This document shows, one piece after another, positions 1 to 64,000 of a stretch of 64,000 nucleotides of DNA. A program made the position numbers and the translations under genes. The DNA comes from Phycisphaerales bacterium (lineage in GTDB: Bacteria; Planctomycetota; Phycisphaerae; Phycisphaerales; SM1A02), in the NCBI GenBank assembly GCA_022446905.1, contig JAKVBT010000010.1, positions 1 to 64,000 of the forward strand. Reading direction: 5' to 3'. The notes beneath the pieces are model-generated. The model was given only the letters and a program-made list of their open reading frames with translations. It was not told the origin of the DNA and searched no databases. The stretch's first letter is position 1, and each line of letters opens with the position of its first letter.

Positions 1-2
1 TA

Positions 3-662
3 AAACAGCCGGACACGGTTCCTGTTCATTCCAATCTGCAGGCCTTCCTTGAACGACTTCGCTCGGCAGATGTTGAGGTGCTCGATCTCCAGCCACATCT
101 CCAAGCAGTATCTGATTCTGGTCAGCAGGGGTACCTCAAAACTGATACCCACTGGTCGCCTGTTGGTTTACAGCGTGCGGCTGACCTTATCTCAGGATGG
201 TTGATAGACCAAGGCGTCGCTGCGCCAAACAATGTGGCTCCAGCGATGGTCGAGAAAGAGGTTCAATTGCGTGGCGATCTCGTGCAGATGAGAGATGGTG
301 GTGATGGCCCCTCGACGGAAGTCACCACGGTCATGATCCCTGAATTAGCCTGGGGCCCAGTAAGCCGCGACTCACCGGTTGTGTTGCTTGGGGACAGCCA
401 TGCACTTGTCTATTCAACTGGCGACGACATGCATGCAACGGACGCGGGTTTGGCTGAGCATATTTCTGCGCAGCTTGGTCATGGCGTTGATCGAGTCGCG
501 GTTCGAGGATCAGGTGCGACAGCGACTCGCATTGAACTATTACGTCGGCGGGATCAGTTGAAGGGTAAGAAGGCAGTTGTGTGGGTGTTTGCCGCGCGAG
601 ATTTGACGGAATCGGATGGCTGGCGGCAGGTGCCCGTGATTTCAGCAAAGCCCAAGTCTTAG
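3..662 (+). CDS. AlgX/AlgJ-like SGNH O-acetyltransferase, 5' end cut by window edge
   Basis: The frame is open from the left edge, so the N-terminus lies outside the window. About 219 codons remain. A D-T-H-W motif at about residues 48-51 (counted from the window edge) followed by G-D-S-H near residue 131 matches the Asp-x-His and Ser elements of the AlgX/AlgJ branch of SGNH hydrolases. These proteins O-acetylate exopolysaccharides in the periplasm. A GTG at 78 is an internal codon, since the coding sequence upstream of it fits the family. A CMP-sugar synthetase follows 15 bases downstream on the same strand, consistent with a surface-glycan cluster. The assignment to this fold is fairly firm; acetylation of a particular polymer is inference. 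Confidence 0.7.
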   Translation, partial: KQPDTVPVHSNLQAFLERLRSADVEVLDLQPHLQAVSDSGQQGYLKTDTHWSPVGLQRAADLISGWLIDQGVAAPNNVAPAMVEKEVQLRGDLVQMRDGGDGPSTEVTTVMIPELAWGPVSRDSPVVLLGDSHALVYSTGDDMHATDAGLAEHISAQLGHGVDRVAVRGSGATATRIELLRRRDQLKGKKAVVWVFAARDLTESDGWRQVPVISAKPKS

Positions 663-677
663 AGGTATATCGTTCGT

Positions 678-1361
678 ATGCGTGTGATTGCCATGATTCC
701 AGCTCGCATGGGCAGCCAACGGCTCGCTAAGAAGAACCTGCGCGAACTCGATGGTGTGTCTCTGATTGCTCGTGCCATCCGGCGTTGTCGATCTGCCGGC
801 TGTTTTGATGAGATCTGGGTGAATTCAGAACATCCGGACTTTGGACCCATTGCGGAAGCTGAGGGTGTTTATTTTCATCAGCGGCCCGAACACCTCGGAA
901 GTCACACAGCAACCAGTGAGGACTTCGTGGAGGAGTTCCTCCAGATGCATGAGTGTGAGTGGCTCATTCAAGTGCACAGCATTGCCCCACTTGTAACTGT
1001 CGCTGAGGTTCAGAGTTTCATTGAACGTATTGAGCAAGAAGATTTGGATGTGCTGCTCTCATGTGAACCCATCCAGATTGAGTGTGCAATGAATGGGCAG
1101 CCTGTGAACTTTTCGTTTGATCAGAAGACCAATTCACAGGAACTCAGCCCAATTCAGCGCATTTCATGGAGCCTTTCAGCCTGGCGGAGTGCATCTTTTT
1201 TGAGCGCCCGGAAGGCAGGTCGCTGCGCTACCTATGCTGGACGGGTTGGGTTTCATGAACTTGGGCCAATGGCAGCCCATGTCATCAAAACGCAGCGTGA
1301 TCTGGATATTGCCGAAGCCCTTTTAGGCATTGTGGAGCAGGGTGGTCAGAAGACGATCTGA
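678..1361 (+). CDS. neuA: Acylneuraminate cytidylyltransferase family protein (CMP-sugar synthetase)
   Basis: The N-terminus I-P-A-R-M-G-S-Q-R-L-A-K-K-N-L (about residues 7-21) is the nucleotide-binding signature of CMP-sialic acid/CMP-Kdo synthetases. The C-terminal half keeps the family pattern Q-R-I-S-W-S, then C-A-T-Y-A-G-R-V-G-F, then H-V-I-K-T. At 227 residues it has full family length. Such enzymes activate a 2-keto-3-deoxy sugar acid with CTP to give a CMP-sugar for a glycosyltransferase. An AGAGG sits 12 bases before the ATG. No NeuB-type synthase lies in the window, so the actual sugar cannot be told. The symbol marks the family and is not a claim that neuraminate is the substrate. 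Confidence 0.8.
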   Translation: MRVIAMIPARMGSQRLAKKNLRELDGVSLIARAIRRCRSAGCFDEIWVNSEHPDFGPIAEAEGVYFHQRPEHLGSHTATSEDFVEEFLQMHECEWLIQVHSIAPLVTVAEVQSFIERIEQEDLDVLLSCEPIQIECAMNGQPVNFSFDQKTNSQELSPIQRISWSLSAWRSASFLSARKAGRCATYAGRVGFHELGPMAAHVIKTQRDLDIAEALLGIVEQGGQKTI

Positions 1362-1530
1362 AAGACATCATGAGTGCCTTTAAATAGCCTATTTATTGGA
1401 CCACGCATTGCGGGAAAGACAAAAAAACTGGGTGTGTGGGCGCAGCCGTTTTTCTGCAGTATCCTCCCGGATCCAAAGAATCGGCTCTGGTGCAGCCGAT
1501 GGTCGGAAGAGGTCAGCTAAGGGGTTTTGA

Positions 1531-2142
1531 ATGAGTTTCTACAGTCAATACCAAAGCCGGTTGTGTGAAGTGCTCGCGGGGCTGGAGGTTACAGACCGGC
1601 ACGGTCATGTTGTCGATACAGAGCGTGGCTTTGATGAATTGTCTCGTGTGACCTCCACGATTCAGCAGCACAATCGTTGTGTCTACTTTGCTGGCAATGG
1701 GGCCAGTGCAGCGATGGCTGGACACATGGCCTTGGACTTCGCGAAGAATGGACGGGTCCGTGCCCATTGCTTCAATGATTCTGCCTCAGTAACGGCGCTG
1801 GGAAATGACCTTGGGTTTGATCACGTTTTCGACCAACCAATCCGTTGGCATGGGCGGTCTGGTGACCTGCTGGCTGTAATCTCCAGCAGTGGCAGTTCGC
1901 GAAATGTGCTCAACGCCGTTGAGGTGGCGCGTGATTTGGATATGACTGTGGTGACGCTTACGGGACTCAAGCCAGAGAATCCCTGTCGCCAGTTGGGCGA
2001 TCTCAATCTCTATGTTGATGCCAAGTCTTATGGCATCGTGGAATGCGCCCACCAAGTTCTGCTGCATGCGTGGCTGGATCGATTCCTTGGTCATGCAGAA
2101 TGGGCCATGTCGGAAGCGCAGAACATGCGCATTGCAGACTGA
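1531..2142 (+). CDS. gmhA: SIS-domain phosphosugar isomerase, GmhA-like
   Basis: A single SIS domain of 203 residues. The loop F-A-G-N-G-A-S-A-A-M-A (about residues 52-62) and the phosphate-binding I-S-S-S-G-S-S-R-N-V (about 113-122) are typical of sedoheptulose-7-phosphate isomerase, which makes heptose phosphates for LPS and glycans. The downstream V-E-C-A-H-Q sequence also fits GmhA. AAGGGG lies 7 bases before the ATG. It is followed 8 bases later by a phosphatase gene. No HldE kinase is nearby, so it may instead serve another sugar in this cluster. Confidence 0.75.
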   Translation: MSFYSQYQSRLCEVLAGLEVTDRHGHVVDTERGFDELSRVTSTIQQHNRCVYFAGNGASAAMAGHMALDFAKNGRVRAHCFNDSASVTALGNDLGFDHVFDQPIRWHGRSGDLLAVISSSGSSRNVLNAVEVARDLDMTVVTLTGLKPENPCRQLGDLNLYVDAKSYGIVECAHQVLLHAWLDRFLGHAEWAMSEAQNMRIAD

Positions 2143-2150
2143 GCAGCCCC

Positions 2151-2921
2151 ATGGATCATGCCGGACTGCTCTCAATAGCAGTGGAGGCCGCTCAATCAGC
2201 GGCCTCGGTTTTGTCGGAGCATTGGTCCACAGATGCAGGCATCTGTGGCGGGGTAGGCAAGGACATCAAGACGCAGGCAGACCTCGCTGCTGAGCAGTGT
2301 CTGCTTGAGCACCTCCGTCCAACTGGCCTGTCGATATTGAGTGAAGAACAGGGGGCAGACGACAGTTTCGATCTCGATGCTGGAGGTTGGATCATTGATC
2401 CGCTTGATGGCACGATGAATTTCACCCGTGGCATACCCATTACGGCAGTCTCGGTCGGATTCTGGCAGCATGGCCAGCCTGTGCTGGGTGTGGTGGTGGA
2501 TATTGATCGTCAGCTCACCTTTCAGGGCATTGTGGGTCAGGGGGCAACATGTCAAGGCAAGCCCATTGGTGTCTCTGATGTTCAAGATCCATCAGATGCC
2601 ATTTTGGCAACGGGATTTCCTCGCGCGCGCGCGTACGACCGCACATCGCTGCAGGCATCATTAGAAAGGATTCAATCCTTTAAGAAGGTACGGATGGTTG
2701 GCTCAGCGACTATGTCACTGGCATGGACTGCCTGTGGCATGATGGATCTCTATCACGAGGAAGACATTTTCCTGTGGGATGTTGCTGCTGGTTTGGCGTT
2801 GGTGCGTGCAGCTGGTGGTAGGGCACATTGGACGCCACCATCTACGGACTGGAAGACAACGGTGTATGCCGGAACAGCCGGGCTCGTGCATGATGCCGTC
2901 TCAGTCAATCCAGACTGCTGA
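2151..2921 (+). CDS. Inositol monophosphatase family sugar phosphatase
   Basis: The protein has 256 residues from the ATG at 2151. The metal-binding motif W-I-I-D-P-L-D-G-T-M-N-F starts near residue 80, an acidic S-E-E-Q precedes it near 63-66, and the C-terminal W-D-V-A-A-G near residue 210 completes the Mg-dependent IMPase/FBPase/CysQ active site. The frame stays open upstream to 2043 inside the SIS gene. I chose 2151 because it follows the gmhA stop by 8 bases and gives the normal family start. In this setting it probably dephosphorylates a sugar intermediate, but the substrate cannot be read from the sequence. Confidence 0.8.
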   Translation: MDHAGLLSIAVEAAQSAASVLSEHWSTDAGICGGVGKDIKTQADLAAEQCLLEHLRPTGLSILSEEQGADDSFDLDAGGWIIDPLDGTMNFTRGIPITAVSVGFWQHGQPVLGVVVDIDRQLTFQGIVGQGATCQGKPIGVSDVQDPSDAILATGFPRARAYDRTSLQASLERIQSFKKVRMVGSATMSLAWTACGMMDLYHEEDIFLWDVAAGLALVRAAGGRAHWTPPSTDWKTTVYAGTAGLVHDAVSVNPDC

Positions 2922-2923
2922 TT

Positions 2924-4300
2924 TCAACTTGGAAATGGATCAGGTATTGGCTCCCCGGGGTCTGGTGGCGGGAACGGATCTGGCGAATTGGGATCAGGCT
3001 CAATGTTTGGAATGGGTTCCCCGGGGTCATGCCCAGGTTCAGGTTCAGGGAATGGATCTTCAGTTGAGATTGGCTCATTGGCCAAATCAGGATCGGGGCC
3101 AGTTGCATCATCTGGTGTTGGCTCGTGAAACGGCACCGTTTGTGGCCTCCGAGGAACAAGCCGCTTCATGGCATTGGGCTGGCCAGCCAAGGCATTTTGA
3201 CATTCCGTGCGACCCAGAAAGCGGCACACTTGCTCATTGAAGTGCTCATCTAACTGCATCACAGCCAGTTTGGCCTTGAATAGCGCTTCTTCGTGCCGGG
3301 GCCAGTTTGTGCTTTGTTGAAGTCGCTTGCGTAAATCCGCCACGGTGCGGCCGCCGTCAGCAACTCTTGTTGCTTGCCGAAGCGTCTGCATCAAGCTTCT
3401 GCGTTCTGCTTGCCAATCTGCAATTAACTGGTCGCGCGCCGCCTTGTCCTCTGTATCTGGCGCTTCCCATGCGCGAAGTGCTGCGAGAAGGGCGCTAGTA
3501 ATTCGAGACAAGCCAGCGAGTCGTTCCGCATGGTTTAGTTGATCACGAAGTGAGCGCGCTTGGTCAGCGCTCAACAGATCCACAATCTCCAGCGTGGTGG
3601 CATCAGTGCGGTCACGTACGGCCTGTTGAAGTGAGAGTCGCTGAGTGGCAAGATCCAGCGCGTCATCAAAGCGCAAGTTCATGCACAGTGTTCTGAAGGT
3701 GCTGGGGTAGTTGCGTTCAAATGCAGCCCGCTCAGCCAGAAGTGGGTCGAGTTGTACTTCCCAATTCGCCAACGCAGTCTGGACCCCCTGAGTCTGACTG
3801 ATCACTTCCCCCTCAGCCATATCATTTATGATCTGGTAGAGGTCATTGCGTTCGCCTTTGAGTTGTCCTCGTGGGAGCAAATTGCGGCGGCGGACCAATC
3901 GTTTGAGAGTCTCCCAGTCAGCCTGATCCTCATCTTCAAGAAATGCCTGCATGCCAGTTTCAAAGTCTGCAGCAAGAAGGTCTCTGGCACTGCCAAATTG
4001 TGCGGAGGTCTCAAAGCACTGGCGAAGGTAGCTGTCGCCAGAAGGCTTGTTGGCGGTCAGGGCATCAATTGCGGCGTGCTGGGCTTGTAAGAGTTCCTGC
4101 CATGACTGGTCATAATCATGAAGCAGCAGTTCAATGATCGCCTGTGATTCCCGGTCCTCAATATCAAGGGTCTCGATGATGACGGCTGCGTCACGGACGG
4201 TCCAGGCCGGATGCTCACCAGCACAGACCATTGAACTCACCAGAAGCATCAGCGCCAGTGGTGGTAACAATTGGTGCATCATGCTGACCTTGAACTCCAT
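2924..4300 (-). CDS. Exported helical protein of unknown function with Pro-rich tail (paralogue of 7214-8602)
   Basis: I do not recognise a named domain. The start at 4300 is chosen because GGAG lies 6 bases upstream; an earlier in-frame ATG at 4321 lacks this. A signal peptide (M-M-H-Q-L-L-P-P-L-A-L-M-L-L-V-S-S) precedes a charged, probably helical body. The last 60 residues are an acidic Pro-rich tail built from D-P-G-E-P-I-P-like units. Near the N-terminus, V-R-D-A-A-V-I-I-E-T-L-D-I and H-D-Y-D-Q-S-W match positions in the protein at 7214-8602, and A-V-R-D-R-T-D-A-T matches further on, so the two are paralogues. It interrupts the + strand glycan cluster on the opposite strand. Confidence 0.75.
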   Translation of the reverse strand: MEFKVSMMHQLLPPLALMLLVSSMVCAGEHPAWTVRDAAVIIETLDIEDRESQAIIELLLHDYDQSWQELLQAQHAAIDALTANKPSGDSYLRQCFETSAQFGSARDLLAADFETGMQAFLEDEDQADWETLKRLVRRRNLLPRGQLKGERNDLYQIINDMAEGEVISQTQGVQTALANWEVQLDPLLAERAAFERNYPSTFRTLCMNLRFDDALDLATQRLSLQQAVRDRTDATTLEIVDLLSADQARSLRDQLNHAERLAGLSRITSALLAALRAWEAPDTEDKAARDQLIADWQAERRSLMQTLRQATRVADGGRTVADLRKRLQQSTNWPRHEEALFKAKLAVMQLDEHFNEQVCRFLGRTECQNALAGQPNAMKRLVPRRPQTVPFHEPTPDDATGPDPDLANEPISTEDPFPEPEPGHDPGEPIPNIEPDPNSPDPFPPPDPGEPIPDPFPS

Positions 4301-4527
4301 GTGTTGCTCCGATACGAGCATAGTGCGCCCGTGTTGCGAATTCTTGAGGTCCCTTGTGCGACAGTGCCATCAGCCGTTGCACTTTTCCCAGATGAAGCTG
4401 CCTGCAATGCTGAGAATCGCCATTTTGGAGCCCTGACGCAGCATTTGAGGCTCCAGAAGTCAGGCTCCGCCCGGTATCATGTGCACCGCGTCCGGTTTGG
4501 GCGTCAGGGTACTCCAGGCCAATAGAC

Positions 4528-5358
4528 ATGCAACTCCCAATTTGGACCAATACAGCGACGCTCGATGGCTTCATCGACGGTATTACGACCACAGCAGCCC
4601 CAGGTGATGCGGAGGTCGCACTGATCGGCTCGAAGCCACTCCCTCTTGATGAGATGCCCGCTCTGCGGGGCATCTTTCGCTGCGGGGTCGGCACGGACAA
4701 TATCCCCTTCGAAACCTGCCAAGCGCGTGGGATTGAGGTCTGTCTCCCCTCTGAGGGGACTGTGGACATTATTCATGCGGAGACTGCCAATTTTGCGGTC
4801 CAGCGGGTCCTTGAAATGCTCTATCGCGATCTCGGGGATGTCGAGTCATGGATCAAGGCACCTCGTCCCTTCCTCGGGACACGGCGGGTGCTGGTGGTCG
4901 GCACTGGCAAGATTGGCTCTCAGGTTGCAGCGAAACTCAATGGGCTCGTTGAGGTCGTTACCTACGACGCAGCTACGAACGCGCCCGACGACCTGGCACT
5001 TTTGTTGCCAACGGTGGACTGTGTAACGCTGCACGTACCACTCAATGATCAGACAAGAGGCTGGGTGGATGCTGCATGGTTATCCCAACTCAAAGATGGG
5101 GCAGCATTGGTCAACACCGCCAGAGGGCACGTGGTCGATGAAGCAGCGCTGCTGACCGAAATCGAATCCGGTCGGCTTGTAGCTGCATTTGATGTCTATT
5201 GGCAAGAGCCCTATCACGGTCCGTTGCGCGCATTCCATCCAGACCGCTTTCTGATGAGCCCACATGTCGCCAGCACCTGCAGCACATTCTTAGAGCGACT
5301 GGCTGATGACTTCCGTGCCTTTCTCAATACATTGTCATCTCAGGGCGTGCCAGCATGA
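4528..5358 (+). CDS. D-2-hydroxyacid dehydrogenase family protein (NAD-dependent)
   Basis: The Rossmann motif V-V-G-T-G-K-I-G-S-Q lies near residues 122-131. The catalytic set of the family is present: Arg in N-T-A-R-G-H (about residue 198), Glu in Y-W-Q-E-P (about 229) and His in S-P-H-V-A-S-T (about 246). At 276 residues it is shorter than typical phosphoglycerate dehydrogenases (about 310 or more), mostly through a reduced N-terminal substrate domain. Its stop overlaps the start of the next gene by ATGA, so the two are translationally coupled. It probably oxidises or reduces a sugar-acid or 2-hydroxyacid intermediate of the glycan pathway; the substrate is unknown. Confidence 0.8.
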   Translation: MQLPIWTNTATLDGFIDGITTTAAPGDAEVALIGSKPLPLDEMPALRGIFRCGVGTDNIPFETCQARGIEVCLPSEGTVDIIHAETANFAVQRVLEMLYRDLGDVESWIKAPRPFLGTRRVLVVGTGKIGSQVAAKLNGLVEVVTYDAATNAPDDLALLLPTVDCVTLHVPLNDQTRGWVDAAWLSQLKDGAALVNTARGHVVDEAALLTEIESGRLVAAFDVYWQEPYHGPLRAFHPDRFLMSPHVASTCSTFLERLADDFRAFLNTLSSQGVPA

Positions 5359-6413
5359 CAACTGCTTCACGCAAAGCAGAGTTGGAGGCTCACGCGGACA
5401 CAGGTGCAGGGGCTGATCCGGCACTAGTGCGTTGTGGCATCATCGGATTTGGCAAGATGGGTCGGATACGAGCGCAATCCATTGAGGCAAGCGGCCGAGG
5501 AACTGTTGATCTGATCTACGATCCCCATCTTGGGGGTGAGACGCCATACAAAGCAACCTCAGATCCAGAAGGTGTCATAGGCGACTCAGATGTAGATGCT
5601 GTGTTCATCTGTACTCCGAACTTCGAGAACAAGCCATTGACTATTGCATCGCTCCGTGCGGGCAAGCATGTCTTTTGCGAAAAGCCGCCAGCATTTACGG
5701 CCGCTGATGTTGAAGAGATCATTGAGGCGGAGCAGTCCAGTGGTTGCAAGTTGATGTACGGATTCAACCATCGGCATCATGAAAGCATCAAGACGGCCAA
5801 GGCCGCAGTTGATTCGGGTGAATTTGGTCGTTTGCTATGGATGCGGGGCCGCTATGGCAAGAGCGTAGATGATTCGTTTTTTGCGACATGGCGAGCTGAT
5901 AAGTCCCTTGCTGGCGGCGGCATTCTGCTCGACCAGGGCATTCATATGCTTGACTTGATGCTGTACTTTGCAGGGGATTTTGACGATGTGCAGGCCATGG
6001 TGTCATCGCTGTTTTGGAATCTTGACGGCATTGAAGACAATGTGTTTGCAAACTTTCGAAACTCGCAGACCGGTGTCGTTGCCTCATTGCACTCGACCAT
6101 GACGCAGTGGCGTCACTTGTTCTCGCTGGAAATCTTCTTGTCAGGGGGACACATGGTGCTCAACGGTCTCAAGACATCAAGTAATTCTTATGGGGAAGAA
6201 GCGCTTACTTTGGAGCGAAACGCCATTGCAGGGCCAGCAGTTCATTGGCAGGACACACAGCGTATTGTGTATGACGTGGATACCTCCTGGGATTCTGAGG
6301 CAGAACACTTTCTGAGTTGTGTATCTGAGGATCGGCCGATTACTCAAGGGTGCTCAAACGATGCCTTGCGGGTAATGCGTTTGATTGGCAAAGTCTATGA
6401 TCACAGCCACTGA
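5355..6413 (+). CDS. Gfo/Idh/MocA family oxidoreductase
   Basis: The protein has 352 residues. G-I-I-G-F-G-K-M-G-R-I-R (about residues 28-39) is the N-terminal NAD(P)-binding fold. F-C-E-K-P-P near residue 112 is the conserved E-K-P motif carrying the catalytic Lys. A C-terminal domain of the GFO_IDH_MocA_C type follows, including D-Q-G-I-H-M-L-D-L. Members oxidise or reduce sugar and cyclitol carbonyls. It starts inside the previous gene's stop (ATGA) and its end overlaps the next gene. Together with the preceding dehydrogenase it suggests two redox steps in making an unusual sugar; the substrate is not deducible. Confidence 0.85.
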   Translation: MTTASRKAELEAHADTGAGADPALVRCGIIGFGKMGRIRAQSIEASGRGTVDLIYDPHLGGETPYKATSDPEGVIGDSDVDAVFICTPNFENKPLTIASLRAGKHVFCEKPPAFTAADVEEIIEAEQSSGCKLMYGFNHRHHESIKTAKAAVDSGEFGRLLWMRGRYGKSVDDSFFATWRADKSLAGGGILLDQGIHMLDLMLYFAGDFDDVQAMVSSLFWNLDGIEDNVFANFRNSQTGVVASLHSTMTQWRHLFSLEIFLSGGHMVLNGLKTSSNSYGEEALTLERNAIAGPAVHWQDTQRIVYDVDTSWDSEAEHFLSCVSEDRPITQGCSNDALRVMRLIGKVYDHSH

Positions 6414-7233
6414 ACGGATTCAGTTTCTTGTCCGGCGGATCTATCATCGTGCTCGTCGCGATGTTGCTTCAGCCATGCACCCATTTGGTGCGAAGGCCGA
6501 TATTGAATTCTGGAATCAACTTCGAGATCGGCACAAGGGCAGGGCAGGCTTTGTCATTGGATGTGGCCCGAGCCTCTGTGCTTCCGATCTGGATATGCTC
6601 CGAGACGAAGTGACGCTGGCCTCCAACCGCATCAATCTTGCGTTTGATCAAACTGATTGGCGGCCAGATTACTTTGCCATTAGTGACTGGGTGCTCTTTC
6701 CCAAAATCAAGCGACATCTGGCCAGCCAGTACGACCTCATCCTTGGGGGGCCTGATATGCCGCGTCGCTTGCATGGCACACGCATGGTTCGTTGGCACTG
6801 GCTGGGCCAGCCGGTGGGGCAGCCAAATGGTGATGGCAACGTTTGTTTTTCGGGCAATGCCAGTGAAGGGATCTGGTCAGGTGGCACCATTAGTTTTGAT
6901 TTGATGCAGATTGCTGCGCACCTCGGTTGCAATCCGATTGTTCTTATTGGCTGTGACCATCAGTACGAAGGGGAAGATGGCATTGACCCACGTAGTCTCA
7001 TGGAAGCGCCGGATGTGCAGAACCACTTTGATGACAATTATCGCGTGCCGGGTGAGCGTGTGCGTCCAGCTTGTTTGAATCTCATGACTCGCGCCTTTCG
7101 CCATGCGCAGGCTTGGTCGGAGGCCAATGGAGTTCAAATTTTGAATGCGACCCGGGGCGGGTACTTAGACATTTTCCCGAGAGTCTCACTCGAAGACATA
7201 CTCAGTCTGCAGACTACTGATTCTGCGATGTGA
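6397..7233 (+). CDS. MptE-like/DUF115 family protein, possible glycosyltransferase
   Basis: The signature G-F-V-I-G-C-G-P-S-L lies near residues 50-60, followed by A-S-N-R-I-N and P-D-Y-F-A-I-S-D. This is the nucleotide-binding arrangement of PF01973 (MptE-like, DUF115) and is reminiscent of GT42 sialyltransferases. Such proteins often sit beside CMP-sugar synthetases, as here. I prefer the ATG at 6397, which overlaps the previous gene by 17 bases, over a TTG at 6385. The 3' end overlaps the convergent gene by 20 bases. Transfer of the cluster's CMP-sugar is plausible but unproven. Confidence 0.65.
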   Translation: MITATERIQFLVRRIYHRARRDVASAMHPFGAKADIEFWNQLRDRHKGRAGFVIGCGPSLCASDLDMLRDEVTLASNRINLAFDQTDWRPDYFAISDWVLFPKIKRHLASQYDLILGGPDMPRRLHGTRMVRWHWLGQPVGQPNGDGNVCFSGNASEGIWSGGTISFDLMQIAAHLGCNPIVLIGCDHQYEGEDGIDPRSLMEAPDVQNHFDDNYRVPGERVRPACLNLMTRAFRHAQAWSEANGVQILNATRGGYLDIFPRVSLEDILSLQTTDSAM

Positions 7234-8602
7234 TTTGAGGCAATTGGCGATTGCCGCGTGCTTCCTTGGCCCGAGTTCGACCCACAATTTTCTTCAGCGT
7301 AGCCCAGTCCATCAAGATTCGCTGCGCCTGTTCTTCCTGGAGTTGCCGCTGAATCTTGTCTGCTGCATGAGCTTTGGGTGCTGAGTTGCGGTCTGATCGC
7401 GTGCGGTTAACGATGACCTCGACACCTTGGTAGTTTCGGTAGGCATCAATCCGATCACTTAGTTGAGCCTTACGCCATGCTTGGTGTGATGCTAAGAGTG
7501 ACTCTAGGTCAGCGATTTCAGCAGCAGTTGCTTTTTCTGTGATCAGTTTCTTGACAGCATGCTCGAGTACTGTCTCCCGAAGCAAAGCTTTATACACCAT
7601 GGTTTGATAGTGGTGGCGGATTCGACTGGCAGCCACCTGATCTAATGCTTGAGCAATGGACTCTACTGCAGCATAGGTCGTATCTCTAACGGCGCGTTGC
7701 CCTTGTAGCCGGGCTTGTAGGGCGTTGACGATCTTGCGTGTTGTTTCTGGATCGCCTTCATCGGTCATCTCTTGCAGCAACTCGTTTCCAGCAGCAAAGT
7801 CACGGGTTTTCAGTCGCTGATCAATATCAACTTTCCAGCGATCAATGACAGGCTGGGCCGCCTTACTTTGAGCCTGGTCAAGAGATGGTGACAGTTGATT
7901 GATGAAGTCTTCAAGGTGAAGTCCTTCGCCTGCGAGTGTGTCGCCTGCAAGTGCTCGGCGCCGTGCGAGATCGGATTGCACATCTGGCCATCGCTGTAGT
8001 TCTTCTTTCGTCAGAATGACTTCAAGGCAGTCCTGAATGTGCTCTGCCAGGGCAGCTCTGTCCATACGCATTTGCGTGTGTGTTGCCGTGTTGGTGGCGG
8101 GGTCCATGCGCTCCGTCGTTGCCAGTACATAGGAAGCGCGATCCAGCGTTTGTTGGGCAGCTTGCCTTTTCTCGCGAGCGGCTTCAAGATCAGATACAGA
8201 ACTATTGGATGATCGGGTGACTTTGTAATTCTGTCGAGTCTCCTGACTTTGCTTCCGAGCCTCGTCCAAAGCTGCCCGTGCTGCGCGATACTCAGGCGTG
8301 CTGATCTCAAGTGCCAGTTGCTGTCCCTCAATAAAGCGGTAGTGAGCCCTTGTCCAATCGCGGTCGTAATCTTCCAGCAAAGTGATGATGACGCGTTGCC
8401 GGTCGCGATCGGTGATGTCGAGGCCTTCGATAATGCGGGCGGCGTCTTGTACGAAAAAATCACGCTGATGTGGACTGCGTGCAATCGCCTCTGGCAGGCA
8501 AAGTAAAGCGGTATTTATGGCAATCATGATGGCCAGCGAAATTCGATAACGCAGCGTCCAAACACAAAGTGAGTGCATGATTTGTCTGCTTACCCGGGGC
8601 AT
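7214..8602 (-). CDS. Exported helical protein of unknown function (paralogue of 2924-4300)
   Basis: A hydrophobic signal segment (I-S-L-A-I-M-I-A-I-N-T-A-L-L-C-L) is followed by a highly charged protein that should be mostly helical and partly coiled coil. V-Q-D-A-A-R-I-I-E-G-L-D-I, L-L-E-D-Y-D-R-D-W and, later, A-V-R-D-T-T-Y-A-A-V match the protein at 2924-4300, but the Pro-rich tail is absent. The start is uncertain: ATG at 8602, ATG at 8578 directly before the signal peptide, or GTG at 8623. None has a strong Shine-Dalgarno sequence. No known domain is recognised. It lies 27 bases after the ASPIC/UnbV gene on the same strand. Confidence 0.7.
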   Translation of the reverse strand: MPRVSRQIMHSLCVWTLRYRISLAIMIAINTALLCLPEAIARSPHQRDFFVQDAARIIEGLDITDRDRQRVIITLLEDYDRDWTRAHYRFIEGQQLALEISTPEYRAARAALDEARKQSQETRQNYKVTRSSNSSVSDLEAAREKRQAAQQTLDRASYVLATTERMDPATNTATHTQMRMDRAALAEHIQDCLEVILTKEELQRWPDVQSDLARRRALAGDTLAGEGLHLEDFINQLSPSLDQAQSKAAQPVIDRWKVDIDQRLKTRDFAAGNELLQEMTDEGDPETTRKIVNALQARLQGQRAVRDTTYAAVESIAQALDQVAASRIRHHYQTMVYKALLRETVLEHAVKKLITEKATAAEIADLESLLASHQAWRKAQLSDRIDAYRNYQGVEVIVNRTRSDRNSAPKAHAADKIQRQLQEEQAQRILMDWATLKKIVGRTRAKEARGNRQLPQITSQNQ

Positions 8603-8629
8603 CACGTCATGGTATCGCGACACTCTCAG

Positions 8630-10309
8630 TCAGTCGAGCCTGCGACCGTCACTGAATCTGCACTCCACGTGTCCGTTCTGCGGTACTAGATGGCTGGTGC
8701 GGATTCCATCAGGCCATCTGACCACAAGCGCATCGTTTGGCTTGAGTGGTGTGGCAAACTGAATCTCTGCTGCTGAACATCCCTGAAAGTCACTAGTGGG
8801 GAGCATCCATCGATGCTGGAGGCCTTGAGGCCCAGAAAGCGTGATATGCGCGCCCAGGCCACGTGGGTTCATGCTGTCAATTCGATCGTCATAGAGTGAG
8901 ACTAATAGACACTTGTCTTGAGCAACATTGTTCTCGACAATCTGAATCGCCCCCCAACGTGGTGCAACGACGAAATCCAGATCACCATCGTCATCAAGAT
9001 CTCCAAATGCCGCTGCGCGGTGCTCATTTGGCGTAGAAGCCCAACTTCGATTCTGTGTTTTTTGCGGCGTGAAGCGATGCTGTTCACGACTCATGATCAA
9101 TGGAACTTGCTTCCATGTGCTGTTCATGGAATCGACAGTGGCATTTGGGTAGACATGGCCGTTGAGTATGATCAGGTCTTCGTCTCCATCGGCATCAAAG
9201 TCGATGAACCGTGATGTCCAGCCAAGACTGGTTCGGCTTGGCGCCCCAATGGCCATGGCGTTGGTTCGATCAGCAAAGAAGCCAGATTCACTGATCAGCA
9301 GTGTGTTTGTATCACTTGAGAAATTGGATGTGAATACATCTGGAGTGCCGTTGCCATCAACATCGCCAATCGCCATGCCCATGGTGGCTTGCGCAGCACC
9401 AGACATATTGGTGGCAAAGCCTCGCTCGTGTCCGACATCACGTACCTGAAGCGGCACAATGGACTCTATGACGAGCAATTGGTTGGACATGCCGTCATTG
9501 CCCACCAGAATCTCCGGCTGGCCATCACGTTCGAGGTCAATAATGATGGCATTGAGACCGTAAGACGCCGTTATGTCGTTCAGTCCTGAACTACTGGAGA
9601 CGTCCTCAAATGTTCCATCGCCTTGGTTGAGCAGCAGTCGATCTGATTGGGCAGGCAGCCCAGTAGGGCCAGCGATTACATCTTCTCCGCGGAAGGGAGT
9701 TGGGGGCACTGGGGGGGCATCAAAATTCCATGCAACGTAACGCGTTACATAGAGGTCCAGATCGCCATCGCCGTCGAGATCGCCCGGGGCAGCGCCAGTT
9801 GACCATCCATCAACATCGATGCCAGATTGAAGGGTAATGTCTGTAAAACGCCCGTCCCCTTCGTTGCGCAGAAGTCGATCTGCGCCAATACAGGTGATGT
9901 ACAGATCATCATCTCCGTCACCTTCCAAGTCGAAGGCAGTTGCGGAGGTTCCCCAGGCTCGAAGGTTGATGCCAGCGTGCTCTGTGCCATCACGAAATGA
10001 CACATTGCCTGTTTCGTTTTGTTGATTCAGATAGAGGCGCACCCCTGGGCCATGATGCGGTGATTCCAGCGTGGCGCCATCGATCACGAGCAAGTCGAGG
10101 TCATCATCTTCATCTGCGTGAAACAACGTGACGCCAGGGCCATTGACTTCAACGATTTGGGTAGGAATTGGTGCCCCACAGGTTGCATGATGTTGCAATC
10201 CATAGCGTTCCGTCACATCACGCAGTATCCAAGAGGGTGCTGGTTCCGATGGTGCTTGATCACAAGATGTGCACAAGCAGAGGCATATGATGGTTACAGT
10301 TCGTGTCAT
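8630..10309 (-). CDS. ASPIC/UnbV and FG-GAP (VCBS) repeat protein, CRTAC1-like
   Basis: The N-terminus has a short hydrophobic signal ending in L-C-T-S-C, which resembles a lipobox. The body holds repeated calcium-binding FG-GAP/VCBS units of the type D-L-D-G-D-G-D-L-D-L-Y (for example around 9720-9800 and 9890-9940), forming a seven-bladed beta-propeller. The C-terminal about 90 residues, with G-L-G-A-H-I-T-L and V-V-R-W-P-D-G, are an ASPIC/UnbV domain. The ATG overlaps the stop of the upstream TPR gene by 4 bases. TPR plus ASPIC/UnbV pairs are common in Planctomycetes; the role is unknown, probably extracellular. Confidence 0.85.
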   Translation of the reverse strand: MTRTVTIICLCLCTSCDQAPSEPAPSWILRDVTERYGLQHHATCGAPIPTQIVEVNGPGVTLFHADEDDDLDLLVIDGATLESPHHGPGVRLYLNQQNETGNVSFRDGTEHAGINLRAWGTSATAFDLEGDGDDDLYITCIGADRLLRNEGDGRFTDITLQSGIDVDGWSTGAAPGDLDGDGDLDLYVTRYVAWNFDAPPVPPTPFRGEDVIAGPTGLPAQSDRLLLNQGDGTFEDVSSSSGLNDITASYGLNAIIIDLERDGQPEILVGNDGMSNQLLVIESIVPLQVRDVGHERGFATNMSGAAQATMGMAIGDVDGNGTPDVFTSNFSSDTNTLLISESGFFADRTNAMAIGAPSRTSLGWTSRFIDFDADGDEDLIILNGHVYPNATVDSMNSTWKQVPLIMSREQHRFTPQKTQNRSWASTPNEHRAAAFGDLDDDGDLDFVVAPRWGAIQIVENNVAQDKCLLVSLYDDRIDSMNPRGLGAHITLSGPQGLQHRWMLPTSDFQGCSAAEIQFATPLKPNDALVVRWPDGIRTSHLVPQNGHVECRFSDGRRLD

Positions 10310-11133
10310 CGTGGTCGCACCCGTTGTGCATCTAGCCGTGATCGTGTTTGGAACCCAATCATTTCCGCAGCGTCGGCTTCATCCATGCGATTGAGCCGAC
10401 GCAGGATCCTCGCCAAGTTGAAATAGGCTTCGTACAGGTCTGGATCAAGTGTGACTGCTTCCTGGAGCAAGGCAGCGGCCTCATTGAGTGGACCTCCTTG
10501 AGCTTGCACGACCTCAGCGCGCCGCGCCAGTGCTTTGCCAACACCATCTTGTCGTTCAGGAAGATGGCGTTGGAGTTCAATGGCACGGATAAAGTGGAGG
10601 TCGGCTGTCTGAAGGTCACCACGTTCAAGCGCAATAACGCCAAGGGCGAAGTGAGAATCCCCTTCTTGCGGTTGCATCTGGAGATGTTGGTGAAATGCTT
10701 GCTCGCTCCCGTGGGCATTGCCGGTGTGGTATCTGGCCCATCCGAGAAAGTGCATGGCGGGGGGGTAGGCCGGGGATGCCAGAGCAGCTTGCTCAAACCA
10801 CTTCTCAGCGAGGCCATACCGCCGCTCCCAGTGGTGTGAGAGCCCCATGAGAAAGAGGGCTCTGCTGTCCTCTTCTCCAGCGTCAATGGCTTGGCGTAGG
10901 CGGATTCGGGCAGGCCCAGGCTGGCCAGAGCGGATGAGCTCAAAGTGAGCCTGCCAGGGCTGCTCCAGAGGTGGGGTGGGTACTGTCTCGTCGGCTGTGC
11001 GGTGGCAGGCCCCAAGCAGGGTCAGGAAGCCCACAGCCATCACCAAAAATGCCTTCCAGCGGCCAATTTGTCGTGATAGAGTGGGTTCGGGTGGGGCGAG
11101 CCCGTCTGAATGGACGAGGGAGTAGGCCAGCAT
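10306..11133 (-). CDS. TPR-repeat lipoprotein
   Basis: A hydrophobic stretch ending in L-L-G-A-C (Cys about residue 45 from the ATG at 11133) looks like a lipobox. At least four TPR-like helical pairs follow, for example A-L-F-L-M-G-L-S-H-H-W-E and H-F-A-L-G-V-I-A-L-E-R-G-D. The frame is open to 11238, but starts upstream would run deep into the divergent cytochrome gene. The ATG at 11131-11133 overlaps that gene's ATG (11132-11134) head to head. A start closer to the lipobox is possible but would need a TTG or GTG. It overlaps the ASPIC/UnbV gene by ATGA, so the two form an operon. Confidence 0.75.
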   Translation of the reverse strand: MLAYSLVHSDGLAPPEPTLSRQIGRWKAFLVMAVGFLTLLGACHRTADETVPTPPLEQPWQAHFELIRSGQPGPARIRLRQAIDAGEEDSRALFLMGLSHHWERRYGLAEKWFEQAALASPAYPPAMHFLGWARYHTGNAHGSEQAFHQHLQMQPQEGDSHFALGVIALERGDLQTADLHFIRAIELQRHLPERQDGVGKALARRAEVVQAQGGPLNEAAALLQEAVTLDPDLYEAYFNLARILRRLNRMDEADAAEMIGFQTRSRLDAQRVRPR

Positions 11134-12796
11134 GGCGCATATCAGGATAGCCCTGCTCGTTGTCGGCTTGTCGGCATCCTCTGCCAGTATCGCCATGGGA
11201 CAGTCGCTCCAGCCACGCATGGGCGATCCACTGGCCAATCTGACGCCAGGCCAGTGGGATGCCTTCCTCCTTGGAAGTGATGCCTACCAACGCAATATCT
11301 CTGTGGAAGAGGGGCTCGGGCCGGTCTTCAATCAGAGTTCCTGCGCCTCCTGTCACAACAACCCAGTGGGCGGTGCAGGGGCTCAGCAGGTCACTCGATT
11401 TGGTCTTCTTGACAAGAAGGGCGGCTTCGATCCACTAGCCCACTTGGGTGGGTCGCTATTCAATGCAAATGCGATTGATGACTCCTGCATGGACGAGATT
11501 CCAGCGATGGCCAACGTAACCAGTTTGCGAGTTACGCCTGGAGCTTTGGGCTACGGTCTGATTGAGGCGATCCCAGATGCGCAGATTGTCGCGATCTCCG
11601 ACGGGCAGGCCCCCTCAGTGCGTGGAGAGGTGCGCTGGGTTGAGCCATTGGAGTCACCAGGAACAAGCATCGTTGGCCGCTTTGGCTGGAAAGCACAAAT
11701 TGGAACGATTCTGAGCTTCAGCGCAGATGCAGCAAATCAGGAACTCGGATTTACAACTCGCCTGCTTCCCGATGACAATCCTCCGCGAGGGGATGAAAGC
11801 CTCCTGCTCCAGTGCGATGAAGTTCCCGACCCCGAGGATGTCCCGGATTCTCTTGGGGAGGAATATCTCGATCGCGTCACGATTTTCCAACGGCTTCTGG
11901 CTGCGCCTCCACAGACGCCAATGTCGGGCATGGCTGGAGAAGCCATATTCAACAATATTGGTTGTGCTGTGTGTCATGCGGGTCCCTACATCACCGATGA
12001 TCGACCAGAACTTGAAGAAGTACTCCGTAGTCAAGAGATCAAGCCCTACAGCGACTTCTTGCTCCATGACATGGGGCAGGCTGCCGATGGCATTGGTGAT
12101 GGGCCAGCCGGAGTCCGACAGTTACGCACGCCACCGCTATGGGGCGTTCGGACTCGTAATCCGATGTGGCATGACGGCCGTGTACTTGGCGGTACCTTTG
12201 AAGAACGGATTCGCGAAGTCATCGATTTACATGGTGCTGCTCTCAGCCAGGGGCAAGCCTCATCCCAGGCATTCGATGCACTGAGCAGCCTCGAACAGAG
12301 CCAGTTGGTCAACTTTCTCAATGCCCTCGGTCGCGCGGAGTTTGATACGACCGGGGATGGTCAGGTTGAAATTGACGATTTTTATAGTCCGCTACACGGG
12401 TGCCTTCCATGTCTGGGAAACGGCGTCACGGCAGACGATCCCTGTGCAGTACACGATGTGGATCGTGATGGCAATGTTGATCTCGATGATGTGGCCCTGT
12501 TTGCCTTAGCATTTGATGGCGGCTGGCTTGATTGCGATGAAGATGGTGTCGGCGATTTTGTCCAGATTGCGGCCAATGCCTCGCTCGACCAAGATCAAGA
12601 TGGGGTTCTGGATCTGTGTGTGACTTGCCCGGAGGATGTCGACGGATCGGGTGATGTGGGGACAGATGATATTCTGGCCGTGATTGGTCAATGGGGACCA
12701 TGTGCCCAAGGCTGTCCTGAGGACATCAATGGGGACTCCGTGGTCGGTGTGGATGATTTGTTGGCCGTAGTGGGAGCGTGGGGTCAGTGCGAGTGA
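11132..12796 (+). CDS. Di-haem oxidoreductase family protein (DUF1111) with dockerin-like C-terminus
   Basis: After a signal peptide come two haem c sites, C-A-S-C-H (about residue 73) and C-A-V-C-H (about residue 282), and the family motif W-H-D-G-R near residue 347. Together these define the DUF1111 di-haem family related to cytochrome c peroxidase/MauG. From about residue 410 on there are several D-x-D-x-D-G calcium-binding units. The protein ends with two copies of a dockerin-like repeat, E-D-V-D-G-S-G-D-V-G-T-D-D and E-D-I-N-G-D-S-V-V-G-V-D-D, each closing on W-G-x-C. It should act in the periplasm or at the cell surface. A GAGGGAG lies about 12 bases before the ATG. Confidence 0.85.
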   Translation: MAHIRIALLVVGLSASSASIAMGQSLQPRMGDPLANLTPGQWDAFLLGSDAYQRNISVEEGLGPVFNQSSCASCHNNPVGGAGAQQVTRFGLLDKKGGFDPLAHLGGSLFNANAIDDSCMDEIPAMANVTSLRVTPGALGYGLIEAIPDAQIVAISDGQAPSVRGEVRWVEPLESPGTSIVGRFGWKAQIGTILSFSADAANQELGFTTRLLPDDNPPRGDESLLLQCDEVPDPEDVPDSLGEEYLDRVTIFQRLLAAPPQTPMSGMAGEAIFNNIGCAVCHAGPYITDDRPELEEVLRSQEIKPYSDFLLHDMGQAADGIGDGPAGVRQLRTPPLWGVRTRNPMWHDGRVLGGTFEERIREVIDLHGAALSQGQASSQAFDALSSLEQSQLVNFLNALGRAEFDTTGDGQVEIDDFYSPLHGCLPCLGNGVTADDPCAVHDVDRDGNVDLDDVALFALAFDGGWLDCDEDGVGDFVQIAANASLDQDQDGVLDLCVTCPEDVDGSGDVGTDDILAVIGQWGPCAQGCPEDINGDSVVGVDDLLAVVGAWGQCE

Positions 12797-12818
12797 ACGC
12801 TCGATGACGAGGAACAAC

Positions 12819-15203
12819 ATGCGACAGAAACTCTTGATGGCAGCTTTGGTAGGCACCCTCCCCGGATCCATGACCTTCGGTCAGGGGTGGGTGGACTTTG
12901 ATGATGAGACTGGCGTTCGTTTGCAATCAGATGCGGATGTCGGGGTGTCTGATTCACAGGAGAAAGACTACGCCGTTGGTGATCTTGACCGCGACGGGGA
13001 TGACGATTTGATCTGTGTGCGCAAGGAACCGTTCACATCGACCGGGCGAGACATCAACATCCTGTTTATGAACGAGAACGGAGTGCTCGTGGATCGCACC
13101 GAGTCTTATGCCCGACAGTCTGATGTGTCTGGGGATCAGGGATTTCTCACCCCAACCAATGACCGTGATGTAGCCATTGTTGATGTCAATGGCGATGACT
13201 GGCCAGATGTCGTGACCGCCACAACCTTGACCGACAATGACGCAAAACATCTTTCACATCCTCGTGTGTACATCAATCTAGGTGAGGTTGACGGCCTCTG
13301 GCAGGGACTCCGATATGAAGATGCTCGCATCCCACAGATGCACCCAACTGCAGGTCCCAGGTTTTGTTCAGTAGCCGCCGGCGATATTGATGGTGACGGG
13401 GATATGGATCTGTACTTCGGTGATTACGACAGTGGAACCACCCAGATCTATGACTACAACAACAAACTCCTGATCAATGATGGCAATGGATACTTCGCGG
13501 ATGAATCCGATTTGCGATTGACTGAAGAAATGCGGCTTTCCGCATTCGGTGCAGCCAGTGTGATGGCAGATATGAATGCCGATGGCGCTTTGGATATTGT
13601 CAAACAGACTTCGCTCAATCCACCACAGCACATAGCGGTGACATATAACAATCCGAACCAAGAGGGTGTATTCAACGGCTATCAAATTGTGGATGAGTTG
13701 GCGCCGTATTTTGTCTCCGTTGGCGACCTCAATGGTGACGGTCGTTTGGATATGGTGGTCACTGACGATGGCGTGGATACTTACTACCTGAACCAAGGCA
13801 ATGGTGGAAATGGGCAGGCCCAGTTTGCACAGCGCGCATTTAGTTCAGTGACCAACGGATTTGGTGGCGATTCGTATCTGCCTGATTTGAACAATGACGG
13901 TCATCTCGATGTCATCATTACGGATGTGGATGTCGATATCGCTGGCTGCTCACGTGTTACCCACATCTTCCGGAATCGTGGCGAATCACCTGAGGTGACC
14001 TTTGAGCGCGAAGCCACTGGTATTTCTGATGCCATGCTGACTGGTGTCCACGATACAGCGATTATCGATATCAATGGGGATGGGTGGTTGGACATGGTGA
14101 TGGGGCGATGCGATACCACCGAAGTGTGGATCAATCAGCCTCCGGTTGGATTGGTTTTTGCCTGGACCGGTGGTATACCGTCCTATCTCCCGCCGGGGAT
14201 GCCAATGACCGTTGGTTTTGAAGTGCAGTCAATTGGTGGCGTGCAGATCGAAGCTGAGAGTGGTCAATTGTGGTTCCGTGTTGCCGGTGGTGCTTGGGTT
14301 GAGGTATTGCTCTCTGACCTTGGAGGTAATTTCTACAGCGGTGAACTGCCAGCGGTGGACTGCGCTGAGTCATTGGAGTTCTATGCCAGCGCCCGCACAG
14401 ATGATGGAACCCAATACAACGATCCAGCTGTAGCCCCTGCTCAGGGATATGGCGCCGTTGGGGCAGACGGTGTTGAAACACTCGTACGCTTGGACTTTGA
14501 AGTGCCTGCTACAGGTTGGTCCGTTTGGAATGATGACTCACTCGAGACCGGGGGATGGGAGCAGGTAGATCCGATTGGGACGCTCTTTGGCACGACTCCA
14601 TCTCAGCCTGAGGATGATGCGACCAATGGTGCTGATGCGGTGCAGTGTTGGATCACGGAGAACGGTTCCGTTGGGGGAAGTGTGGGTGAAGCGGATGTTG
14701 ATGGCGGTCCAACGGTGCTCACTTCAAGCCTCATCGATCTTGAGGGAACCGATGGCGATGTCTCCTACGCACGCTGGTTCTTTGATAGTGAGAGTGAGGA
14801 CCAACTTTTCACTGAAATCAGCAATGACGATGGTGTGACCTGGGCCGCCGTTGAGACTACAGGTGGTACGAATAGTGCCTGGGAGATCACCACCTTCCGC
14901 ATCAGTGACTTTGTTGAACCCAGTGCGCAGATGAGGATTCGCTGGGTGGTAGAAGACGGATTCAGCCCATCAGTTGTGGAAGCTGGAATCGACAATTTGC
15001 AGGTTGATGTCCTGATCTGTGATGAAGAGGTGCCGTGTCTTGGTGACGCTACTGGGGATGGGCAGGTCAGTGTGGACGATGTCCTTCTCGTGCTTGGTGA
15101 ATTTGGTCAAGCAACGGATGGTGCTGCAGACATTGATGGTGATGGTGTCGTCACCGTGAATGATTTATTGGCCATCATTGCTGCGTGGGGGCCGTGTCCC
15201 TGA
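12819..15203 (+). CDS. FG-GAP/VCBS repeat secreted protein with dockerin-like C-terminus
   Basis: The start at 12819 is chosen over 12804 because GAGG lies 6 bases before it and the signal peptide (K-L-L-M-A-A-L-V-G-T-L-P-G-S) then begins normally. The first about 450 residues are FG-GAP/VCBS propeller units such as G-D-L-D-R-D-G-D-D-D-L and G-D-I-D-G-D-G-D-M-D-L-Y. A beta-rich region follows. The last 60 residues are a dockerin-like pair (G-D-A-T-G-D-G-Q-V-S-V-D-D and A-D-I-D-G-D-G-V-V-T-V-N-D) ending W-G-P-C-P. It follows the DUF1111 gene by 22 bases and shares its tail type. Extracellular; function unknown. Confidence 0.85.
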   Translation: MRQKLLMAALVGTLPGSMTFGQGWVDFDDETGVRLQSDADVGVSDSQEKDYAVGDLDRDGDDDLICVRKEPFTSTGRDINILFMNENGVLVDRTESYARQSDVSGDQGFLTPTNDRDVAIVDVNGDDWPDVVTATTLTDNDAKHLSHPRVYINLGEVDGLWQGLRYEDARIPQMHPTAGPRFCSVAAGDIDGDGDMDLYFGDYDSGTTQIYDYNNKLLINDGNGYFADESDLRLTEEMRLSAFGAASVMADMNADGALDIVKQTSLNPPQHIAVTYNNPNQEGVFNGYQIVDELAPYFVSVGDLNGDGRLDMVVTDDGVDTYYLNQGNGGNGQAQFAQRAFSSVTNGFGGDSYLPDLNNDGHLDVIITDVDVDIAGCSRVTHIFRNRGESPEVTFEREATGISDAMLTGVHDTAIIDINGDGWLDMVMGRCDTTEVWINQPPVGLVFAWTGGIPSYLPPGMPMTVGFEVQSIGGVQIEAESGQLWFRVAGGAWVEVLLSDLGGNFYSGELPAVDCAESLEFYASARTDDGTQYNDPAVAPAQGYGAVGADGVETLVRLDFEVPATGWSVWNDDSLETGGWEQVDPIGTLFGTTPSQPEDDATNGADAVQCWITENGSVGGSVGEADVDGGPTVLTSSLIDLEGTDGDVSYARWFFDSESEDQLFTEISNDDGVTWAAVETTGGTNSAWEITTFRISDFVEPSAQMRIRWVVEDGFSPSVVEAGIDNLQVDVLICDEEVPCLGDATGDGQVSVDDVLLVLGEFGQATDGAADIDGDGVVTVNDLLAIIAAWGPCP

Positions 15204-15948
15204 TCCTGCCTGAATCGCGTTGGTCTGCGGGCCGAAACCAGATGTTGCGAAAGCGGACAGGCTCGGCCGTCGAGGCGTGATCTTGTAAGAGCAGTGGTTG
15301 GGGTGATGATCCCTCGTCCTCACTGGCGCCAGTCTGAGTTGTCATCGCAACATCATCGTGTATGAGCACGCCATTCCAGTAGACAGTCAATCGTGCATCG
15401 GTCTTTTTGATTCCATTTGTCCAAATGGGCGCCGTGTAGTGGATGTCATAGGATTGCCAAGTGCCTGGTTGGTTTGAAGCATTGACGTCCGGTGCGCGAT
15501 ATGCGTAGATCGATCCTGCCTCATCATCAGGTAAGGGCCCGAGATAATCTGGTCCTGGTGAGTTGAGGATCTGCAACTCGTATCGAGAAGCAATCTTGAC
15601 GCCGCTATTACCGTTGCGCTGTCTCCATCGAGATCCGCCAGGAGGGCTGAGCCATTCCACGTGATAGTGACCACTCCCAAGTGGGTGTGCAGACACAAGG
15701 TCGCCAGTTCCAGCCGCGACGATCAAATCCTCGCCTTGGACCTTCCAGCGGCACGGCCCCCCGCGCGCCATGACCAGTTGACTGGTATCTGTTCCATCCC
15801 AGAGCGTCATGACCTCTGGTAGCAGCGCAGTTGTGGTGGGTTCAGCGAGGGCGGGGGGCATGTGGTGAGTACTGCCGCTCTCATTGGAAGGGGCGCACCC
15901 AGTCATCATGATGCCGCAAAGCCCAGCTCTGGTCAGCGTCCACTTCAT
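15175..15948 (-). CDS. DUF1080 (3-keto-disaccharide hydrolase-like) lipoprotein
   Basis: The N-terminus M-K-W-T-L-T-R-A-G-L-C-G-I-M-M-T-G-C gives a lipoprotein signal with Cys at 18. The body has the DUF1080 pattern: L-W-D-G-T-D near the start, N-S-G-V-K-I, Y-E-L-Q-I-L-N-S, W-Q-S-Y-D-I-H-Y and V-Y-W-N-G-V-L-I-H. The fold is a concanavalin-like jelly roll. DUF1080 proteins are very common in Planctomycetes and some cleave 3-keto-glycosides. The ATG overlaps the stop of the upstream oxidase by ATGA. The 3' end overlaps the convergent FG-GAP gene by 29 bases. Confidence 0.85.
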   Translation of the reverse strand: MKWTLTRAGLCGIMMTGCAPSNESGSTHHMPPALAEPTTTALLPEVMTLWDGTDTSQLVMARGGPCRWKVQGEDLIVAAGTGDLVSAHPLGSGHYHVEWLSPPGGSRWRQRNGNSGVKIASRYELQILNSPGPDYLGPLPDDEAGSIYAYRAPDVNASNQPGTWQSYDIHYTAPIWTNGIKKTDARLTVYWNGVLIHDDVAMTTQTGASEDEGSSPQPLLLQDHASTAEPVRFRNIWFRPADQRDSGRIRDTAPTQQ

Positions 15949-17087
15949 CTAGAGTTTTCCAGCAACGATAAAAAGTTGATGTCGTATCGACACGAACCAT
16001 GCAATACAAGATCAGCTGCAATTTCGCCGAGCACAGGTTGAAACTTAAACCCATGCCCGCTCAGGCCAGAAATGATGACAACATTGGAGGCGGATGGATG
16101 TTGGCCGATGCGAAAGTGACCATCCTCTGAGTTGGCATACATGCAGGTATGCACCGCCGTTACGGGTCCTGCGGCGTCGGGAAGCAGGCGTTCCAGATGT
16201 GGTGCCACGTCATTTTCATCACCAAGCCGTACTTGCTTGGCCTCTTCATCATCAGGATCAACTGTAGGGCCTGGCCAGTGGCGAGCAGCTTTGAATCCTA
16301 GTGGGCCAGGGAGTTCAGGAATTCTCGGAAAGCCGTAAAGCAGCGATTGGTCACCAAGTTCAATCGCCCAGAGTGGTAGTTTGGGAGCATCGACGGTTGC
16401 ATGGGCTGCAGTCTGAAACCACGCGAGCACCTGTCGTGAAGGACGGATATGTACCCGAGGCAACTGGGCTAGCGTATTGGTCCAGGCGCCTGCGCACAGG
16501 ACCAGAGCATCAACATGTAGGGTGCCTTGATTGGTGTCAATCCGAACACTGTCTGGCTTAGCAGACCAGTGGTGGACCTGAACGCCACAGCGAAGATCAG
16601 CGCCAGCGCCGCGCGCTATAGCGGCATAGGCATCAATCGCTCGCTCAGGAATCATGATGCCTGCCAGCGGTTCAAAAAGTCCGAGCATGTCTGATGGCAG
16701 ACGAAAAATTGGCCATCGGCGTTGTACTTCCTGTGCTGTCAGTGGTTCGTGCTCGACCCCATGTAGTTTGGCCGCTTCGATCGAACGTGGAACTAAATCT
16801 GCGTCCGGTGTAGACAGATAGAGTCCGCCACTTGGGTAGAAGATTGGGTCAGTGACCTGTTCATTCAAAGCCATCCACTTGTCACGGGCTGCCAGGAGCA
16901 TCGGTACATAGTTTGGATGTTCGTAATAGGCGACCCGGAATCCTCTTGATTGGTGGGCACTTCCGCCCCGAGTGTGTCCAATCTGATACTGCTCGAGTCC
17001 AATGACATTCGCGCCCTGCTGGGCTAACTCGGCGCAGGCGGAAATCCCGGCACAGCCAAGTCCGATGACGGCGATGCGTGGGGGCAT
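15945..17087 (-). CDS. FAD-dependent oxidase, monomeric sarcosine oxidase/N-methyltryptophan oxidase family
   Basis: The dinucleotide-binding motif V-I-G-L-G-C-A-G-I-S lies at residues 7-16. R-G-G-S-A-H-Q-S-R-G-F-R near residues 41-52 is typical of SoxA/SolA, where an Arg-Ser-rich loop contacts FAD. The C-terminal C-M-Y-A-N-S-E-D-G-H-F (about residue 315) includes the Cys that carries covalent FAD in the family, and G-L-S-G-H-G-F-K-F follows. At 380 residues it has the expected length. It likely oxidises an N-methyl or secondary amino acid to an imine with peroxide release. It is coupled to a DUF1080 lipoprotein gene by a 4-base overlap. Confidence 0.85.
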   Translation of the reverse strand: MPPRIAVIGLGCAGISACAELAQQGANVIGLEQYQIGHTRGGSAHQSRGFRVAYYEHPNYVPMLLAARDKWMALNEQVTDPIFYPSGGLYLSTPDADLVPRSIEAAKLHGVEHEPLTAQEVQRRWPIFRLPSDMLGLFEPLAGIMIPERAIDAYAAIARGAGADLRCGVQVHHWSAKPDSVRIDTNQGTLHVDALVLCAGAWTNTLAQLPRVHIRPSRQVLAWFQTAAHATVDAPKLPLWAIELGDQSLLYGFPRIPELPGPLGFKAARHWPGPTVDPDDEEAKQVRLGDENDVAPHLERLLPDAAGPVTAVHTCMYANSEDGHFRIGQHPSASNVVIISGLSGHGFKFQPVLGEIAADLVLHGSCRYDINFLSLLENSR

Positions 17088-17136
17088 GCGTCTAGGGTAC
17101 GACCTGCATTGTTCTCGTGGGGCGTACCATGCGTTT

Positions 17137-17658
17137 ATGTCCTTGGCCCGCCGTCTCTGTCTGCTGGTGCTCTATGGTTCCCTGGTGCTTCTGATCCCGT
17201 GGTCAGGATGCTGCTGTGTGGGTTGGCCCGCCCCAGAGATCAACGAAGGAACTCAGGGAGTGGCGATGTTCGATCTGGAGAGTCCCTATCTGGTGGTTCA
17301 GGTTGGTTGTACCGCGGCAGGTTTGTTCGCGGGTGTTCTGCTTCTCTCAGGTGTCGTCTTGCTCCACAAGGGGCAATTACGTAATGCGGCGGTTACAGAG
17401 GCAGCGCGCCGTGCAGGATGGTCACTGGTGGTTGGGTGGACTGCGGTGACGGTGCTCCTGACACTGGGTCTGCTGTGGAGACTTCTTGGAACCGCGATGG
17501 CAGAAGCCGTGCCTGTGGACTGGCCAGTGCTTGGGACGACGGCGATTTTCTTGATCTGGATTGGCCTCGTGCTCTTTTGTGGTGCGGTTCTTCGTCGAGA
17601 ACCACCGGCGACGCCTTGGGATGAGCCAAGGGGGTCGGCACGAAATCAGGCAGGCTGA
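17137..17658 (+). CDS. Small integral membrane protein, unknown function
   Basis: The product has 173 residues with about four hydrophobic segments: L-C-L-L-V-L-Y-G-S-L-V-L-L-I-P near the N-terminus, then about 49-73, 90-112 and 127-148. It contains an unusual G-C-C-C-V cluster just after the first segment. I chose the ATG at 17137 because upstream in-frame starts would overlap the divergent oxidase gene. No strong Shine-Dalgarno is seen, so the start is uncertain. The 3' end overlaps the convergent PhoX-like gene by 13 bases. No family recognised. Confidence 0.6.
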   Translation: MSLARRLCLLVLYGSLVLLIPWSGCCCVGWPAPEINEGTQGVAMFDLESPYLVVQVGCTAAGLFAGVLLLSGVVLLHKGQLRNAAVTEAARRAGWSLVVGWTAVTVLLTLGLLWRLLGTAMAEAVPVDWPVLGTTAIFLIWIGLVLFCGAVLRREPPATPWDEPRGSARNQAG

Positions 17659-19061
17659 TTGCGCCACGGACCTTTGATGGCGATTGTCACACCGGGCCTT
17701 TGCAGATTCACAAAGAGTGTCCGCCCATCTGGGCTGAAACAGCAACCCGCAAACTCGGCTGTGCCAGCCATGTGTCTGGCGATTGGATACACCTGGCCTT
17801 GAGGGGTTATGCCGAGTAGGTAGTCGTGTTTAGGACCATCTTCACAGACGATGAGATCACCACCTGGGGACTGGGTGATGTTGTCCGCATTTTCAAGCAC
17901 ACTTGCGTCGTCCGGTTGCAGGAACAACTCAAGCCTGCCTGGTGTGTCACGCTCTGCCGTGGTGCCTTCAATGCCGGGGGGAGCGGGCACATAACGCCAC
18001 AATTGGCCTGCTTTAGCTCGTCCACCAGTGGTGCAGGCAAAGAACACCTCGCCCTTGCCATGCCACATGCCTTCTGCTCTGGCAAATCGTGCAGCACCTT
18101 TTTCAAAGCCCTGATAGCGCAGCGAATCGTCGGCGCTGTCGGCTTCTTCAATATCAAGCCACTCTACAGCGTGTTGTTGGCCAACATGTATCGGTGGTAC
18201 ACCTTCCCAGTCACGTGTATCAGCTGACGGAAGGCCAGCCAGTGCGAGCGCTTGGAGCCGGCCACCTTCGTTCAAGCGATCTGGGTGTTCCGGTAGATAG
18301 CGATACAGCAACCCATCCTCGATGTCCTCGGTCATATAGACGATGCCGGTGTCTGGGTTGACCCCAACAGCTTCGTGTCGGAAACGTCCCATCGGTTTGA
18401 TCGGTTCTGGCGTCACCAGACCGCTGTTGAGATGTGCAGGCACTTCGAAGCAGTATCCGTGTGGTTTGGTCCAAGGTGGTCCGTGTTCCGGTCCAGCTGT
18501 TGTTTCCTCACATGTGATCCAAGTGCCGCGAGGTGTTGGCCCTCCGGCACAGTTGTAATCAGTGCCGGCCAAGATCAGACGATCTGTCAACAGCTCATTG
18601 TTGGCGGTGTCGTACACCAGTCGAGTGCATCCGCCACGACATGGGAAGGGCGTTCCAAGTGGGGTGCGCCCGGGGTCGTATATTTTACTTTGGTCGACCA
18701 GACCGATCAGATCATGGTTGGGTCCGAACGGCCCAACAGTCTTGTGGCCGTGGGTGATTTCGTGATTTCGAATCAGGACAGTGGTTCCACGTGGACCTGG
18801 AAAGGCAGCCATGCCATCATGTTGGCCGGGAACGATCAGTCCATCTGACATGGTTGCACCTGTGCTCGAGAATGTGTGGCAAGAAAAACCCGGAGGTAAT
18901 TCAAGCAGGCCACCTGGCTCAGGCTGCAGCGGGCCAAGCGCCTCGGTCGTGGTCAACAGGGAGGCGTGAGCACTTCGTGACCAGAAGCGATGCAGGCCAG
19001 CAAAGGCCAGTGAAACACCTGCGGTCAGCCGCAGAAAGGTTCGACGATCAACAGATTGCAT
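17646..19061 (-). CDS. PhoX-like (DUF839) secreted protein with Tat signal
   Basis: The N-terminus holds a twin-arginine signal, D-R-R-T-F-L-R-L-T-A-G. Further on are the DUF839/PhoX features R-N-H-E-I-T-H-G (about residue 97), G-T-W-I-T-C-E-E-T (about 180), R-F-R-H-E-A-V-G-V-N-P (about 225) and N-I-T-Q-S-P-G-G-D-L-I-V-C-E-D near residue 395. PhoX proteins are Tat-exported phosphatases with Fe and Ca cofactors; several DUF839 members have no proven activity. An MFS transporter gene lies 79 bases upstream on the same strand, possibly for uptake of a released product. That functional link is inference. Confidence 0.8.
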   Translation of the reverse strand: MQSVDRRTFLRLTAGVSLAFAGLHRFWSRSAHASLLTTTEALGPLQPEPGGLLELPPGFSCHTFSSTGATMSDGLIVPGQHDGMAAFPGPRGTTVLIRNHEITHGHKTVGPFGPNHDLIGLVDQSKIYDPGRTPLGTPFPCRGGCTRLVYDTANNELLTDRLILAGTDYNCAGGPTPRGTWITCEETTAGPEHGPPWTKPHGYCFEVPAHLNSGLVTPEPIKPMGRFRHEAVGVNPDTGIVYMTEDIEDGLLYRYLPEHPDRLNEGGRLQALALAGLPSADTRDWEGVPPIHVGQQHAVEWLDIEEADSADDSLRYQGFEKGAARFARAEGMWHGKGEVFFACTTGGRAKAGQLWRYVPAPPGIEGTTAERDTPGRLELFLQPDDASVLENADNITQSPGGDLIVCEDGPKHDYLLGITPQGQVYPIARHMAGTAEFAGCCFSPDGRTLFVNLQRPGVTIAIKGPWRNQPA

Positions 19062-19140
19062 CAGTACAGGATACGACTGGATGTTGCTGATCGAGACACA
19101 TCTTAAGTAAGGATTGAGTTACATCTGAACTCGGTGGCAA

Positions 19141-20364
19141 TCAAGCGTGACCAGGGGCATCCTCATGGGGCTTGGCAAAGAATAAGAGGCCCAGAGCACC
19201 TGTGATGACCACGCCGGCCATGGCAATGAAAGCGGCTTCGTAACCGCCGAATGCGTCTGTAAGCCACCCGGTCAATACGGGACTAATGAGACCACTGATC
19301 GAAAAGAAGGTCACCATGACTCCGGTTGCCCCTGCAGCCTGCGCTGGGAATAGATCAGTGCAGATCGAGTAGTAGGGGGCGTTGGCGGCCATCGACAAGC
19401 CCACACCTGCACCAAGCAGGATGACAGCGCCTGTCTGCGACTCGAGAAATGCCAATGGCACAAAGCACAAAGCGCCAGCCAGTTGGAATGGCCAGATCAG
19501 ATGGATTCGGGCAGAACGGATCCGTCCGCTGCGGATAAATCGTCGATCTGACCACCAGCCGATCAGTGGAATGAGTAGACATGAGAGACCCCAAGGCAGC
19601 GTGCTGAGCCATCCAATGGTCGTGAGTTTGACGTGATAGGTCTGTTGGAAATAACCGGGGATCCAAGTGATCCCAAACCAGAGGACGTACCCAAATGCAA
19701 AGAATGACCAAGAGGTCGCCAGAAGGGTCGGATTCTTGAGTAGGGCCCAAAAACTTCTTGTGGGAGATTGGTGTATCGACTGCGATCGTGGAGGTTGTCG
19801 ATAGATCAGTGGTAGCACGCAGCCGATGAGGAGGCTGCCCACCGCGAGTGTCACGAACGCCCAGCGCCAGTCCATCCATTCGATCAAGTGTGACAGCAGT
19901 GGTCCGCCCAGTAGGAGTGCTGCCGGGACGCCCAGAACCATCAGGGCAACGCCTCGCCCGGCCAGACGTGATGGGAGCCAGTCGGCGACAGCTCGGTTCA
20001 TCGCAGGGAAGTTGACACCCTCTCCAACTCCGAGCACGACTCGCATGATTAGGAAGACCAGCCAGATGCCGGTGAGGCCAAGCACGCCCATGGCAGCTGA
20101 CCACACGATCAGGCCCATGGTCCAGATCAGTCGTGTGCCATAGCGGTCAAGAAGCCAGCCGCTGAGGCCATTGACTGCAAGGGCGCCGAATGCGAACAAG
20201 GATATTGCCAGCCCGAACTGCGTATTGTTGAGTTCAAAGGCCTCTTTGATCGGTTCGATCGCAAATGAAATGACAACCCGGTCAAGATAATTGACCAAGC
20301 AGAGCATGAATGCCAAGCCAATGATCATCCAGGCTCGATTGCTGGTGGGAGTAGAATCAGCCAT
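19141..20364 (-). CDS. MFS transporter, anion:cation symporter (ACS)-like
   Basis: The protein has 407 residues and about 12 hydrophobic segments. The motif F-L-L/C-L-V-N-Y-L-D-R-V-V-I-S-F-A in helix 1 and G-W-L-L-D-R-Y-G-T-R after helix 2 are MFS signatures, and the N-terminal N-Y-x-D-R is typical of the ACS family (hexuronate, glucarate, phthalate and related anions). It shares orientation with the downstream PhoX-like gene. The promoter region would lie in the 184-base gap to the divergent PEP-CTERM-like gene. Substrate not determinable. Confidence 0.8.
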   Translation of the reverse strand: MADSTPTSNRAWMIIGLAFMLCLVNYLDRVVISFAIEPIKEAFELNNTQFGLAISLFAFGALAVNGLSGWLLDRYGTRLIWTMGLIVWSAAMGVLGLTGIWLVFLIMRVVLGVGEGVNFPAMNRAVADWLPSRLAGRGVALMVLGVPAALLLGGPLLSHLIEWMDWRWAFVTLAVGSLLIGCVLPLIYRQPPRSQSIHQSPTRSFWALLKNPTLLATSWSFFAFGYVLWFGITWIPGYFQQTYHVKLTTIGWLSTLPWGLSCLLIPLIGWWSDRRFIRSGRIRSARIHLIWPFQLAGALCFVPLAFLESQTGAVILLGAGVGLSMAANAPYYSICTDLFPAQAAGATGVMVTFFSISGLISPVLTGWLTDAFGGYEAAFIAMAGVVITGALGLLFFAKPHEDAPGHA

Positions 20365-20548
20365 CGGGGCTTCATCGGGTCAGATCGTGCGTATGGCTTG
20401 AGAAATGGCCTTCCTGGAGTGCCCGCCCTGAGGGCTGCCTGAGGGACTGAACAGGCGGAATCGCGCGGCTTCAGTGGGTTTTCCGTTGCTCATTGGTCCA
20501 AGGGCAGTACCTTGGAACTGCAGTGGAGCAAAGTCGGAGGAGATAGAC

Positions 20549-21256
20549 ATGACTCGTCTCTTTTTGGTCGGTGTGGCCTCCAGCATGATGGCCATGCCCG
20601 TGTATGCGGGCCCTGTATTTGAAGAACCACCTGGTGATGCAGGGGATTCTCTGTCCACTGCTTCCGCAGTGACGGTGTCCAATGGGAGCAGTGTCACAGC
20701 GGTCAAGGGCGAGTTGAAGGGTAATTCTGCACTCTCGGGGGAGGGTGGAGACTTTGTAGATCTGTATCAGATTTTCATCGAAGGGCCAGCCCAATTTTCA
20801 GCAGAAATGATGCTGCTCGATGGCAACACACTTGATGATCCATGCATGTATCTCTTGGATAGTCAAGGTCGGGGTCTCGTCGCGATGAATGATCGCAATG
20901 GTGACAATCCATTTCCTCGTCTGACTGCTGGTAATGGCAGTGGTGGCTTTCTGTTTGACGGCCCTGGCATCTTCTATCTCGCAGTGACATCCGCGCCAGT
21001 GGAAATGCTCGTATCACTCCAAGGCGAAGACCTCTTCCCAGTGTTTGAAATGGGACTTCCGCAGAATCAGACTGGTCCAGTGTTTGCCAATCCCGAATGG
21101 GCAGCAGGCGAACTGGGTGGATGGACCTCACCAGTAGATCCTGAAAACATTGGACGCTATGAGATTATGCTGACCGGCGTGGGATCGATTCCTGCACCGG
21201 GAGCACTTGCAGCACTTGCTCTGCTGGGCCTTTCCGGGAAACGCCGCCGTCGCTGA
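20549..21256 (+). CDS. Secreted protein with PEP-CTERM-like sorting tail
   Basis: The ATG at 20549 has a strong Shine-Dalgarno (GGAGGAG) 7 bases upstream and directly starts a signal peptide ending V-Y-A-G. The mature part is beta-rich with no recognised domain, although V-D-L-Y-Q-I-F-I-E-G-P resembles bacterial pre-peptidase-type beta-sandwiches. The last 20 residues, I-P-A-P-G followed by a hydrophobic stretch and K-R-R-R-R, form a short PEP-CTERM-like (exosortase-type) tail. No exosortase gene lies in the window. The convergent kinase gene ends 6 bases away. Confidence 0.75.
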   Translation: MTRLFLVGVASSMMAMPVYAGPVFEEPPGDAGDSLSTASAVTVSNGSSVTAVKGELKGNSALSGEGGDFVDLYQIFIEGPAQFSAEMMLLDGNTLDDPCMYLLDSQGRGLVAMNDRNGDNPFPRLTAGNGSGGFLFDGPGIFYLAVTSAPVEMLVSLQGEDLFPVFEMGLPQNQTGPVFANPEWAAGELGGWTSPVDPENIGRYEIMLTGVGSIPAPGALAALALLGLSGKRRRR

Positions 21257-21262
21257 ACAGGT

Positions 21263-23779
21263 TCAGCGTGGCGTATCACTCGGGGCCTCATTGATCCGCT
21301 GGAGATCCCACTTAATTCGACGCGCCTTGGCACTCTGTTCACCGAGTGCTTTGATCATGAGTGCGTGTGCTTCTTGAAGTCGTTCTTGGGCGGCTTGTCG
21401 CTCACCACGCGCTTCCAGCAGAAGTCCCTCAAGCCTCATGATGGTCGCCTTCGATGCAGGTGACTGCGATCTCTCGTGCAGGGAAACAAGCCGTTCGGGG
21501 ATCTGCTCAAGGCGACCTTCTTGGATCAACAATTCGATTTCGATCAAATTTGCATCCCGAATTGAGGGATGAGTGGGGGCAAGTCGATCGCCTCGCAACT
21601 CTGAGGCAGCATGAAAGTGGGCACGAGCAGCAGATGTGTCCAGACGTGCGAGAGCCAAGCGAGACAAGGCTGCTTCGGTGCTTGCTTCTGAAAGGGTATT
21701 TCCCTGCAGTCTTTTAGTGGCCAGCGCACGGGTTAGTGCAGCCTGTGCTTCTTCATGGCGACCCATACGGCGAAGGCATTCGCCAATGTTGTGCTGCAGT
21801 GAGGCCACTCGCCAATCACGGTTGGGATCAGAACCATCTTGTTCGAAAATGTCCAGAGCTTCCTGCAGCGGTCCAATGGCAGATTCTGGATCGTCCACCA
21901 TGTTGCTCACAGCCATGCTATTGAGTAGGTTGGCAAGTGCTGCGCGCCGGCGTGTGCGTGTGCGAACATCATTGGCGGTATCAACTAATTGTCGTGTCCG
22001 CTCTAGGGCGAGGTTAAAAAGTGCTTCGGCAGCTTGATCGTCACCTGCATTTCGCGTCGCTGCGGCCAAGTGCATGGTGGTTTCAGCAGTGAGCTCTCCA
22101 TCAGGATCTATTGCTTGTCGGTGTTGAAGCGCCGCAGCATAGGCATCACGGGATGCTTCATAATCCGCCAATTTGTAGAGCAGGCGTCCTCGCGCGTGAA
22201 GCAGCCTACCGGCACGAGTCGATGGGGAACTCGGGTCGAGATCGATGGTGTCTTCTGCTGCCGCCAGCGCCGCTGCAGATTCATCCCACCGTCCCGCACC
22301 AATGTGGTTTTCTGCAAGATCAAGCCGTATAGAGGCCGCAATTTGTGGGTAGTCCCCAAGGTCTGATTCAAGAATGTTCAGCCAGCGGTCAAGCATGTCC
22401 CCGATGCTCGCTGCAGCGAGGGGTTGTGTGAAGTTCTCGGCATCTGCGCTACCGAGCACCTCTGAGACCATGCCGACCGTTCCGGTTAGTCGTTTATTGG
22501 CTTCGGTGGCCCGATCCCACAAGATGTACATGGTGGTAGCGAAGGCAAACAGCATGATGATTCCGATCGCCCCGGCGCTCATGGGTAGCCAATGTCTGCA
22601 GAGGAATTTGCCAGCGACGTACCAAGCATCATCACGTCGTGCTTCAATAGGCTCACCAGCGAGCCAGTGACGAAGATCTCGAGCGAGTTCAGCCGGACTT
22701 TGGTATCGACGATCGGGATCGCGATCGAGGGCTCGCAAGAGAATGGTCTCGCAGTCACGGCTCAGTGAGGGGTTCATACTTCGAGGGGGCCTGATCGCAC
22801 AGGTTGAGATTGCTTGTATGACATCGTTGAGTCCGCCATCAAGTTGCAGGGGTCGCGATCCGACCATGGCTTCATAAAGCATCACGCCAATCGCAAACAC
22901 ATCGGTGCGCACATCAATCAGATCGGGATCGCCCGAAACTTGCTCGGGAGAGGCATACGCGAAGGTCCCCATGAACTCACCTGCAGCAGTCACTTCGAGC
23001 TTGGACGAGTCCCAATCGCCAGCCTCCACTGGTTTGGCGAGTCCGAAATCGAGGATGTGAGGCTGTCCATCCTCATCGACCAAAATGTTGTCGGGTTTGA
23101 GGTCACGGTGAATAACCCCTCTTTGATGTGCCGCGACAACGGCATCACATACTTGTGCAAGTAGCGCAGCGGAAAGTTGGGTGCGAGTGCTTGAGTGGCC
23201 GCGAGCATGGTTTGCAAGCCATTTGTCGAGTGTCACTCCGTCGATAAATTCCATGGCCAGCCAGGCTCGGCCATCATCTGACACGCCACTGTCGTACACC
23301 GTGACGATTCCTGGGTGATTCAGTGCGGCGACCATTTCAACTTCACGTTCAAAACGCACCAGTTGTCGATCGGAGGCGAAAGCGCCTCGAAGCAAGACCT
23401 TGAGTGCAACAGGTCTACGAGTTGCCGTCTGTTTAGCGAGAAAGACTGCCCCCTGTGCGCCCCGACTCAGTTCGTGTTCAACTTCGTAGCCAGCAGCAGC
23501 AGGCATGGCGACAAGTGAACTCTGCCCCAAATCGCCTGCAGCATGGGCATCGGCAAACTCTTGAAGGAAGCGATCCTCACTATTTGTTTGGTCTGATGAC
23601 AGGGTTGCTTCAGGGTCGGGGGAGCCACTTTGAGTACGCAGTGTTGTCAGTTCAGCTGCAACGCTGCCATCATGGTCACACTCTCGAAGGTATCGACTGA
23701 TATCAGCAGACATCGTGCCCCCGCGAGCGATGGCGGCCAGTTCATCCTTCGTTGGTCGTGCAGGCTTAGAATCTGTCAC
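21263..23779 (-). CDS. Membrane Ser/Thr protein kinase with C-terminal TPR domain
   Basis: The protein has 838 residues. The Hanks kinase domain spans about residues 95-375: V-A-L-K-V-L with the ATP Lys, H-R-D-L-K-P-D-N at about 223 and D-F-G near 243. All catalytic residues are present. A membrane segment follows at about 395-415 (A-G-A-I-G-I-I-M-L-F-A-F-A). The rest, up to the C-terminus, is alpha-helical TPR-like repeats, probably outside the cytoplasm. It overlaps the stop of an ECF sigma factor by 4 bases, a planctomycete pairing in which the kinase is thought to signal through the sigma factor. Confidence 0.9.
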   Translation of the reverse strand: MTDSKPARPTKDELAAIARGGTMSADISRYLRECDHDGSVAAELTTLRTQSGSPDPEATLSSDQTNSEDRFLQEFADAHAAGDLGQSSLVAMPAAAGYEVEHELSRGAQGAVFLAKQTATRRPVALKVLLRGAFASDRQLVRFEREVEMVAALNHPGIVTVYDSGVSDDGRAWLAMEFIDGVTLDKWLANHARGHSSTRTQLSAALLAQVCDAVVAAHQRGVIHRDLKPDNILVDEDGQPHILDFGLAKPVEAGDWDSSKLEVTAAGEFMGTFAYASPEQVSGDPDLIDVRTDVFAIGVMLYEAMVGSRPLQLDGGLNDVIQAISTCAIRPPRSMNPSLSRDCETILLRALDRDPDRRYQSPAELARDLRHWLAGEPIEARRDDAWYVAGKFLCRHWLPMSAGAIGIIMLFAFATTMYILWDRATEANKRLTGTVGMVSEVLGSADAENFTQPLAAASIGDMLDRWLNILESDLGDYPQIAASIRLDLAENHIGAGRWDESAAALAAAEDTIDLDPSSPSTRAGRLLHARGRLLYKLADYEASRDAYAAALQHRQAIDPDGELTAETTMHLAAATRNAGDDQAAEALFNLALERTRQLVDTANDVRTRTRRRAALANLLNSMAVSNMVDDPESAIGPLQEALDIFEQDGSDPNRDWRVASLQHNIGECLRRMGRHEEAQAALTRALATKRLQGNTLSEASTEAALSRLALARLDTSAARAHFHAASELRGDRLAPTHPSIRDANLIEIELLIQEGRLEQIPERLVSLHERSQSPASKATIMRLEGLLLEARGERQAAQERLQEAHALMIKALGEQSAKARRIKWDLQRINEAPSDTPR

Positions 23780-24381
23780 GGACCATCCTCGTCATACACG
23801 GACTCAAGTTGTTCAACGACCTCACGTAGCTTTTTAGTGATTCGACTGCGTGCGAGGTATACATCGTTGGCGCTCATGTCGAGTGCTTCGCTGGTTTCCT
23901 CAACTGTGCGCTTGTGGAAGACCAGCATTTCAAATGCTTGAATGCTGCGTGCGGAGAGATTCGATGTTGCTTGCAAATCTGCCAATGCCGCTCTCAGAAT
24001 GACCATGCGGCGCTCGGTTGCCCAAAGATCTTCCATCTCGGCTTCGGTCGGAGTGGTCAAGATTGCGGATTCCCCTCGAGCCTCCTTCCGGACGCCTCTC
24101 TTGCGGTGGATATCTGCGATCTTGGTCCGAGCAATCGCCAGGATCCAAGTTCTCAATCGACCTCGCTCACGGTCGTATCGACCGTCTCGGTATTCGCCCA
24201 AGACGCGGACCATGGTTTCTTGGGCGACATCGGCTGCATCCGCATCAGTCAAGCCCAATCGACGAGCCATGCCTGTCACAATTGGTCGATAGCGTCGATC
24301 GACGGTGGTCCACGCAGCATCGTCATCTGGCTGCCCAAGGCCTTCAAGCAGCATTGTGGTCGTGCGTGTGACGTCGAGCAT
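23776..24381 (-). CDS. ECF-type RNA polymerase sigma factor
   Basis: The protein has 201 residues. Region 2 includes Y-R-P-I-V-T-G-M-A-R-R, D-A-A-D-V-A-Q-E-T-M-V-R-V and R-G-R-L-R-T-W-I-L-A-I-A-R (about residues 28-88). Region 4 has V-E-E-T-S-E-A-L-D-M-S-A-N-D-V-Y near 160-175 followed by a basic helix. This is the typical two-domain ECF layout. The gene overlaps the downstream Ser/Thr kinase gene by ATGA and lies 46 bases after pheA on the same strand. Regulation through the partner kinase is likely, since no anti-sigma factor is present. Confidence 0.9.
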   Translation of the reverse strand: MLDVTRTTTMLLEGLGQPDDDAAWTTVDRRYRPIVTGMARRLGLTDADAADVAQETMVRVLGEYRDGRYDRERGRLRTWILAIARTKIADIHRKRGVRKEARGESAILTTPTEAEMEDLWATERRMVILRAALADLQATSNLSARSIQAFEMLVFHKRTVEETSEALDMSANDVYLARSRITKKLREVVEQLESVYDEDGP

Positions 24382-24427
24382 GGACGCAGGGTAGTTGGTT
24401 GCTCGCCTGACAGTCAGACAATGCGAT

Positions 24428-25534
24428 TCAATCGGGCGGGGGAGCCTGCAAAATGCCGCTTGCCCGCGGGTACGAGCCCAACACTCGCAGTGTCATACAC
24501 AGTGACGTGGCCTTTTCAATCGCCTGAGCCATGGAAGGCTCATCTCGATGCGCGTCCGCATCAATGAAGAACGTGTATTCCCAGTTGTCTCGTCCACTTG
24601 GTCTTTTGTCGATGTGACTGAGGTTGATGCCTCCATCACGAAAGGTCGCCAGTACATCAACCAAAGCGCCCGGATCATGGCGGGTGACAAACATGATCGA
24701 AGTGCGATCTTCTCCGGTCGGTACGGGCTCTTGTGATCCAATCACCAGGAACCGGGTGAGATTTCCCGGCTTATCGCCAATGTGATCAGCGAGCACTGGA
24801 ACGTCATACAGTTGGCCGGCCAGTCGCGAGCCAATGGCAGCAGTGCCGCTCTCGCTCGCAGCCAGCTCAACTGCAGCAGCAGATGAACTGGTCGGAATTC
24901 GAGGTAGATCAGGGAAGTGATTCTGTAGCCATTTTCGGCACTGAGCCAGTGCCTGGGGCTTGCTTGCAATGCGTTGGACATCGGACTGGGCACATTTGGC
25001 CATCAAGCAGTGTGTGACTTCCACCATAGATTCTGCGCAGACCTGCGCAGGATGTTCAACAAAGGCATCGAGCGTATCAATAACACCACCAACGATTGAG
25101 TTTTCGTAGGGCACGACACCGTAGTGTGATCTGCCCGTGGCGACCGCATGAAATACGGCGTCAATGTCAGATGCTTCGGCGACCTCCACAGAGGAGCCAA
25201 AGTGTCGAACGGCAGCGATATGGCTGAACGATCCCGGTGGACCGAGGAAGGCGACGCAAAGCGGCTGCTCAATGGCAAAGCTGCCTGACATCAGTTCGCG
25301 CCATATGGCCTCGATGGCTTGGTCCGGAAGCGGCCCCTTGTTGAGCGATTTGACTCGATCTAGTACGGCCCGCTCTCGGTGGGGGGCGTAGGTCGGAGTA
25401 TCTGAGGTGCGTTTGGCTTGCCCGACCGCTTCAACAATCCGAGCGCGTTCACTGAAGAGTTTGACGAGTTCTGTATCAAGAAGGTCGATACGCTTGCGTA
25501 GTGACTCGAGGTCAGGATGGTTGGGCTGCGTCAC
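24428..25534 (-). CDS. pheA: Bifunctional chorismate mutase/prephenate dehydratase (P-protein)
   Basis: Residues about 8-90 form an AroQ chorismate mutase domain (L-R-K-R-I-D-L-L-D-T-E-L-V, then E-R-A-V-L-D-R-V). Prephenate dehydratase follows from L-G-P-P-G-S-F-S-H to about residue 280, including G-V-V-P-Y-E-N-S and the conserved T-R-F in G-N-L-T-R-F-L-V-I. A C-terminal ACT domain holds G-A-L-V and, where E. coli has E-S-R-P, D-K-R-P-S. The enzyme makes phenylpyruvate for phenylalanine synthesis in the cytoplasm. It is the first gene of a possible run with the sigma factor and kinase genes. Confidence 0.92.
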   Translation of the reverse strand: MTQPNHPDLESLRKRIDLLDTELVKLFSERARIVEAVGQAKRTSDTPTYAPHRERAVLDRVKSLNKGPLPDQAIEAIWRELMSGSFAIEQPLCVAFLGPPGSFSHIAAVRHFGSSVEVAEASDIDAVFHAVATGRSHYGVVPYENSIVGGVIDTLDAFVEHPAQVCAESMVEVTHCLMAKCAQSDVQRIASKPQALAQCRKWLQNHFPDLPRIPTSSSAAAVELAASESGTAAIGSRLAGQLYDVPVLADHIGDKPGNLTRFLVIGSQEPVPTGEDRTSIMFVTRHDPGALVDVLATFRDGGINLSHIDKRPSGRDNWEYTFFIDADAHRDEPSMAQAIEKATSLCMTLRVLGSYPRASGILQAPPPD

Positions 25535-25590
25535 GACAATACCTTATCGCAGGGGGGCATCATCAAGTTCGTGGCTTGGGTGACCAATGA

Positions 25591-25622
25591 AAGAAGGCTC
25601 ACCAAGTATGGCGAACCTTCTT
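25591..25622 (-). terminator. Rho-independent-like terminator after the large S8-like gene
   Basis: The two 13-base arms (25591-25603 and 25610-25622) pair with only two G-U type wobbles around a 6-base loop and are rich in AAGAAGG/CCTTCTT. On the minus strand the hairpin follows the stop of the gene ending at 25658 by about 35 bases and is followed by TCATTGG. The U-tract is partly inside the arm. Confidence 0.6.
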
Positions 25623-25657
25623 TGCTTGAAGCTTCTAATGCAATGTTGGTTTCTGAA

Positions 25658-28600
25658 TCAATTTGATGACTGTGGTGGGCTAGGGATATAGACCCAGTCA
25701 TAATCCATGATGTATCGGTCGCCGTTCCCACCTTGCGTGGATGTGAGCCTGATGTATAAGTTGCCGGTATTTGGCTCAAGTAGCCGAGCGACAGATGAGT
25801 AGGGAATATAAGGCTCAAAAACGTCATTCTCAACGGGGTCATCGCCGAAATCTGTTTGTACGAACGGCTGGAAACCTTCCCATCGCCCACTCTGGAAATT
25901 AAACACTTCGCAGGTGAGAAAGGACAGCGTGTATGGCCCGTTTCGCTGGGTTCCAATGAGAAACGTGCTTGCAAGGTCAAAGCGCCCATCAGTCGTCATA
26001 GTGACCATGATGTCAATTGCTAAGCCAGGTTGCAGGTTGTTGAACGTACCTGGGTGATCGAAATCAACATTGACTTGCCCAGCCGGTCGATATGAGGCAC
26101 GGATTCTTGCCGTATCACCGTCATCTGGCTCCATTAGACTGAAGCGATTCCCATCTTGCAACTCGCCTGTGATGATGTCGAGTGCAATGATGCGGCCCCA
26201 TTCACCCTCTGCAAAGTCTTCGGGGATATCGGTGATTAGACCCCGAACCAGATTGCCCAATTGGGGCATGCGCCCCATGTTGGCTGGCGCATCGTCTACA
26301 GTGCTGAGATCCCAAGTGTAGGGGGCACCAGGGGAGCCGCTGCCGCCATAGCCAGTGGGGAAGCCAGGGCCAAGACCGCCAGCATCGCTGCCGTTGTAGA
26401 AGGTGGCAGTGCCATACATGCGTGCATGCAAGTCAGCGGCCAAGAGTGACTCGCCGTACAACTGTTGGCACACACCTTGGGTTGCTGCAGCCACACCTGT
26501 AATTTGGGCTGCAGCGGCGACCGAGCCATCAAGCCGGCTGCCAAAGTCGTTGGTATAGCTCTGCTGGCGGCCATTCAGGGTCAGCGTGACTTCTCGGGTC
26601 AGTGCGTCTTCTGTATGGCTTGCTGGCACCGCCAGCAAGGTCAGGTTGGCATTGCCGCCAGTTGTAGTGACACCGCCACCCCATGCGGAAATGTTGACAG
26701 TGCCGGGAGTGAAGCCAGTCGTATCGGTGCCGTAGTTCGATGACCACCAGCGGATGTAATCGTCCTCCGCAGCTGGTGCCACACCACCAACGATGATGAT
26801 GCCTGCATCCTCAGTGGTGATACCCACTGCTTGCTGACGATCGCCAGCGGGGACAATGACGGTGATCCCAGCAGCACGTGCCAACTGGACCAGTGTCAGT
26901 ACGCCCGGATCGTTGAGGACCAGTCCATCGGCACTAATTGCCTGCCAAGCCAGCAACAGAACATCACCTGCTTGGAGGGTATCCAGTGCGCCCATGAAAG
27001 CATCTTCGAGGCGGTTGCCAGTGGTCGACTCAGTGGGGAAGAACATGGTTGTGGCTTGGTGGGCCATGCCAGTGACGCCAAAGCCATTGTCCGTTGCTGC
27101 AATCACGCCCAAGACGGCTGTGCAGCGGGCTGCCTGTGTTTCTGCCAGCGGCCCCTCAAGTGGCATGTCTACGCCACTCTCAAGCACCACATTGCCAAGG
27201 TCACGGTGAACGGCCCCGATGGTTGTCCCATTGACATCGCGTTCCTGAAGCCACGCAGTCTCGCCAAGCACTGCTACCGTGACACCTCGACCGAAAGCGC
27301 CTACTTGGCCGCCAAGCGTGTCAGCAAGATACTGCGATGCGGTTGCGGCGCTTTCCCACGGATCGACACCACTTCCAGTTGGGTCTTGGTCCCATGGATA
27401 CAAGGCGAGGCCATCACCACTGTAGTAGGGGCCTGGCAAGAGGCCGTAGATGTTCTGGTGTGGGGCAATGCACGAAGGATCAGCGGAATAATCCCATTGG
27501 CTGTTGTCGGACCATGAGAATGGTGCCCAGACTAAGTCGCGAATGAGAGAATCATCCTGCACAGGTGTTTGGTCAGGTCCGGCAATCCAGCGATCATCGA
27601 AGGATTGGTTCAAGGCCTGGCGATTCATGTGCAACTGCAGGTTGAAGAAGTCTGGATCATCCTGCTCAACGACGTTGGGGTAGCAGATATCTCTTGCCCG
27701 AGAAGCCATGTGTGGGGTCCATTGCCCACTGAGCGGTGGAAGAGCTTCGGGGATATCGCCCATGCCTGGCGGGTACCCCATGTGGCCCCAGTTGACCCAC
27801 TCAAGATCGGTATACAGGTTGCCATCAGCTGCAGCGTCCTTGTCCTCAAGAAGCGTGCTGATGACGCGCATACAGCAGTCATAGTCCTGACAGCCGATGA
27901 GCGTTGACTCATCGTCAGCAATTGCAGCCCATGCGCTGCGGCCGCTGTAGTTGCCAGCCACATTGCACTGTCCAGCAGATGAGAAGATGCCAGCGCAACG
28001 AGGCATGAACTGATAGAGGCGACCTGAGCGATCGCGAATCTCTTCGTAATCCAGCCATTCTTGTGTTGGAGCTGTCGCGGGGAAAGTAATGATTGGTGGG
28101 AGCGGTGGATCGATCGGGTTCGACAGATCATTGTTGCGTGCCAGTGGGTGGAATCGATTCTGCGCAGTTGTATCTGCCACCTCACAGGTCGCGTTGTTGG
28201 CTAGCGCAGGTCGAACGTAGGCTGGCAGTGTTGCATCGAGATAGGGATTGAGTTGAACGTTGCGGGGATCTGGGTTGTACTCGCCCGGCTCAAGATCATC
28301 ATTGGCGGGGCTGACGCTTGCATAGATGGGCACGAGGTAGGGCGTTACACCAGTGCAGGTTCGCGTGTCAAAGAATAGGCCGCTGCCTTGGCCATCCACG
28401 ACAAGATCAAGTGCCACCTGAACACAAAGTGGGTCCCAGGAAGTGCCTTGGCCAATGCCAATTCCATCTGGGCAACACCCGGGAAGAATGGCTTCGACTG
28501 CAGCGCAGCATGCAGCATCGTTGCAGCCAGCGCCGGTGTAGACCGCTTGCGTTCCAGCCAGTGTGTTGGTCAGTGGTACGGAGGGGTATTCAGCGGAGTG

Positions 28601-31222
28601 GGGGAAGTAGCACGAGCCACGTAATGGATCTACCGGGTCGCCAAGTTCATAGGGATATCCATAAGACCAGTCATGCGGCGGCACCAGATCACCCGGGTGG
28701 GGTGCATTGCCATCACCGTAGTAGTTCCAGATGGTTGTTCCTGTGGTGGTCAGTTGCAGATAGCGATTGTTGATGCGTCCAAAGGCAGTGTCGTCATTTG
28801 AGGGAGGGGTGCCAATTCGGAAGAACTTGGAATCATCGGTCCACCGGTTGCGGCCGAAGTCCCAGGGGTACATCTGATCTGGTGGTGGCGCGGAATCTGC
28901 GGCAGAACCAATGCACTGGAATGCGAAGACATACGGATCAGCTGTTGGGATGATTGGCCAGTCGCCCCATGCCAAAGGGTCGCCAACCTGTTGTGGTAGC
29001 CCATAGGCGCCGTAGTACTCTAGTCCTGTAGGTGGGTATCCATGCCGGATACACGGACCGTAGTTTGGAACCATGTAGTTCGGGACGAAATTCGGATCAA
29101 TATCTTCTGGAAATGGCGCCGGAATCATCTGGCTTCGGATGCTGAAGGCGTCAAACCAAGTGGCATTATTGTTGTTTTGTGGTCGCATGCCCATGATCAT
29201 GCGGAACTGATCAAGGCCTGTTGCCGGCGTACCGATCACCGCTAGGTTTGGCTGGAAGCCTTCATCCCACCACAGTTCTGGGTCCCACCCAGTCCAATCT
29301 GAGTACGTTCCTGCATACTCCCAGAATGGGACGAGCCACTCTGCAGGATCAGGTTCAGCCAACACTGGTGGAGGTGTAAACCACTGGATCCACAATGGCC
29401 GCCAATTGCCGCCATGGACGGAGTGGCCCTCCGCGCCAATGAAGCTTGGATTGGCCATGTTGGCCTGCCAGCATGATCGCCCATGTTGGTCGTTGGCATT
29501 TCCGCCGGTGCAACTGTCAGCGCATGCCGTTTGAGTTGTGACTACATAGGCACCGAACGTAGAACAACCACCGAGGATCTCTGTGGCATCTCTTTGGCCA
29601 GTGTCACAATCAATGATCCCGGGATCGATCCCACAGAAAATACTGCCACCAAATCGAATGTTGGGCAGGCCTTCAGGCACCCAATAGCCGCCTGCTTCGA
29701 GGCATCGCTGACACGCTGTTGCCTCGTCACTGTTGCTGCTTGCTCGCGCGTTGACAATCATGGGTGGATTCATCATGGCCGGCGGTGTGTCAAAGTCCTG
29801 CCATTGCCACAGCGGTGCCGAGGGGTCTCTGTCCATGGTGGCAATTTGAGCCGCGCTGAGATTGTTCCAGTACCCAAACCCCGGGCGCATTAATTCAGGT
29901 TCCACGTCGGGTTGTAAGAAAATAGGGTTTGGTCCTGGGCAGAAGGTCTTATCCCACACTGCGAGGGTGCCATCCCACACCCATCCACCTGGATCGCTCG
30001 GGGTTTCAGTGATCGCATTGATGCAGCAGGTGCCGGTGATCAGCGGGCATGCTTCACAATTGAAGTAGGCGTAGAAATTGAGTGATGTTCCGGGGATTGC
30101 TCCTTGGAAATCCCCATCGCCATCAATACATTCCACGATGAAGTTGTCTTCGCCACCTCGAGTGCCTGGTATGCAACAGGCACCATAGGCCATGATGGTG
30201 CTATCTAGACAATCAGTCCCACAGTTTTGGATTCCATACACACCTTGAATCACGCTGATGCTTGTTTCATCGTTGTTCAATGTGTCGCAGATATCAGCCG
30301 TAGTCTGCCCTTCATCGCCAAGGCAGGACTTTCGCCAGATTTCGTCCCCACTGGGGAAAGTGCCGTCAGGGTCGACCAATTGGAAGATGCAGCAGATCAC
30401 CAGATCAGCGCCGCGCACGTTGTTGCGGTTCATGAACTCACGATTGTGTCGCCTGGCAATCTCGTGGGCCCGATCTGTGGAGTCGCGGAACCGTTCCTCC
30501 TGGAGCAGTGCCGATGCAATATCTACATCCTTTGGGGTTGGAAGGGCGCCCTGCTCCAAGCGTTCTGCGTAGTTTTCATACCACCGCACGCGTTCGCGAT
30601 GTGCCTCTGAGTCGATGGACCAGTAATCCTCAGACTGCGCAGGTGGATCGACGGGTGTGGCGTCTGTAGTCGGGCGAGGACGTTTCTTGTTGTAGTCAAG
30701 GACCGCCTCGGGCAATTGATGCACCTCAACAATCGATGCATACTCGATGGCTTGGTCACTTGTGAGGTGTTTGCGAGCAGCGTCCAATGCGCGTGGTGTT
30801 CCATCAGCCCAGAAGGTCGCTGCGATATCTGCAACTGGCTGGTCACTCCGGTTGGCGATGGAGTATCGGATTCGGTCTACTTTGGTATCAGGTACAGAGA
30901 CGGCAGGCGTCAGTCTTAGGCCAAAAGCCTCAATCGCTCGGTTCGTTGAGGACACATCCAATCCATTGAGTGAAAGCAAGGTTCCATTTGGCAGAAGGCG
31001 CGCGCGATACTCGTCTTGAAACTTGAGTTTGATCCGTTTGGGTTTGTTGCTTTGCGCCGGGGCAATGGCCTGGCGATTGCTGTCTCGTTCTGTTGCATGG
31101 GCGACATGCTGATCAGATGCGAGGACTTCGTGGCTACCTGGGCGTGCAGCCAAGACGGCGCCACTGGCAGTCAGGGAAAGAACGGTCAGGGCTGTAGCCC
31201 GTCGGACAAATTGTGAGGCCAT
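25658..31222 (-). CDS. Very large secreted protein with a degenerate subtilisin-like (S8) domain
   Basis: The ATG at 31222 follows GAGAG by 9 bases and opens a signal peptide (A-T-A-L-T-V-L-S-L-T-A-S-G-A-V-L-A). About 1854 residues follow. Residues roughly 1-1300 contain many paired Cys (C-C) modules, including T-G-T-C-C-I-N-A and C-C-A-A-V-E-A-I-L-P-G-C-C. Residues about 1305-1610 align with subtilisin folds, but V-A-V-L-G-E stands where V-A-V-x-D is expected. The His site reads A-R-C-T-A-V-L-G, the Asn site V-P-A-G-D, and the Ser site G-S-V-A-A-A-A. All catalytic positions are changed, so it is probably a binding or structural protein. It lies downstream of rpoC beyond a strong terminator. 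Confidence 0.8.
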   Translation of the reverse strand: MASQFVRRATALTVLSLTASGAVLAARPGSHEVLASDQHVAHATERDSNRQAIAPAQSNKPKRIKLKFQDEYRARLLPNGTLLSLNGLDVSSTNRAIEAFGLRLTPAVSVPDTKVDRIRYSIANRSDQPVADIAATFWADGTPRALDAARKHLTSDQAIEYASIVEVHQLPEAVLDYNKKRPRPTTDATPVDPPAQSEDYWSIDSEAHRERVRWYENYAERLEQGALPTPKDVDIASALLQEERFRDSTDRAHEIARRHNREFMNRNNVRGADLVICCIFQLVDPDGTFPSGDEIWRKSCLGDEGQTTADICDTLNNDETSISVIQGVYGIQNCGTDCLDSTIMAYGACCIPGTRGGEDNFIVECIDGDGDFQGAIPGTSLNFYAYFNCEACPLITGTCCINAITETPSDPGGWVWDGTLAVWDKTFCPGPNPIFLQPDVEPELMRPGFGYWNNLSAAQIATMDRDPSAPLWQWQDFDTPPAMMNPPMIVNARASSNSDEATACQRCLEAGGYWVPEGLPNIRFGGSIFCGIDPGIIDCDTGQRDATEILGGCSTFGAYVVTTQTACADSCTGGNANDQHGRSCWQANMANPSFIGAEGHSVHGGNWRPLWIQWFTPPPVLAEPDPAEWLVPFWEYAGTYSDWTGWDPELWWDEGFQPNLAVIGTPATGLDQFRMIMGMRPQNNNNATWFDAFSIRSQMIPAPFPEDIDPNFVPNYMVPNYGPCIRHGYPPTGLEYYGAYGLPQQVGDPLAWGDWPIIPTADPYVFAFQCIGSAADSAPPPDQMYPWDFGRNRWTDDSKFFRIGTPPSNDDTAFGRINNRYLQLTTTGTTIWNYYGDGNAPHPGDLVPPHDWSYGYPYELGDPVDPLRGSCYFPHSAEYPSVPLTNTLAGTQAVYTGAGCNDAACCAAVEAILPGCCPDGIGIGQGTSWDPLCVQVALDLVVDGQGSGLFFDTRTCTGVTPYLVPIYASVSPANDDLEPGEYNPDPRNVQLNPYLDATLPAYVRPALANNATCEVADTTAQNRFHPLARNNDLSNPIDPPLPPIITFPATAPTQEWLDYEEIRDRSGRLYQFMPRCAGIFSSAGQCNVAGNYSGRSAWAAIADDESTLIGCQDYDCCMRVISTLLEDKDAAADGNLYTDLEWVNWGHMGYPPGMGDIPEALPPLSGQWTPHMASRARDICYPNVVEQDDPDFFNLQLHMNRQALNQSFDDRWIAGPDQTPVQDDSLIRDLVWAPFSWSDNSQWDYSADPSCIAPHQNIYGLLPGPYYSGDGLALYPWDQDPTGSGVDPWESAATASQYLADTLGGQVGAFGRGVTVAVLGETAWLQERDVNGTTIGAVHRDLGNVVLESGVDMPLEGPLAETQAARCTAVLGVIAATDNGFGVTGMAHQATTMFFPTESTTGNRLEDAFMGALDTLQAGDVLLLAWQAISADGLVLNDPGVLTLVQLARAAGITVIVPAGDRQQAVGITTEDAGIIIVGGVAPAAEDDYIRWWSSNYGTDTTGFTPGTVNISAWGGGVTTTGGNANLTLLAVPASHTEDALTREVTLTLNGRQQSYTNDFGSRLDGSVAAAAQITGVAAATQGVCQQLYGESLLAADLHARMYGTATFYNGSDAGGLGPGFPTGYGGSGSPGAPYTWDLSTVDDAPANMGRMPQLGNLVRGLITDIPEDFAEGEWGRIIALDIITGELQDGNRFSLMEPDDGDTARIRASYRPAGQVNVDFDHPGTFNNLQPGLAIDIMVTMTTDGRFDLASTFLIGTQRNGPYTLSFLTCEVFNFQSGRWEGFQPFVQTDFGDDPVENDVFEPYIPYSSVARLLEPNTGNLYIRLTSTQGGNGDRYIMDYDWVYIPSPPQSSN

Positions 31223-31464
31223 GGTATGAATCTCTCGTCTCTGGTCAGAGCAATACATGCTCCTCTGGTAGCCCATTGGGCTTAGTCTCAAATCCCCTCA
31301 AACTGGCACGCAACAACCCTGCCCACCTGTTCGCACAGACACCTCTCTCTGATGCCCTGAAATGAGCAGGAATACAGGATGATGGAGTGTACCGGCAGAA
31401 TTGGCATGGGGTCATTTTTTAGGGTCTAGAGGCAGGTGCTGGAGTGGGACTTCCCAAGAAATGA

Positions 31465-31497
31465 CACGCGGCCCGGCTTTGACAGCCGGGCCGCGTG
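31465..31497 (-). terminator. Strong terminator hairpin after rpoC
   Basis: A perfect 14-base-pair GC-rich stem (31465-31478 with 31484-31497) encloses a 5-base loop. On the minus strand it begins 22 bases past the rpoC stop codon and is followed by TCATTTCTT. It separates rpoBC from the large S8-like gene and, being symmetrical, could work in both directions. Confidence 0.8.
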
Positions 31498-31518
31498 AGC
31501 AAAATTGAGGTGTTGGGG

Positions 31519-34500
31519 TCAGTCCTCAGCAGGTCCAGCGGTCGCAGGAACGATGGGGGCTACCTCTGTTTCTGCCTGTGCCTCTGAATCTGGGATGACC
31601 ACGGGGGGTCGCTCGGCTCCACGGGCTTCAGCGGCCTCGGCTGCAGCGGCCTGCAAGGTCGCCAAATCGTCCTCTTCGGTGATCGGCGGCGTGCCGAGAT
31701 GCTCGACCTCCATATCAACATAGGATTTGAATCCAGTGCCAGCTGGAATCAGGTGTCCAAGCAGGACGTTCTCCTTGAGTCCCCGCAGATCGTCCACAGC
31801 ACCCTTGAGCGATGCCTCGGTCAGCACCTTGGTGGTCTCTTGGAACGAGGCGCTGGAAAGGAAAGATTCAGACTGGAGAGAGGCTTTGGTGATGCCCAGC
31901 AGCAGGGTTTGGCCTGTCGCGGTCTGGCCTCGCTTGCTCTTGGCCTTGGCCTTTCCTTCGGCCTCTGCCAATGCGTTGGCTTCCTTGACTTCATTGCGGT
32001 CAATCAGATCGCCAACGACCAGTGAGGTATCGCCAGCATCCGTAATGCGGACTTTGCTGGCCACATCCTGATTGCGGCCTCGGAAGAAGTGTCGGTCAAC
32101 GACCTCTTCTGGCAGGAGACCAGTGTCACCAGCACGCTTGACGAGAACCTTGGAGAGCATGCACGCAAGAATTGTTTCGATGTGCTTGTCTGAGATCGGC
32201 ACGCCCTGCGCCCGATACACATTCTGGACTTCGTCCAACATGTAATTGAACACAGCTTCCTCACCGCGAATGTCGAGAATCTCCTGTGGCACAAGCGGAC
32301 CTTCGGTCAGTGGGTCGCCTGCCTCGACATAGTCGCCAGCATGGACCAACAGGTGCTTGCCCTGTGGAACGTGGTGATCAATCTCTTCGCCAACATCGGA
32401 AATGACACGCACGGTCATCTTGTTCTTGCGGACATCGTCATGAAGTTCAACGTGACCAGATACTGTGGACATGATTGCCGGATCTTTCGGGACCCGGGCT
32501 TCGAAGATCTCGGTGACACGGGGAAGACCGCCGACGATATCGGCACTACCTGCTACATCCTTGGGCTGACGCGCCAGCATCTCACCCTGCTTGATCTCCT
32601 GGCCTTCGGAGACCTCAATACGGCATTTGGCCGGCAGGTGGTGGAAGTCAAGGATGTTGCCATCCTTATCTTCAATCAAGATCTGCGGGTGCATCTCACC
32701 GGTGTGTTCGATGACGATCAATTCGGGTGCATCAGCGCCCTTGGGCTGCTCACTTCGAATGGTTTTGCCAAGTTCAATGTCTCGGAATCGCACCACGCCA
32801 GTTTCCTCGGCGAGGATTGGTGTGAGGTGCGGATTCCACTCGACCAGAACTTGGCCCTTGGTGACGGTTGCTCCTTCATCGAAGTGAATGATGCCGCCAT
32901 ACGGGACCTTGTACTTCTCAAGTTCGCGGCCACGGCCATCAAGCACGGCGATTTCACCTTGCCGTTTGAGTGCGATCAATCGATCGGTGCCGTCAATGTC
33001 CACATGTACATGGCGACAATCACGCAGTTTGATGGTGCCACCATGGCCTGCGCGATATGACGTTTCGGTCAGGCTTCGCGAAGCGATGCCGCCGGTGTGG
33101 AATGTTCGCATGGTGAGCTGGGTGCCCGGCTCGCCGATCGACTGTGCGGCAATCGTGCCAACGGCAAGACCGCCTTCGACCCTGTCTCCGGTTGACATGT
33201 CCTGGCCGTAACAACAGGCGCATACGCCCTGATCGGCATCGCATGTCAGCGGGCTACGCACTTGTACGGAGTCGATGCCAAGTTGCTCGATCTTTGCTCC
33301 AACCGCTTCGGTGATCAGTTCATTTTCCTTGACGATCACTTCGTCGGTCAGCGGATTGACGATGCTCTGTCGGCTGGTCCGTCCGCGAACAATCTCGCGG
33401 AGTGGGACGTCGACTTCCTCGCCCTTGTAGATGGCACGTTTACTGATGCCACGACGTGTGCCACAGTCATACCGAGTGATGACGACCGCTTGGGCCACGT
33501 CATAGAGCTTGCGAGTGAGGTAGCCAGAGTCGGCCGTCTTAAGCGCTGTATCCGCCAGGCCCTTACGAGCACCGTGGGTTGAGGAGAAGTACTCAAGCAC
33601 ATTGAGCCCTTCGCGGAAGTTGGCGCGAATGGGCGTTTCGATGATCTCACCACTGGGCTTGGCCATCAGACCACGCATCCCAGCGAGCTGCTGCATTTGG
33701 CTGACGTTGCCTCGAGCGCCCGAGGTGGACATCAGATACACCGGATTCAGGTACTTGTCGCCGCTTTCCTGGTCGATATCGACTTCTTGCAGTGTCTGAC
33801 TGTTGCGACGATCGTTCTTCAGGGTCTCAACCAGCGACTTGGTTAGTTCTTCGCGGCAGTGCGCCCAGATGTCCAGCAACTGATTGTGCCGTTCCCGCTC
33901 AGTAATTGCACCAGCATGGAAGGCTTTCTCAATCCGATCAACTTTCTTTTGTGCATCCTTGAGCAGGTCAGCCTTATTGGATGGGATGCGTAAATCGGTA
34001 ATCGCGATGGAGAGGCCCGATGTGGTAGCTGTACGGAAGCCAATGTCCTTGAGCGCATCGAGCAAGGTCAAGGTGTCATCCCGGCCACAGAGTTGGAACG
34101 TGTCATCAATCACGCGGCTGCAGCCACGCTTGCCAAGTTCGCAGTTATAGAAGGGCATGCCATCAGGCAGGATCGAGGCAAATCGCAGTCGCCCGACGGT
34201 GGTGATGACGCGGCCATTGTTGTCGATGGCTTCGGTAGGCCCTTTTTCTGACTTGACCTGCTCGGTGAATCGCTTCAGCCGGACCACGATTGGCTCGTGG
34301 AGGTCGATCTGACCATGTTCGAGGGCCAGCAACGCTTCAGGGAGATCGCGGAAGGCGTTCAGCTCAGGAACCGGTTTCATCATCTCCTGGTTCATGTGCG
34401 TGAGGAAGTACACACCCATGATGATGTCCTGTGACGGCGACACAATCGGGTTGCCGTTGGCAGGTGAGAAGATGTTGTGGGTCGAAAGCATGAGGACATG

Positions 34501-35928
34501 CGCCTCAACCTGCGCCTCGATGGACAGGGGTAGGTGGACCGCCATCTGGTCACCATCGAAGTCGGCGTTGTAGCCGGTGCAGACCAGTGGGTGCAAGGTG
34601 ATTGCGTTCCCTTCGACCAGCACTGGTTCGAATGCTTGAATGCCCATTCGGTGCAGTGTCGGGGCACGATTGAGCAGGACGGGATGTTGGTAAATCACCT
34701 GCTCAAGGATGTCCCAGACTTCAGGATCGCGACGTTCAAGCATGCGTTTGGCAGACTTGATGGTGTCAGCGAGGCCGTGTTCTTTGAGCCGACGAATAAT
34801 GAACGGCTGGAATAGTTCCAGTGCGATCTTTTTGGGCAAGCCGCATTGGTGCAACTTGAGATTGGGGCCTACGACGATGACGGATCGTGCCGAGTAATCA
34901 ACACGCTTGCCAAGTAGGTTTTCGCGGAAGCGACCCTGCTTGCCCTTGATCATGTCGGTCAAGGACTTGAGTGGACGGTTGCTGCTGCCCAGTACCGGGC
35001 GTCGGCAGCGATCATTGTCAAAGAGGGCATCAACCGCCTGCTGGAGCATGCGCTTCTCATTGCGAATGATGACCTCTGGAGCATTGAGATCCATCAACTT
35101 CTTGAGGCGGTTGTTTCGGTTGATGATGCGCCGATAGAGATCGTTCAGATCGCTTGTCGCAAAGTTTCCGGACTCCAGAAGCACCAGTGGACGCAGGTCC
35201 GGGGGGATCACCGGAATGACATCCAACACCATCCACGTGAGTTCGTTTCCGCTGTTACGGATCTGCTCGACGATCTTGAGTCGCTTGGCCAAATCCTTGA
35301 TCTTCTGCTTTGATCGGGTCTTGTCCAGATCTTCACGAATTTCAGCAGCAGTAGCGTGCAAGTCGAGTCGCTGCAGCAGTTCGATGACTGCTTCGGCGCC
35401 CATCATGCCCTTGAATGCACCTGGGCCGTACTCGCGCTGCATTTCGCGGAAGGCGTCCTCGTCGAGGACCTGCTTGTATTCCAGTTCAGTATCGCCCGGA
35501 TCAACAATGACGTAGTCCTGGAAGTAGATGACCTTTTCAAGGTCAGCTGTTTTCATCTTCAGGAGTGTGCCCAATCGACTTGGAAGGGCTTTGAAGAACC
35601 AGATGTGCACGATGGGCGCAGCAAGATTGATGTGGCCCATGCGCTTACGGCGGACTCTGGAGTGCGTAACTTTGACGCCACAGCGATCACAGATGATGCC
35701 TTTGAACTTGGTTCCTTTGTACTTGCCACAGGCGCACTCGTAGTCACGCTCTGGACCAAAGATCCGCTCACAGAACAGACCGTCCTTTTCAGGTCGGTAC
35801 GTTCGGTAGTTAATGGTCTCGGGCTTCTTGACTTCGCCGAAGCTCCAACTCCGAATGTCATTGGGGCTCGCCAAGGTGATCTTGACGGAATGGAAGTCGT
35901 TTACGCGATCAAAGACGTTCTCGGTCAT
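31519..35928 (-). CDS. rpoC: DNA-directed RNA polymerase subunit beta'
   Basis: The protein has 1469 residues and is collinear with bacterial beta'. The N-terminal zinc site reads C-A-C-G-K-Y with I-C-D-R-C-G-V further on. The catalytic Mg loop [12 protein letters not shown] lies near residue 457, and the bridge-helix/trigger-loop region includes [15 protein letters not shown] second zinc site sits at [18 protein letters not shown] lies shortly before the ATG. It follows rpoB after 49 bases in the usual order. The C-terminus has a 30-residue acidic, Ala-rich extension. Confidence 0.98.
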
Positions 35929-35977
35929 CGGGTGACATCCCTCTCAGGTCCGAGTAAATGGTTCAACTGGTGTACGC

Positions 35978-38900
35978 TCAGAACAACGGGCCGATTTCGT
36001 CCTCGGCCTTCTCCAACTCAATGTTCATGCCGAGCCCTCGAATCTCATGACAGAGGACATCGAACACGACCGGCATGCCGGCTTCAAGCGTGTTCGTGCC
36101 CTTGACCATTGAGTCGTAAATCTTGGTGCGGCCTTCAACATCATCACTTTTGACTGTGAGCAACTCTTGCAGCACATGGGCTGCTCCGTAGCCTTCCAGT
36201 GCCCAGACTTCCATCTCACCGAATCGTTGCCCACCGGTTCGGGCCTTGCCGCCCAGTGGCTGCTGGGTGATGAGGCTGTACGGGCCGGTTGCTCTGGCAT
36301 GGATCTTGTCGTCGACCAGATGGTGGAGTTTGAGCATGTACATGTAGCCTACGGAGGTCGGCTGATTAAATGCCTCGCCTGTGCGGCCGTCATAGAGTTG
36401 GGCCTTGGCGCCGTATGGAACGCGCGCAAGGTGCTCGTCTCGTCCGCCGGGATCGGCGGTTCCAGATTCAAAGTCAGCCAGACGCTGCTCGACATGTGCA
36501 TTGGCTTCATCGATGCATCCAAGGACTTCGCCCTCAGTAGCACCATCAAAGACGGGAGTGATGGCCTGGAAGCCAAGTACCTTGGCAGCCCAGCCCAGGT
36601 GCAGTTCAAGCAGCTGTCCCACATTCATCCGGCTCGGCACGCCAAGCGGATTCAGCAAGATGTCGACTGGACGACCGTCTTCCATAAACGGCATGTCCTC
36701 TTCAGGCACGATGCGGGCGACCACGCCCTTATTGCCGTGTCGGCCAGCCATCTTGTCACCAACTGAAATCTGACGTCGGTTGGCTGTGTAGACCTTGACC
36801 ATTTCCAGCACGCCGCTTTGCAGTTCGTCGCCGCGTTTCATGTGGGCCAGACGACGTTCACGTTCTTCCTGTTGGGCCGCGATACGGGGCCAGAACTGAC
36901 TCTTGATTCGGATGGCTTCGGCACGAACTTCTTTAGAGCCCTTGACCCACTTGTCGTTGAATGTGTCAATCTGCTCGAGAATGACCTCCGGGATGTCTGA
37001 GGCGCCAACCTTCTGGCGAGTGGTTGGGTCGACCATTTCAGAACCGACCGCAGCATTCATCATGGCGACCATTTCACAGAAGAGCGTCACGATCTTCTGA
37101 TTCATCTCATCACCGAAGGCTTGCATTTCTTCCTTCAGGCGGGACTTTTGCTCATCGCTGAGGTGCATGCGGCGACTGAAGTGCCGTGTGCCAATGACGA
37201 TGCCGCTGCTGCCTGCAGGGACCTCCAGCGAGTCGTTTTTGACGTCCTCGCCGGCGCGTCCAAAGATCGCGTGCAGCAGTTTTTCTTCCGGTGTGAGTTC
37301 GGATTTGCTCTTGGGGCTGACCTTGCCGACCAAGATGTCGCCAGGACCAACGCGAGCACCTTCGCGAATGATTCCATGCTCATTCAGATTGCGAAGTTGT
37401 TTCTCTGAGACATTCGGGATGTCATCAGTAAATTCCTCACGGCCGAGTTTGGTGTCTCGAACTTCCACATCAAAGGACTCGATGTGAATGGAGGTGAATC
37501 TGTCGTCCTTGACAAGACGTTCAGATACAACCATGGCGTCTTCGAAGTTGTAGCCATCGAAGGTATTGAAGGCCACGAGGACGTTTGCGCCGATGGCAAG
37601 TTGCCCCATCGATGTTGAGGCGCCATCAGCCAGAATCTGACCTTCCTTCACCTTGTCGCCCAGTTGCACAACCGGCTTCTGGGTTTGGCAAGTGCGCTCA
37701 TTCAGTTGGCGATATCGCTGCAGTAGGTACTCGTCAGCATTGTCGATGACAATGTGGTTGGCATCCACAGAGGTGACAACGCCACCACGACGGGCCTTGA
37801 TAACCATGCCAGAGTGCTCGCCGGCAATCTGCTCCATGCCGGTGCCTACCAGCGGCGGGTCGATCTTGATCAGTGGCACTGCTTGTCGCTGCATGTTGGA
37901 GCCCATGAGGGCGCGGTTAGCGTCGTCATGCTCCAAGAACGGAATCAGGGAAGCCGAGACACCAACGATCTGCTTGGGGCTGACATCGACATATTGCACT
38001 TGCCCGGAGGGCACGGTGGTCAGGTCGCCTGCAACACGGGCCAGAGACTGTTTGCCCGCGATCGCTCCGTCGGTTACGGCGTCAGCGGTAGCGAGCACAC
38101 TGCGCATCTCTTGGTCAGCTCGGAGGTATTCGATATCGCCAGTCTGCTTGCCGTCTTCAATACGCTGGTACGGAGTCATGATGAATCCGTACTCGTCCAC
38201 ATGCGCAAAGATGCCCAGCGATGCAATCAGACCGATGTTTGTGCCTTCGGGCGTTTCGATCGGGCAGATTCGACCATAGTGAGAAATGTGGACGTCGCGG
38301 ACTTCAAATCCAGCACGCTTTCGGTTGAGGCCACCAGGTCCGAGTGCAGAAAGGCGTCGTTCGTGCACGAGCATGGACAGTGGGTTGGTTTGGTCAACGA
38401 CCTGTGAAAGTTCGCTGCGGCCAAAGAAGAAATCAATCGCAGAACTGATTGACTTGGAGTTGACCAAGTCAGCGATCTTCTTCAGCTCTTCTGGATCCTT
38501 CGTGCTCATGCGCTCCTGTACGGTGCGGCGCAGTTTGAGGAAGCCCTTACGCATTTCTTCAATGGCCAATTCATCGAGTGTGCGAAGACGTCGATTGCCG
38601 AGGTGGTCGATATCGTCAACGTGCGCCATGTTGCGCTTGCTGCGCAGATCAAGGATGTACTTGACCACCGCCATGAAGTCTTCGCCGCGGAGGTGCATGA
38701 TGTCCTCTGGGACATCCATGTCAAACTTTCTATTGATGCGGAATCGACCGACCTTGCCAAGGCGGTAACGGTTGTCGTCGAAGAACTTCTCCTTGAACAG
38801 GGAGCGGGCCTTGTCACGCTGTGGGGGGTTGCCGGGTCGAAGTCTGCTGTAGATCCGCAGAAGAGCCGCTTCGTGTTCGGTCGCGTCGGCAAGGAAGTCC

Positions 38901-39760
38901 AGACGCTCCATTGCCAGCGTGTTGAGGATCAGGGGATCTTCGGGGTTCTGAACGACCCGAAGAGACTTGATCGGGGAGGACTGAATGGCCTCCAGCGCAT
39001 CGCCAATGGGGGCGCCAACTCGGCACAGTTCTTCGCCTTCTTCGCTGAGAATGAGATCGGCGGAGTAGTGCTCTGGGGTCAGTTTGGCGACCGGGACATC
39101 CGTGACGTCGTAGAACGACTCAAGAATCTTCTCAGTGCTGCCAAAGGCCTCGTCAAGAGCTCGCAGGAACACCGTGGCTGCAATCTTGGGCGACTGGTCG
39201 ATCTTCATCGCCAGTACGTCCTTCTTGGTCACTTCCAGTTCGATCCAGGAACCACGTTCCGGAATAATGCGTGCCGAGTGCAGTGGGCGGTCGCCAAGAT
39301 CCTGCACGATCCCAAAGTCGATTCCCGGGCTGCGGTGTAACTGGCTGACAATCACCCGCTCAGAACCATTCACGATGAACTCACCGCCGCCGAGCATGAT
39401 GGGTACTTCGCCGAGGTAGATCTCTTCTTCAGGAATCTCGGAGACACCCTCTCGGATGAAACGAACACCAATACGCAGTGGCCGACCATAGGTCAGGCGC
39501 AACTCCTTGCACTCCTCAGGCGTATACCTAGGCTTCTCTAGTTCGTAGTACTGGTATTCGACGCGCATGGTGCCGTCGAATGATTCGATGGGAAAGACTT
39601 CCCGAAGCAGGCTCTCAAGCCCAAGATGAGGATCGCGCTTGCGGGGATCCTTCTCGAGCTGGACGAATCGCTCGTACGCGATTCGCTGGACCTCAGTCAG
39701 GGCTGGAACTGGAATCGCGTCGCCGCGCTTCGAGAAATTGCGCACTGCCATCGACGTCAT
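35978..39760 (-). CDS. rpoB: DNA-directed RNA polymerase subunit beta
   Basis: The start at 39760 is chosen because AGAGGTG lies 7 bases upstream; the longer frame to 39796 has no such site. The 1260 residues include G-E-V-P-I-M in the N-terminal lobe, the rifampicin region near residue 457 ([11 protein letters not shown] then [13 protein letters not shown]) and [14 protein letters not shown]. The C-terminus has [14 protein letters not shown]. Residues that contact rifampicin in E. coli (D516, H526, R529, S531 equivalents) are unchanged. rplL and rplJ are not upstream, unlike in most bacteria. Confidence 0.98.
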
Positions 39761-39993
39761 GCGGTCACCTCTGTGCGAAAATGCATGTCTCACCATTGGG
39801 GACGCCTTCGACAGGCAAGATCGAGGGGGTACCCCGGGTGGAACTCATAGATTTGTGGGTGTCAAGAACTCGGCCGAGCCAAGCAGTGTAAGGGGCCCGC
39901 AGCAGAATCTCAACACAAGTTGGGAGCAAAACTCGCGCCTTCGCCGATGAAAGTTGATTCGCTCAGGCTTCCTATCAAGACAGCGGCCCGCTC

Positions 39994-40020
39994 AGAATAG
40001 CATAAGTGGATAAATGGCAA
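39994..40020 (-). promoter_or_regulatory. Possible sigma-70-type promoter for rpoBC
   Basis: On the minus strand TTGCCA (40015-40020) and TATTCT (39994-39999) are spaced by 15 bases, upstream of a leader of about 230 bases before rpoB. The spacing is short and Planctomycete promoters are poorly defined, so this is only a candidate. The rest of the 39761-40024 gap shows no other clear element. Confidence 0.25.
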
Positions 40021-40024
40021 TGAT

Positions 40025-40834
40025 TTAAGTCGCATTCTGGGGCCCTGCCATTTGCACAGGGACCATCGGATGCCAGTCCGTTCGAGCGTCTTGGAGCGCC
40101 GGAAAGCGTTGTCGCCAGGATGCTTGCGCCTGAAGGTCCAGATTAGCTGACAGGATGGTTGCTTCCGGCCCAGCCTCCGCGATGACTGTGCCGTCGGCCG
40201 AAATGATCATCGAGTCGCCACAGTAGTCAGCGTTGGGGTCAGCACCAGTCCGATTGCAGGCCAGAACCGCGGTTTGGTTCTCGATGGCTCGGGCTTGGGC
40301 CAGAGCCTTCCAGTGAGCAGCTCGCTTGGCAGGCCAGTTTGCCATGACAACGAGGACCTCTGCGCCAGCAAACGTCGCTGCCCGAAACACCTCTGGAAAT
40401 CGGAGGTCGTAGCAAATCAGTGGGCAGATGGTCGCTCCGGCGACTTCCGGAAAGAGAGTCAGGGCCGTGCCTGGGGCATAGGCCTGGGCTTCTTTCATTG
40501 GTGAAAAAGGGTGTAGTTTGGTCATCTGACCCATGATCTGTCCGTTGGGGGCCGCAAGGCCAGCCACATTGCTTGCCTTGCCACTAGGGCTCATCTCAGC
40601 CCAGCCATGAAGCACCCAACACGCACACCGCTGGGCAAGTCGGGCTGCCCATTGGTCTGATTGGGTGCCTGTGGTGCGATCAACAGCCATGCTGAATCCA
40701 ACATCGCCGAGTTCCGGGAGCACAATAAGACCACCGGGCGGTATCGAAGCCTTGTCAATCATGGCTTCGACCGTGGCCCAGTTGGCGGGAGGGTTCTCCC
40801 ACGCGATGTCGAACTGGACGAGATGGACTCGCAC
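40025..40834 (-). CDS. Carbon-nitrogen hydrolase, NIT2/omega-amidase-like
   Basis: The protein has 269 residues with the nitrilase-family Glu-Lys-Cys triad: Glu in V-L-P-E-L-G-D-V-G-F (about residue 41), Lys in M-T-K-L-H-P-F (about 105) and Cys in L-I-C-Y-D-L-R-F-P-E (about 139). The C-Y-D-L-R-F-P-E-x-F-R pattern is that of the Nit2/YafV branch, which hydrolyses omega-amides of 2-oxo acids such as 2-oxoglutaramate. It lies just downstream of tRNA-His and upstream of rpoB on the same strand. Confidence 0.85.
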   Translation of the reverse strand: MRVHLVQFDIAWENPPANWATVEAMIDKASIPPGGLIVLPELGDVGFSMAVDRTTGTQSDQWAARLAQRCACWVLHGWAEMSPSGKASNVAGLAAPNGQIMGQMTKLHPFSPMKEAQAYAPGTALTLFPEVAGATICPLICYDLRFPEVFRAATFAGAEVLVVMANWPAKRAAHWKALAQARAIENQTAVLACNRTGADPNADYCGDSMIISADGTVIAEAGPEATILSANLDLQAQASWRQRFPALQDARTDWHPMVPVQMAGPQNAT

Positions 40835-40841
40835 GGTGAAG

Positions 40842-40914
40842 GGCGACCGACGGGATTTGAACCCGCGACATCCTGGACCACAACCAGGTGCTCTACCCCT
40901 GAGCTACGGTCGCC
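40842..40914 (-). tRNA. tRNA-His (anticodon GTG)
   Basis: A complete cloverleaf of 73 bases. The anticodon loop TTGTGGT sits on the stem CCTGG/CCAGG, and the T-loop is TTCAAAT. The acceptor has an eighth pair, G-1 with C73, which is the identity mark of tRNA-His and is encoded here. The 3' CCA is not encoded. Confidence 0.97.
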
Positions 40915-41081
40915 AAAGGGAAGGGCGATAGCGTACCGCGCCCACGTCTGAATGACTATGCACGGGGGTGAAACCAATGTGTTGGAGTTGGCGAATTCAC
41001 CTCCGTCATGACGATGGGTGAGATACCATTGGCGGTTTGGCCTTTCTTGGCCAACAAGAGGGCCTTCACTGGAGTCTCATC

Positions 41082-42662
41082 ATGTCCACGGCTACTTCGC
41101 ATCCCATGCTTGCGTTCGGCACGACTGTCTATGCCAACCAGTCAACCGCTTGGCTGATTGAAGAAGCAATTCGACGTGGAGAGGGTGAGTTGGCCGCCAA
41201 TGGGGCCTTGGCTGTTGACACCGGGGCGCGAACCGGTCGAAGCCCGAAGGACAAGTTTCTAGAGGACACTCCTGGCATTCACAGCGACATTGATTGGGGC
41301 GCTGTGAACCGGCCTATTTCCCCAGAGCAATTTGCTGAACTGGAAGAACTAGCCAAGGCACATCTTGATCAGCGTGAATCGCTCTTTCGATTCGATGGGT
41401 ATTGCGGCGCTGATGGGGACTATCGACTGAACGTCAGTGTGGTAACCGAGTTTGCCTGGCATAGCCTGTTTGCCTCGACCTTGTTCATCAAGGCTGATGC
41501 TGAGACGCGAGCCAACTTCGATCCTGATTGGACCATCATCAACGCGGCCACATTAAAGATTGATGACTGGGAAGCCCGGGGGCTCAATGGCCCGATGGCG
41601 ATTATCCAATCGCTTGAGCAGAAGAAGGTCATCATCATTGGTACTGAATATGCCGGCGAGATGAAAAAGGCGATCTTCTACGCCATGAACTACGACATGC
41701 CAGATGCCGGTGTGTTTCCGATGCACTGTTCCGCCAATGTCTGCAAGGATGATCCGGCCAATGTGGCCTTGTTCTTCGGGCTTTCTGGTACGGGCAAGAC
41801 AACGCTTTCAGCTGACCCAGATCGGCCGCTCATCGGGGATGATGAGCATGGTTGGTCTGAGAAAGGCGTGTTCAATTTCGAGGGTGGGTGCTATGCCAAG
41901 TGCATCAACTTGTCACATGCTGGGGAGCCACAGATCTGGAATGCCATCCGCTTTGGATCTGTGCTTGAGAACACCGTCATCGATCCAGAAACCCGGATAC
42001 CGGATTACGACCTCGATACAAAGACAGAGAACACGCGGGTGACCTATCCGGTCACATTTATTCCAGGGGCCTGTATTCCCTCTATGGCTGGCCATCCCAA
42101 GAATGTCATCTTCTTGACGGCAGATGCTTCTGGCGTGTTGCCGCCAGTGGCCAAGTTGACCCGCGAACAGGCGATGTACTACTTCGTCAATGGTTATACG
42201 TCCAAATTGGCGGGCACAGAGGCAGGTGTCACCGAGCCCACACCGAATTTCAGCCCCTGCTTTGGTGGACCATTCTTGCCACGACCACCAATGGTGTATG
42301 CAGACTGGCTGGATCGTCGAGTGCAGGAGCATGCTGCAAATGTCTGGCTGATCAACACTGGCTGGACTGGCGGTCCATTTGGTGTTGGCGAACGCTTCCG
42401 TTTGGCCTGGACCCGAGCCATTGTCCGAGCCATTCTCGATGGCAGCCTCGCAGAGGCCGATTGGACTGTTGATCCACTCTTCAATCTGCATATGCCAGAT
42501 CGCTGCCATGGTGTGCCTGCTGAGGTGCTGCAGCCGCGAAATACTTGGCGGGACCCAGCGGATTGGGCTCGGGCAGCCAAGGAACTAGCATCCATGTTCC
42601 GGGCCAATGACGCCAAGTACACGCTTTCCGATGAAGTTCGAGCTGCTGGCCCAGCGATCTAA
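41082..42662 (+). CDS. pckA: ATP-dependent phosphoenolpyruvate carboxykinase
   Basis: The protein has 526 residues from the ATG at 41082, which has GGAG 8-9 bases upstream; the frame is open further but a longer product is not family-like. R-T-G-R-S-P-K-D-K near residue 50 binds substrate. The P-loop G-L-S-G-T-G-K-T-T-L-S (about residue 231) and G-D-D-E-H-G-W-S (about 252) are the kinase-1a and kinase-2 motifs. It converts oxaloacetate and ATP to PEP for gluconeogenesis in the cytoplasm. A TTGGCC/GGCCAA hairpin (41036-41053) lies about 30 bases before the start and may affect expression. Confidence 0.96.
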   Translation: MSTATSHPMLAFGTTVYANQSTAWLIEEAIRRGEGELAANGALAVDTGARTGRSPKDKFLEDTPGIHSDIDWGAVNRPISPEQFAELEELAKAHLDQRESLFRFDGYCGADGDYRLNVSVVTEFAWHSLFASTLFIKADAETRANFDPDWTIINAATLKIDDWEARGLNGPMAIIQSLEQKKVIIIGTEYAGEMKKAIFYAMNYDMPDAGVFPMHCSANVCKDDPANVALFFGLSGTGKTTLSADPDRPLIGDDEHGWSEKGVFNFEGGCYAKCINLSHAGEPQIWNAIRFGSVLENTVIDPETRIPDYDLDTKTENTRVTYPVTFIPGACIPSMAGHPKNVIFLTADASGVLPPVAKLTREQAMYYFVNGYTSKLAGTEAGVTEPTPNFSPCFGGPFLPRPPMVYADWLDRRVQEHAANVWLINTGWTGGPFGVGERFRLAWTRAIVRAILDGSLAEADWTVDPLFNLHMPDRCHGVPAEVLQPRNTWRDPADWARAAKELASMFRANDAKYTLSDEVRAAGPAI

Positions 42663-42931
42663 GGGCTCACCTCTGCGAGCAATGTGACCATGGCCCAATG
42701 GAGGCTGCTCGGCACTGAGAGTGGCTGATTGTTGCATATAAAGTGACGTCCGATAAGAAGAGTCGCTTGGCGGCTCAAACGGTCCAATTTTTCAATAAGT
42801 GTCGATTTTGCGGAGTCTTCCTGAAAGAACGGTGAGTCTCTGTGAACTGTCCCTCTCGATGGCCCGACCTAGTTGGCGGAACGCCCACCTCCATTTATCT
42901 CTCCCCTGGGCCACTGAGGAATGAACCTGCC

Positions 42932-43510
42932 ATGACCATGTTTGACAAGGACGTACTAACCACTGGCGAAGTCGCCAAGATCTGCAATGTTGCCGCTCGA
43001 ACCGTGAGCAAATGGTTCGACTCAGGCCAGTTGGAGGGATATCGCATTCCCGGTTCAAAGGACCGGCGTATCCCAGTTGCCAACCTGCAACAGTTCATGA
43101 AGTCCCACGGCATTCCGCTTGATGGGCTTATGACTGGAGCCACCAGAGTGCTCATTTGTGACTCTGATGAAGCTGTCTGCGAGACACTATGCGGTGTCTT
43201 GTCGGAGGAATCTAACTGTGATGTCCGCACAGCCAAGTCGATGTTTGACTTCGGGGTGCAATGTGAGCGTTTCCGCCCGCATGTCGTACTTGTGGATACC
43301 AGTCAGCCTGCATTTGATGCCAACAGTTTTATGGAGTCGATCCGCTCCAATGAAGAATTGACCCACTGCAAAGTGGTGGCCATGAGTGGGACCGCCACGG
43401 ATGGACAGGCGATCTCGTTGACGCGAATGGGCTTTGATGCCTCACTGCGGAAGCCGTTCACTGTTCGTCAGGCCTTGGAGTGCGTGCAGTCGGCTGCGGC
43501 AGTCATCTAG
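42932..43510 (+). CDS. Regulator with N-terminal excisionase-type HTH and C-terminal receiver domain
   Basis: The ATG at 42932 has GAGGA about 11 bases upstream. Residues about 8-55 form a MerR/excisionase winged HTH: T-T-G-E-V-A-K-I-C-N-V-A, then T-V-S-K-W-F-D-S-G-Q-L and R-I-P-G-S-K-D-R-R-I-P. Residues about 70-190 are a receiver domain with acidic residues in I-C-D-S-D-E, a phospho-acceptor Asp in V-V-L-V-D-T-S and the conserved Lys in L-R-K-P-F-T. The order HTH then receiver is the reverse of most response regulators. No histidine kinase is adjacent. The 269-base gap to pckA holds no gene; I see only an AT-rich stretch near 42734-42745. Confidence 0.85.
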   Translation: MTMFDKDVLTTGEVAKICNVAARTVSKWFDSGQLEGYRIPGSKDRRIPVANLQQFMKSHGIPLDGLMTGATRVLICDSDEAVCETLCGVLSEESNCDVRTAKSMFDFGVQCERFRPHVVLVDTSQPAFDANSFMESIRSNEELTHCKVVAMSGTATDGQAISLTRMGFDASLRKPFTVRQALECVQSAAAVI

Positions 43511-43549
43511 GCATCCGCCAATCCATATGATCTGAGACGTTTCAGACAG

Positions 43550-43574
43550 AGGGTCGCCAACCGGCGACCCTTTG
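43550..43574 (+). terminator. Terminator after the HTH-receiver gene
   Basis: A perfect 9-base-pair stem (43550-43558 with 43563-43571) around the loop AACC is followed by TTGT. It lies 40 bases past the stop at 43510 and about 57 bases before nadE. Confidence 0.75.
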
Positions 43575-43630
43575 TCGTACGCACAGATTGGGCAGTACTG
43601 GCTTACAGGTTTGGGAACTACCATGCGGGC

Positions 43631-45283
43631 GTGCATCTGGCAGTCCCGAGATTCGAACCGATCGTTGGCGATGTCGAAGGCAACGCTGAGCGAATACTGA
43701 CATTGGCCTCAGCGACCAGTGCTGCAGGCGGTGATGTGCTGGTAACTCCGGAGTTGTCCTTGTGCGGCTATCCGCCGCGCGACATGTTGCTGCGCTCTGG
43801 CTTTGTCGCTGCATGCGAACGGGCCGTTGATCGCGTCGCAGTAGCGGCGCCATCCGGGTTGTTGATTTTGATTGGGACACCGGTCTTGCGCTCCAATGGC
43901 CAGCGATGCAATGCCATGGTGGCGATTCGGGATGGTCAACGAGTCGGCATAGCTCACAAGCGGTTGTTGCCGATGTACGACGTCTTTGATGAAACACGGT
44001 GGTTTGTCCCTGGAACGGAGGCATGTGTGGTGGCGCATGCGGGCCGGCGGGTTGGGGTGCTGGTTTGTGAAGATCTTTGGCAAAGTGGAGATGCGCAGGT
44101 TGATGGCCATTGGACGAGTGACCCTGTAGAGGAGGTTGTGAAGGCAGGGTGCGACGTCATGGTGGCGGCATCTGCCAGTCCGGTGGTAGTTGGTAAATAC
44201 CCAAGGCAATGCGCGCGTGTGGCCGAGGTCGCTGGTCAGTGGGGGATGCCTGTGATATCGGTGAACCAAGCTGGGGCAAACGACGACTTAGTTTTTGATG
44301 GGTCAGCAGTCGTTGGAATGCCCAGTGGTTGTGCAACCCAGTATCGAGCGCCATTTGCCCATGAAGAACATTGCACGATGATCGATCTGTCATCTCTGCA
44401 AGCCACAGCATTGCAGGATGAGTCCAGTGATGCTTGCCGCTGTTCTGCGCTTATTGAAGGTGTCCGTTGCTATATCGATCGGGTTGGCGCGCCGGGTGTT
44501 CTGGTGGGACTCAGTGGAGGGATTGACTCAGCGGTCACCGCAGCTGTGGCTGCGGCGGCTATTGGCCCTGAGCGTGTTCAGGGCGTGAGCATGCCATCAC
44601 GCTATTCAGAAACACGTAGTGCAGATGATGCAGATGCGCTCGTGCAAGCCATTGGCATGCGGACATTGGTGCAGATTCCAATTGCCGAGATGCACGCGTG
44701 TGTACGACACGCCTTGGGTGAGGTGGTCGACATGCAGGATGGAGATATTGCGGATCAAAATGTGCAGGCCAGAGCTCGTGGTCTCCTTTTGATGGCTATG
44801 TCCAACGCGACTGGGCAACTTGTGCTTGCCACGGGCAACAAATCTGAACTCGCTGTTGGCTATGCGACGCTCTACGGGGATATGTGTGGAGCGGTGGCTG
44901 TGCTTGGTGATGTGCTCAAGACGCAGGTCTACAGCATGGCGCATTGGATGAATAGTCATTACGCAGACATTGGGTTCGTTGCACCGCCGATTCCCAAGAG
45001 CACTATTGACCGACCGCCAACGGCAGAACTGGCTCCGGATCAATGCGATCAGGATTCACTTCCGCCCTATGCAGAGTTGGATGCCATCATCGAGGCGGTC
45101 GTTGAACAAGATTGTGGCATTGAAGAGGCTGTCAAAAGAACCGGTTTGTCTGCGGAGTTGGTGTCACGGTGGATGGCGGCCCTAGATCGTCATGAGTTCA
45201 AGCGAGCGCAGGCAGCAGTCATTTTGAAGACCTCACGGCGTGCCTTTGGAAAGGGGCGTCGCTGGCCGATCGTGGGGCGGTAG
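43631..45283 (+). CDS. nadE: Glutamine-dependent NAD+ synthetase
   Basis: The protein has 550 residues. The N-terminal glutaminase (nitrilase fold) has Glu in T-P-E-L-S-L-C-G-Y-P-P-R-D (about residue 40), Lys in A-H-K-R-L-L-P (about 116) and Cys in L-V-C-E-D-L-W (about 150). The synthetase half begins with the PP-loop L-S-G-G-I-D-S-A-V (about residue 295) and has A-T-G-N-K-S-E-L-A-V-G-Y near 398. It makes NAD from nicotinate adenine dinucleotide, ATP and glutamine. A GTG start at 43631 gives the expected N-terminus; the nearby ATG at 43623 is in another frame. mutL follows after 9 bases. Confidence 0.95.
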   Translation: MHLAVPRFEPIVGDVEGNAERILTLASATSAAGGDVLVTPELSLCGYPPRDMLLRSGFVAACERAVDRVAVAAPSGLLILIGTPVLRSNGQRCNAMVAIRDGQRVGIAHKRLLPMYDVFDETRWFVPGTEACVVAHAGRRVGVLVCEDLWQSGDAQVDGHWTSDPVEEVVKAGCDVMVAASASPVVVGKYPRQCARVAEVAGQWGMPVISVNQAGANDDLVFDGSAVVGMPSGCATQYRAPFAHEEHCTMIDLSSLQATALQDESSDACRCSALIEGVRCYIDRVGAPGVLVGLSGGIDSAVTAAVAAAAIGPERVQGVSMPSRYSETRSADDADALVQAIGMRTLVQIPIAEMHACVRHALGEVVDMQDGDIADQNVQARARGLLLMAMSNATGQLVLATGNKSELAVGYATLYGDMCGAVAVLGDVLKTQVYSMAHWMNSHYADIGFVAPPIPKSTIDRPPTAELAPDQCDQDSLPPYAELDAIIEAVVEQDCGIEEAVKRTGLSAELVSRWMAALDRHEFKRAQAAVILKTSRRAFGKGRRWPIVGR

Positions 45284-45292
45284 GATGGCGTG

Positions 45293-47053
45293 ATGCCGAT
45301 ACGCCGTCTTGCCGAGCACGTCATCAATCAGATTGCTGCGGGTGAAGTGGTCGAGCGGCCTGCTAGTGTCGCCAAAGAAGTCATTGAGAATGCGATTGAT
45401 GCGGGGGCTACTCGCATCGATGTCCGCATCGAGGGTGGTGGCATTGATCTCCTAGAAGTGCTCGACGACGGCGGTGGTATGCCGGCCCATGAACTTCCAT
45501 TGGCTGTCGCGCCGCACGCTACAAGCAAAGTGGATTCCGCTGAAGACTTGCAGCACATCGCCACGATGGGTTTTCGTGGCGAGGCCCTCGCTTCTATTGG
45601 TTCAGTGGCACGGCTTGAAATACGCAGTCGAATCGCAAGTGATGATTCTGGTTCGATGATCGTTGTCGATCATGGGGCGGTTGAGGAAGTTCAACCCGTG
45701 GCCTGCCCCACAGGGACTCGTGTAACGATGCGTGGATTGTTCGCGCGTGTGCCTGCGCGCCGTCGATTTTTGAAGCGGCCACAAGCAGAAACATCTCGGG
45801 TGCGACGTGTGGTGCGTGATCTTGCTGTGGCCAACCCTGAGGTCGCGTTTCGCTTGGTGTCTCAAGAACGCACTATGCTTGATTTGCCAGCAACGAATCA
45901 GCGGGGTCGATTCATTGCAGCGATGGGCTCTGAGTTGACTGATGAGTTGTTGGAAGTGGATCAGGAGCGGGAAGGCATTCGCGTTCTTGGATTGGTTGGC
46001 AGCCCTGCAACTGCTCGCCCGACCTCTGCTCATCAGGTGATCTGCCTCAATGGCCGACCATTGATCGATCGTTCGATTCGCCATGCCATCAAGGAGGCCT
46101 ATCGCGGACTGATTGAATCGTCTCGACATCCAACCGTAGCTCTTCTGCTTGAAGTACCCCCAGATCGTGTGGATGTGAACGTGCATCCTGCAAAGACAGA
46201 AGTTCGATTCCGCGATGACCGCCTTGTGTATTCAATTGTTCGACGTGGTATAGAAGCAGCCTTGGCTAAGGCAGATCTCACACCAGCCATGCGCCCTACA
46301 GGTGGCGATGGGCCTTGGGCACCTCCGGCAGAACGGGCTTTGTTTGGCCCCCGAGATCGAACTTCTACGCAGAGTAAGAGCAGCCCCTCGACGCAGCGCT
46401 TTGATGTGCCAGCAGCCCGGGCGGCCATGGGTACTGGTACGCAAGCACCTGAATATCCAGTCGAGGTGATCGAAGCGGCGCAGCCCGTAGTGCAAATCCA
46501 TCAGACCTTTCTCGTCACACAAGATGCTGAGGGATTGCTGATCATTGATCAGCACGCGCTCCACGAGCGTGTGATGTTTGAGAAGCTCATGGACCGTTTA
46601 GATGCTGGGCCACTCCCTTCGCAGCGACTGCTCATGCCTGAGATGGTCGAAGCAAGTTCAGAGGCCATCGAGGCAGTGGATTCGATTGGCCCGCTCATCG
46701 AGCGTCTTGGATTTGATCTCACAGCAGCGGGACCTGATGTGGTGGCTGTGCATGCTGTGCCCTCTCTGCTGACGGAGCGTCGTGTGAGTATTGGAGGCTT
46801 TGTTTCCGATTTGCTTGAACGTGCCGGAGAACTCGGCAGTATGACTGACACCGAGACAGCGGCCCGTGAGGTTTTGGACATGATGGCCTGCAAGGCGGCC
46901 ATTAAGGCTGGAGATGCATTAACCCATCGGGAAATGGCAGACTTAGTCAGTATGCGTGAGCGTGTAGAACGATCGAGCAATTGTCCACATGGGCGTCCGA
47001 CCACGTTGCGCTTATCTATTGACGAGTTAGAACGTCGATTCGGAAGACGATGA
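45293..47053 (+). CDS. mutL: DNA mismatch repair protein MutL (endonuclease type)
   Basis: The protein has 586 residues. The GHKL ATPase motifs are intact: E-V-I-E-N-A-I-D-A-G-A-T, D-D-G-G-G-M, H-A-T-S-K and G-F-R-G-E-A-L-A-S-I within the first 110 residues. The C-terminal domain has D-Q-H-A-L-H-E-R-V-M-F-E near residue 416, the metal-binding endonuclease motif, plus A-C-K-A-A-I-K-A-G-D and C-P-H-G-R-P-T near the end. The nicking activity therefore seems intact, as expected in bacteria without MutH. The start at 45293 (ATG) is preferred to an adjacent GTG at 45290. The convergent moaD ends 4 bases away. Confidence 0.96.
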   Translation: MPIRRLAEHVINQIAAGEVVERPASVAKEVIENAIDAGATRIDVRIEGGGIDLLEVLDDGGGMPAHELPLAVAPHATSKVDSAEDLQHIATMGFRGEALASIGSVARLEIRSRIASDDSGSMIVVDHGAVEEVQPVACPTGTRVTMRGLFARVPARRRFLKRPQAETSRVRRVVRDLAVANPEVAFRLVSQERTMLDLPATNQRGRFIAAMGSELTDELLEVDQEREGIRVLGLVGSPATARPTSAHQVICLNGRPLIDRSIRHAIKEAYRGLIESSRHPTVALLLEVPPDRVDVNVHPAKTEVRFRDDRLVYSIVRRGIEAALAKADLTPAMRPTGGDGPWAPPAERALFGPRDRTSTQSKSSPSTQRFDVPAARAAMGTGTQAPEYPVEVIEAAQPVVQIHQTFLVTQDAEGLLIIDQHALHERVMFEKLMDRLDAGPLPSQRLLMPEMVEASSEAIEAVDSIGPLIERLGFDLTAAGPDVVAVHAVPSLLTERRVSIGGFVSDLLERAGELGSMTDTETAAREVLDMMACKAAIKAGDALTHREMADLVSMRERVERSSNCPHGRPTTLRLSIDELERRFGRR

Positions 47054-47056
47054 TCT

Positions 47057-47317
47057 TCATCCGCCGCTGACAGGTGGGATTAGTGACAGTTCGTCATTTG
47101 GTTGCAGCATATAACCGGTGGTCACGTATTGATCTTGAATAGCCGTGGCGAGCACTGCACGCATCGTCAAGATGATGTCGTGTTGTTCGCTAAGGAGGTC
47201 CATGGCTGTCCTCACAGTTGCTGCTTCTGGAAGTTCCAGTCGCTCTGTTCGATACCCGATTCGATCAGCGAGCACCGCCCAATAGCGAACCGTGATGTGC
47301 ATGCACGGGTCGTTCAT
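47057..47317 (-). CDS. moaD: Molybdopterin synthase small subunit / MoaD-ThiS family sulfur carrier
   Basis: The protein has 86 residues with a ubiquitin-like fold pattern (I-T-V-R-Y-W-A-V-L-A-D-R-I-G) and ends in V-S-G-G, the diglycine that is thiocarboxylated. It donates sulfur to precursor Z in molybdopterin synthesis. I chose the ATG at 47317 because it overlaps the moeA stop as ATGA; a start at 47323 is also possible. It is the last gene of the run behind the cobalamin riboswitch. No moaE is in the window. Confidence 0.85.
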   Translation of the reverse strand: MNDPCMHITVRYWAVLADRIGYRTERLELPEAATVRTAMDLLSEQHDIILTMRAVLATAIQDQYVTTGYMLQPNDELSLIPPVSGG

Positions 47318-48495
47318 GGCCATGGGGTAAATCGTAAATCCGTACCTGCACGGATGACTTCATCTCGTGGTAGTTCCACGATTCCGTGTGTTCCAGCGGC
47401 ATGCGATAAATCTCCACTACCTTGCCAGTGGGGGATGGCAACTTTAGAGTCGCTGGTACGTCGTGAGGCCCGGAAAGCAGTCCGTCGCACATTGCCTTTT
47501 AGATCATGTTGAAGTGAGACTTTCTGCCACAGTGGGCCGGCAGGCTGATGAAGAAGTTGCCGCAGGATCGGCGCAAGAAACAGTGTGCCACATACAAGTG
47601 CCGATACAGGGTTGCCTGGAAGACACACGATCACACGATGGTCAAGCCGTCCAATCCGAACGGGTTTGCCGGGTTGCATGGCTACGCCAGTGATAGTCCA
47701 TTGGCATCCTGCTGCAGTAAGCGATTCGGCGACATGGTCTGCCCGTCCTGCGCTGATGCCACCAGTCGTAACGAGGACTTCAGCATCAGCGGCCTGCATG
47801 GCAGCGCGTGATTGTTCGGGTGTGTCTACAAGATGCTCGGTGCGCGTGATCACCCCACCACAACGACTGACTATTTCAGCGATCATCGGCCTGTTGGAAT
47901 TTCTGATTTGGTGCGTGGCAGGCAGCACGCCTTCCGATACCACTTCGTCACCACTGGTCAGGATATGGACGCGTGGTTGTTGTTGAACAACGAGGTTTTG
48001 CACGCCGACCATGGCTGCAAGGCCAAGTTCCGCAGTCCCGAGCAGGGTGCCAGCCTCCACAATCGTGGTTCCACTAGTTGCATCGGCTGCCTGTCGATGA
48101 ATGTTGGCATGGAGCGAGGGGGGCGAATCCATGTGAAATGTGACTGGGTTTTTCCGATCACTGAGTTCGTATGGAATGACGGCATCAAACGGCTCTGGTA
48201 CAGCGGCCCCAGTGGCGATCTCGATGCATGCGTCATTTGGGGGGATGTCTTGCAGCCTGTGACCAGCCTGCACTCCTGCATGTACGGGCATGCAGTGCCG
48301 CCAAGCGTGTGTGCACACGGCATATCCGTCCATGGCTGCGCGGTGAAATGGAGGAAGATCACGATCTGCGATGATCGGCTCAGCCAATACCCTGCCTGTG
48401 GCCTGATCAGTCGCTGTGGCTTGAGATGATGCAGTGGGACTGATGTCGTTCAGGATCTGTGTGAGCGCTTCGTCATACTGAGGGAGTGTGACCAT
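47314..48495 (-). CDS. moeA: Molybdopterin molybdenumtransferase
   Basis: The protein has 393 residues. D-L-P-P-F-H-R-A-A-M-D-G-Y-A-V near residue 45-59 is the MoeA signature. V-T-T-G-G-I-S-A-G-R-A-D-H-V (about residue 240-253) is the MoCF-domain molybdopterin-binding loop, and C-L-P-G-N-P-V-S-A-L lies near 290. It inserts molybdenum into adenylated molybdopterin in the cytoplasm. It starts 6 bases after the [2Fe-2S] protein gene and overlaps moaD by 4 bases, so it should be cotranscribed with both. Confidence 0.93.
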   Translation of the reverse strand: MVTLPQYDEALTQILNDISPTASSQATATDQATGRVLAEPIIADRDLPPFHRAAMDGYAVCTHAWRHCMPVHAGVQAGHRLQDIPPNDACIEIATGAAVPEPFDAVIPYELSDRKNPVTFHMDSPPSLHANIHRQAADATSGTTIVEAGTLLGTAELGLAAMVGVQNLVVQQQPRVHILTSGDEVVSEGVLPATHQIRNSNRPMIAEIVSRCGGVITRTEHLVDTPEQSRAAMQAADAEVLVTTGGISAGRADHVAESLTAAGCQWTITGVAMQPGKPVRIGRLDHRVIVCLPGNPVSALVCGTLFLAPILRQLLHQPAGPLWQKVSLQHDLKGNVRRTAFRASRRTSDSKVAIPHWQGSGDLSHAAGTHGIVELPRDEVIRAGTDLRFTPWP

Positions 48496-48501
48496 GCCTG
48501 C

Positions 48502-48768
48502 TCAGTGCTCGTCGGTTGGCATGATCATCGGAATGGTGGTTTCGCCGGTTGCGAGCATGTGGAGTAAGTATTGACGGCACATGCCACAACTGGAACCGCA
48601 GCACCACTCGATTTCAATGTCTTCCAGAGTGGTCTGTGTGCGCGTGTCGGCCCACTCCTTGATGGTCTCAAAAGGGACATCGTGACAGACGCAGCGATTC
48701 ACAGTGACGACTGGATGCGAACGCTTGGATGGAAGGAGTGGGTCAGACATCAGTAGAGAGAACTTCAC
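48502..48768 (-). CDS. BFD-like [2Fe-2S]-binding protein
   Basis: The protein has 88 residues. Four Cys in the arrangement C-V-C-H-D-V and C-C-G-S-S-C-G-M-C-R match the BFD-like [2Fe-2S] domain found in bacterioferritin-associated ferredoxins and as a module in NirB/NasB and other enzymes. The GTG at 48768 overlaps the stop of the upstream gene as GTGA; an ATG at 48750 is the alternative start and lacks a well-placed Shine-Dalgarno. moeA begins 6 bases downstream. It may supply electrons to, or sense iron for, an unknown partner. Confidence 0.8.
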   Translation of the reverse strand: MKFSLLMSDPLLPSKRSHPVVTVNRCVCHDVPFETIKEWADTRTQTTLEDIEIEWCCGSSCGMCRQYLLHMLATGETTIPMIMPTDEH

Positions 48769-49577
48769 CTCGGATCATAGGCCCGCGCGTCATCACTGAG
48801 AAATCCATTGCGTGGCCATTCCAGTTGACTGGTCATCCAGTTGGGTAAATCATCCCAGAGTTGGCCACGAAATGGATGGCGTCGCCTAGCGATATGTCCA
48901 TCTACCCAAGCGACATGGGTGACGCCATCAGGAAATGCTTGTCCTCCAGCATAGGCAGTTTCCATGCCACCAATATTGACCGGGCTACGCATAAATTTGT
49001 TGACCCCACCAAGCCGTCCGCCGAGCCCAAAGAGCGCAGTTGTGCCAGCACGTCTGCATTGTGCTCGCGTCAACCAACCAAGTCCACCTAGGTTTGGTTT
49101 CTCAATCACGAGATCCCATGCTCCCATGCCGGGCTGAGCAGTCCATGGCGAGGCGGCCTCAGCGGCGATAAATGCCACGTTGTAGTTGTAGCCGGTGACT
49201 GGATCGCCGTTCCAGCCGGCATGCTGATCTTGAGCAAGTGGGCATTGCAGAATGCCACGAGGATCAGTGGTGTCTGTCAATGCCCAGACTGGCCCTGGTT
49301 GCACCGTGCCATCTGGACGTTTCCACCAATCCCAAGCGCGTACATCGCCGGATTGGGCATCGTTGTTCAATCCATGTAAGAGTCCCGGCGGAAACATGCC
49401 CGATCGTTCGACGCTGAAGAGCGTCGCAGCGCGCGCGAGTTGTCGTAGATTCGATCCAGTATGCAGGTGCATGGCCTCTCGGTTGGTATGTCTCAAGCCT
49501 GGCAGGAGTATGGATACCAGTAGGGTCAGTATGGCGATGACGCAGGTCATTTCAATAATGGTCCAGCCGCGTCTCAT
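48765..49577 (-). CDS. Type II pseudopilin-like protein (DUF1559-like)
   Basis: The N-terminus G-W-T-I-I-E-M-T-C-V-I-A-I-L-T-L-L-V is a type IV prepilin cleavage/methylation signal with Glu at +5 and a hydrophobic helix. The body has a Planctomycete pseudopilin layout, with T-H-V-A-W-V-D-G-H-I near the end resembling the D-G motif of DUF1559 proteins, though the spaced His of that motif is missing. The ATG at 49577 overlaps the stop of the upstream surface-protein gene as ATGA, so translation is coupled to a B12-riboswitch-controlled gene. Possible role: assembly or export of that surface protein (inference). Confidence 0.8.
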   Translation of the reverse strand: MRRGWTIIEMTCVIAILTLLVSILLPGLRHTNREAMHLHTGSNLRQLARAATLFSVERSGMFPPGLLHGLNNDAQSGDVRAWDWWKRPDGTVQPGPVWALTDTTDPRGILQCPLAQDQHAGWNGDPVTGYNYNVAFIAAEAASPWTAQPGMGAWDLVIEKPNLGGLGWLTRAQCRRAGTTALFGLGGRLGGVNKFMRSPVNIGGMETAYAGGQAFPDGVTHVAWVDGHIARRRHPFRGQLWDDLPNWMTSQLEWPRNGFLSDDARAYDPR

Positions 49578-50449
49578 GTCCAATCCACCAGCAGCATTAG
49601 CAAGTCATCGACGCTGACTATGCCATCGTTGTTGAGATCGGCAGGGCTGGAGGTACTGCCCCAGGCAGCAAGCAGCATCAAGAGGTCATCAACCCCAACG
49701 ACTCCGTCGCCACTGAGATCACTCTGATGGAATGGTCCAGCATCAACAACCGCATCGATTTCCACTGCCAGCAAGGCATCATCACTCACATCAATGCGAA
49801 TCCACATCACTTCATCAAGTCCGAGTGGCTGCAAGTCAATACCGACGCCTCCAGCGCTGGTGTCATAGATTGTGAGGAGTTCGCTCCAATTCAAGCCAAT
49901 GGCATCGGATGGCAGTATGGCTGGATCCATGCCGCGTGTCGGATCCGTTGCGCTCGTGCCTGGCATCTCGTCATAGGGGCCTGCATCAAGCCAGGCCAAA
50001 GTCGGCCAAGGTGCATCGGCTTGGGCGTCTGGCACTTCAATCCAATCCACTCCATTGGAACTGACTGACACGGTCCCACCATCACCACCGAAGAAGCCGT
50101 CGCAGACGCCTGTTGGATACGCGCCATCTACACATGCAGGGTTGCCAAAAATGATGAAGTCAATGCCGTGGGCATTCACAGGGTCATCCTTGATCGGTTC
50201 ATCAAATCCAAGTATCAAGGCGCCACCGGCGCCAATCGAGACAATTTGATCTGGCATCCATGCGGGTGAAAATGGGGACACGACGGTTGGCCACTGTGTG
50301 CCATGGCCGGTCATGGTGGCCGGTGGCCCTAGGGTGGTCTCTGGCTGGTCATAGCCAGGGCTGCCACCAATACCACTGTCAAACAAGATCACAGCATCCG
50401 CCCAAGGATTTGCGGTGACTAAGGTGCATGCCAGGAGCAAAGTTGCCAT
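49574..50449 (-). CDS. Secreted surface protein with dockerin-like tail, under a cobalamin riboswitch
   Basis: The ATG at 50449 has GGAGG 7 bases upstream and begins a signal peptide (M-A-T-L-L-L-A-C-T-L-V-T-A). The 291-residue protein contains I-V-S-I-G-A-G-G-A-L-I-L-G-F-D-E-P-I and G-I-D-F-I-I-F-G-N-P, then V-S-V-S-S-N-G-V-D-W. From memory, this pattern belongs to extracellular beta-sandwich proteins found near vitamin B12 uptake genes. The last 50 residues are two dockerin-like repeats (S-G-D-G-V-V-G-V-D-D and N-N-D-G-I-V-S-V-D-D). The leader carries a cobalamin riboswitch. A role in capturing B12 at the surface is an inference, not shown. Confidence 0.75.
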   Translation of the reverse strand: MATLLLACTLVTANPWADAVILFDSGIGGSPGYDQPETTLGPPATMTGHGTQWPTVVSPFSPAWMPDQIVSIGAGGALILGFDEPIKDDPVNAHGIDFIIFGNPACVDGAYPTGVCDGFFGGDGGTVSVSSNGVDWIEVPDAQADAPWPTLAWLDAGPYDEMPGTSATDPTRGMDPAILPSDAIGLNWSELLTIYDTSAGGVGIDLQPLGLDEVMWIRIDVSDDALLAVEIDAVVDAGPFHQSDLSGDGVVGVDDLLMLLAAWGSTSSPADLNNDGIVSVDDLLMLLVDWT

Positions 50450-50456
50450 GGAAGAA

Positions 50457-50484
50457 CCTCCAAACCACCCAGTCGCGGGGTGGT
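50457..50484 (-). promoter_or_regulatory. Riboswitch expression platform: hairpin next to the Shine-Dalgarno
   Basis: On the minus strand a perfect 7-base-pair stem (50478-50484 with 50464-50470) with a 7-base loop CGCGACT ends 2 bases before GGAGG (50457-50461), which lies 7 bases from the ATG. A hairpin so close to the ribosome-binding site fits translational control. It could be the regulatory helix that docks with the aptamer loop. The docking itself is inference. Confidence 0.55.
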
Positions 50485-50589
50485 GCTCCGATCGCAGCAA
50501 GCTTGGCACGCACGTTTGAGTTGGCTGACAGGTCTCCGCACATGGAGCAGTGTGAAGGTGTCCTAGCAGCCCGTGAGCGCGCAAGGGCG

Positions 50590-50780
50590 GTGGCTGGCTG
50601 CGAGCAGGTCTTCCGGCTCCGGGACCATTCCGTCGGCCTTCCCATCCCAGCCATAATTGGTGGGACAGTGGTATTCCGATCGGCGGGGGCGTGCAGCATG
50701 GCTGCCTAAGCCCATCCCGTTACGGCGGCGCGTCCGCGGCGGTCTTTCACCGCACTTCCCTTGGCACCGCAGCCGAGGCC
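50590..50780 (-). ncRNA. Cobalamin riboswitch aptamer
   Basis: Read on the minus strand, all conserved elements of the RF00174 family appear in order. They are GGTGCC (50763-50768), GGGAA plus GGTGAAA (about 50745-50760), a C/G-rich arm with CCGCCGTAACGG, ACCACTG in place of GCCACTG (about 50666-50672), GGGAAGGC (50636-50643) and the B12 box GAGCCGGAAGACCTGC (about 50604-50619). The closing helix P1 is present: GGCTGC (50769-50774) pairs with GCAGCC (50596-50601). The whole 497-base stretch 50450-50946 between the two divergent genes holds no protein gene; its remainder is linker, platform and presumably the promoters. It faces the surface-protein gene at 49574-50449. Confidence 0.9.
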
Positions 50781-50946
50781 ATCCTACTGGATCACAGACC
50801 GCATGTGATCCCCTCAGGCCACGCATTCTGGTCCTGATTGGCTTGTCGAAGGCCCTCATGCGGGCTATCCTCGCCCGCTCGAAAGTCCACAGCTCAGGGC
50901 GTAACGTGATGCGTGGGGTGGACTGATTGACTTGGAGTTCCGCGAG

Positions 50947-53127
50947 ATGTTGAATCGCATTCGAATCGGCGTGCAGTCGTCGGTCCTCTTGGTTGTTCTC
51001 TCCCTCTGCTTGGCCGGTCGGGCCAACGCAGAAACACCTATGCCTGTGCTGCTGGATGACTTCATCCACTACAGCTTGACAGCACAGGTGGAGTTGGCCA
51101 AAGCCAATGGGGAGGCCCTGCTCGGCGGGGGACTCTCCGATGCCGATCTCGCCTCGTACATCGATGATGACCCGCAACTCGCGGACCGACTGCTGTTGGC
51201 GCTGCGTTGGGCTCGTGAAGTTCCGGATTTGGAGCCGATTGCGGCCGCCATTGAGTCGCATGTTGAGAAGGGACGATTGGATCTGGCTCGCGATCAGGCC
51301 CGGATCAATGAAGCCATCACCATGCTTGATGGGACCCGCCGCGCACGGATGTTGGCCCATGAGCGCCTTCTTGCTGCAGGTGAACAGGCTGTTCCTGCCA
51401 TGTTGGTTTCACTGGCGAATCCAGAGACCGATTCGGCAACTAAACTCAGTTTGCGTCAGACGCTCCCTGCACTTGGTCGTGAAGCGGTGGCCCCTCTAGC
51501 AGTTGCACTGCCGCATCTAGGTGAACAAGAACAACTGGTTGCCATCGCAACGCTTGGCGACATCGGTTATCCACATGCTGCTCCAGCGCTGGTGACATTG
51601 ATCAGGCAGGATGACACCAAGGCCATGGTGCATCAAGCGGCCCTGCAGACATTGGAGCGATTGGGGTACACCAATCCACGGGAAGTCAATCTTGCAGATC
51701 TGGAATCTGCGCTGGCTCTGGAATACCTGCAGGAAATGGGACATCTGCAAGCAAACCCGGTCATGGTGCGGCTCGCCGATGGCACGATTGAAAATCGTCA
51801 AAACATTTGGCAGTGGTCGCCTGAACTTGGATTGAGTGCTGTCAGCGTGTCTGAAGACCTCTATTGGCCGGTCATGGCGATTCGCCATGCTGACACTGCT
51901 AGGAAGTCAGCGCCTGAGAGTCGTGAAGCACGTGCGACGTTCGTCGCAGGCAATCTTCGCCTTGAAAACCGCCTTGGTGATCAGGAAGAAGTCCTTCCGC
52001 TACCGGATGCAGAGTATTCCCCCAACTTCCATGCCACCATTCATGGCCCAGCAGTGGCACGTGATGTGCTCTTGATCGCCATTGATCAAGACGATCGTGC
52101 CTTGGCTCGTGATGCATTGGCAGCTTTGGGCCGTACTGGCGGTGCCGAGACCTTGGTCAGTGGAGAAGTACGTGAACCGGTGACCGAAGCACTGATGCAT
52201 TCAGATCGATCCATTCAGTATGACGCGGCGCTGGTCGTTGCCCGTGCCATGCCTGCGTATCCCTTCCCTGGAAGCAACCGTGTCGTGCCGCTCTTGGGCG
52301 CTGCGGTCAATGGAGGGACTGGGGTTCGAGCCGCGGTGCTAGCCCCTGAAGGCGATCGCCGATGGTCTGCGGTGGAGCGATTGCAGCGTCTTGGATTTGA
52401 TGTTGCAAGTAGCGACGAGGATTTGGCTCAGCTCGCAACGAGTGGGAATGCCAGCGGATTTGACCTGATCTACCTCGATTCAAGTACAGCCTCACTCAGT
52501 GGTGATGACTTGGTCTCAGCTGCGGCAGCCTTGGGCGTGCCCACGGTGGTAGTGGTTTCGGAAGCTCAACTCAATGAGAGCCGAGCCAACTTTGAGACAA
52601 TTCCTGCTGCGGCGCCGCTGCTGGCAGGGGCGGATGATGCAGCCCTTGTATCGGTTATTGAGTCGCTTCAGGTTGGTGATCGGATGGACGAAGCACAGGT
52701 TGGTGCCTACTCCCGCGATGCCTTGCAAGCGCTTCGGGATCTTGCTCAGGTTCGCCCAGGTGGACTGAATGTTTCCGATGCACTTCCTGCGATGATCGAA
52801 GCGTTCAATGCTTCTTCGGGCGGCCGTCAGTTGGTTATTGCCGATGTGTTGGCGAGCATCGATCAGGGTGATGCGCAGCGGGCGCTGATCAATGGAGCCC
52901 TGCGTTCAACCGATGGTTCGCAACAGATTTCGCTCATGGATTTTGCTGCCTCTTCAGTGCGTCGATTTGGAGATCTCGCAACAGATCGACAAGCAGCAGA
53001 CCTCAAGCGTTTCCTGACAACCGCTCGTGGGCAAGTGGCTGAAGCAGCCGCCCGGCTCTACGGATCTATGAATCGTCACGGTGGCACCCAGTCCTCGCCA
53101 ACGGCAACCACCAAAGCGGGCTCCTGA
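50947..53127 (+). CDS. Exported HEAT-repeat protein with a receiver-like region
   Basis: The ATG at 50947 has GGAG 9 bases upstream and opens a signal peptide ending G-R-A-N-A. Of 726 residues, about 130-260 carry HEAT-like helical repeats (A-V-P-A-M-L-V-S-L-A and A-A-P-A-L-V-T-L-I-R), with another at about 370-430. Residues about 460-575 read like a receiver-type alpha/beta domain: V-R-A-A-V-L-A-P-E-G-D, F-D-L-I-Y-L-D-S-S and V-P-T-V-V-V-V-S-E. The N-terminal acidic pair is weak. A receiver-like domain behind a signal peptide would be unusual. Function unknown. The divergent gene upstream is riboswitch controlled; a link is not evident. Confidence 0.75.
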   Translation: MLNRIRIGVQSSVLLVVLSLCLAGRANAETPMPVLLDDFIHYSLTAQVELAKANGEALLGGGLSDADLASYIDDDPQLADRLLLALRWAREVPDLEPIAAAIESHVEKGRLDLARDQARINEAITMLDGTRRARMLAHERLLAAGEQAVPAMLVSLANPETDSATKLSLRQTLPALGREAVAPLAVALPHLGEQEQLVAIATLGDIGYPHAAPALVTLIRQDDTKAMVHQAALQTLERLGYTNPREVNLADLESALALEYLQEMGHLQANPVMVRLADGTIENRQNIWQWSPELGLSAVSVSEDLYWPVMAIRHADTARKSAPESREARATFVAGNLRLENRLGDQEEVLPLPDAEYSPNFHATIHGPAVARDVLLIAIDQDDRALARDALAALGRTGGAETLVSGEVREPVTEALMHSDRSIQYDAALVVARAMPAYPFPGSNRVVPLLGAAVNGGTGVRAAVLAPEGDRRWSAVERLQRLGFDVASSDEDLAQLATSGNASGFDLIYLDSSTASLSGDDLVSAAAALGVPTVVVVSEAQLNESRANFETIPAAAPLLAGADDAALVSVIESLQVGDRMDEAQVGAYSRDALQALRDLAQVRPGGLNVSDALPAMIEAFNASSGGRQLVIADVLASIDQGDAQRALINGALRSTDGSQQISLMDFAASSVRRFGDLATDRQAADLKRFLTTARGQVAEAAARLYGSMNRHGGTQSSPTATTKAGS

Positions 53128-53175
53128 ACTGGCACGCTTTGGCCTTGGAATCGGCTGATATCCTGCTCTCGCTTG

Positions 53176-53248
53176 GCCGCCCTAGCTCAGTTGGTAGAGC
53201 GGAGCTTTCGTAAAGCTCAGGTCAGGGGTTCGAGTCCCCTGGGTGGCT
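53176..53248 (+). tRNA. tRNA-Thr (anticodon CGT)
   Basis: A complete 73-base cloverleaf: acceptor GCCGCCC/GGGTGGC with one G-U pair, D-stem GCTC/GAGC, anticodon stem GAGCT/AGCTC with loop TTCGTAA, T-stem AGGGG/CCCCT with loop TTCGAGT, discriminator T. The anticodon CGT reads ACG. CCA is not encoded. Confidence 0.97.
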
Positions 53249-53257
53249 CTTGATATG

Positions 53258-53285
53258 ACGCCGCGCAGCCTTGCGCGGCGTTGTT
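53258..53285 (+). terminator. Terminator after tRNA-Thr
   Basis: A perfect 9-base-pair GC-rich stem (53258-53266 with 53273-53281) around AGCCTT is followed by TGTTG, ten bases after the tRNA end. The rest of the 53128-53460 gap holds the tRNA and no gene; a TACTAT at 53394-53399 could be a -10 element for the next gene but has no good partner. Confidence 0.75.
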
Positions 53286-53460
53286 GATTCAGCAGGTTCA
53301 TGCAGAACTCGACCGCCATCATGAAAGTTGCTTGTGGACCCGTGCTTCAGATCCAACTGTTCTACCGAATTGGGTCGGTTTGCATCCCCGACGCTACTAT
53401 CCAGCCATGAACATTGGGCGGGGAGGTCGCTCGATGGTCCCCAACCCAGGAGTAGATGTA

Positions 53461-54282
53461 ATGGCAGTGCAACGATTCGTTGGTGGTGTAGTCCTCTTTG
53501 GTGCGATGCTGGGTATGCCATCGATATCCGCAGCCCAAGAACAGACTGAGGCGCCAGCATCATCATCAGCGGCAACGACAGCGGAAAGGCCGACCGCTGA
53601 GAGCATCATTGAACGTTTTATCGATCAGACTGGTGGACGTCAGGCATGGGAGTCAATCACCAGTTTGCGAGGGATGGGGCATGTGGAGGTGCTTGGCACG
53701 CCAGTTACTGGCTACATCACCATTGATCAGACCGAAGATGATTTTCGCATGTCTGTGGAGATCCCTGGGGCTGGCTCACGGGTGACACTCCGAGTTGGTG
53801 AGCAGGCTTGGTCCATTGGTCCTGATGGGCAGGGGATTGCGGTCACCGGGGACCAACTGAAACAACTCGTGCGTGAGCGCGATTTCAATCCGCTGGTCAA
53901 CGCAGCCGACCATTACTCCGTGCTTGAACTGATGGGTGTGGAGCAGGTTGAGGACAGCCAGGCTTGGAAGATTCGATGTGTGGCGAAGAATAATCCTGAT
54001 GCGCAGGAGATTCGGTTTTTTGATATTGCCACCGGGATGCAAGTCAAAGTCATTGAGCAATCAAAAGGCGCCACGATTCCAACGGAAATTTACCTGGCCG
54101 ATTACCGGCAGGTCGGATCGATCAAAATCGCATGTTCCACCAATATCGGCACGCTCCGGCAACGCATGCTGATCACAATGGATGCGATGCAGGTTAATGC
54201 TGCTGTGCCGTCTTGTTTGTTTGAGCCCCCAGCCTCAGTCATTGATCCGACGAATCGGCCCAGTGCCGCCGGTCCTGGTTAA
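53461..54282 (+). CDS. Exported protein of unknown function, lipoprotein-sorting-like fold
   Basis: The ATG at 53461 is preceded by AGGAG 8 bases upstream and starts a signal peptide ending S-I-S-A-A-Q; the frame stays open to 53281 but without a better start. A short Ala/Ser/Thr-rich linker is followed by S-I-I-E-R-F-I-D-Q-T-G-G, then alternating beta strands (G-Y-I-T-I-D-Q-T-E-D-D-F, G-M-Q-V-K-V-I-E-Q). This resembles the beta-sheet proteins related to outer-membrane lipoprotein sorting/carrier folds. It is 273 residues long. No catalytic motif is visible. It lies alone, with terminators after it. Confidence 0.65.
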   Translation: MAVQRFVGGVVLFGAMLGMPSISAAQEQTEAPASSSAATTAERPTAESIIERFIDQTGGRQAWESITSLRGMGHVEVLGTPVTGYITIDQTEDDFRMSVEIPGAGSRVTLRVGEQAWSIGPDGQGIAVTGDQLKQLVRERDFNPLVNAADHYSVLELMGVEQVEDSQAWKIRCVAKNNPDAQEIRFFDIATGMQVKVIEQSKGATIPTEIYLADYRQVGSIKIACSTNIGTLRQRMLITMDAMQVNAAVPSCLFEPPASVIDPTNRPSAAGPG

Positions 54283-54283
54283 G

Positions 54284-54309
54284 GCAAATGACCTTAGAGG
54301 TCGTTTTGC
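54284..54309 (+). terminator. Terminator after the gene ending at 54282
   Basis: A stem formed by GCAAATGACC and GGTCGTTTTGC around TTAGA begins directly after the stop codon and ends in a TTTT run. It carries one bulged T and a T-G wobble. Confidence 0.6.
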
Positions 54310-54417
54310 ATCCATCTTGGCTGCAACTGGTAACGCTACTGTCTCCCCACATGATCTGAGTCATTGCTGCAGGCGGTCGACTGCCTGGTCTCAGGGAATG
54401 TGACCGATGCCATGAGA

Positions 54418-54445
54418 CAGGGCCGGCACAGTTGTGCCGGCCCTG
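54418..54445. terminator. Bidirectional terminator between convergent genes
   Basis: A perfect 12-base-pair GC-rich stem (54418-54429 with 54434-54445) around AGTT lies between the genes ending at 54282 (+) and 54478 (-). It has no U-tract on either side but is very stable. Confidence 0.65.
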
Positions 54446-54477
54446 CCGTCAAGCACGATAGAAATAGCTTCGGTCGC

Positions 54478-57400
54478 CTATGGAGTGCATCCATAGTTGG
54501 CGATGGCCTCGAGCAGATCGTCGACGTCATAGCCGTTGTTGAAGCCGCTGATGATTTCAAGAATGTCATCGACATCCGTGTCACCATCACCGTCGGCATC
54601 GCCCGGGCAGGTGCTGTCGCACTCATCCGGAACGCCGTTGCCGTCTGCATCCTCGCTCGTTCCATTCGCGATATCACACGCGTCCGGAATGCGGTTGAGG
54701 TTGCAGTCCAGTTCACCTTGATAGGTGATGCTTCCGCCCACAGCTTCCTGCCAGACGTCATCAGCCGTATCGCGGCCTTGGAACAGGGCGTCAACCATCA
54801 TCTCCGATGAGAGATCTAGGGTTGTCAGTCGTGCGATCCACACGCCGTCGCGTTCTGAGCAATCCTGAGCGGTGAAGCTACTTGCCTCGCCGGCTGGATC
54901 TGTCGGGAGGATGAACCAGACACCATTGTCTGCGGTCATGTCGCCACCATTCTCAAAGTTTGTCCAGTCGATACCGACTTGATTGAGATTGTTGGCGTCA
55001 TATGGGTTGCCGCTTGAATCAATGGCACCGATGCCCACACGACTATCCCATTCTAATGAAGGAACAGTTGGGTAGAACGCAGGATTGACGTCCAGTGTGG
55101 TTGGCCCACCGTAGCTGCTCTGGTAGAACGAAGTGCTGCTAGTGATGGTCTTCAACTGATCGTCATTGCCAGCGACAGCATCCAGTCGCCAGCCATCGGG
55201 CGTCACGAGGTACACATCAACCGTGTAGTGCGGTTGATCCACTTCGATGAGATCGACGCCAACGACATTCCAAGCGATGGCGATGTCGTCACCACCACCC
55301 GAGTCGCATGGGTTATTGGCACAAGTGGTGCCATCGCCCTGGTAATCGCCGCCAACATCCGAGCATTGTGCCTCATTCAAATTGGGGTAGCAGTTTGTGT
55401 CAACACAGCAGGCGCCGGTTGCGGGGGTGCCGCATGGATCTGCATCGCAGTTAGTGTCGTCACCCTGATACTCACCGTCGTTGGCATCGCATTCGCCTTC
55501 TTCGAGGGTGTAGCAGGTTCCCGTGATACAGCAGGCGCCAGTCGCCGGTGTTTCGCAGGGGTTCGGTGAGCAGGACACGTTGTCACCCTGATAGGAGCCA
55601 CCGCCATTGGCACAATCCTGTGCGCTTAAGACTTCACAGGATTCGCCGAAGCAGCAAGCACCGGTGGACGGGTTACTGAGATCGGCATCGATGGTGAGGG
55701 TTCCTGCACCAGTAGCTGCCTGCCATCCACCAATGCGGATGTAGTAGGAACTGCCGGCGGACACAGCCAGATTATCAATCTGGGAGTGATAGTCCTGACA
55801 ACCGGAGCTATCTCCATAATCGCCGTTACAGGCAATTTGCGTGAGATTGTTGCAGTTGCTTCCCTCGTAAATCACCATCGACGTGTCATAGGATGACGTG
55901 TCGCAGGTGTAGAAGGTTGCAGTGCCGTCGGCTTCAGGTGTCCAGACGAACCAGACATCCGGGCTGCCTAGCCAATCAAGATAGGTATCGGCGCACTGGC
56001 TGTCGTCAGGATCGCCGTACCCGCTGTCAGAGGCACTTGAGGTATCAAATGGGTGCGAACCCTCACCGACGCTGATCGCATCGCCGCAGGTATCTCCGTC
56101 ACTGCCACCGCCGCCATCACAGGGATCGCCTGAGCAGTCAGTTCCGTCGCCCAAGTAGGTGCCACCAGCAGTACTGCACTCACTCTGAGTTGTCACAGAG
56201 CAACTCGTGCCTACGCAGCACCCACCAGTGGGATCGCCATCGCACACGCAGTCGCCGCCGTCACAGTCGAAGGCGTCGCAGTTGAGATAGATCGGGACGC
56301 CGTTATAGCTGTAGCTACCGTCGTCGCAATAGCCATCGCCGACCCAGTCCGCCGGGCAGCAGTTGCCATTGCAGTCTTCGATTTCACCAGAGGGGCAATC
56401 GCCGCCGCCGCCGCCGCCACCAGCGCACACGTCATCACGCATCGTCGAGAAGCCGGAGCGGTCGATTCGTGTGCCATAGTTCTCACACGAGTAGGAGCAG
56501 TGGGTCACAACACCCACGATTTCGTTGTTGTACAAAATCGAGGAGCCGGAGTTTCCGAAGGTGACATCAAGGTTGTAGTAGATGGCTGTGGAGTCTGATC
56601 CAAGCATGGGGCCGTCACAGAACTGTTGAGTCTGTGAGCGGGTGCATTCCGAATCAACCCCGTATCCGTTGACCGTTAAAGTCCCAGAGGAGGGTACGTT
56701 TCCAATGCTGACAAAGGCGCCATAGCGTTCAACAGGCAATTCGCCACTGCTATTGGTGCCGAGTTTGAGCGCCGCATAGTCGCTGCCTACGCCGGCATCT
56801 ACACCGTCATAATTCGTGACTGGGAATTGGTCAGCGACTGGAGGTTGGTTGGTGCTGCAGTCACTGTTGGATGAGGGCACGTTGAATTGGGCAACAAGGC
56901 CCGAAGTCATGCAGTGCCCGGCACTGACTAAACATGACTCCTCGTTGTACAGCGTGGCGCTGCAGCCAACGGGCATGAGTCGACAGAAACGATTATCTGA
57001 AGATGGCACGCGATCATCGCTAGAGCAGATGCCACAGCTGTCTCCGCGGCTCTCATGTACAGGCTCCCATGTGGCCGTATCAATGGAAATCGCATTGCGC
57101 CCCTTTGGTTGGGCGACCAGTTCCACCCGAACAGCCTGACCGTTGAAGTAGGCGGATGATTTGCCCCACATCATCAGTGCTTTCGAGTCCAGTTCCTGAA
57201 CTTCACCATCCTGAAGGCTGGTGATGCGAATGAATGAACCAGTCGACAGGCGGGTTGAGCCAAAGTGCAGTCGCACCCAGGCTGCGTTGGGGACGCGGAC
57301 CAGTTCATCAAAGACCACTGCTGGCCCTCTGGTCTGGTTCAGCAGTTCATCAGATGACACGCCAATCCAGCGGTGTTGTCCGACGGGGAAATCAAGTGTT

Positions 57401-57483
57401 GATTGGTCCTGTTGTCCCAAAGCGGGTGACAGGACGAGCAATAACGCGGCCGCTGTAGCAGCTCGCCTCAACATATGCAGCAT
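54478..57483 (-). CDS. Secreted trypsin-like serine protease with Cys-rich repeats and dockerin-like tail
   Basis: The ATG at 57483 has GGAG 9 bases upstream; an ATG at 57492 abuts that site and is less likely. After a signal peptide, residues about 160-370 form an S1 protease with His in V-S-A-G-H-C, Asp in G-S-D-Y-A-A-L-K-L and Ser in F-G-N-S-G-S-S-I-L, so the triad is intact. A D-G-Y-C-D-D-G-S region rich in Cys resembles a Notch/LNR module. Three to four repeats follow, of the pattern G-A-C-C-x-x-x-x-C ... Y-Q-G-D-x-T-x-C ... P-C. A beta-sandwich and a dockerin-like end (G-D-A-D-G-D-G-D-T-D-V-D-D) close the 1002-residue protein. Extracellular. Confidence 0.88.
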   Translation of the reverse strand: MLHMLRRAATAAALLLVLSPALGQQDQSTLDFPVGQHRWIGVSSDELLNQTRGPAVVFDELVRVPNAAWVRLHFGSTRLSTGSFIRITSLQDGEVQELDSKALMMWGKSSAYFNGQAVRVELVAQPKGRNAISIDTATWEPVHESRGDSCGICSSDDRVPSSDNRFCRLMPVGCSATLYNEESCLVSAGHCMTSGLVAQFNVPSSNSDCSTNQPPVADQFPVTNYDGVDAGVGSDYAALKLGTNSSGELPVERYGAFVSIGNVPSSGTLTVNGYGVDSECTRSQTQQFCDGPMLGSDSTAIYYNLDVTFGNSGSSILYNNEIVGVVTHCSYSCENYGTRIDRSGFSTMRDDVCAGGGGGGGDCPSGEIEDCNGNCCPADWVGDGYCDDGSYSYNGVPIYLNCDAFDCDGGDCVCDGDPTGGCCVGTSCSVTTQSECSTAGGTYLGDGTDCSGDPCDGGGGSDGDTCGDAISVGEGSHPFDTSSASDSGYGDPDDSQCADTYLDWLGSPDVWFVWTPEADGTATFYTCDTSSYDTSMVIYEGSNCNNLTQIACNGDYGDSSGCQDYHSQIDNLAVSAGSSYYIRIGGWQAATGAGTLTIDADLSNPSTGACCFGESCEVLSAQDCANGGGSYQGDNVSCSPNPCETPATGACCITGTCYTLEEGECDANDGEYQGDDTNCDADPCGTPATGACCVDTNCYPNLNEAQCSDVGGDYQGDGTTCANNPCDSGGGDDIAIAWNVVGVDLIEVDQPHYTVDVYLVTPDGWRLDAVAGNDDQLKTITSSTSFYQSSYGGPTTLDVNPAFYPTVPSLEWDSRVGIGAIDSSGNPYDANNLNQVGIDWTNFENGGDMTADNGVWFILPTDPAGEASSFTAQDCSERDGVWIARLTTLDLSSEMMVDALFQGRDTADDVWQEAVGGSITYQGELDCNLNRIPDACDIANGTSEDADGNGVPDECDSTCPGDADGDGDTDVDDILEIISGFNNGYDVDDLLEAIANYGCTP

Positions 57484-57614
57484 TTGATTCATCTCCTTCT
57501 GGGGGGTTCCCACCCACATGGAGCGTACAGCATGGGCCGGGGATCACAAGATCTCATCTGTGGTATTTTTAGCCCATTGGCCTTGCCAAGCATGCAAAGG
57601 AGGTCTTCCGGCCC

Positions 57615-58571
57615 ATGTTGCTCATGACAGTCAGCTCATCGCCAAGCCCTTATCTAGAGGTCCTAGGCAGGTTGCATCCGCTCCTGCTGCACTTTCCGAT
57701 CGCATTTGTACTAGCCGCAGCATCCATTGAATTGGTGTGGTGGCTTGTTGGGCGGCGGGACGCCAGATCCCCGTCCGGTGGGTTCTGTCTGTGGGCTGGC
57801 CTCATTATGGGGGGGCTGGCGACTTGGGCTGGATGGCTGCTCGCGGATCATCAGACCTTGACCGGTAGCGACCTCTTTTGGCATCGCTGGACAGCGATCG
57901 CAGCGATGGGCTTCTTGGTCTTGGCAGCCATCGCCTGGATACTGCGCAAATGGGACAGTGCTCGCTGGGTCACACCCCAGCTCGGACTACTCCTGCTCTC
58001 TGCTGTACTGATCTGTGTGAGTGGACATATCGGCGCTGAGATGGTCTGGGGTGATGATTGGGTGTTCAAGCCACTCTCGAAGAGTCAAGCAACATCCGCG
58101 CCCACTGAAACACCAAAGGCCGATCCGTCACCCGAGTCTGAGTCAGCATCCGGACCGATTCAGCAGCCAAGCACGCCATCTGCTGCATCTCCGCCATCTT
58201 TGGCCGACGCCAAAAAGACATCAGATGCTGATCACACGCAGGTTACGTGGGCCATGATTGAGCCCATTTTTGAAGCGCATTGTGCCAAGTGCCATGGCCC
58301 GAAGCGGCAGAAGGGTGATTTGCAGTTGATCCCTTGGAGTGCCATCTTCGAGTTCGAGCCAGCGGCCTGGGCCGTCCGGCCCGGAAATGTCAAAGACAGT
58401 TGGGTGCATCAGCGGATTGTGTTGCCGCCGGATCATGAAGATGCGATGCCCCCTGAGGGGAAAGCTGATCCGCTGAGTGCTGAACAGATCACCATGATCG
58501 ATCATTGGATTCAGCAGGGCGCGCCTGGGCCCAATGGTCAGGTGCCTCAAGTCACAGGAGCAGATGGATGA
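57615..58571 (+). CDS. DUF2231-like membrane domain fused to a planctomycete-type cytochrome c
   Basis: A strong AAAGGAGGT lies 10 bases before the ATG at 57615. The first about 145 residues have four hydrophobic helices, beginning L-H-P-L-L-L-H-F-P-I-A-F, a DUF2231-like pattern. A Pro/Ser/Ala-rich linker follows. From about residue 205 comes a PSCyt1-type domain with the haem site C-A-K-C-H-G in the sequence I-F-E-A-H-C-A-K-C-H and the tail M-P-P-E-G-K-A-D-P-L. The cytochrome part should be outside the membrane. It overlaps a small lipoprotein gene by ATGA. Confidence 0.85.
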   Translation: MLLMTVSSSPSPYLEVLGRLHPLLLHFPIAFVLAAASIELVWWLVGRRDARSPSGGFCLWAGLIMGGLATWAGWLLADHQTLTGSDLFWHRWTAIAAMGFLVLAAIAWILRKWDSARWVTPQLGLLLLSAVLICVSGHIGAEMVWGDDWVFKPLSKSQATSAPTETPKADPSPESESASGPIQQPSTPSAASPPSLADAKKTSDADHTQVTWAMIEPIFEAHCAKCHGPKRQKGDLQLIPWSAIFEFEPAAWAVRPGNVKDSWVHQRIVLPPDHEDAMPPEGKADPLSAEQITMIDHWIQQGAPGPNGQVPQVTGADG

Positions 58572-58771
58572 TGACGCGACTGGTGTGTTCAATCGTGGTG
58601 CTGCCGCTGATGCTGGGAGGGTGCGGACCAGACGAGAATGACAGAATGAGTCGATATCGAGCTGGGCAGGAGCATATGCGGACCAAGAGCAATGAAGCCA
58701 AGGCACTCATGCGTGACTCAAATGCAATGATGCGTGAAAAGTTCCAGAATGCGAATCGGAGCAATCCCTAG
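58568..58771 (+). CDS. Small lipoprotein, unknown function
   Basis: The protein has 67 residues. The N-terminus L-V-C-S-I-V-V-L-P-L-M-L-G-G-C has a canonical lipobox with Cys at 19, followed by a charged, probably helical tail. The start at 58568 overlaps the stop of the cytochrome gene (ATGA), so it is coupled to it. No family recognised. Confidence 0.7.
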   Translation: MMTRLVCSIVVLPLMLGGCGPDENDRMSRYRAGQEHMRTKSNEAKALMRDSNAMMREKFQNANRSNP

Positions 58772-58772
58772 C

Positions 58773-59192
58773 GTGGCTGTCTTGTTGCAGATTCAGACGT
58801 CAGGGCGTGGCTTTCAAGAAGTCACCCATGAGATTGCGGAGGTTGTTCGCTCCAGCGGCGTTCAGGAAGGCGTATGCGTTGTATTTGTACAACACACTTC
58901 GGCGAGCCTGACCATTCAAGAGAATGCTGACCCCAGCGCACGGCGTGATTTAGAAGCATGGCTGGAACGAACGATTCGTGAAGATGATTCACATTGGACG
59001 CATGTTGATGAAGGGCCTGATGACATGCCATCTCATGTGCGATCCATGTTGACCGATGTTTCACTTTCAATCCCAGTCATGGAGGCGCGTCTGGCGCTGG
59101 GTACATGGCAGGGGATCTATCTGTGTGAACATCGTCAACAACCGCATTCTCGTCGACTGGCAGTTGCAGTAGTCCCGACAGGAGGTTCATAA
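58773..59192 (+). CDS. YjbQ/UPF0047 family protein
   Basis: The conserved core Q-T-S-G-R-G-F-Q-E-V-T near the start, V-F-V-Q-H-T-S-A-S-L-T-I-Q-E-N-A-D-P (about residues 32-49) and the C-terminal G-T-W-Q-G-I-Y-L-C-E-H-R define the YjbQ fold, sometimes called secondary thiamine-phosphate synthase; its true role is unsettled. I chose a GTG at 58773, 11 bases after GGAG and just past the lipoprotein stop, since a longer frame back to 58734 adds non-family residues. The stop overlaps the next gene by one base. Confidence 0.85.
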   Translation: MAVLLQIQTSGRGFQEVTHEIAEVVRSSGVQEGVCVVFVQHTSASLTIQENADPSARRDLEAWLERTIREDDSHWTHVDEGPDDMPSHVRSMLTDVSLSIPVMEARLALGTWQGIYLCEHRQQPHSRRLAVAVVPTGGS

Positions 59193-59383
59193 TGCAACAG
59201 CGATTTGTTATGCGCATGCTGCTCTTTATTGGAATACTGGTCTTGCTAAATCTTGTATTTGCGGGCGCTGGTGTGCACGAGCACATCGATGTGGTTGGAA
59301 GCGTCATCCTGACGCTTGTGATCGCCGTGATCATGGTGTTTCTTGGACGATGGGTGAAATCTCGTCGAGGCGGCCAATCATAG
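59192..59383 (+). CDS. Small membrane protein with two transmembrane segments
   Basis: The 63-residue product has hydrophobic stretches at about residues 9-26 and 35-53 and a basic C-terminus (K-S-R-R-G-G-Q-S). The ATG shares its first base with the stop of the YjbQ gene (TAATG), which supports translation. It is the last gene of the run from 57615. No family recognised. Confidence 0.6.
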   Translation: MQQRFVMRMLLFIGILVLLNLVFAGAGVHEHIDVVGSVILTLVIAVIMVFLGRWVKSRRGGQS

Positions 59384-59385
59384 CG

Positions 59386-59418
59386 CTAGGGCAGATTGCT
59401 GAGCGGATCTGCAGCTAG
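59386..59418 (+). terminator. Possible terminator after the small membrane protein gene
   Basis: An imperfect stem (CTAG-G-GCAGAT with ATCTGC-AG-CTAG) begins just after the stop codon and is followed by TGCTTTGTTG. The stem has bulges and the loop is 10 bases, so it is weak. Confidence 0.35.
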
Positions 59419-59459
59419 TGCTTTGTTGTATATGGTCAAGACTTCAGCAGATGCAAGGC

Positions 59460-59888
59460 CTAGAGGCGATCGATCAACTCATGCAAGTCACGCTTGACTC
59501 CCTCGCGGGCATGGGGGCCAAGTTCTTCCATCATCTCGACCAGGGCAGCAAAGCGCTTCACGGTGGGATTTTCAAGCGCGTGTCTAGACGTTCGGGCCAC
59601 CACTCGTGCGCCTGGGGGCACTGCTTTGGCTTGCTTGTGATTCTGGCCTGGGCGGCGACCACGTGTGGCGTGGATGCCAAACTTCTTAAACGCCTTATTG
59701 ATAGTCAGGGTTGAGCAGCCCAACTGCTTGGCAATCTGGGCCTGTGTTCGACCGTCTTGCTCGTACAGCTTTCGCAGTACGGATGCGTCATGCCAAAGTT
59801 TGGCATCGGCGTCGCGATCGCGGGCAGTTGGCATTCGGCTAATTACCCGACGTGACGGTGGAGGATTCTGTTCAAGGTCATCATTCAT
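59460..59888 (-). CDS. Helix-turn-helix protein, resolvase-type HTH
   Basis: The ATG at 59888 follows GAGGAG by about 10 bases; the frame stays open further upstream. Residues about 30-70 hold D-A-S-V-L-R-K-L-Y then T-Q-A-Q-I-A-K-Q-L-G-C-S-T-L-T-I-N-K-A, a homeodomain-like HTH of the type in resolvases and Hin. A basic stretch (R-G-R-R-P-G-Q-N-H-K) and a C-terminal helical tail follow. The protein has 142 residues and lacks a recombinase domain, so it is probably a DNA-binding regulator. It lies 2 bases downstream of the thioredoxin-like gene. Confidence 0.7.
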   Translation of the reverse strand: MNDDLEQNPPPSRRVISRMPTARDRDADAKLWHDASVLRKLYEQDGRTQAQIAKQLGCSTLTINKAFKKFGIHATRGRRPGQNHKQAKAVPPGARVVARTSRHALENPTVKRFAALVEMMEELGPHAREGVKRDLHELIDRL

Positions 59889-59890
59889 AA

Positions 59891-60475
59891 TCAGTCGTCT
59901 CCTCTGCTGCGATTGGTAGTGGATGATTTCCACTTGATGTTGCAGCCGATGGAAGGTTCTTGGGATTGTGAGATCGCTCCGTCACTCAGTAACGCATCAA
60001 TTGCTGCGCGAAGATCTGATCCATTGACCGGAGTGTCGTTGCCTGGTCGGCTGTCATCCAGTTGGCCACGATAGACCAGTTGTTCATGGGCGTCATAGAG
60101 AAAGAAGTCAGGGGTGCATGCCGCATCAAAGGATCGGGCGACATCCTGAGAAGCGTCGTAGAGATAAGGCCAGGTGATGCCATAAGACTTGGCAAAGGAG
60201 ACCATCTTCTCTGGGGCATCATCGGGGTAGGTCTCAACGTCATTGCTATTAATGCCAACGATGCCGATGCCTCGAGAACCATAATCCCGGCCCAGCGCTG
60301 CGAGTTCGTCGGCAATATGTACAACAAAGGGGCAGTGGTTGCACATGAACACCACCAATGTGCCGCTCGTCCCCCGAATGGAATGTGCATCATGCGTTAT
60401 CCCAGATCCATTGGGCAGTGAGAAGTCAGGCATCGTGGTGCCCAAAGGCACCATCGTGGACGGTGTGCGAACCAT
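59891..60475 (-). CDS. Thioredoxin-fold protein with a C-N-H-C-P-F motif
   Basis: The 194-residue protein is of the AhpC/TSA-redoxin branch: M-P-D-F-S-L-P-N-G near the N-terminus, V-F-M-C-N-H-C-P-F-V (about residues 43-52) with the redox pair C-x-x-C, and T-P-D-F-F-L-Y with the cis-Pro near 121. No transmembrane or signal segment is seen, so it likely acts in the cytoplasm. Downstream is the HTH gene. sucC is divergent, with 109 bases between the two starts. Confidence 0.85.
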   Translation of the reverse strand: MVRTPSTMVPLGTTMPDFSLPNGSGITHDAHSIRGTSGTLVVFMCNHCPFVVHIADELAALGRDYGSRGIGIVGINSNDVETYPDDAPEKMVSFAKSYGITWPYLYDASQDVARSFDAACTPDFFLYDAHEQLVYRGQLDDSRPGNDTPVNGSDLRAAIDALLSDGAISQSQEPSIGCNIKWKSSTTNRSRGDD

Positions 60476-60584
60476 GTAGAACTCCAGTAGAAGGTGAGTC
60501 AGTTCATTCTACAGGCCGATGTGGCGTTGGTACTATGGGTTTCTTTCATTGATAGTGGATTCAAGTGCAAGGACATATCAATTC

Positions 60585-61781
60585 ATGAAGATTCACGAGT
60601 ATCAAGCCAGAGAATTGCTCGCTACGGCCAATATTCCAGTGCCCAACGGCTCGATGGTTACCAGTGTTGAAGACGCGGTGCAGGTAGGTGAGCGCCTTGC
60701 GGCAGATTCGCCACCGGTCATGGTGGTCAAGGCCCAAGTGCATGCTGGTGGTCGTGGCAAAGCTGGATTTGTCAAAGTCGTGAAGTCAGTTGATGAAATT
60801 CGTGAGGCTGCCAGCTTCATGCTTGGCAATCGCATGGTGTCCCCACAAACACCGCCCGATGGTCTGGCTGTTGATCGACTCTTGGTGGCTGAAGGCGTCG
60901 ATATTGATCGGGAGATCTATCTGGCCATTACCACTGACAGGACCAGACGAACCAATACCCTCATTGCATCCGCAGAGGGTGGTGTGGAAATTGAACAAGT
61001 TGCCGAGGAGCGTCCTGAGGCTATTCTCAAAGTTCCAATGCACCCCATTGATGGTCTCTCTGACTATCAAGCGCGTGATTTGGCCTTTGAGCTTGGCTTG
61101 CAAGGCAAGCAGGTGCGTCAGTTCGTGTCGATAGCGCTCCAATTGGCAGATTTGTTTGTGCGTACAGATGCATCACTGGCGGAGATCAATCCCTTAGTGA
61201 TTACCCCAGCCACTGAAGCGCATCCAGATGGTCAGGTTGTTGCGATTGATGCCAAGTTCAATTTTGATGACAACGCGATGTTCCGCCAGCAAGCGATCGC
61301 AGAACTATTTGACCCTACGGAAGAAGACCCAGATGAAATGCGAGCTCGTGATGCAGGCTTGAGCTTTGTGGCACTTGATGGCAACATTGGTTGTCTGGTC
61401 AATGGTGCTGGGCTGGCGATGAGCACCATGGACATCATTAAGTTGCATGGTGGAGATCCGGCCAACTTCCTTGATGTTGGGGGTGATGCCAGCCAAGAAG
61501 CTGTGACTGAAGCCTTTCGCATCATCCTGGCAGAGGACAAGGTCAAAGGGGTGCTCGTCAACATCTTTGGCGGCATCATGCAATGTGACCGGATCGCACG
61601 CGCTATTGTGGCCGCAGCTGAGGAAGTAGGTTTCCAGGTCCCGCTGGTTGTCCGCCTTGAGGGCACCAATGTGGAAGAAGCTCGAGCGGTCCTAGAGCAG
61701 GCCGAAGCGCGCATGCCCACGATGCGGACTGCTACTGATCTAGATGATGCGGCTCGCAAGGTGTGTGAATCCGTCGCGTAA
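60585..61781 (+). CDS. sucC: Succinyl-CoA synthetase (succinate-CoA ligase) beta subunit
   Basis: The protein has 398 residues, starting [12 protein letters not shown] at 60585 (AAGGA 11 bases upstream). [14 protein letters not shown] lies near residues 48-61 in the ATP-grasp domain. The C-terminal half has [19 protein letters not shown] and [11 protein letters not shown]. It interconverts succinyl-CoA and succinate with nucleotide phosphorylation in the TCA cycle. The alpha subunit gene sucD, which usually follows, is not in the window. Confidence 0.95.
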
Positions 61782-61797
61782 TTCAATCTGATGTCGT

Positions 61798-61821
61798 TTG
61801 ACAAGGATGCGAACTTGTCAA
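61798..61821. repeat. Perfect inverted repeat between sucC and the DUF418 gene
   Basis: TTGACAAG and its reverse complement CTTGTCAA are separated by 8 bases, starting 17 bases after the sucC stop. It could be a weak hairpin terminator without a U-tract or an operator for the downstream gene. No similar copy was noted elsewhere in the window. The first base group also resembles a -35 box. Confidence 0.5.
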
Positions 61822-61929
61822 CATTCAAGCAAGGTGTTGGAGAGCCCGTTCCAGATTGGAATTGAGTGAGGCTGATCTGATTGTGGATAATTGGTCAGGC
61901 ACGGATTTGCTACTACAGTGCTTCACGTC

Positions 61930-63168
61930 ATGAAGACGACACCGGCGAACCCATCTCTTGATCGCATCGAGTCGATCGATGTGCTGCGTGGTGTGGCAGT
62001 CCTTGGCATCCTCCTGATGAACATTAGGACCTTCGCACTTCCGAGTGACGCCTACTCTATGCCCAATATCGCAGGCGCAGAGTCGTCCTTCGACCTGATG
62101 GTGTTCTTCACGGGGCATGTGCTCGCTGACATGAAGTTCATGGCCATCTTTTCCTTGTTGTTTGGTGCTGGGGTCGTGATCTTTACTTCGCGTCTCGAGT
62201 CGAGAACTGGTCGGAGTGGAGGCATGCACTACCGCCGCATGGTGTGGTTGCTGCTGATTGGTCTGTGTCATGCATGGTTGCTCTGGTACGGGGACATATT
62301 GGTGGCCTACGCGTTGTGTGGCATGATTGCCTTTCCCCTCCGGCATATGCGCGGCCGCTGGTTGTTTGTATTGGGATCGATCCTATTATTCATCGGAATG
62401 ATTATTCCATGGGGCTTGCTTTCACTTGTAGAACTGGAAGGGCCGAAGGCAATGGCCGAAATGGCCAGTGAACTGGCAGTGACACCAGAATCCCTCGAGT
62501 ATGAACGAGCGGCATGGACTGGATCCTGGGCAGACCAGTGGGAGTTGCGCTCCGCATTGGCGGGGATGATCGAGTCCATTGGCTTTTTGGTGTTTGTTAT
62601 GTGGCGAACGATTGGACTCATGCTGCTGGGAATGGCCTGCATGCGTTGGAAACTGTTCTCACCTGAGTTCTCTCGCCGCATTTTGCTGGGCTTGCTGATT
62701 GGTGGCTTGTTGATTGGCCCGTGGATGACCTGGCAAGGTGTGGTTGCGAATCGCGCCGTGGACTGGAGCCCTGTCGATGTGATGTTCCGCAATGCTGGCT
62801 GGAATTACTGGGGAAGTCTGGCCACAGCAGCTGCGTGGGTGGGGCTGGTGCTGTGGTGGTGTCAGTCCGGGGTACTGGCTGTCTGTCGTCGCTGGTTGGC
62901 AGCGGTTGGTCGGATGGCGCTGACCAATTATCTGGCTCAATCCATACTTTGTGCACTGCTCTTCTACGGCTATGGAGTCGGCCTCTATGGTCAATTCGGA
63001 TACGCCAGCCAATTGCTCTTTGTGCTTGGGATTTGGGTCATCCAATTGGCGTGGTCGCCATGGTGGCTCAGCCGCTTCCGATTCGGTCCGATGGAGTGGC
63101 TGTGGCGCTCACTGACTTACTGGAAACTCCAGCCGCTCAGGCGTGAACGAGTACACTCCGAGCCGTGA
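61930..63168 (+). CDS. DUF418 family membrane protein
   Basis: The product has 412 residues. The N-terminal R-I-E-S-I-D-V-L-R-G-V-A-V-L-G-I-L and C-terminal G-R-M-A-L-T-N-Y-L-A-Q-S are the hallmarks of the DUF418/YeiB family. About 9-10 hydrophobic helices are seen. I prefer ATG 61930 over a TTG at 61891, since it gives the family N-terminus; no strong Shine-Dalgarno is visible. The family is related to acyltransferase-3 and its role is unknown. Its stop overlaps the start of the next gene as GTGA. Confidence 0.85.
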   Translation: MKTTPANPSLDRIESIDVLRGVAVLGILLMNIRTFALPSDAYSMPNIAGAESSFDLMVFFTGHVLADMKFMAIFSLLFGAGVVIFTSRLESRTGRSGGMHYRRMVWLLLIGLCHAWLLWYGDILVAYALCGMIAFPLRHMRGRWLFVLGSILLFIGMIIPWGLLSLVELEGPKAMAEMASELAVTPESLEYERAAWTGSWADQWELRSALAGMIESIGFLVFVMWRTIGLMLLGMACMRWKLFSPEFSRRILLGLLIGGLLIGPWMTWQGVVANRAVDWSPVDVMFRNAGWNYWGSLATAAAWVGLVLWWCQSGVLAVCRRWLAAVGRMALTNYLAQSILCALLFYGYGVGLYGQFGYASQLLFVLGIWVIQLAWSPWWLSRFRFGPMEWLWRSLTYWKLQPLRRERVHSEP

Positions 63169-63917
63169 ATACGTCCGTCTCTCCATCCCTTGGAGTGCTT
63201 TGCACCGATTTCTACGTCAACCACCGCATGGCGTTGACGCTTGATGTGCCGCGCCGCCGCGAAGCAGTGCTTGACCTCTTCGATCGCATCCGTAAGCAGA
63301 TGCCTGAGTTGGATCGATTCCGGCGCTACGAAGAAGAACTGGCACTTGAATCACCTGAGATCGATGGGCGCTATGCCTGGGTCGCCTTGCAACGCACCAG
63401 TGTGCGTAGTGGTTGGGTCAATCCAGATGATCTGACTGCTCCCTACGAATTGCATCGACTGTTACTTGAAACTGCGCCTTGGTTCCTCTCAATCACGCCG
63501 CTCGATGTTGAAGCAATTGAATTGGTCTTTGGCTTTGATTTGGAAGCAGCAGGGAATCGACACGAGATCATCTATGATGCTCTGCTTCAGGGATGTCCGC
63601 TTGCGGAGGTCATCAGTCAGGATCGTGAACATCTTGCCGATGTACAGCCCTTCCTTGCACTATCGCTGGATGAGCGTGATCGCACCCAGGCCTGTGTGGA
63701 AATCAAGGCACGTGGACAGGTTCGTGACGGACGTCGAAGCGATCGCCCAGAACCGCTGAGTGTCTACCTGACGCTTCGTCGAAATGGTCCATTTCGTGAT
63801 CTCAAAGAAATGCCCGATGTCTTCGGAGTGCTGGCTGGCCATGCCGAACGCATGGTGGAAGACAGAGTTATCCCGAGCATTTTGATGCCGTTGCATGCTC
63901 GCATCGTGCGTGGTTGA
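63165..63917 (+). CDS. Protein of unknown function
   Basis: The product has 250 residues starting from a GTG that overlaps the DUF418 stop (GTGA). I do not recognise a domain. Y-V-N-H-R-M-A-L-T-L-D-V-P-R-R-R-E-A-V lies near the start, with a hydrophilic alpha/beta profile, no signal peptide and no membrane segment. A Glu/Asp-rich middle and a C-terminal G-P-F-R-D-L-K-E-M-P are visible. It is coupled to DUF418 by overlap only. The remaining 83 bases to the window edge show nothing. Confidence 0.65.
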   Translation: MNTSVSPSLGVLCTDFYVNHRMALTLDVPRRREAVLDLFDRIRKQMPELDRFRRYEEELALESPEIDGRYAWVALQRTSVRSGWVNPDDLTAPYELHRLLLETAPWFLSITPLDVEAIELVFGFDLEAAGNRHEIIYDALLQGCPLAEVISQDREHLADVQPFLALSLDERDRTQACVEIKARGQVRDGRRSDRPEPLSVYLTLRRNGPFRDLKEMPDVFGVLAGHAERMVEDRVIPSILMPLHARIVRG

Positions 63918-64000
63918 TGGCCAAACTCATCTGCCGATCATGTTGTGTACTTGCTGTGGATCTTCGACCTGACGTGTCAGACAGCTGAGCCGGGTTGTTT

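Follow-up and report, generated by a model that had tools for sequence, protein, structure and literature searches.

A cobalamin riboswitch in a planctomycete precedes a BtuH-related exported protein and a coupled pseudopilin in an apparently TonB-free setting

Why would a planctomycete keep the gene for a secreted, dockerin-tailed protein behind a cobalamin riboswitch? Most of what is known about extracellular B12-binding proteins comes from gut Bacteroides, in which these proteins are linked to the TonB-dependent BtuB. The question is raised by a locus in a 64,000-nt stretch of the Phycisphaerales bacterium contig JAKVBT010000010.1 (assembly GCA_022446905.1), here called the window, and our literature search found nothing joining planctomycetes, cobalamin riboswitches and surface proteins. 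The best reading of the locus is a BtuH-related operon in a new, apparently TonB-free setting. Very probably it is a B12-repressed operon for exported corrinoid capture, with a BtuH-like domain and a coupled pseudopilin, that acts together with a second, transcobalamin-like protein under its own copy of the switch and with ABC import. Its aptamer and genes are:

50586–50810, minus strand: cobalamin riboswitch aptamer (RF00174, full model 1–189)
49574–50449, minus strand: exported 291-aa protein with a BtuH-like domain (49748–50413) and a GC-type dockerin tail (about 49577–49723)
48765–49577, minus strand: prepilin-type (pseudopilin-like) protein (TIGR02532 above cutoff; GspG, E 6e-5)
48502–48768, minus strand: small BFD-like [2Fe-2S] protein of the same apparent operon (below cutoff for PF04324 at E 1e-4; 18 relatives)
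47314–48495, minus strand: MoeA, same apparent operon (PF03453, E 5e-37; 23 relatives)
47057–47323, minus strand: MoaD-like protein, same apparent operon (PF02597, E 7e-11)

RF00174 aligns over its full length to the minus strand from 50810 to 50586, with 53.1 bits and E 2.2e-10 where the gathering cutoff is 31.5 bits. A search of the 2.58-Mb genome turned up only one other element of this kind. The preliminary description had placed a cobalamin aptamer at 50590–50780 on this strand; the aptamer is real, and the extent given was about 30 nt short at the 5′ end, missing the 5′ strand of P1/P2. A promoter scan returned no promoter-like site, a point against the operon reading.

We then asked what such riboswitches precede elsewhere. 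RF00174 was searched in 101 relatives, and 63 matches were fetched, spread over 48 genomes in the window's family. Two HMMs served to class the gene that comes next, one made from the window protein and the other from the protein that follows the genome's second riboswitch. All 63 precede either the window protein's family (45) or the second secreted PEP-CTERM protein (18). Starting instead from homologs of the window protein, we observe that of 76 usable loci 70 have a B12 box no more than 700 nt upstream, versus 41 of 857 control windows; this homolog collection is separate from the riboswitch-first set, with species overlap between the two. At more distant homolog loci a full RF00174 match lies in the 3-kb stretch in 10 of 14 cases, and in three of the remaining four the same contig carries an aptamer about 1.4–1.6 kb away from the gene. 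The riboswitch–gene pair singled out in the preliminary description is thus kept through the family and beyond. That all 63 matches precede one or the other of two secreted genes, together with the covariation described below for H3 and the long-range helix, places this feature beyond chance.

Aptamer loop L5 and the leader that leads from the aptamer to the first gene provide the following elements:

50729–50735, minus strand: aptamer loop L5, GGACGCG, placed by the RF00174 alignment
50569–50588, minus strand: H1, a P13-like hairpin whose loop contains GCGCG and could pair with L5
50544–50549, minus strand: loop UGCUCC, 5′ arm of a long-range helix with 50484–50489 (covarying helix 2 in relatives)
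50484–50489, minus strand: GGAGCA, 3′ arm of the long-range helix, abutting H3
50464–50484, minus strand: H3, a 7-bp hairpin with loop CGCGACU, the second L5-complementary loop
50457–50461, minus strand: Shine-Dalgarno GGAGG, 7 nt from the ATG at 50449, read from the sequence

H1 directly follows the aptamer and H3 directly precedes the Shine-Dalgarno, and the CGCG loops of both are complementary to L5. A hairpin 2 bases from the Shine-Dalgarno had been noted before, and it is there, as a 21-nt hairpin at 50484–50464 followed by GGAGG at 50461–50457. The L5 sequence GGACGCG is kept in nearly all relatives, and leaders with at least two CGCG hairpins make up 33 of 43, compared with 16% in shuffles. 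From 23 leaders, picked for having H3 and given to RNAalifold with no structure supplied, the program returned H1, H3 and the long-range helix between them. Six of the seven H3 pairs show changes on both sides, with 99.4% of alignment cells paired. For the three helices combined 93.6% of cells pair, and 47 cells change on both sides versus a shuffled mean of 14.5 and at most 9 in slid controls; H1 is the weakest of the three. In the window itself the long-range helix is seen as complementarity alone, as the window row is misaligned there in the 23-leader alignment. A small mid-leader hairpin was left uncounted because its register shifts between genera. Riboswitches of the PEP-CTERM genes in the genus have GGUGCC as L5 and loops with CAC, a matched change that was judged by eye.

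These elements resemble the kissing-loop (L5–L13) corrinoid riboswitches (PMC10653944) in the aptamer, in a P13-type hairpin complementary to L5 and in a hairpin near the ribosome site. They differ in that L5 reads ACGCG here and not the published consensus UCCCG (PMC10653944), and in having two tandem L5-complementary hairpins plus a long-range helix. Judged by their complementary loops, H1 and H3 would provide the L5–L13 kissing loop to the expression platform, and by analogy with the published switches we infer that the kissing-loop hairpins repress at translation initiation. The arrangement of tandem hairpins and covarying long-range helix, observed at 50464–50588 and in 23 relatives' leaders, looks like an undescribed cobalamin expression platform.

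The first gene lies at the coordinates previously described; it runs from an ATG at 50449 to 49574 and encodes 291 aa. The product was also correctly called a beta-rich exported protein, having an N-terminal hydrophobic segment and an all-beta domain. The term dockerin-tailed is fair, given a weak tail match (NCBIfam GC-type dockerin, E 2.7e-6, just below cutoff; Pfam Dockerin_1, E 0.07) and about 90 dockerin-like tails elsewhere in the genome. Against Pfam the N-terminal domain has no match, the weak dockerin tail being the only one in the protein. The homolog at L063:3491-4228 carries a PEP-CTERM-type tail in place of the dockerin, and the sorting tails therefore appear interchangeable.

The relationship of this protein to known families was sought through its fold and through profile comparisons. 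An AlphaFold model built on 43 homologs has a pLDDT of 95.7, and its top Foldseek match in the PDB is 8blw_B, from the BtuB1–BtuG1 complex of Bacteroides (E 2e-5, probability 1.00, with a TM score of 0.35 that denotes a loose superposition); further matches are mostly CBM32/discoidin folds. The C-terminal domain of BtuG1 is homologous to BtuH2 (PMC10404256), and the B12-binding domain of BtuH2 has modest DALI similarity to the CBM32 of AlyQ (PMC8941943), which is also among the Foldseek matches of the window protein. On the model, then, the protein is predicted to share the BtuH fold. At the sequence level a narrow profile of the window family found nothing in the PDB, or dockerin/calmodulin tails alone, with no direct BtuH match, so the link had to be made through more distant homologs from planctomycetes. 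Here hhalign joined the window family to the planctomycete intermediates at 99.4% (E 7e-22, 198 columns), and one intermediate matches 8blw_B (the BtuG1 H-domain) at E 1e-14 and BtuH2 (7biz) at E 1e-11. A profile mixing the window family and the intermediates aligned to the whole H-domain (8blw_B 393–660, E 7e-13), and it is this alignment that picks out the H-domain within 8blw_B. These profile links place the window protein, transitively, in the BtuH domain superfamily.

Some of the B12 contacts of BtuH2 could be placed on the window family (chain numbering is offset by 100 from the published one, Trp577-Leu578 being W477-L478, counted by hand from alignments). Asn399, which contacts the B12 phosphate (PMC8941943), aligns with the N of an FGN motif that is invariant in 43 of 43 homologs (A1 position 91). 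Tyr510 falls on the invariant Y183, within a poorly aligned stretch, and Gln333 and Trp577 are not kept in the window family. Compared with BtuH and the BtuG1 H-domain of B. thetaiotaomicron (7BIZ, 8BLW; PMC8941943, PMC10404256), the window protein shares the domain by transitive homology, a cobalamin-riboswitch operon, export, the phosphate-contact Asn and a host that uses B12 and shows no CobS. It differs in not being a lipoprotein, in its dockerin or PEP-CTERM tail and its pseudopilin partner, in the other B12 contacts, which are not kept, and in that no BtuB, BtuG or TonB was detected with it. Co-occurrence with btuB is a habit of the gut loci and not a defining trait of BtuH. BtuJ/DUF4465 proteins (PMC12751083, PMC13398666) are likewise exported beta-jellyrolls behind cobalamin riboswitches, many with C-terminal sorting motifs; membership there was rejected, since no DUF4465 match was seen in any member. 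BtuK (PMC12751083) was considered as the nearest relative, and the sequence link was run against BtuH, not BtuK. In 7 of 43 members weak matches to the Leptospira LIC_13355 family turned up, a family whose paper gives no B12 link.

The second riboswitch of the genome leads to another secreted protein:

L003:7100-7326: second cobalamin riboswitch, RF00174, 51.4 bits

It lies 31 nt from the gene of a secreted protein that is 175 aa long, ends in a PEP-CTERM-like tail and has no Pfam match and no meaningful match among PDB sequences. A model of this protein (pLDDT 83) gave as best structure matches transcobalamin 7qbe, 3u7z (which we take to be a DUF4430-type protein) and the transcobalamin beta domain 5no0, at probabilities of 0.99–1.00. 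Intrinsic factor ranks sixth, and the resemblance to transcobalamin is one of fold alone (E 7e-3). The 175-aa protein is accordingly predicted to have a transcobalamin beta/DUF4430 fold, the fold of 7qbe, 5no0 and 3u7z that it shares with intrinsic factor. Unlike transcobalamin it is bacterial and secreted, with a PEP-CTERM tail, no Pfam match and no alpha-barrel domain. Outside the window's family, two loci of another family of the same class (L221 and L222) encode a single protein that contains the 175-aa-type domain (E 1.5e-15), the window domain (E 1.4e-39) and a dockerin-like tail. In both, a cobalamin riboswitch of 68–74 bits is directly upstream of the fusion gene, and in L222 a homolog of the window pilin is directly downstream (E 7e-71). 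Such a fusion, behind the riboswitch and next to the pilin, joins both proteins and the pilin in a single function.

The pilin is the most constant of the downstream genes. Its ATG shares bases with the TGA that ends the BtuH-like gene (ATGA), and homologs are found downstream at 71 of 80 loci. The BFD-like, MoeA and MoaD genes are kept in fewer relatives, whose genes were located by HMM search of six frames. At 47057–48768 these three share the apparent operon with the cobalamin-controlled gene; MoeA is probably not part of the B12 function, and MoeA and MoaD do not fit the B12-capture reading.

Does the host need the vitamin? The genome encodes the B12-dependent (adenosylcobalamin-type) ribonucleotide reductase NrdJ at 560 bits and a 1230-aa ORF of MetH size with a B12-binding domain. 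CobS was not found in any of the 21 genomes searched, so the host is likely a B12 auxotroph, as judged from its gene content. TonB plug and TonB_C domains were not found in the genome or in the eight genus members examined, though the same searches find them in relatives; in a draft genome of 96% completeness such a negative is no proof, but it recurs across the genus. With no TonB plug domain found in genome or genus, no btuB was seen in an operon with the window gene. The genome encodes FecCD permeases together with a Peripla_BP_2 protein and an ATPase, ABC importers whose families are not B12-specific, and it has four secretin domains.

Put together, the riboswitch would sense intracellular cobalamin, and in times of plenty the operon is most likely repressed. 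Its first product would be an exported corrinoid-capture protein made of a BtuH-like B12-binding domain and a dockerin-type sorting tail, and the second switch copy would control the transcobalamin-beta-like PEP-CTERM protein. Upon B12 shortage both would be exported and hold corrinoids at or outside the cell surface. The translationally coupled pseudopilin may help to position the captured vitamin, to move it or to pass it on, and its uptake would then fall to an ABC importer of the BtuF/BtuC type. Capture by the exported BtuH-like and transcobalamin-like proteins is well supported, with binding predicted; we infer B12 binding by the window protein, its surface location and the role of the pilin. 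The earlier guess of a B12-catching surface protein akin to those of B12-uptake loci gains support, as a predicted role, from the fold, the profile–profile links and the conserved riboswitch pair. New with respect to that guess are the transcobalamin-like second regulon member, the co-transcribed pseudopilin and the apparent absence of TonB. Uptake by the pseudopilus is hypothetical: it is conceivable, if doubtful, that B12 crosses the outer membrane without TonB-dependent transport, being captured by the exported proteins and then drawn inward or presented by a dedicated riboswitch-controlled pseudopilus that acts through a secretin. The locus points to a dedicated, unstudied way of catching B12 outside the cell in B12-needing planctomycetes. 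Families that carry no Pfam name thereby acquire a likely function, the BtuH superfamily now reaches into another phylum, and B12 import by TonB-less diderms becomes a directly testable question.

Other functions can be imagined for an exported jelly-roll. The window protein could be an F5/8 (CBM32)-type carbohydrate or surface adhesin on a pilus-like structure, with B12 reporting metabolic state and no corrinoid bound. Most of the other Foldseek matches being CBM32/discoidin domains would suit an adhesin, as would the loss of Gln333 and Trp577 and the occurrence of dockerin tails and pseudopilin partners in surface adhesion. We nevertheless consider it improbable, given the sequence-level link to BtuH domains and the control by the same riboswitch of a transcobalamin-like protein and a two-domain fusion; BtuH itself, moreover, is modestly AlyQ CBM32-like in DALI (PMC8941943).

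Alternatively, corrinoids could be bound not for surface capture but to be salvaged, remodelled or delivered within the envelope or in vesicles. BtuJ acts on vesicles in B. theta (PMC12751083), and chemistry could be hinted at by the operon's small [2Fe-2S] protein. The exchange of dockerin for PEP-CTERM tails, both of the surface-sorting type, and the coupled pseudopilin make this very improbable. It is scarcely credible that the aptamer is a leader in decay, or a constitutive one, without any effect on regulation: the 53.1 bits are moderate and L5 departs from consensus, but the aptamer is kept in 48 genomes, the platform covaries and the L5 change is matched by the hairpin loops. Exported corrinoid capture under B12 repression is the reading we retain.

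Among homologs we also made several minor observations. In the genus, several signal peptides lack N-terminal basic residues, including that at 50396–50449, e.g. MATLLLACTLVTA, and other genera differ. Public MAGs labelled Caulobacteraceae, Bacteroidia and Limnohabitans (L128, L151, L163) contain contigs with the planctomycete window gene, a probable case of mislabelling or contamination. At five loci from other families of the order (L013, L015, L021, L022, L027) the gene after the riboswitch encodes a secreted protein that is beta-propeller-like and bears a dockerin or PEP-CTERM tail. At two of these, L021 and L022, a dock-like protein starts right after the beta-propeller-like protein, a possible BtuG–BtuH-like pair.
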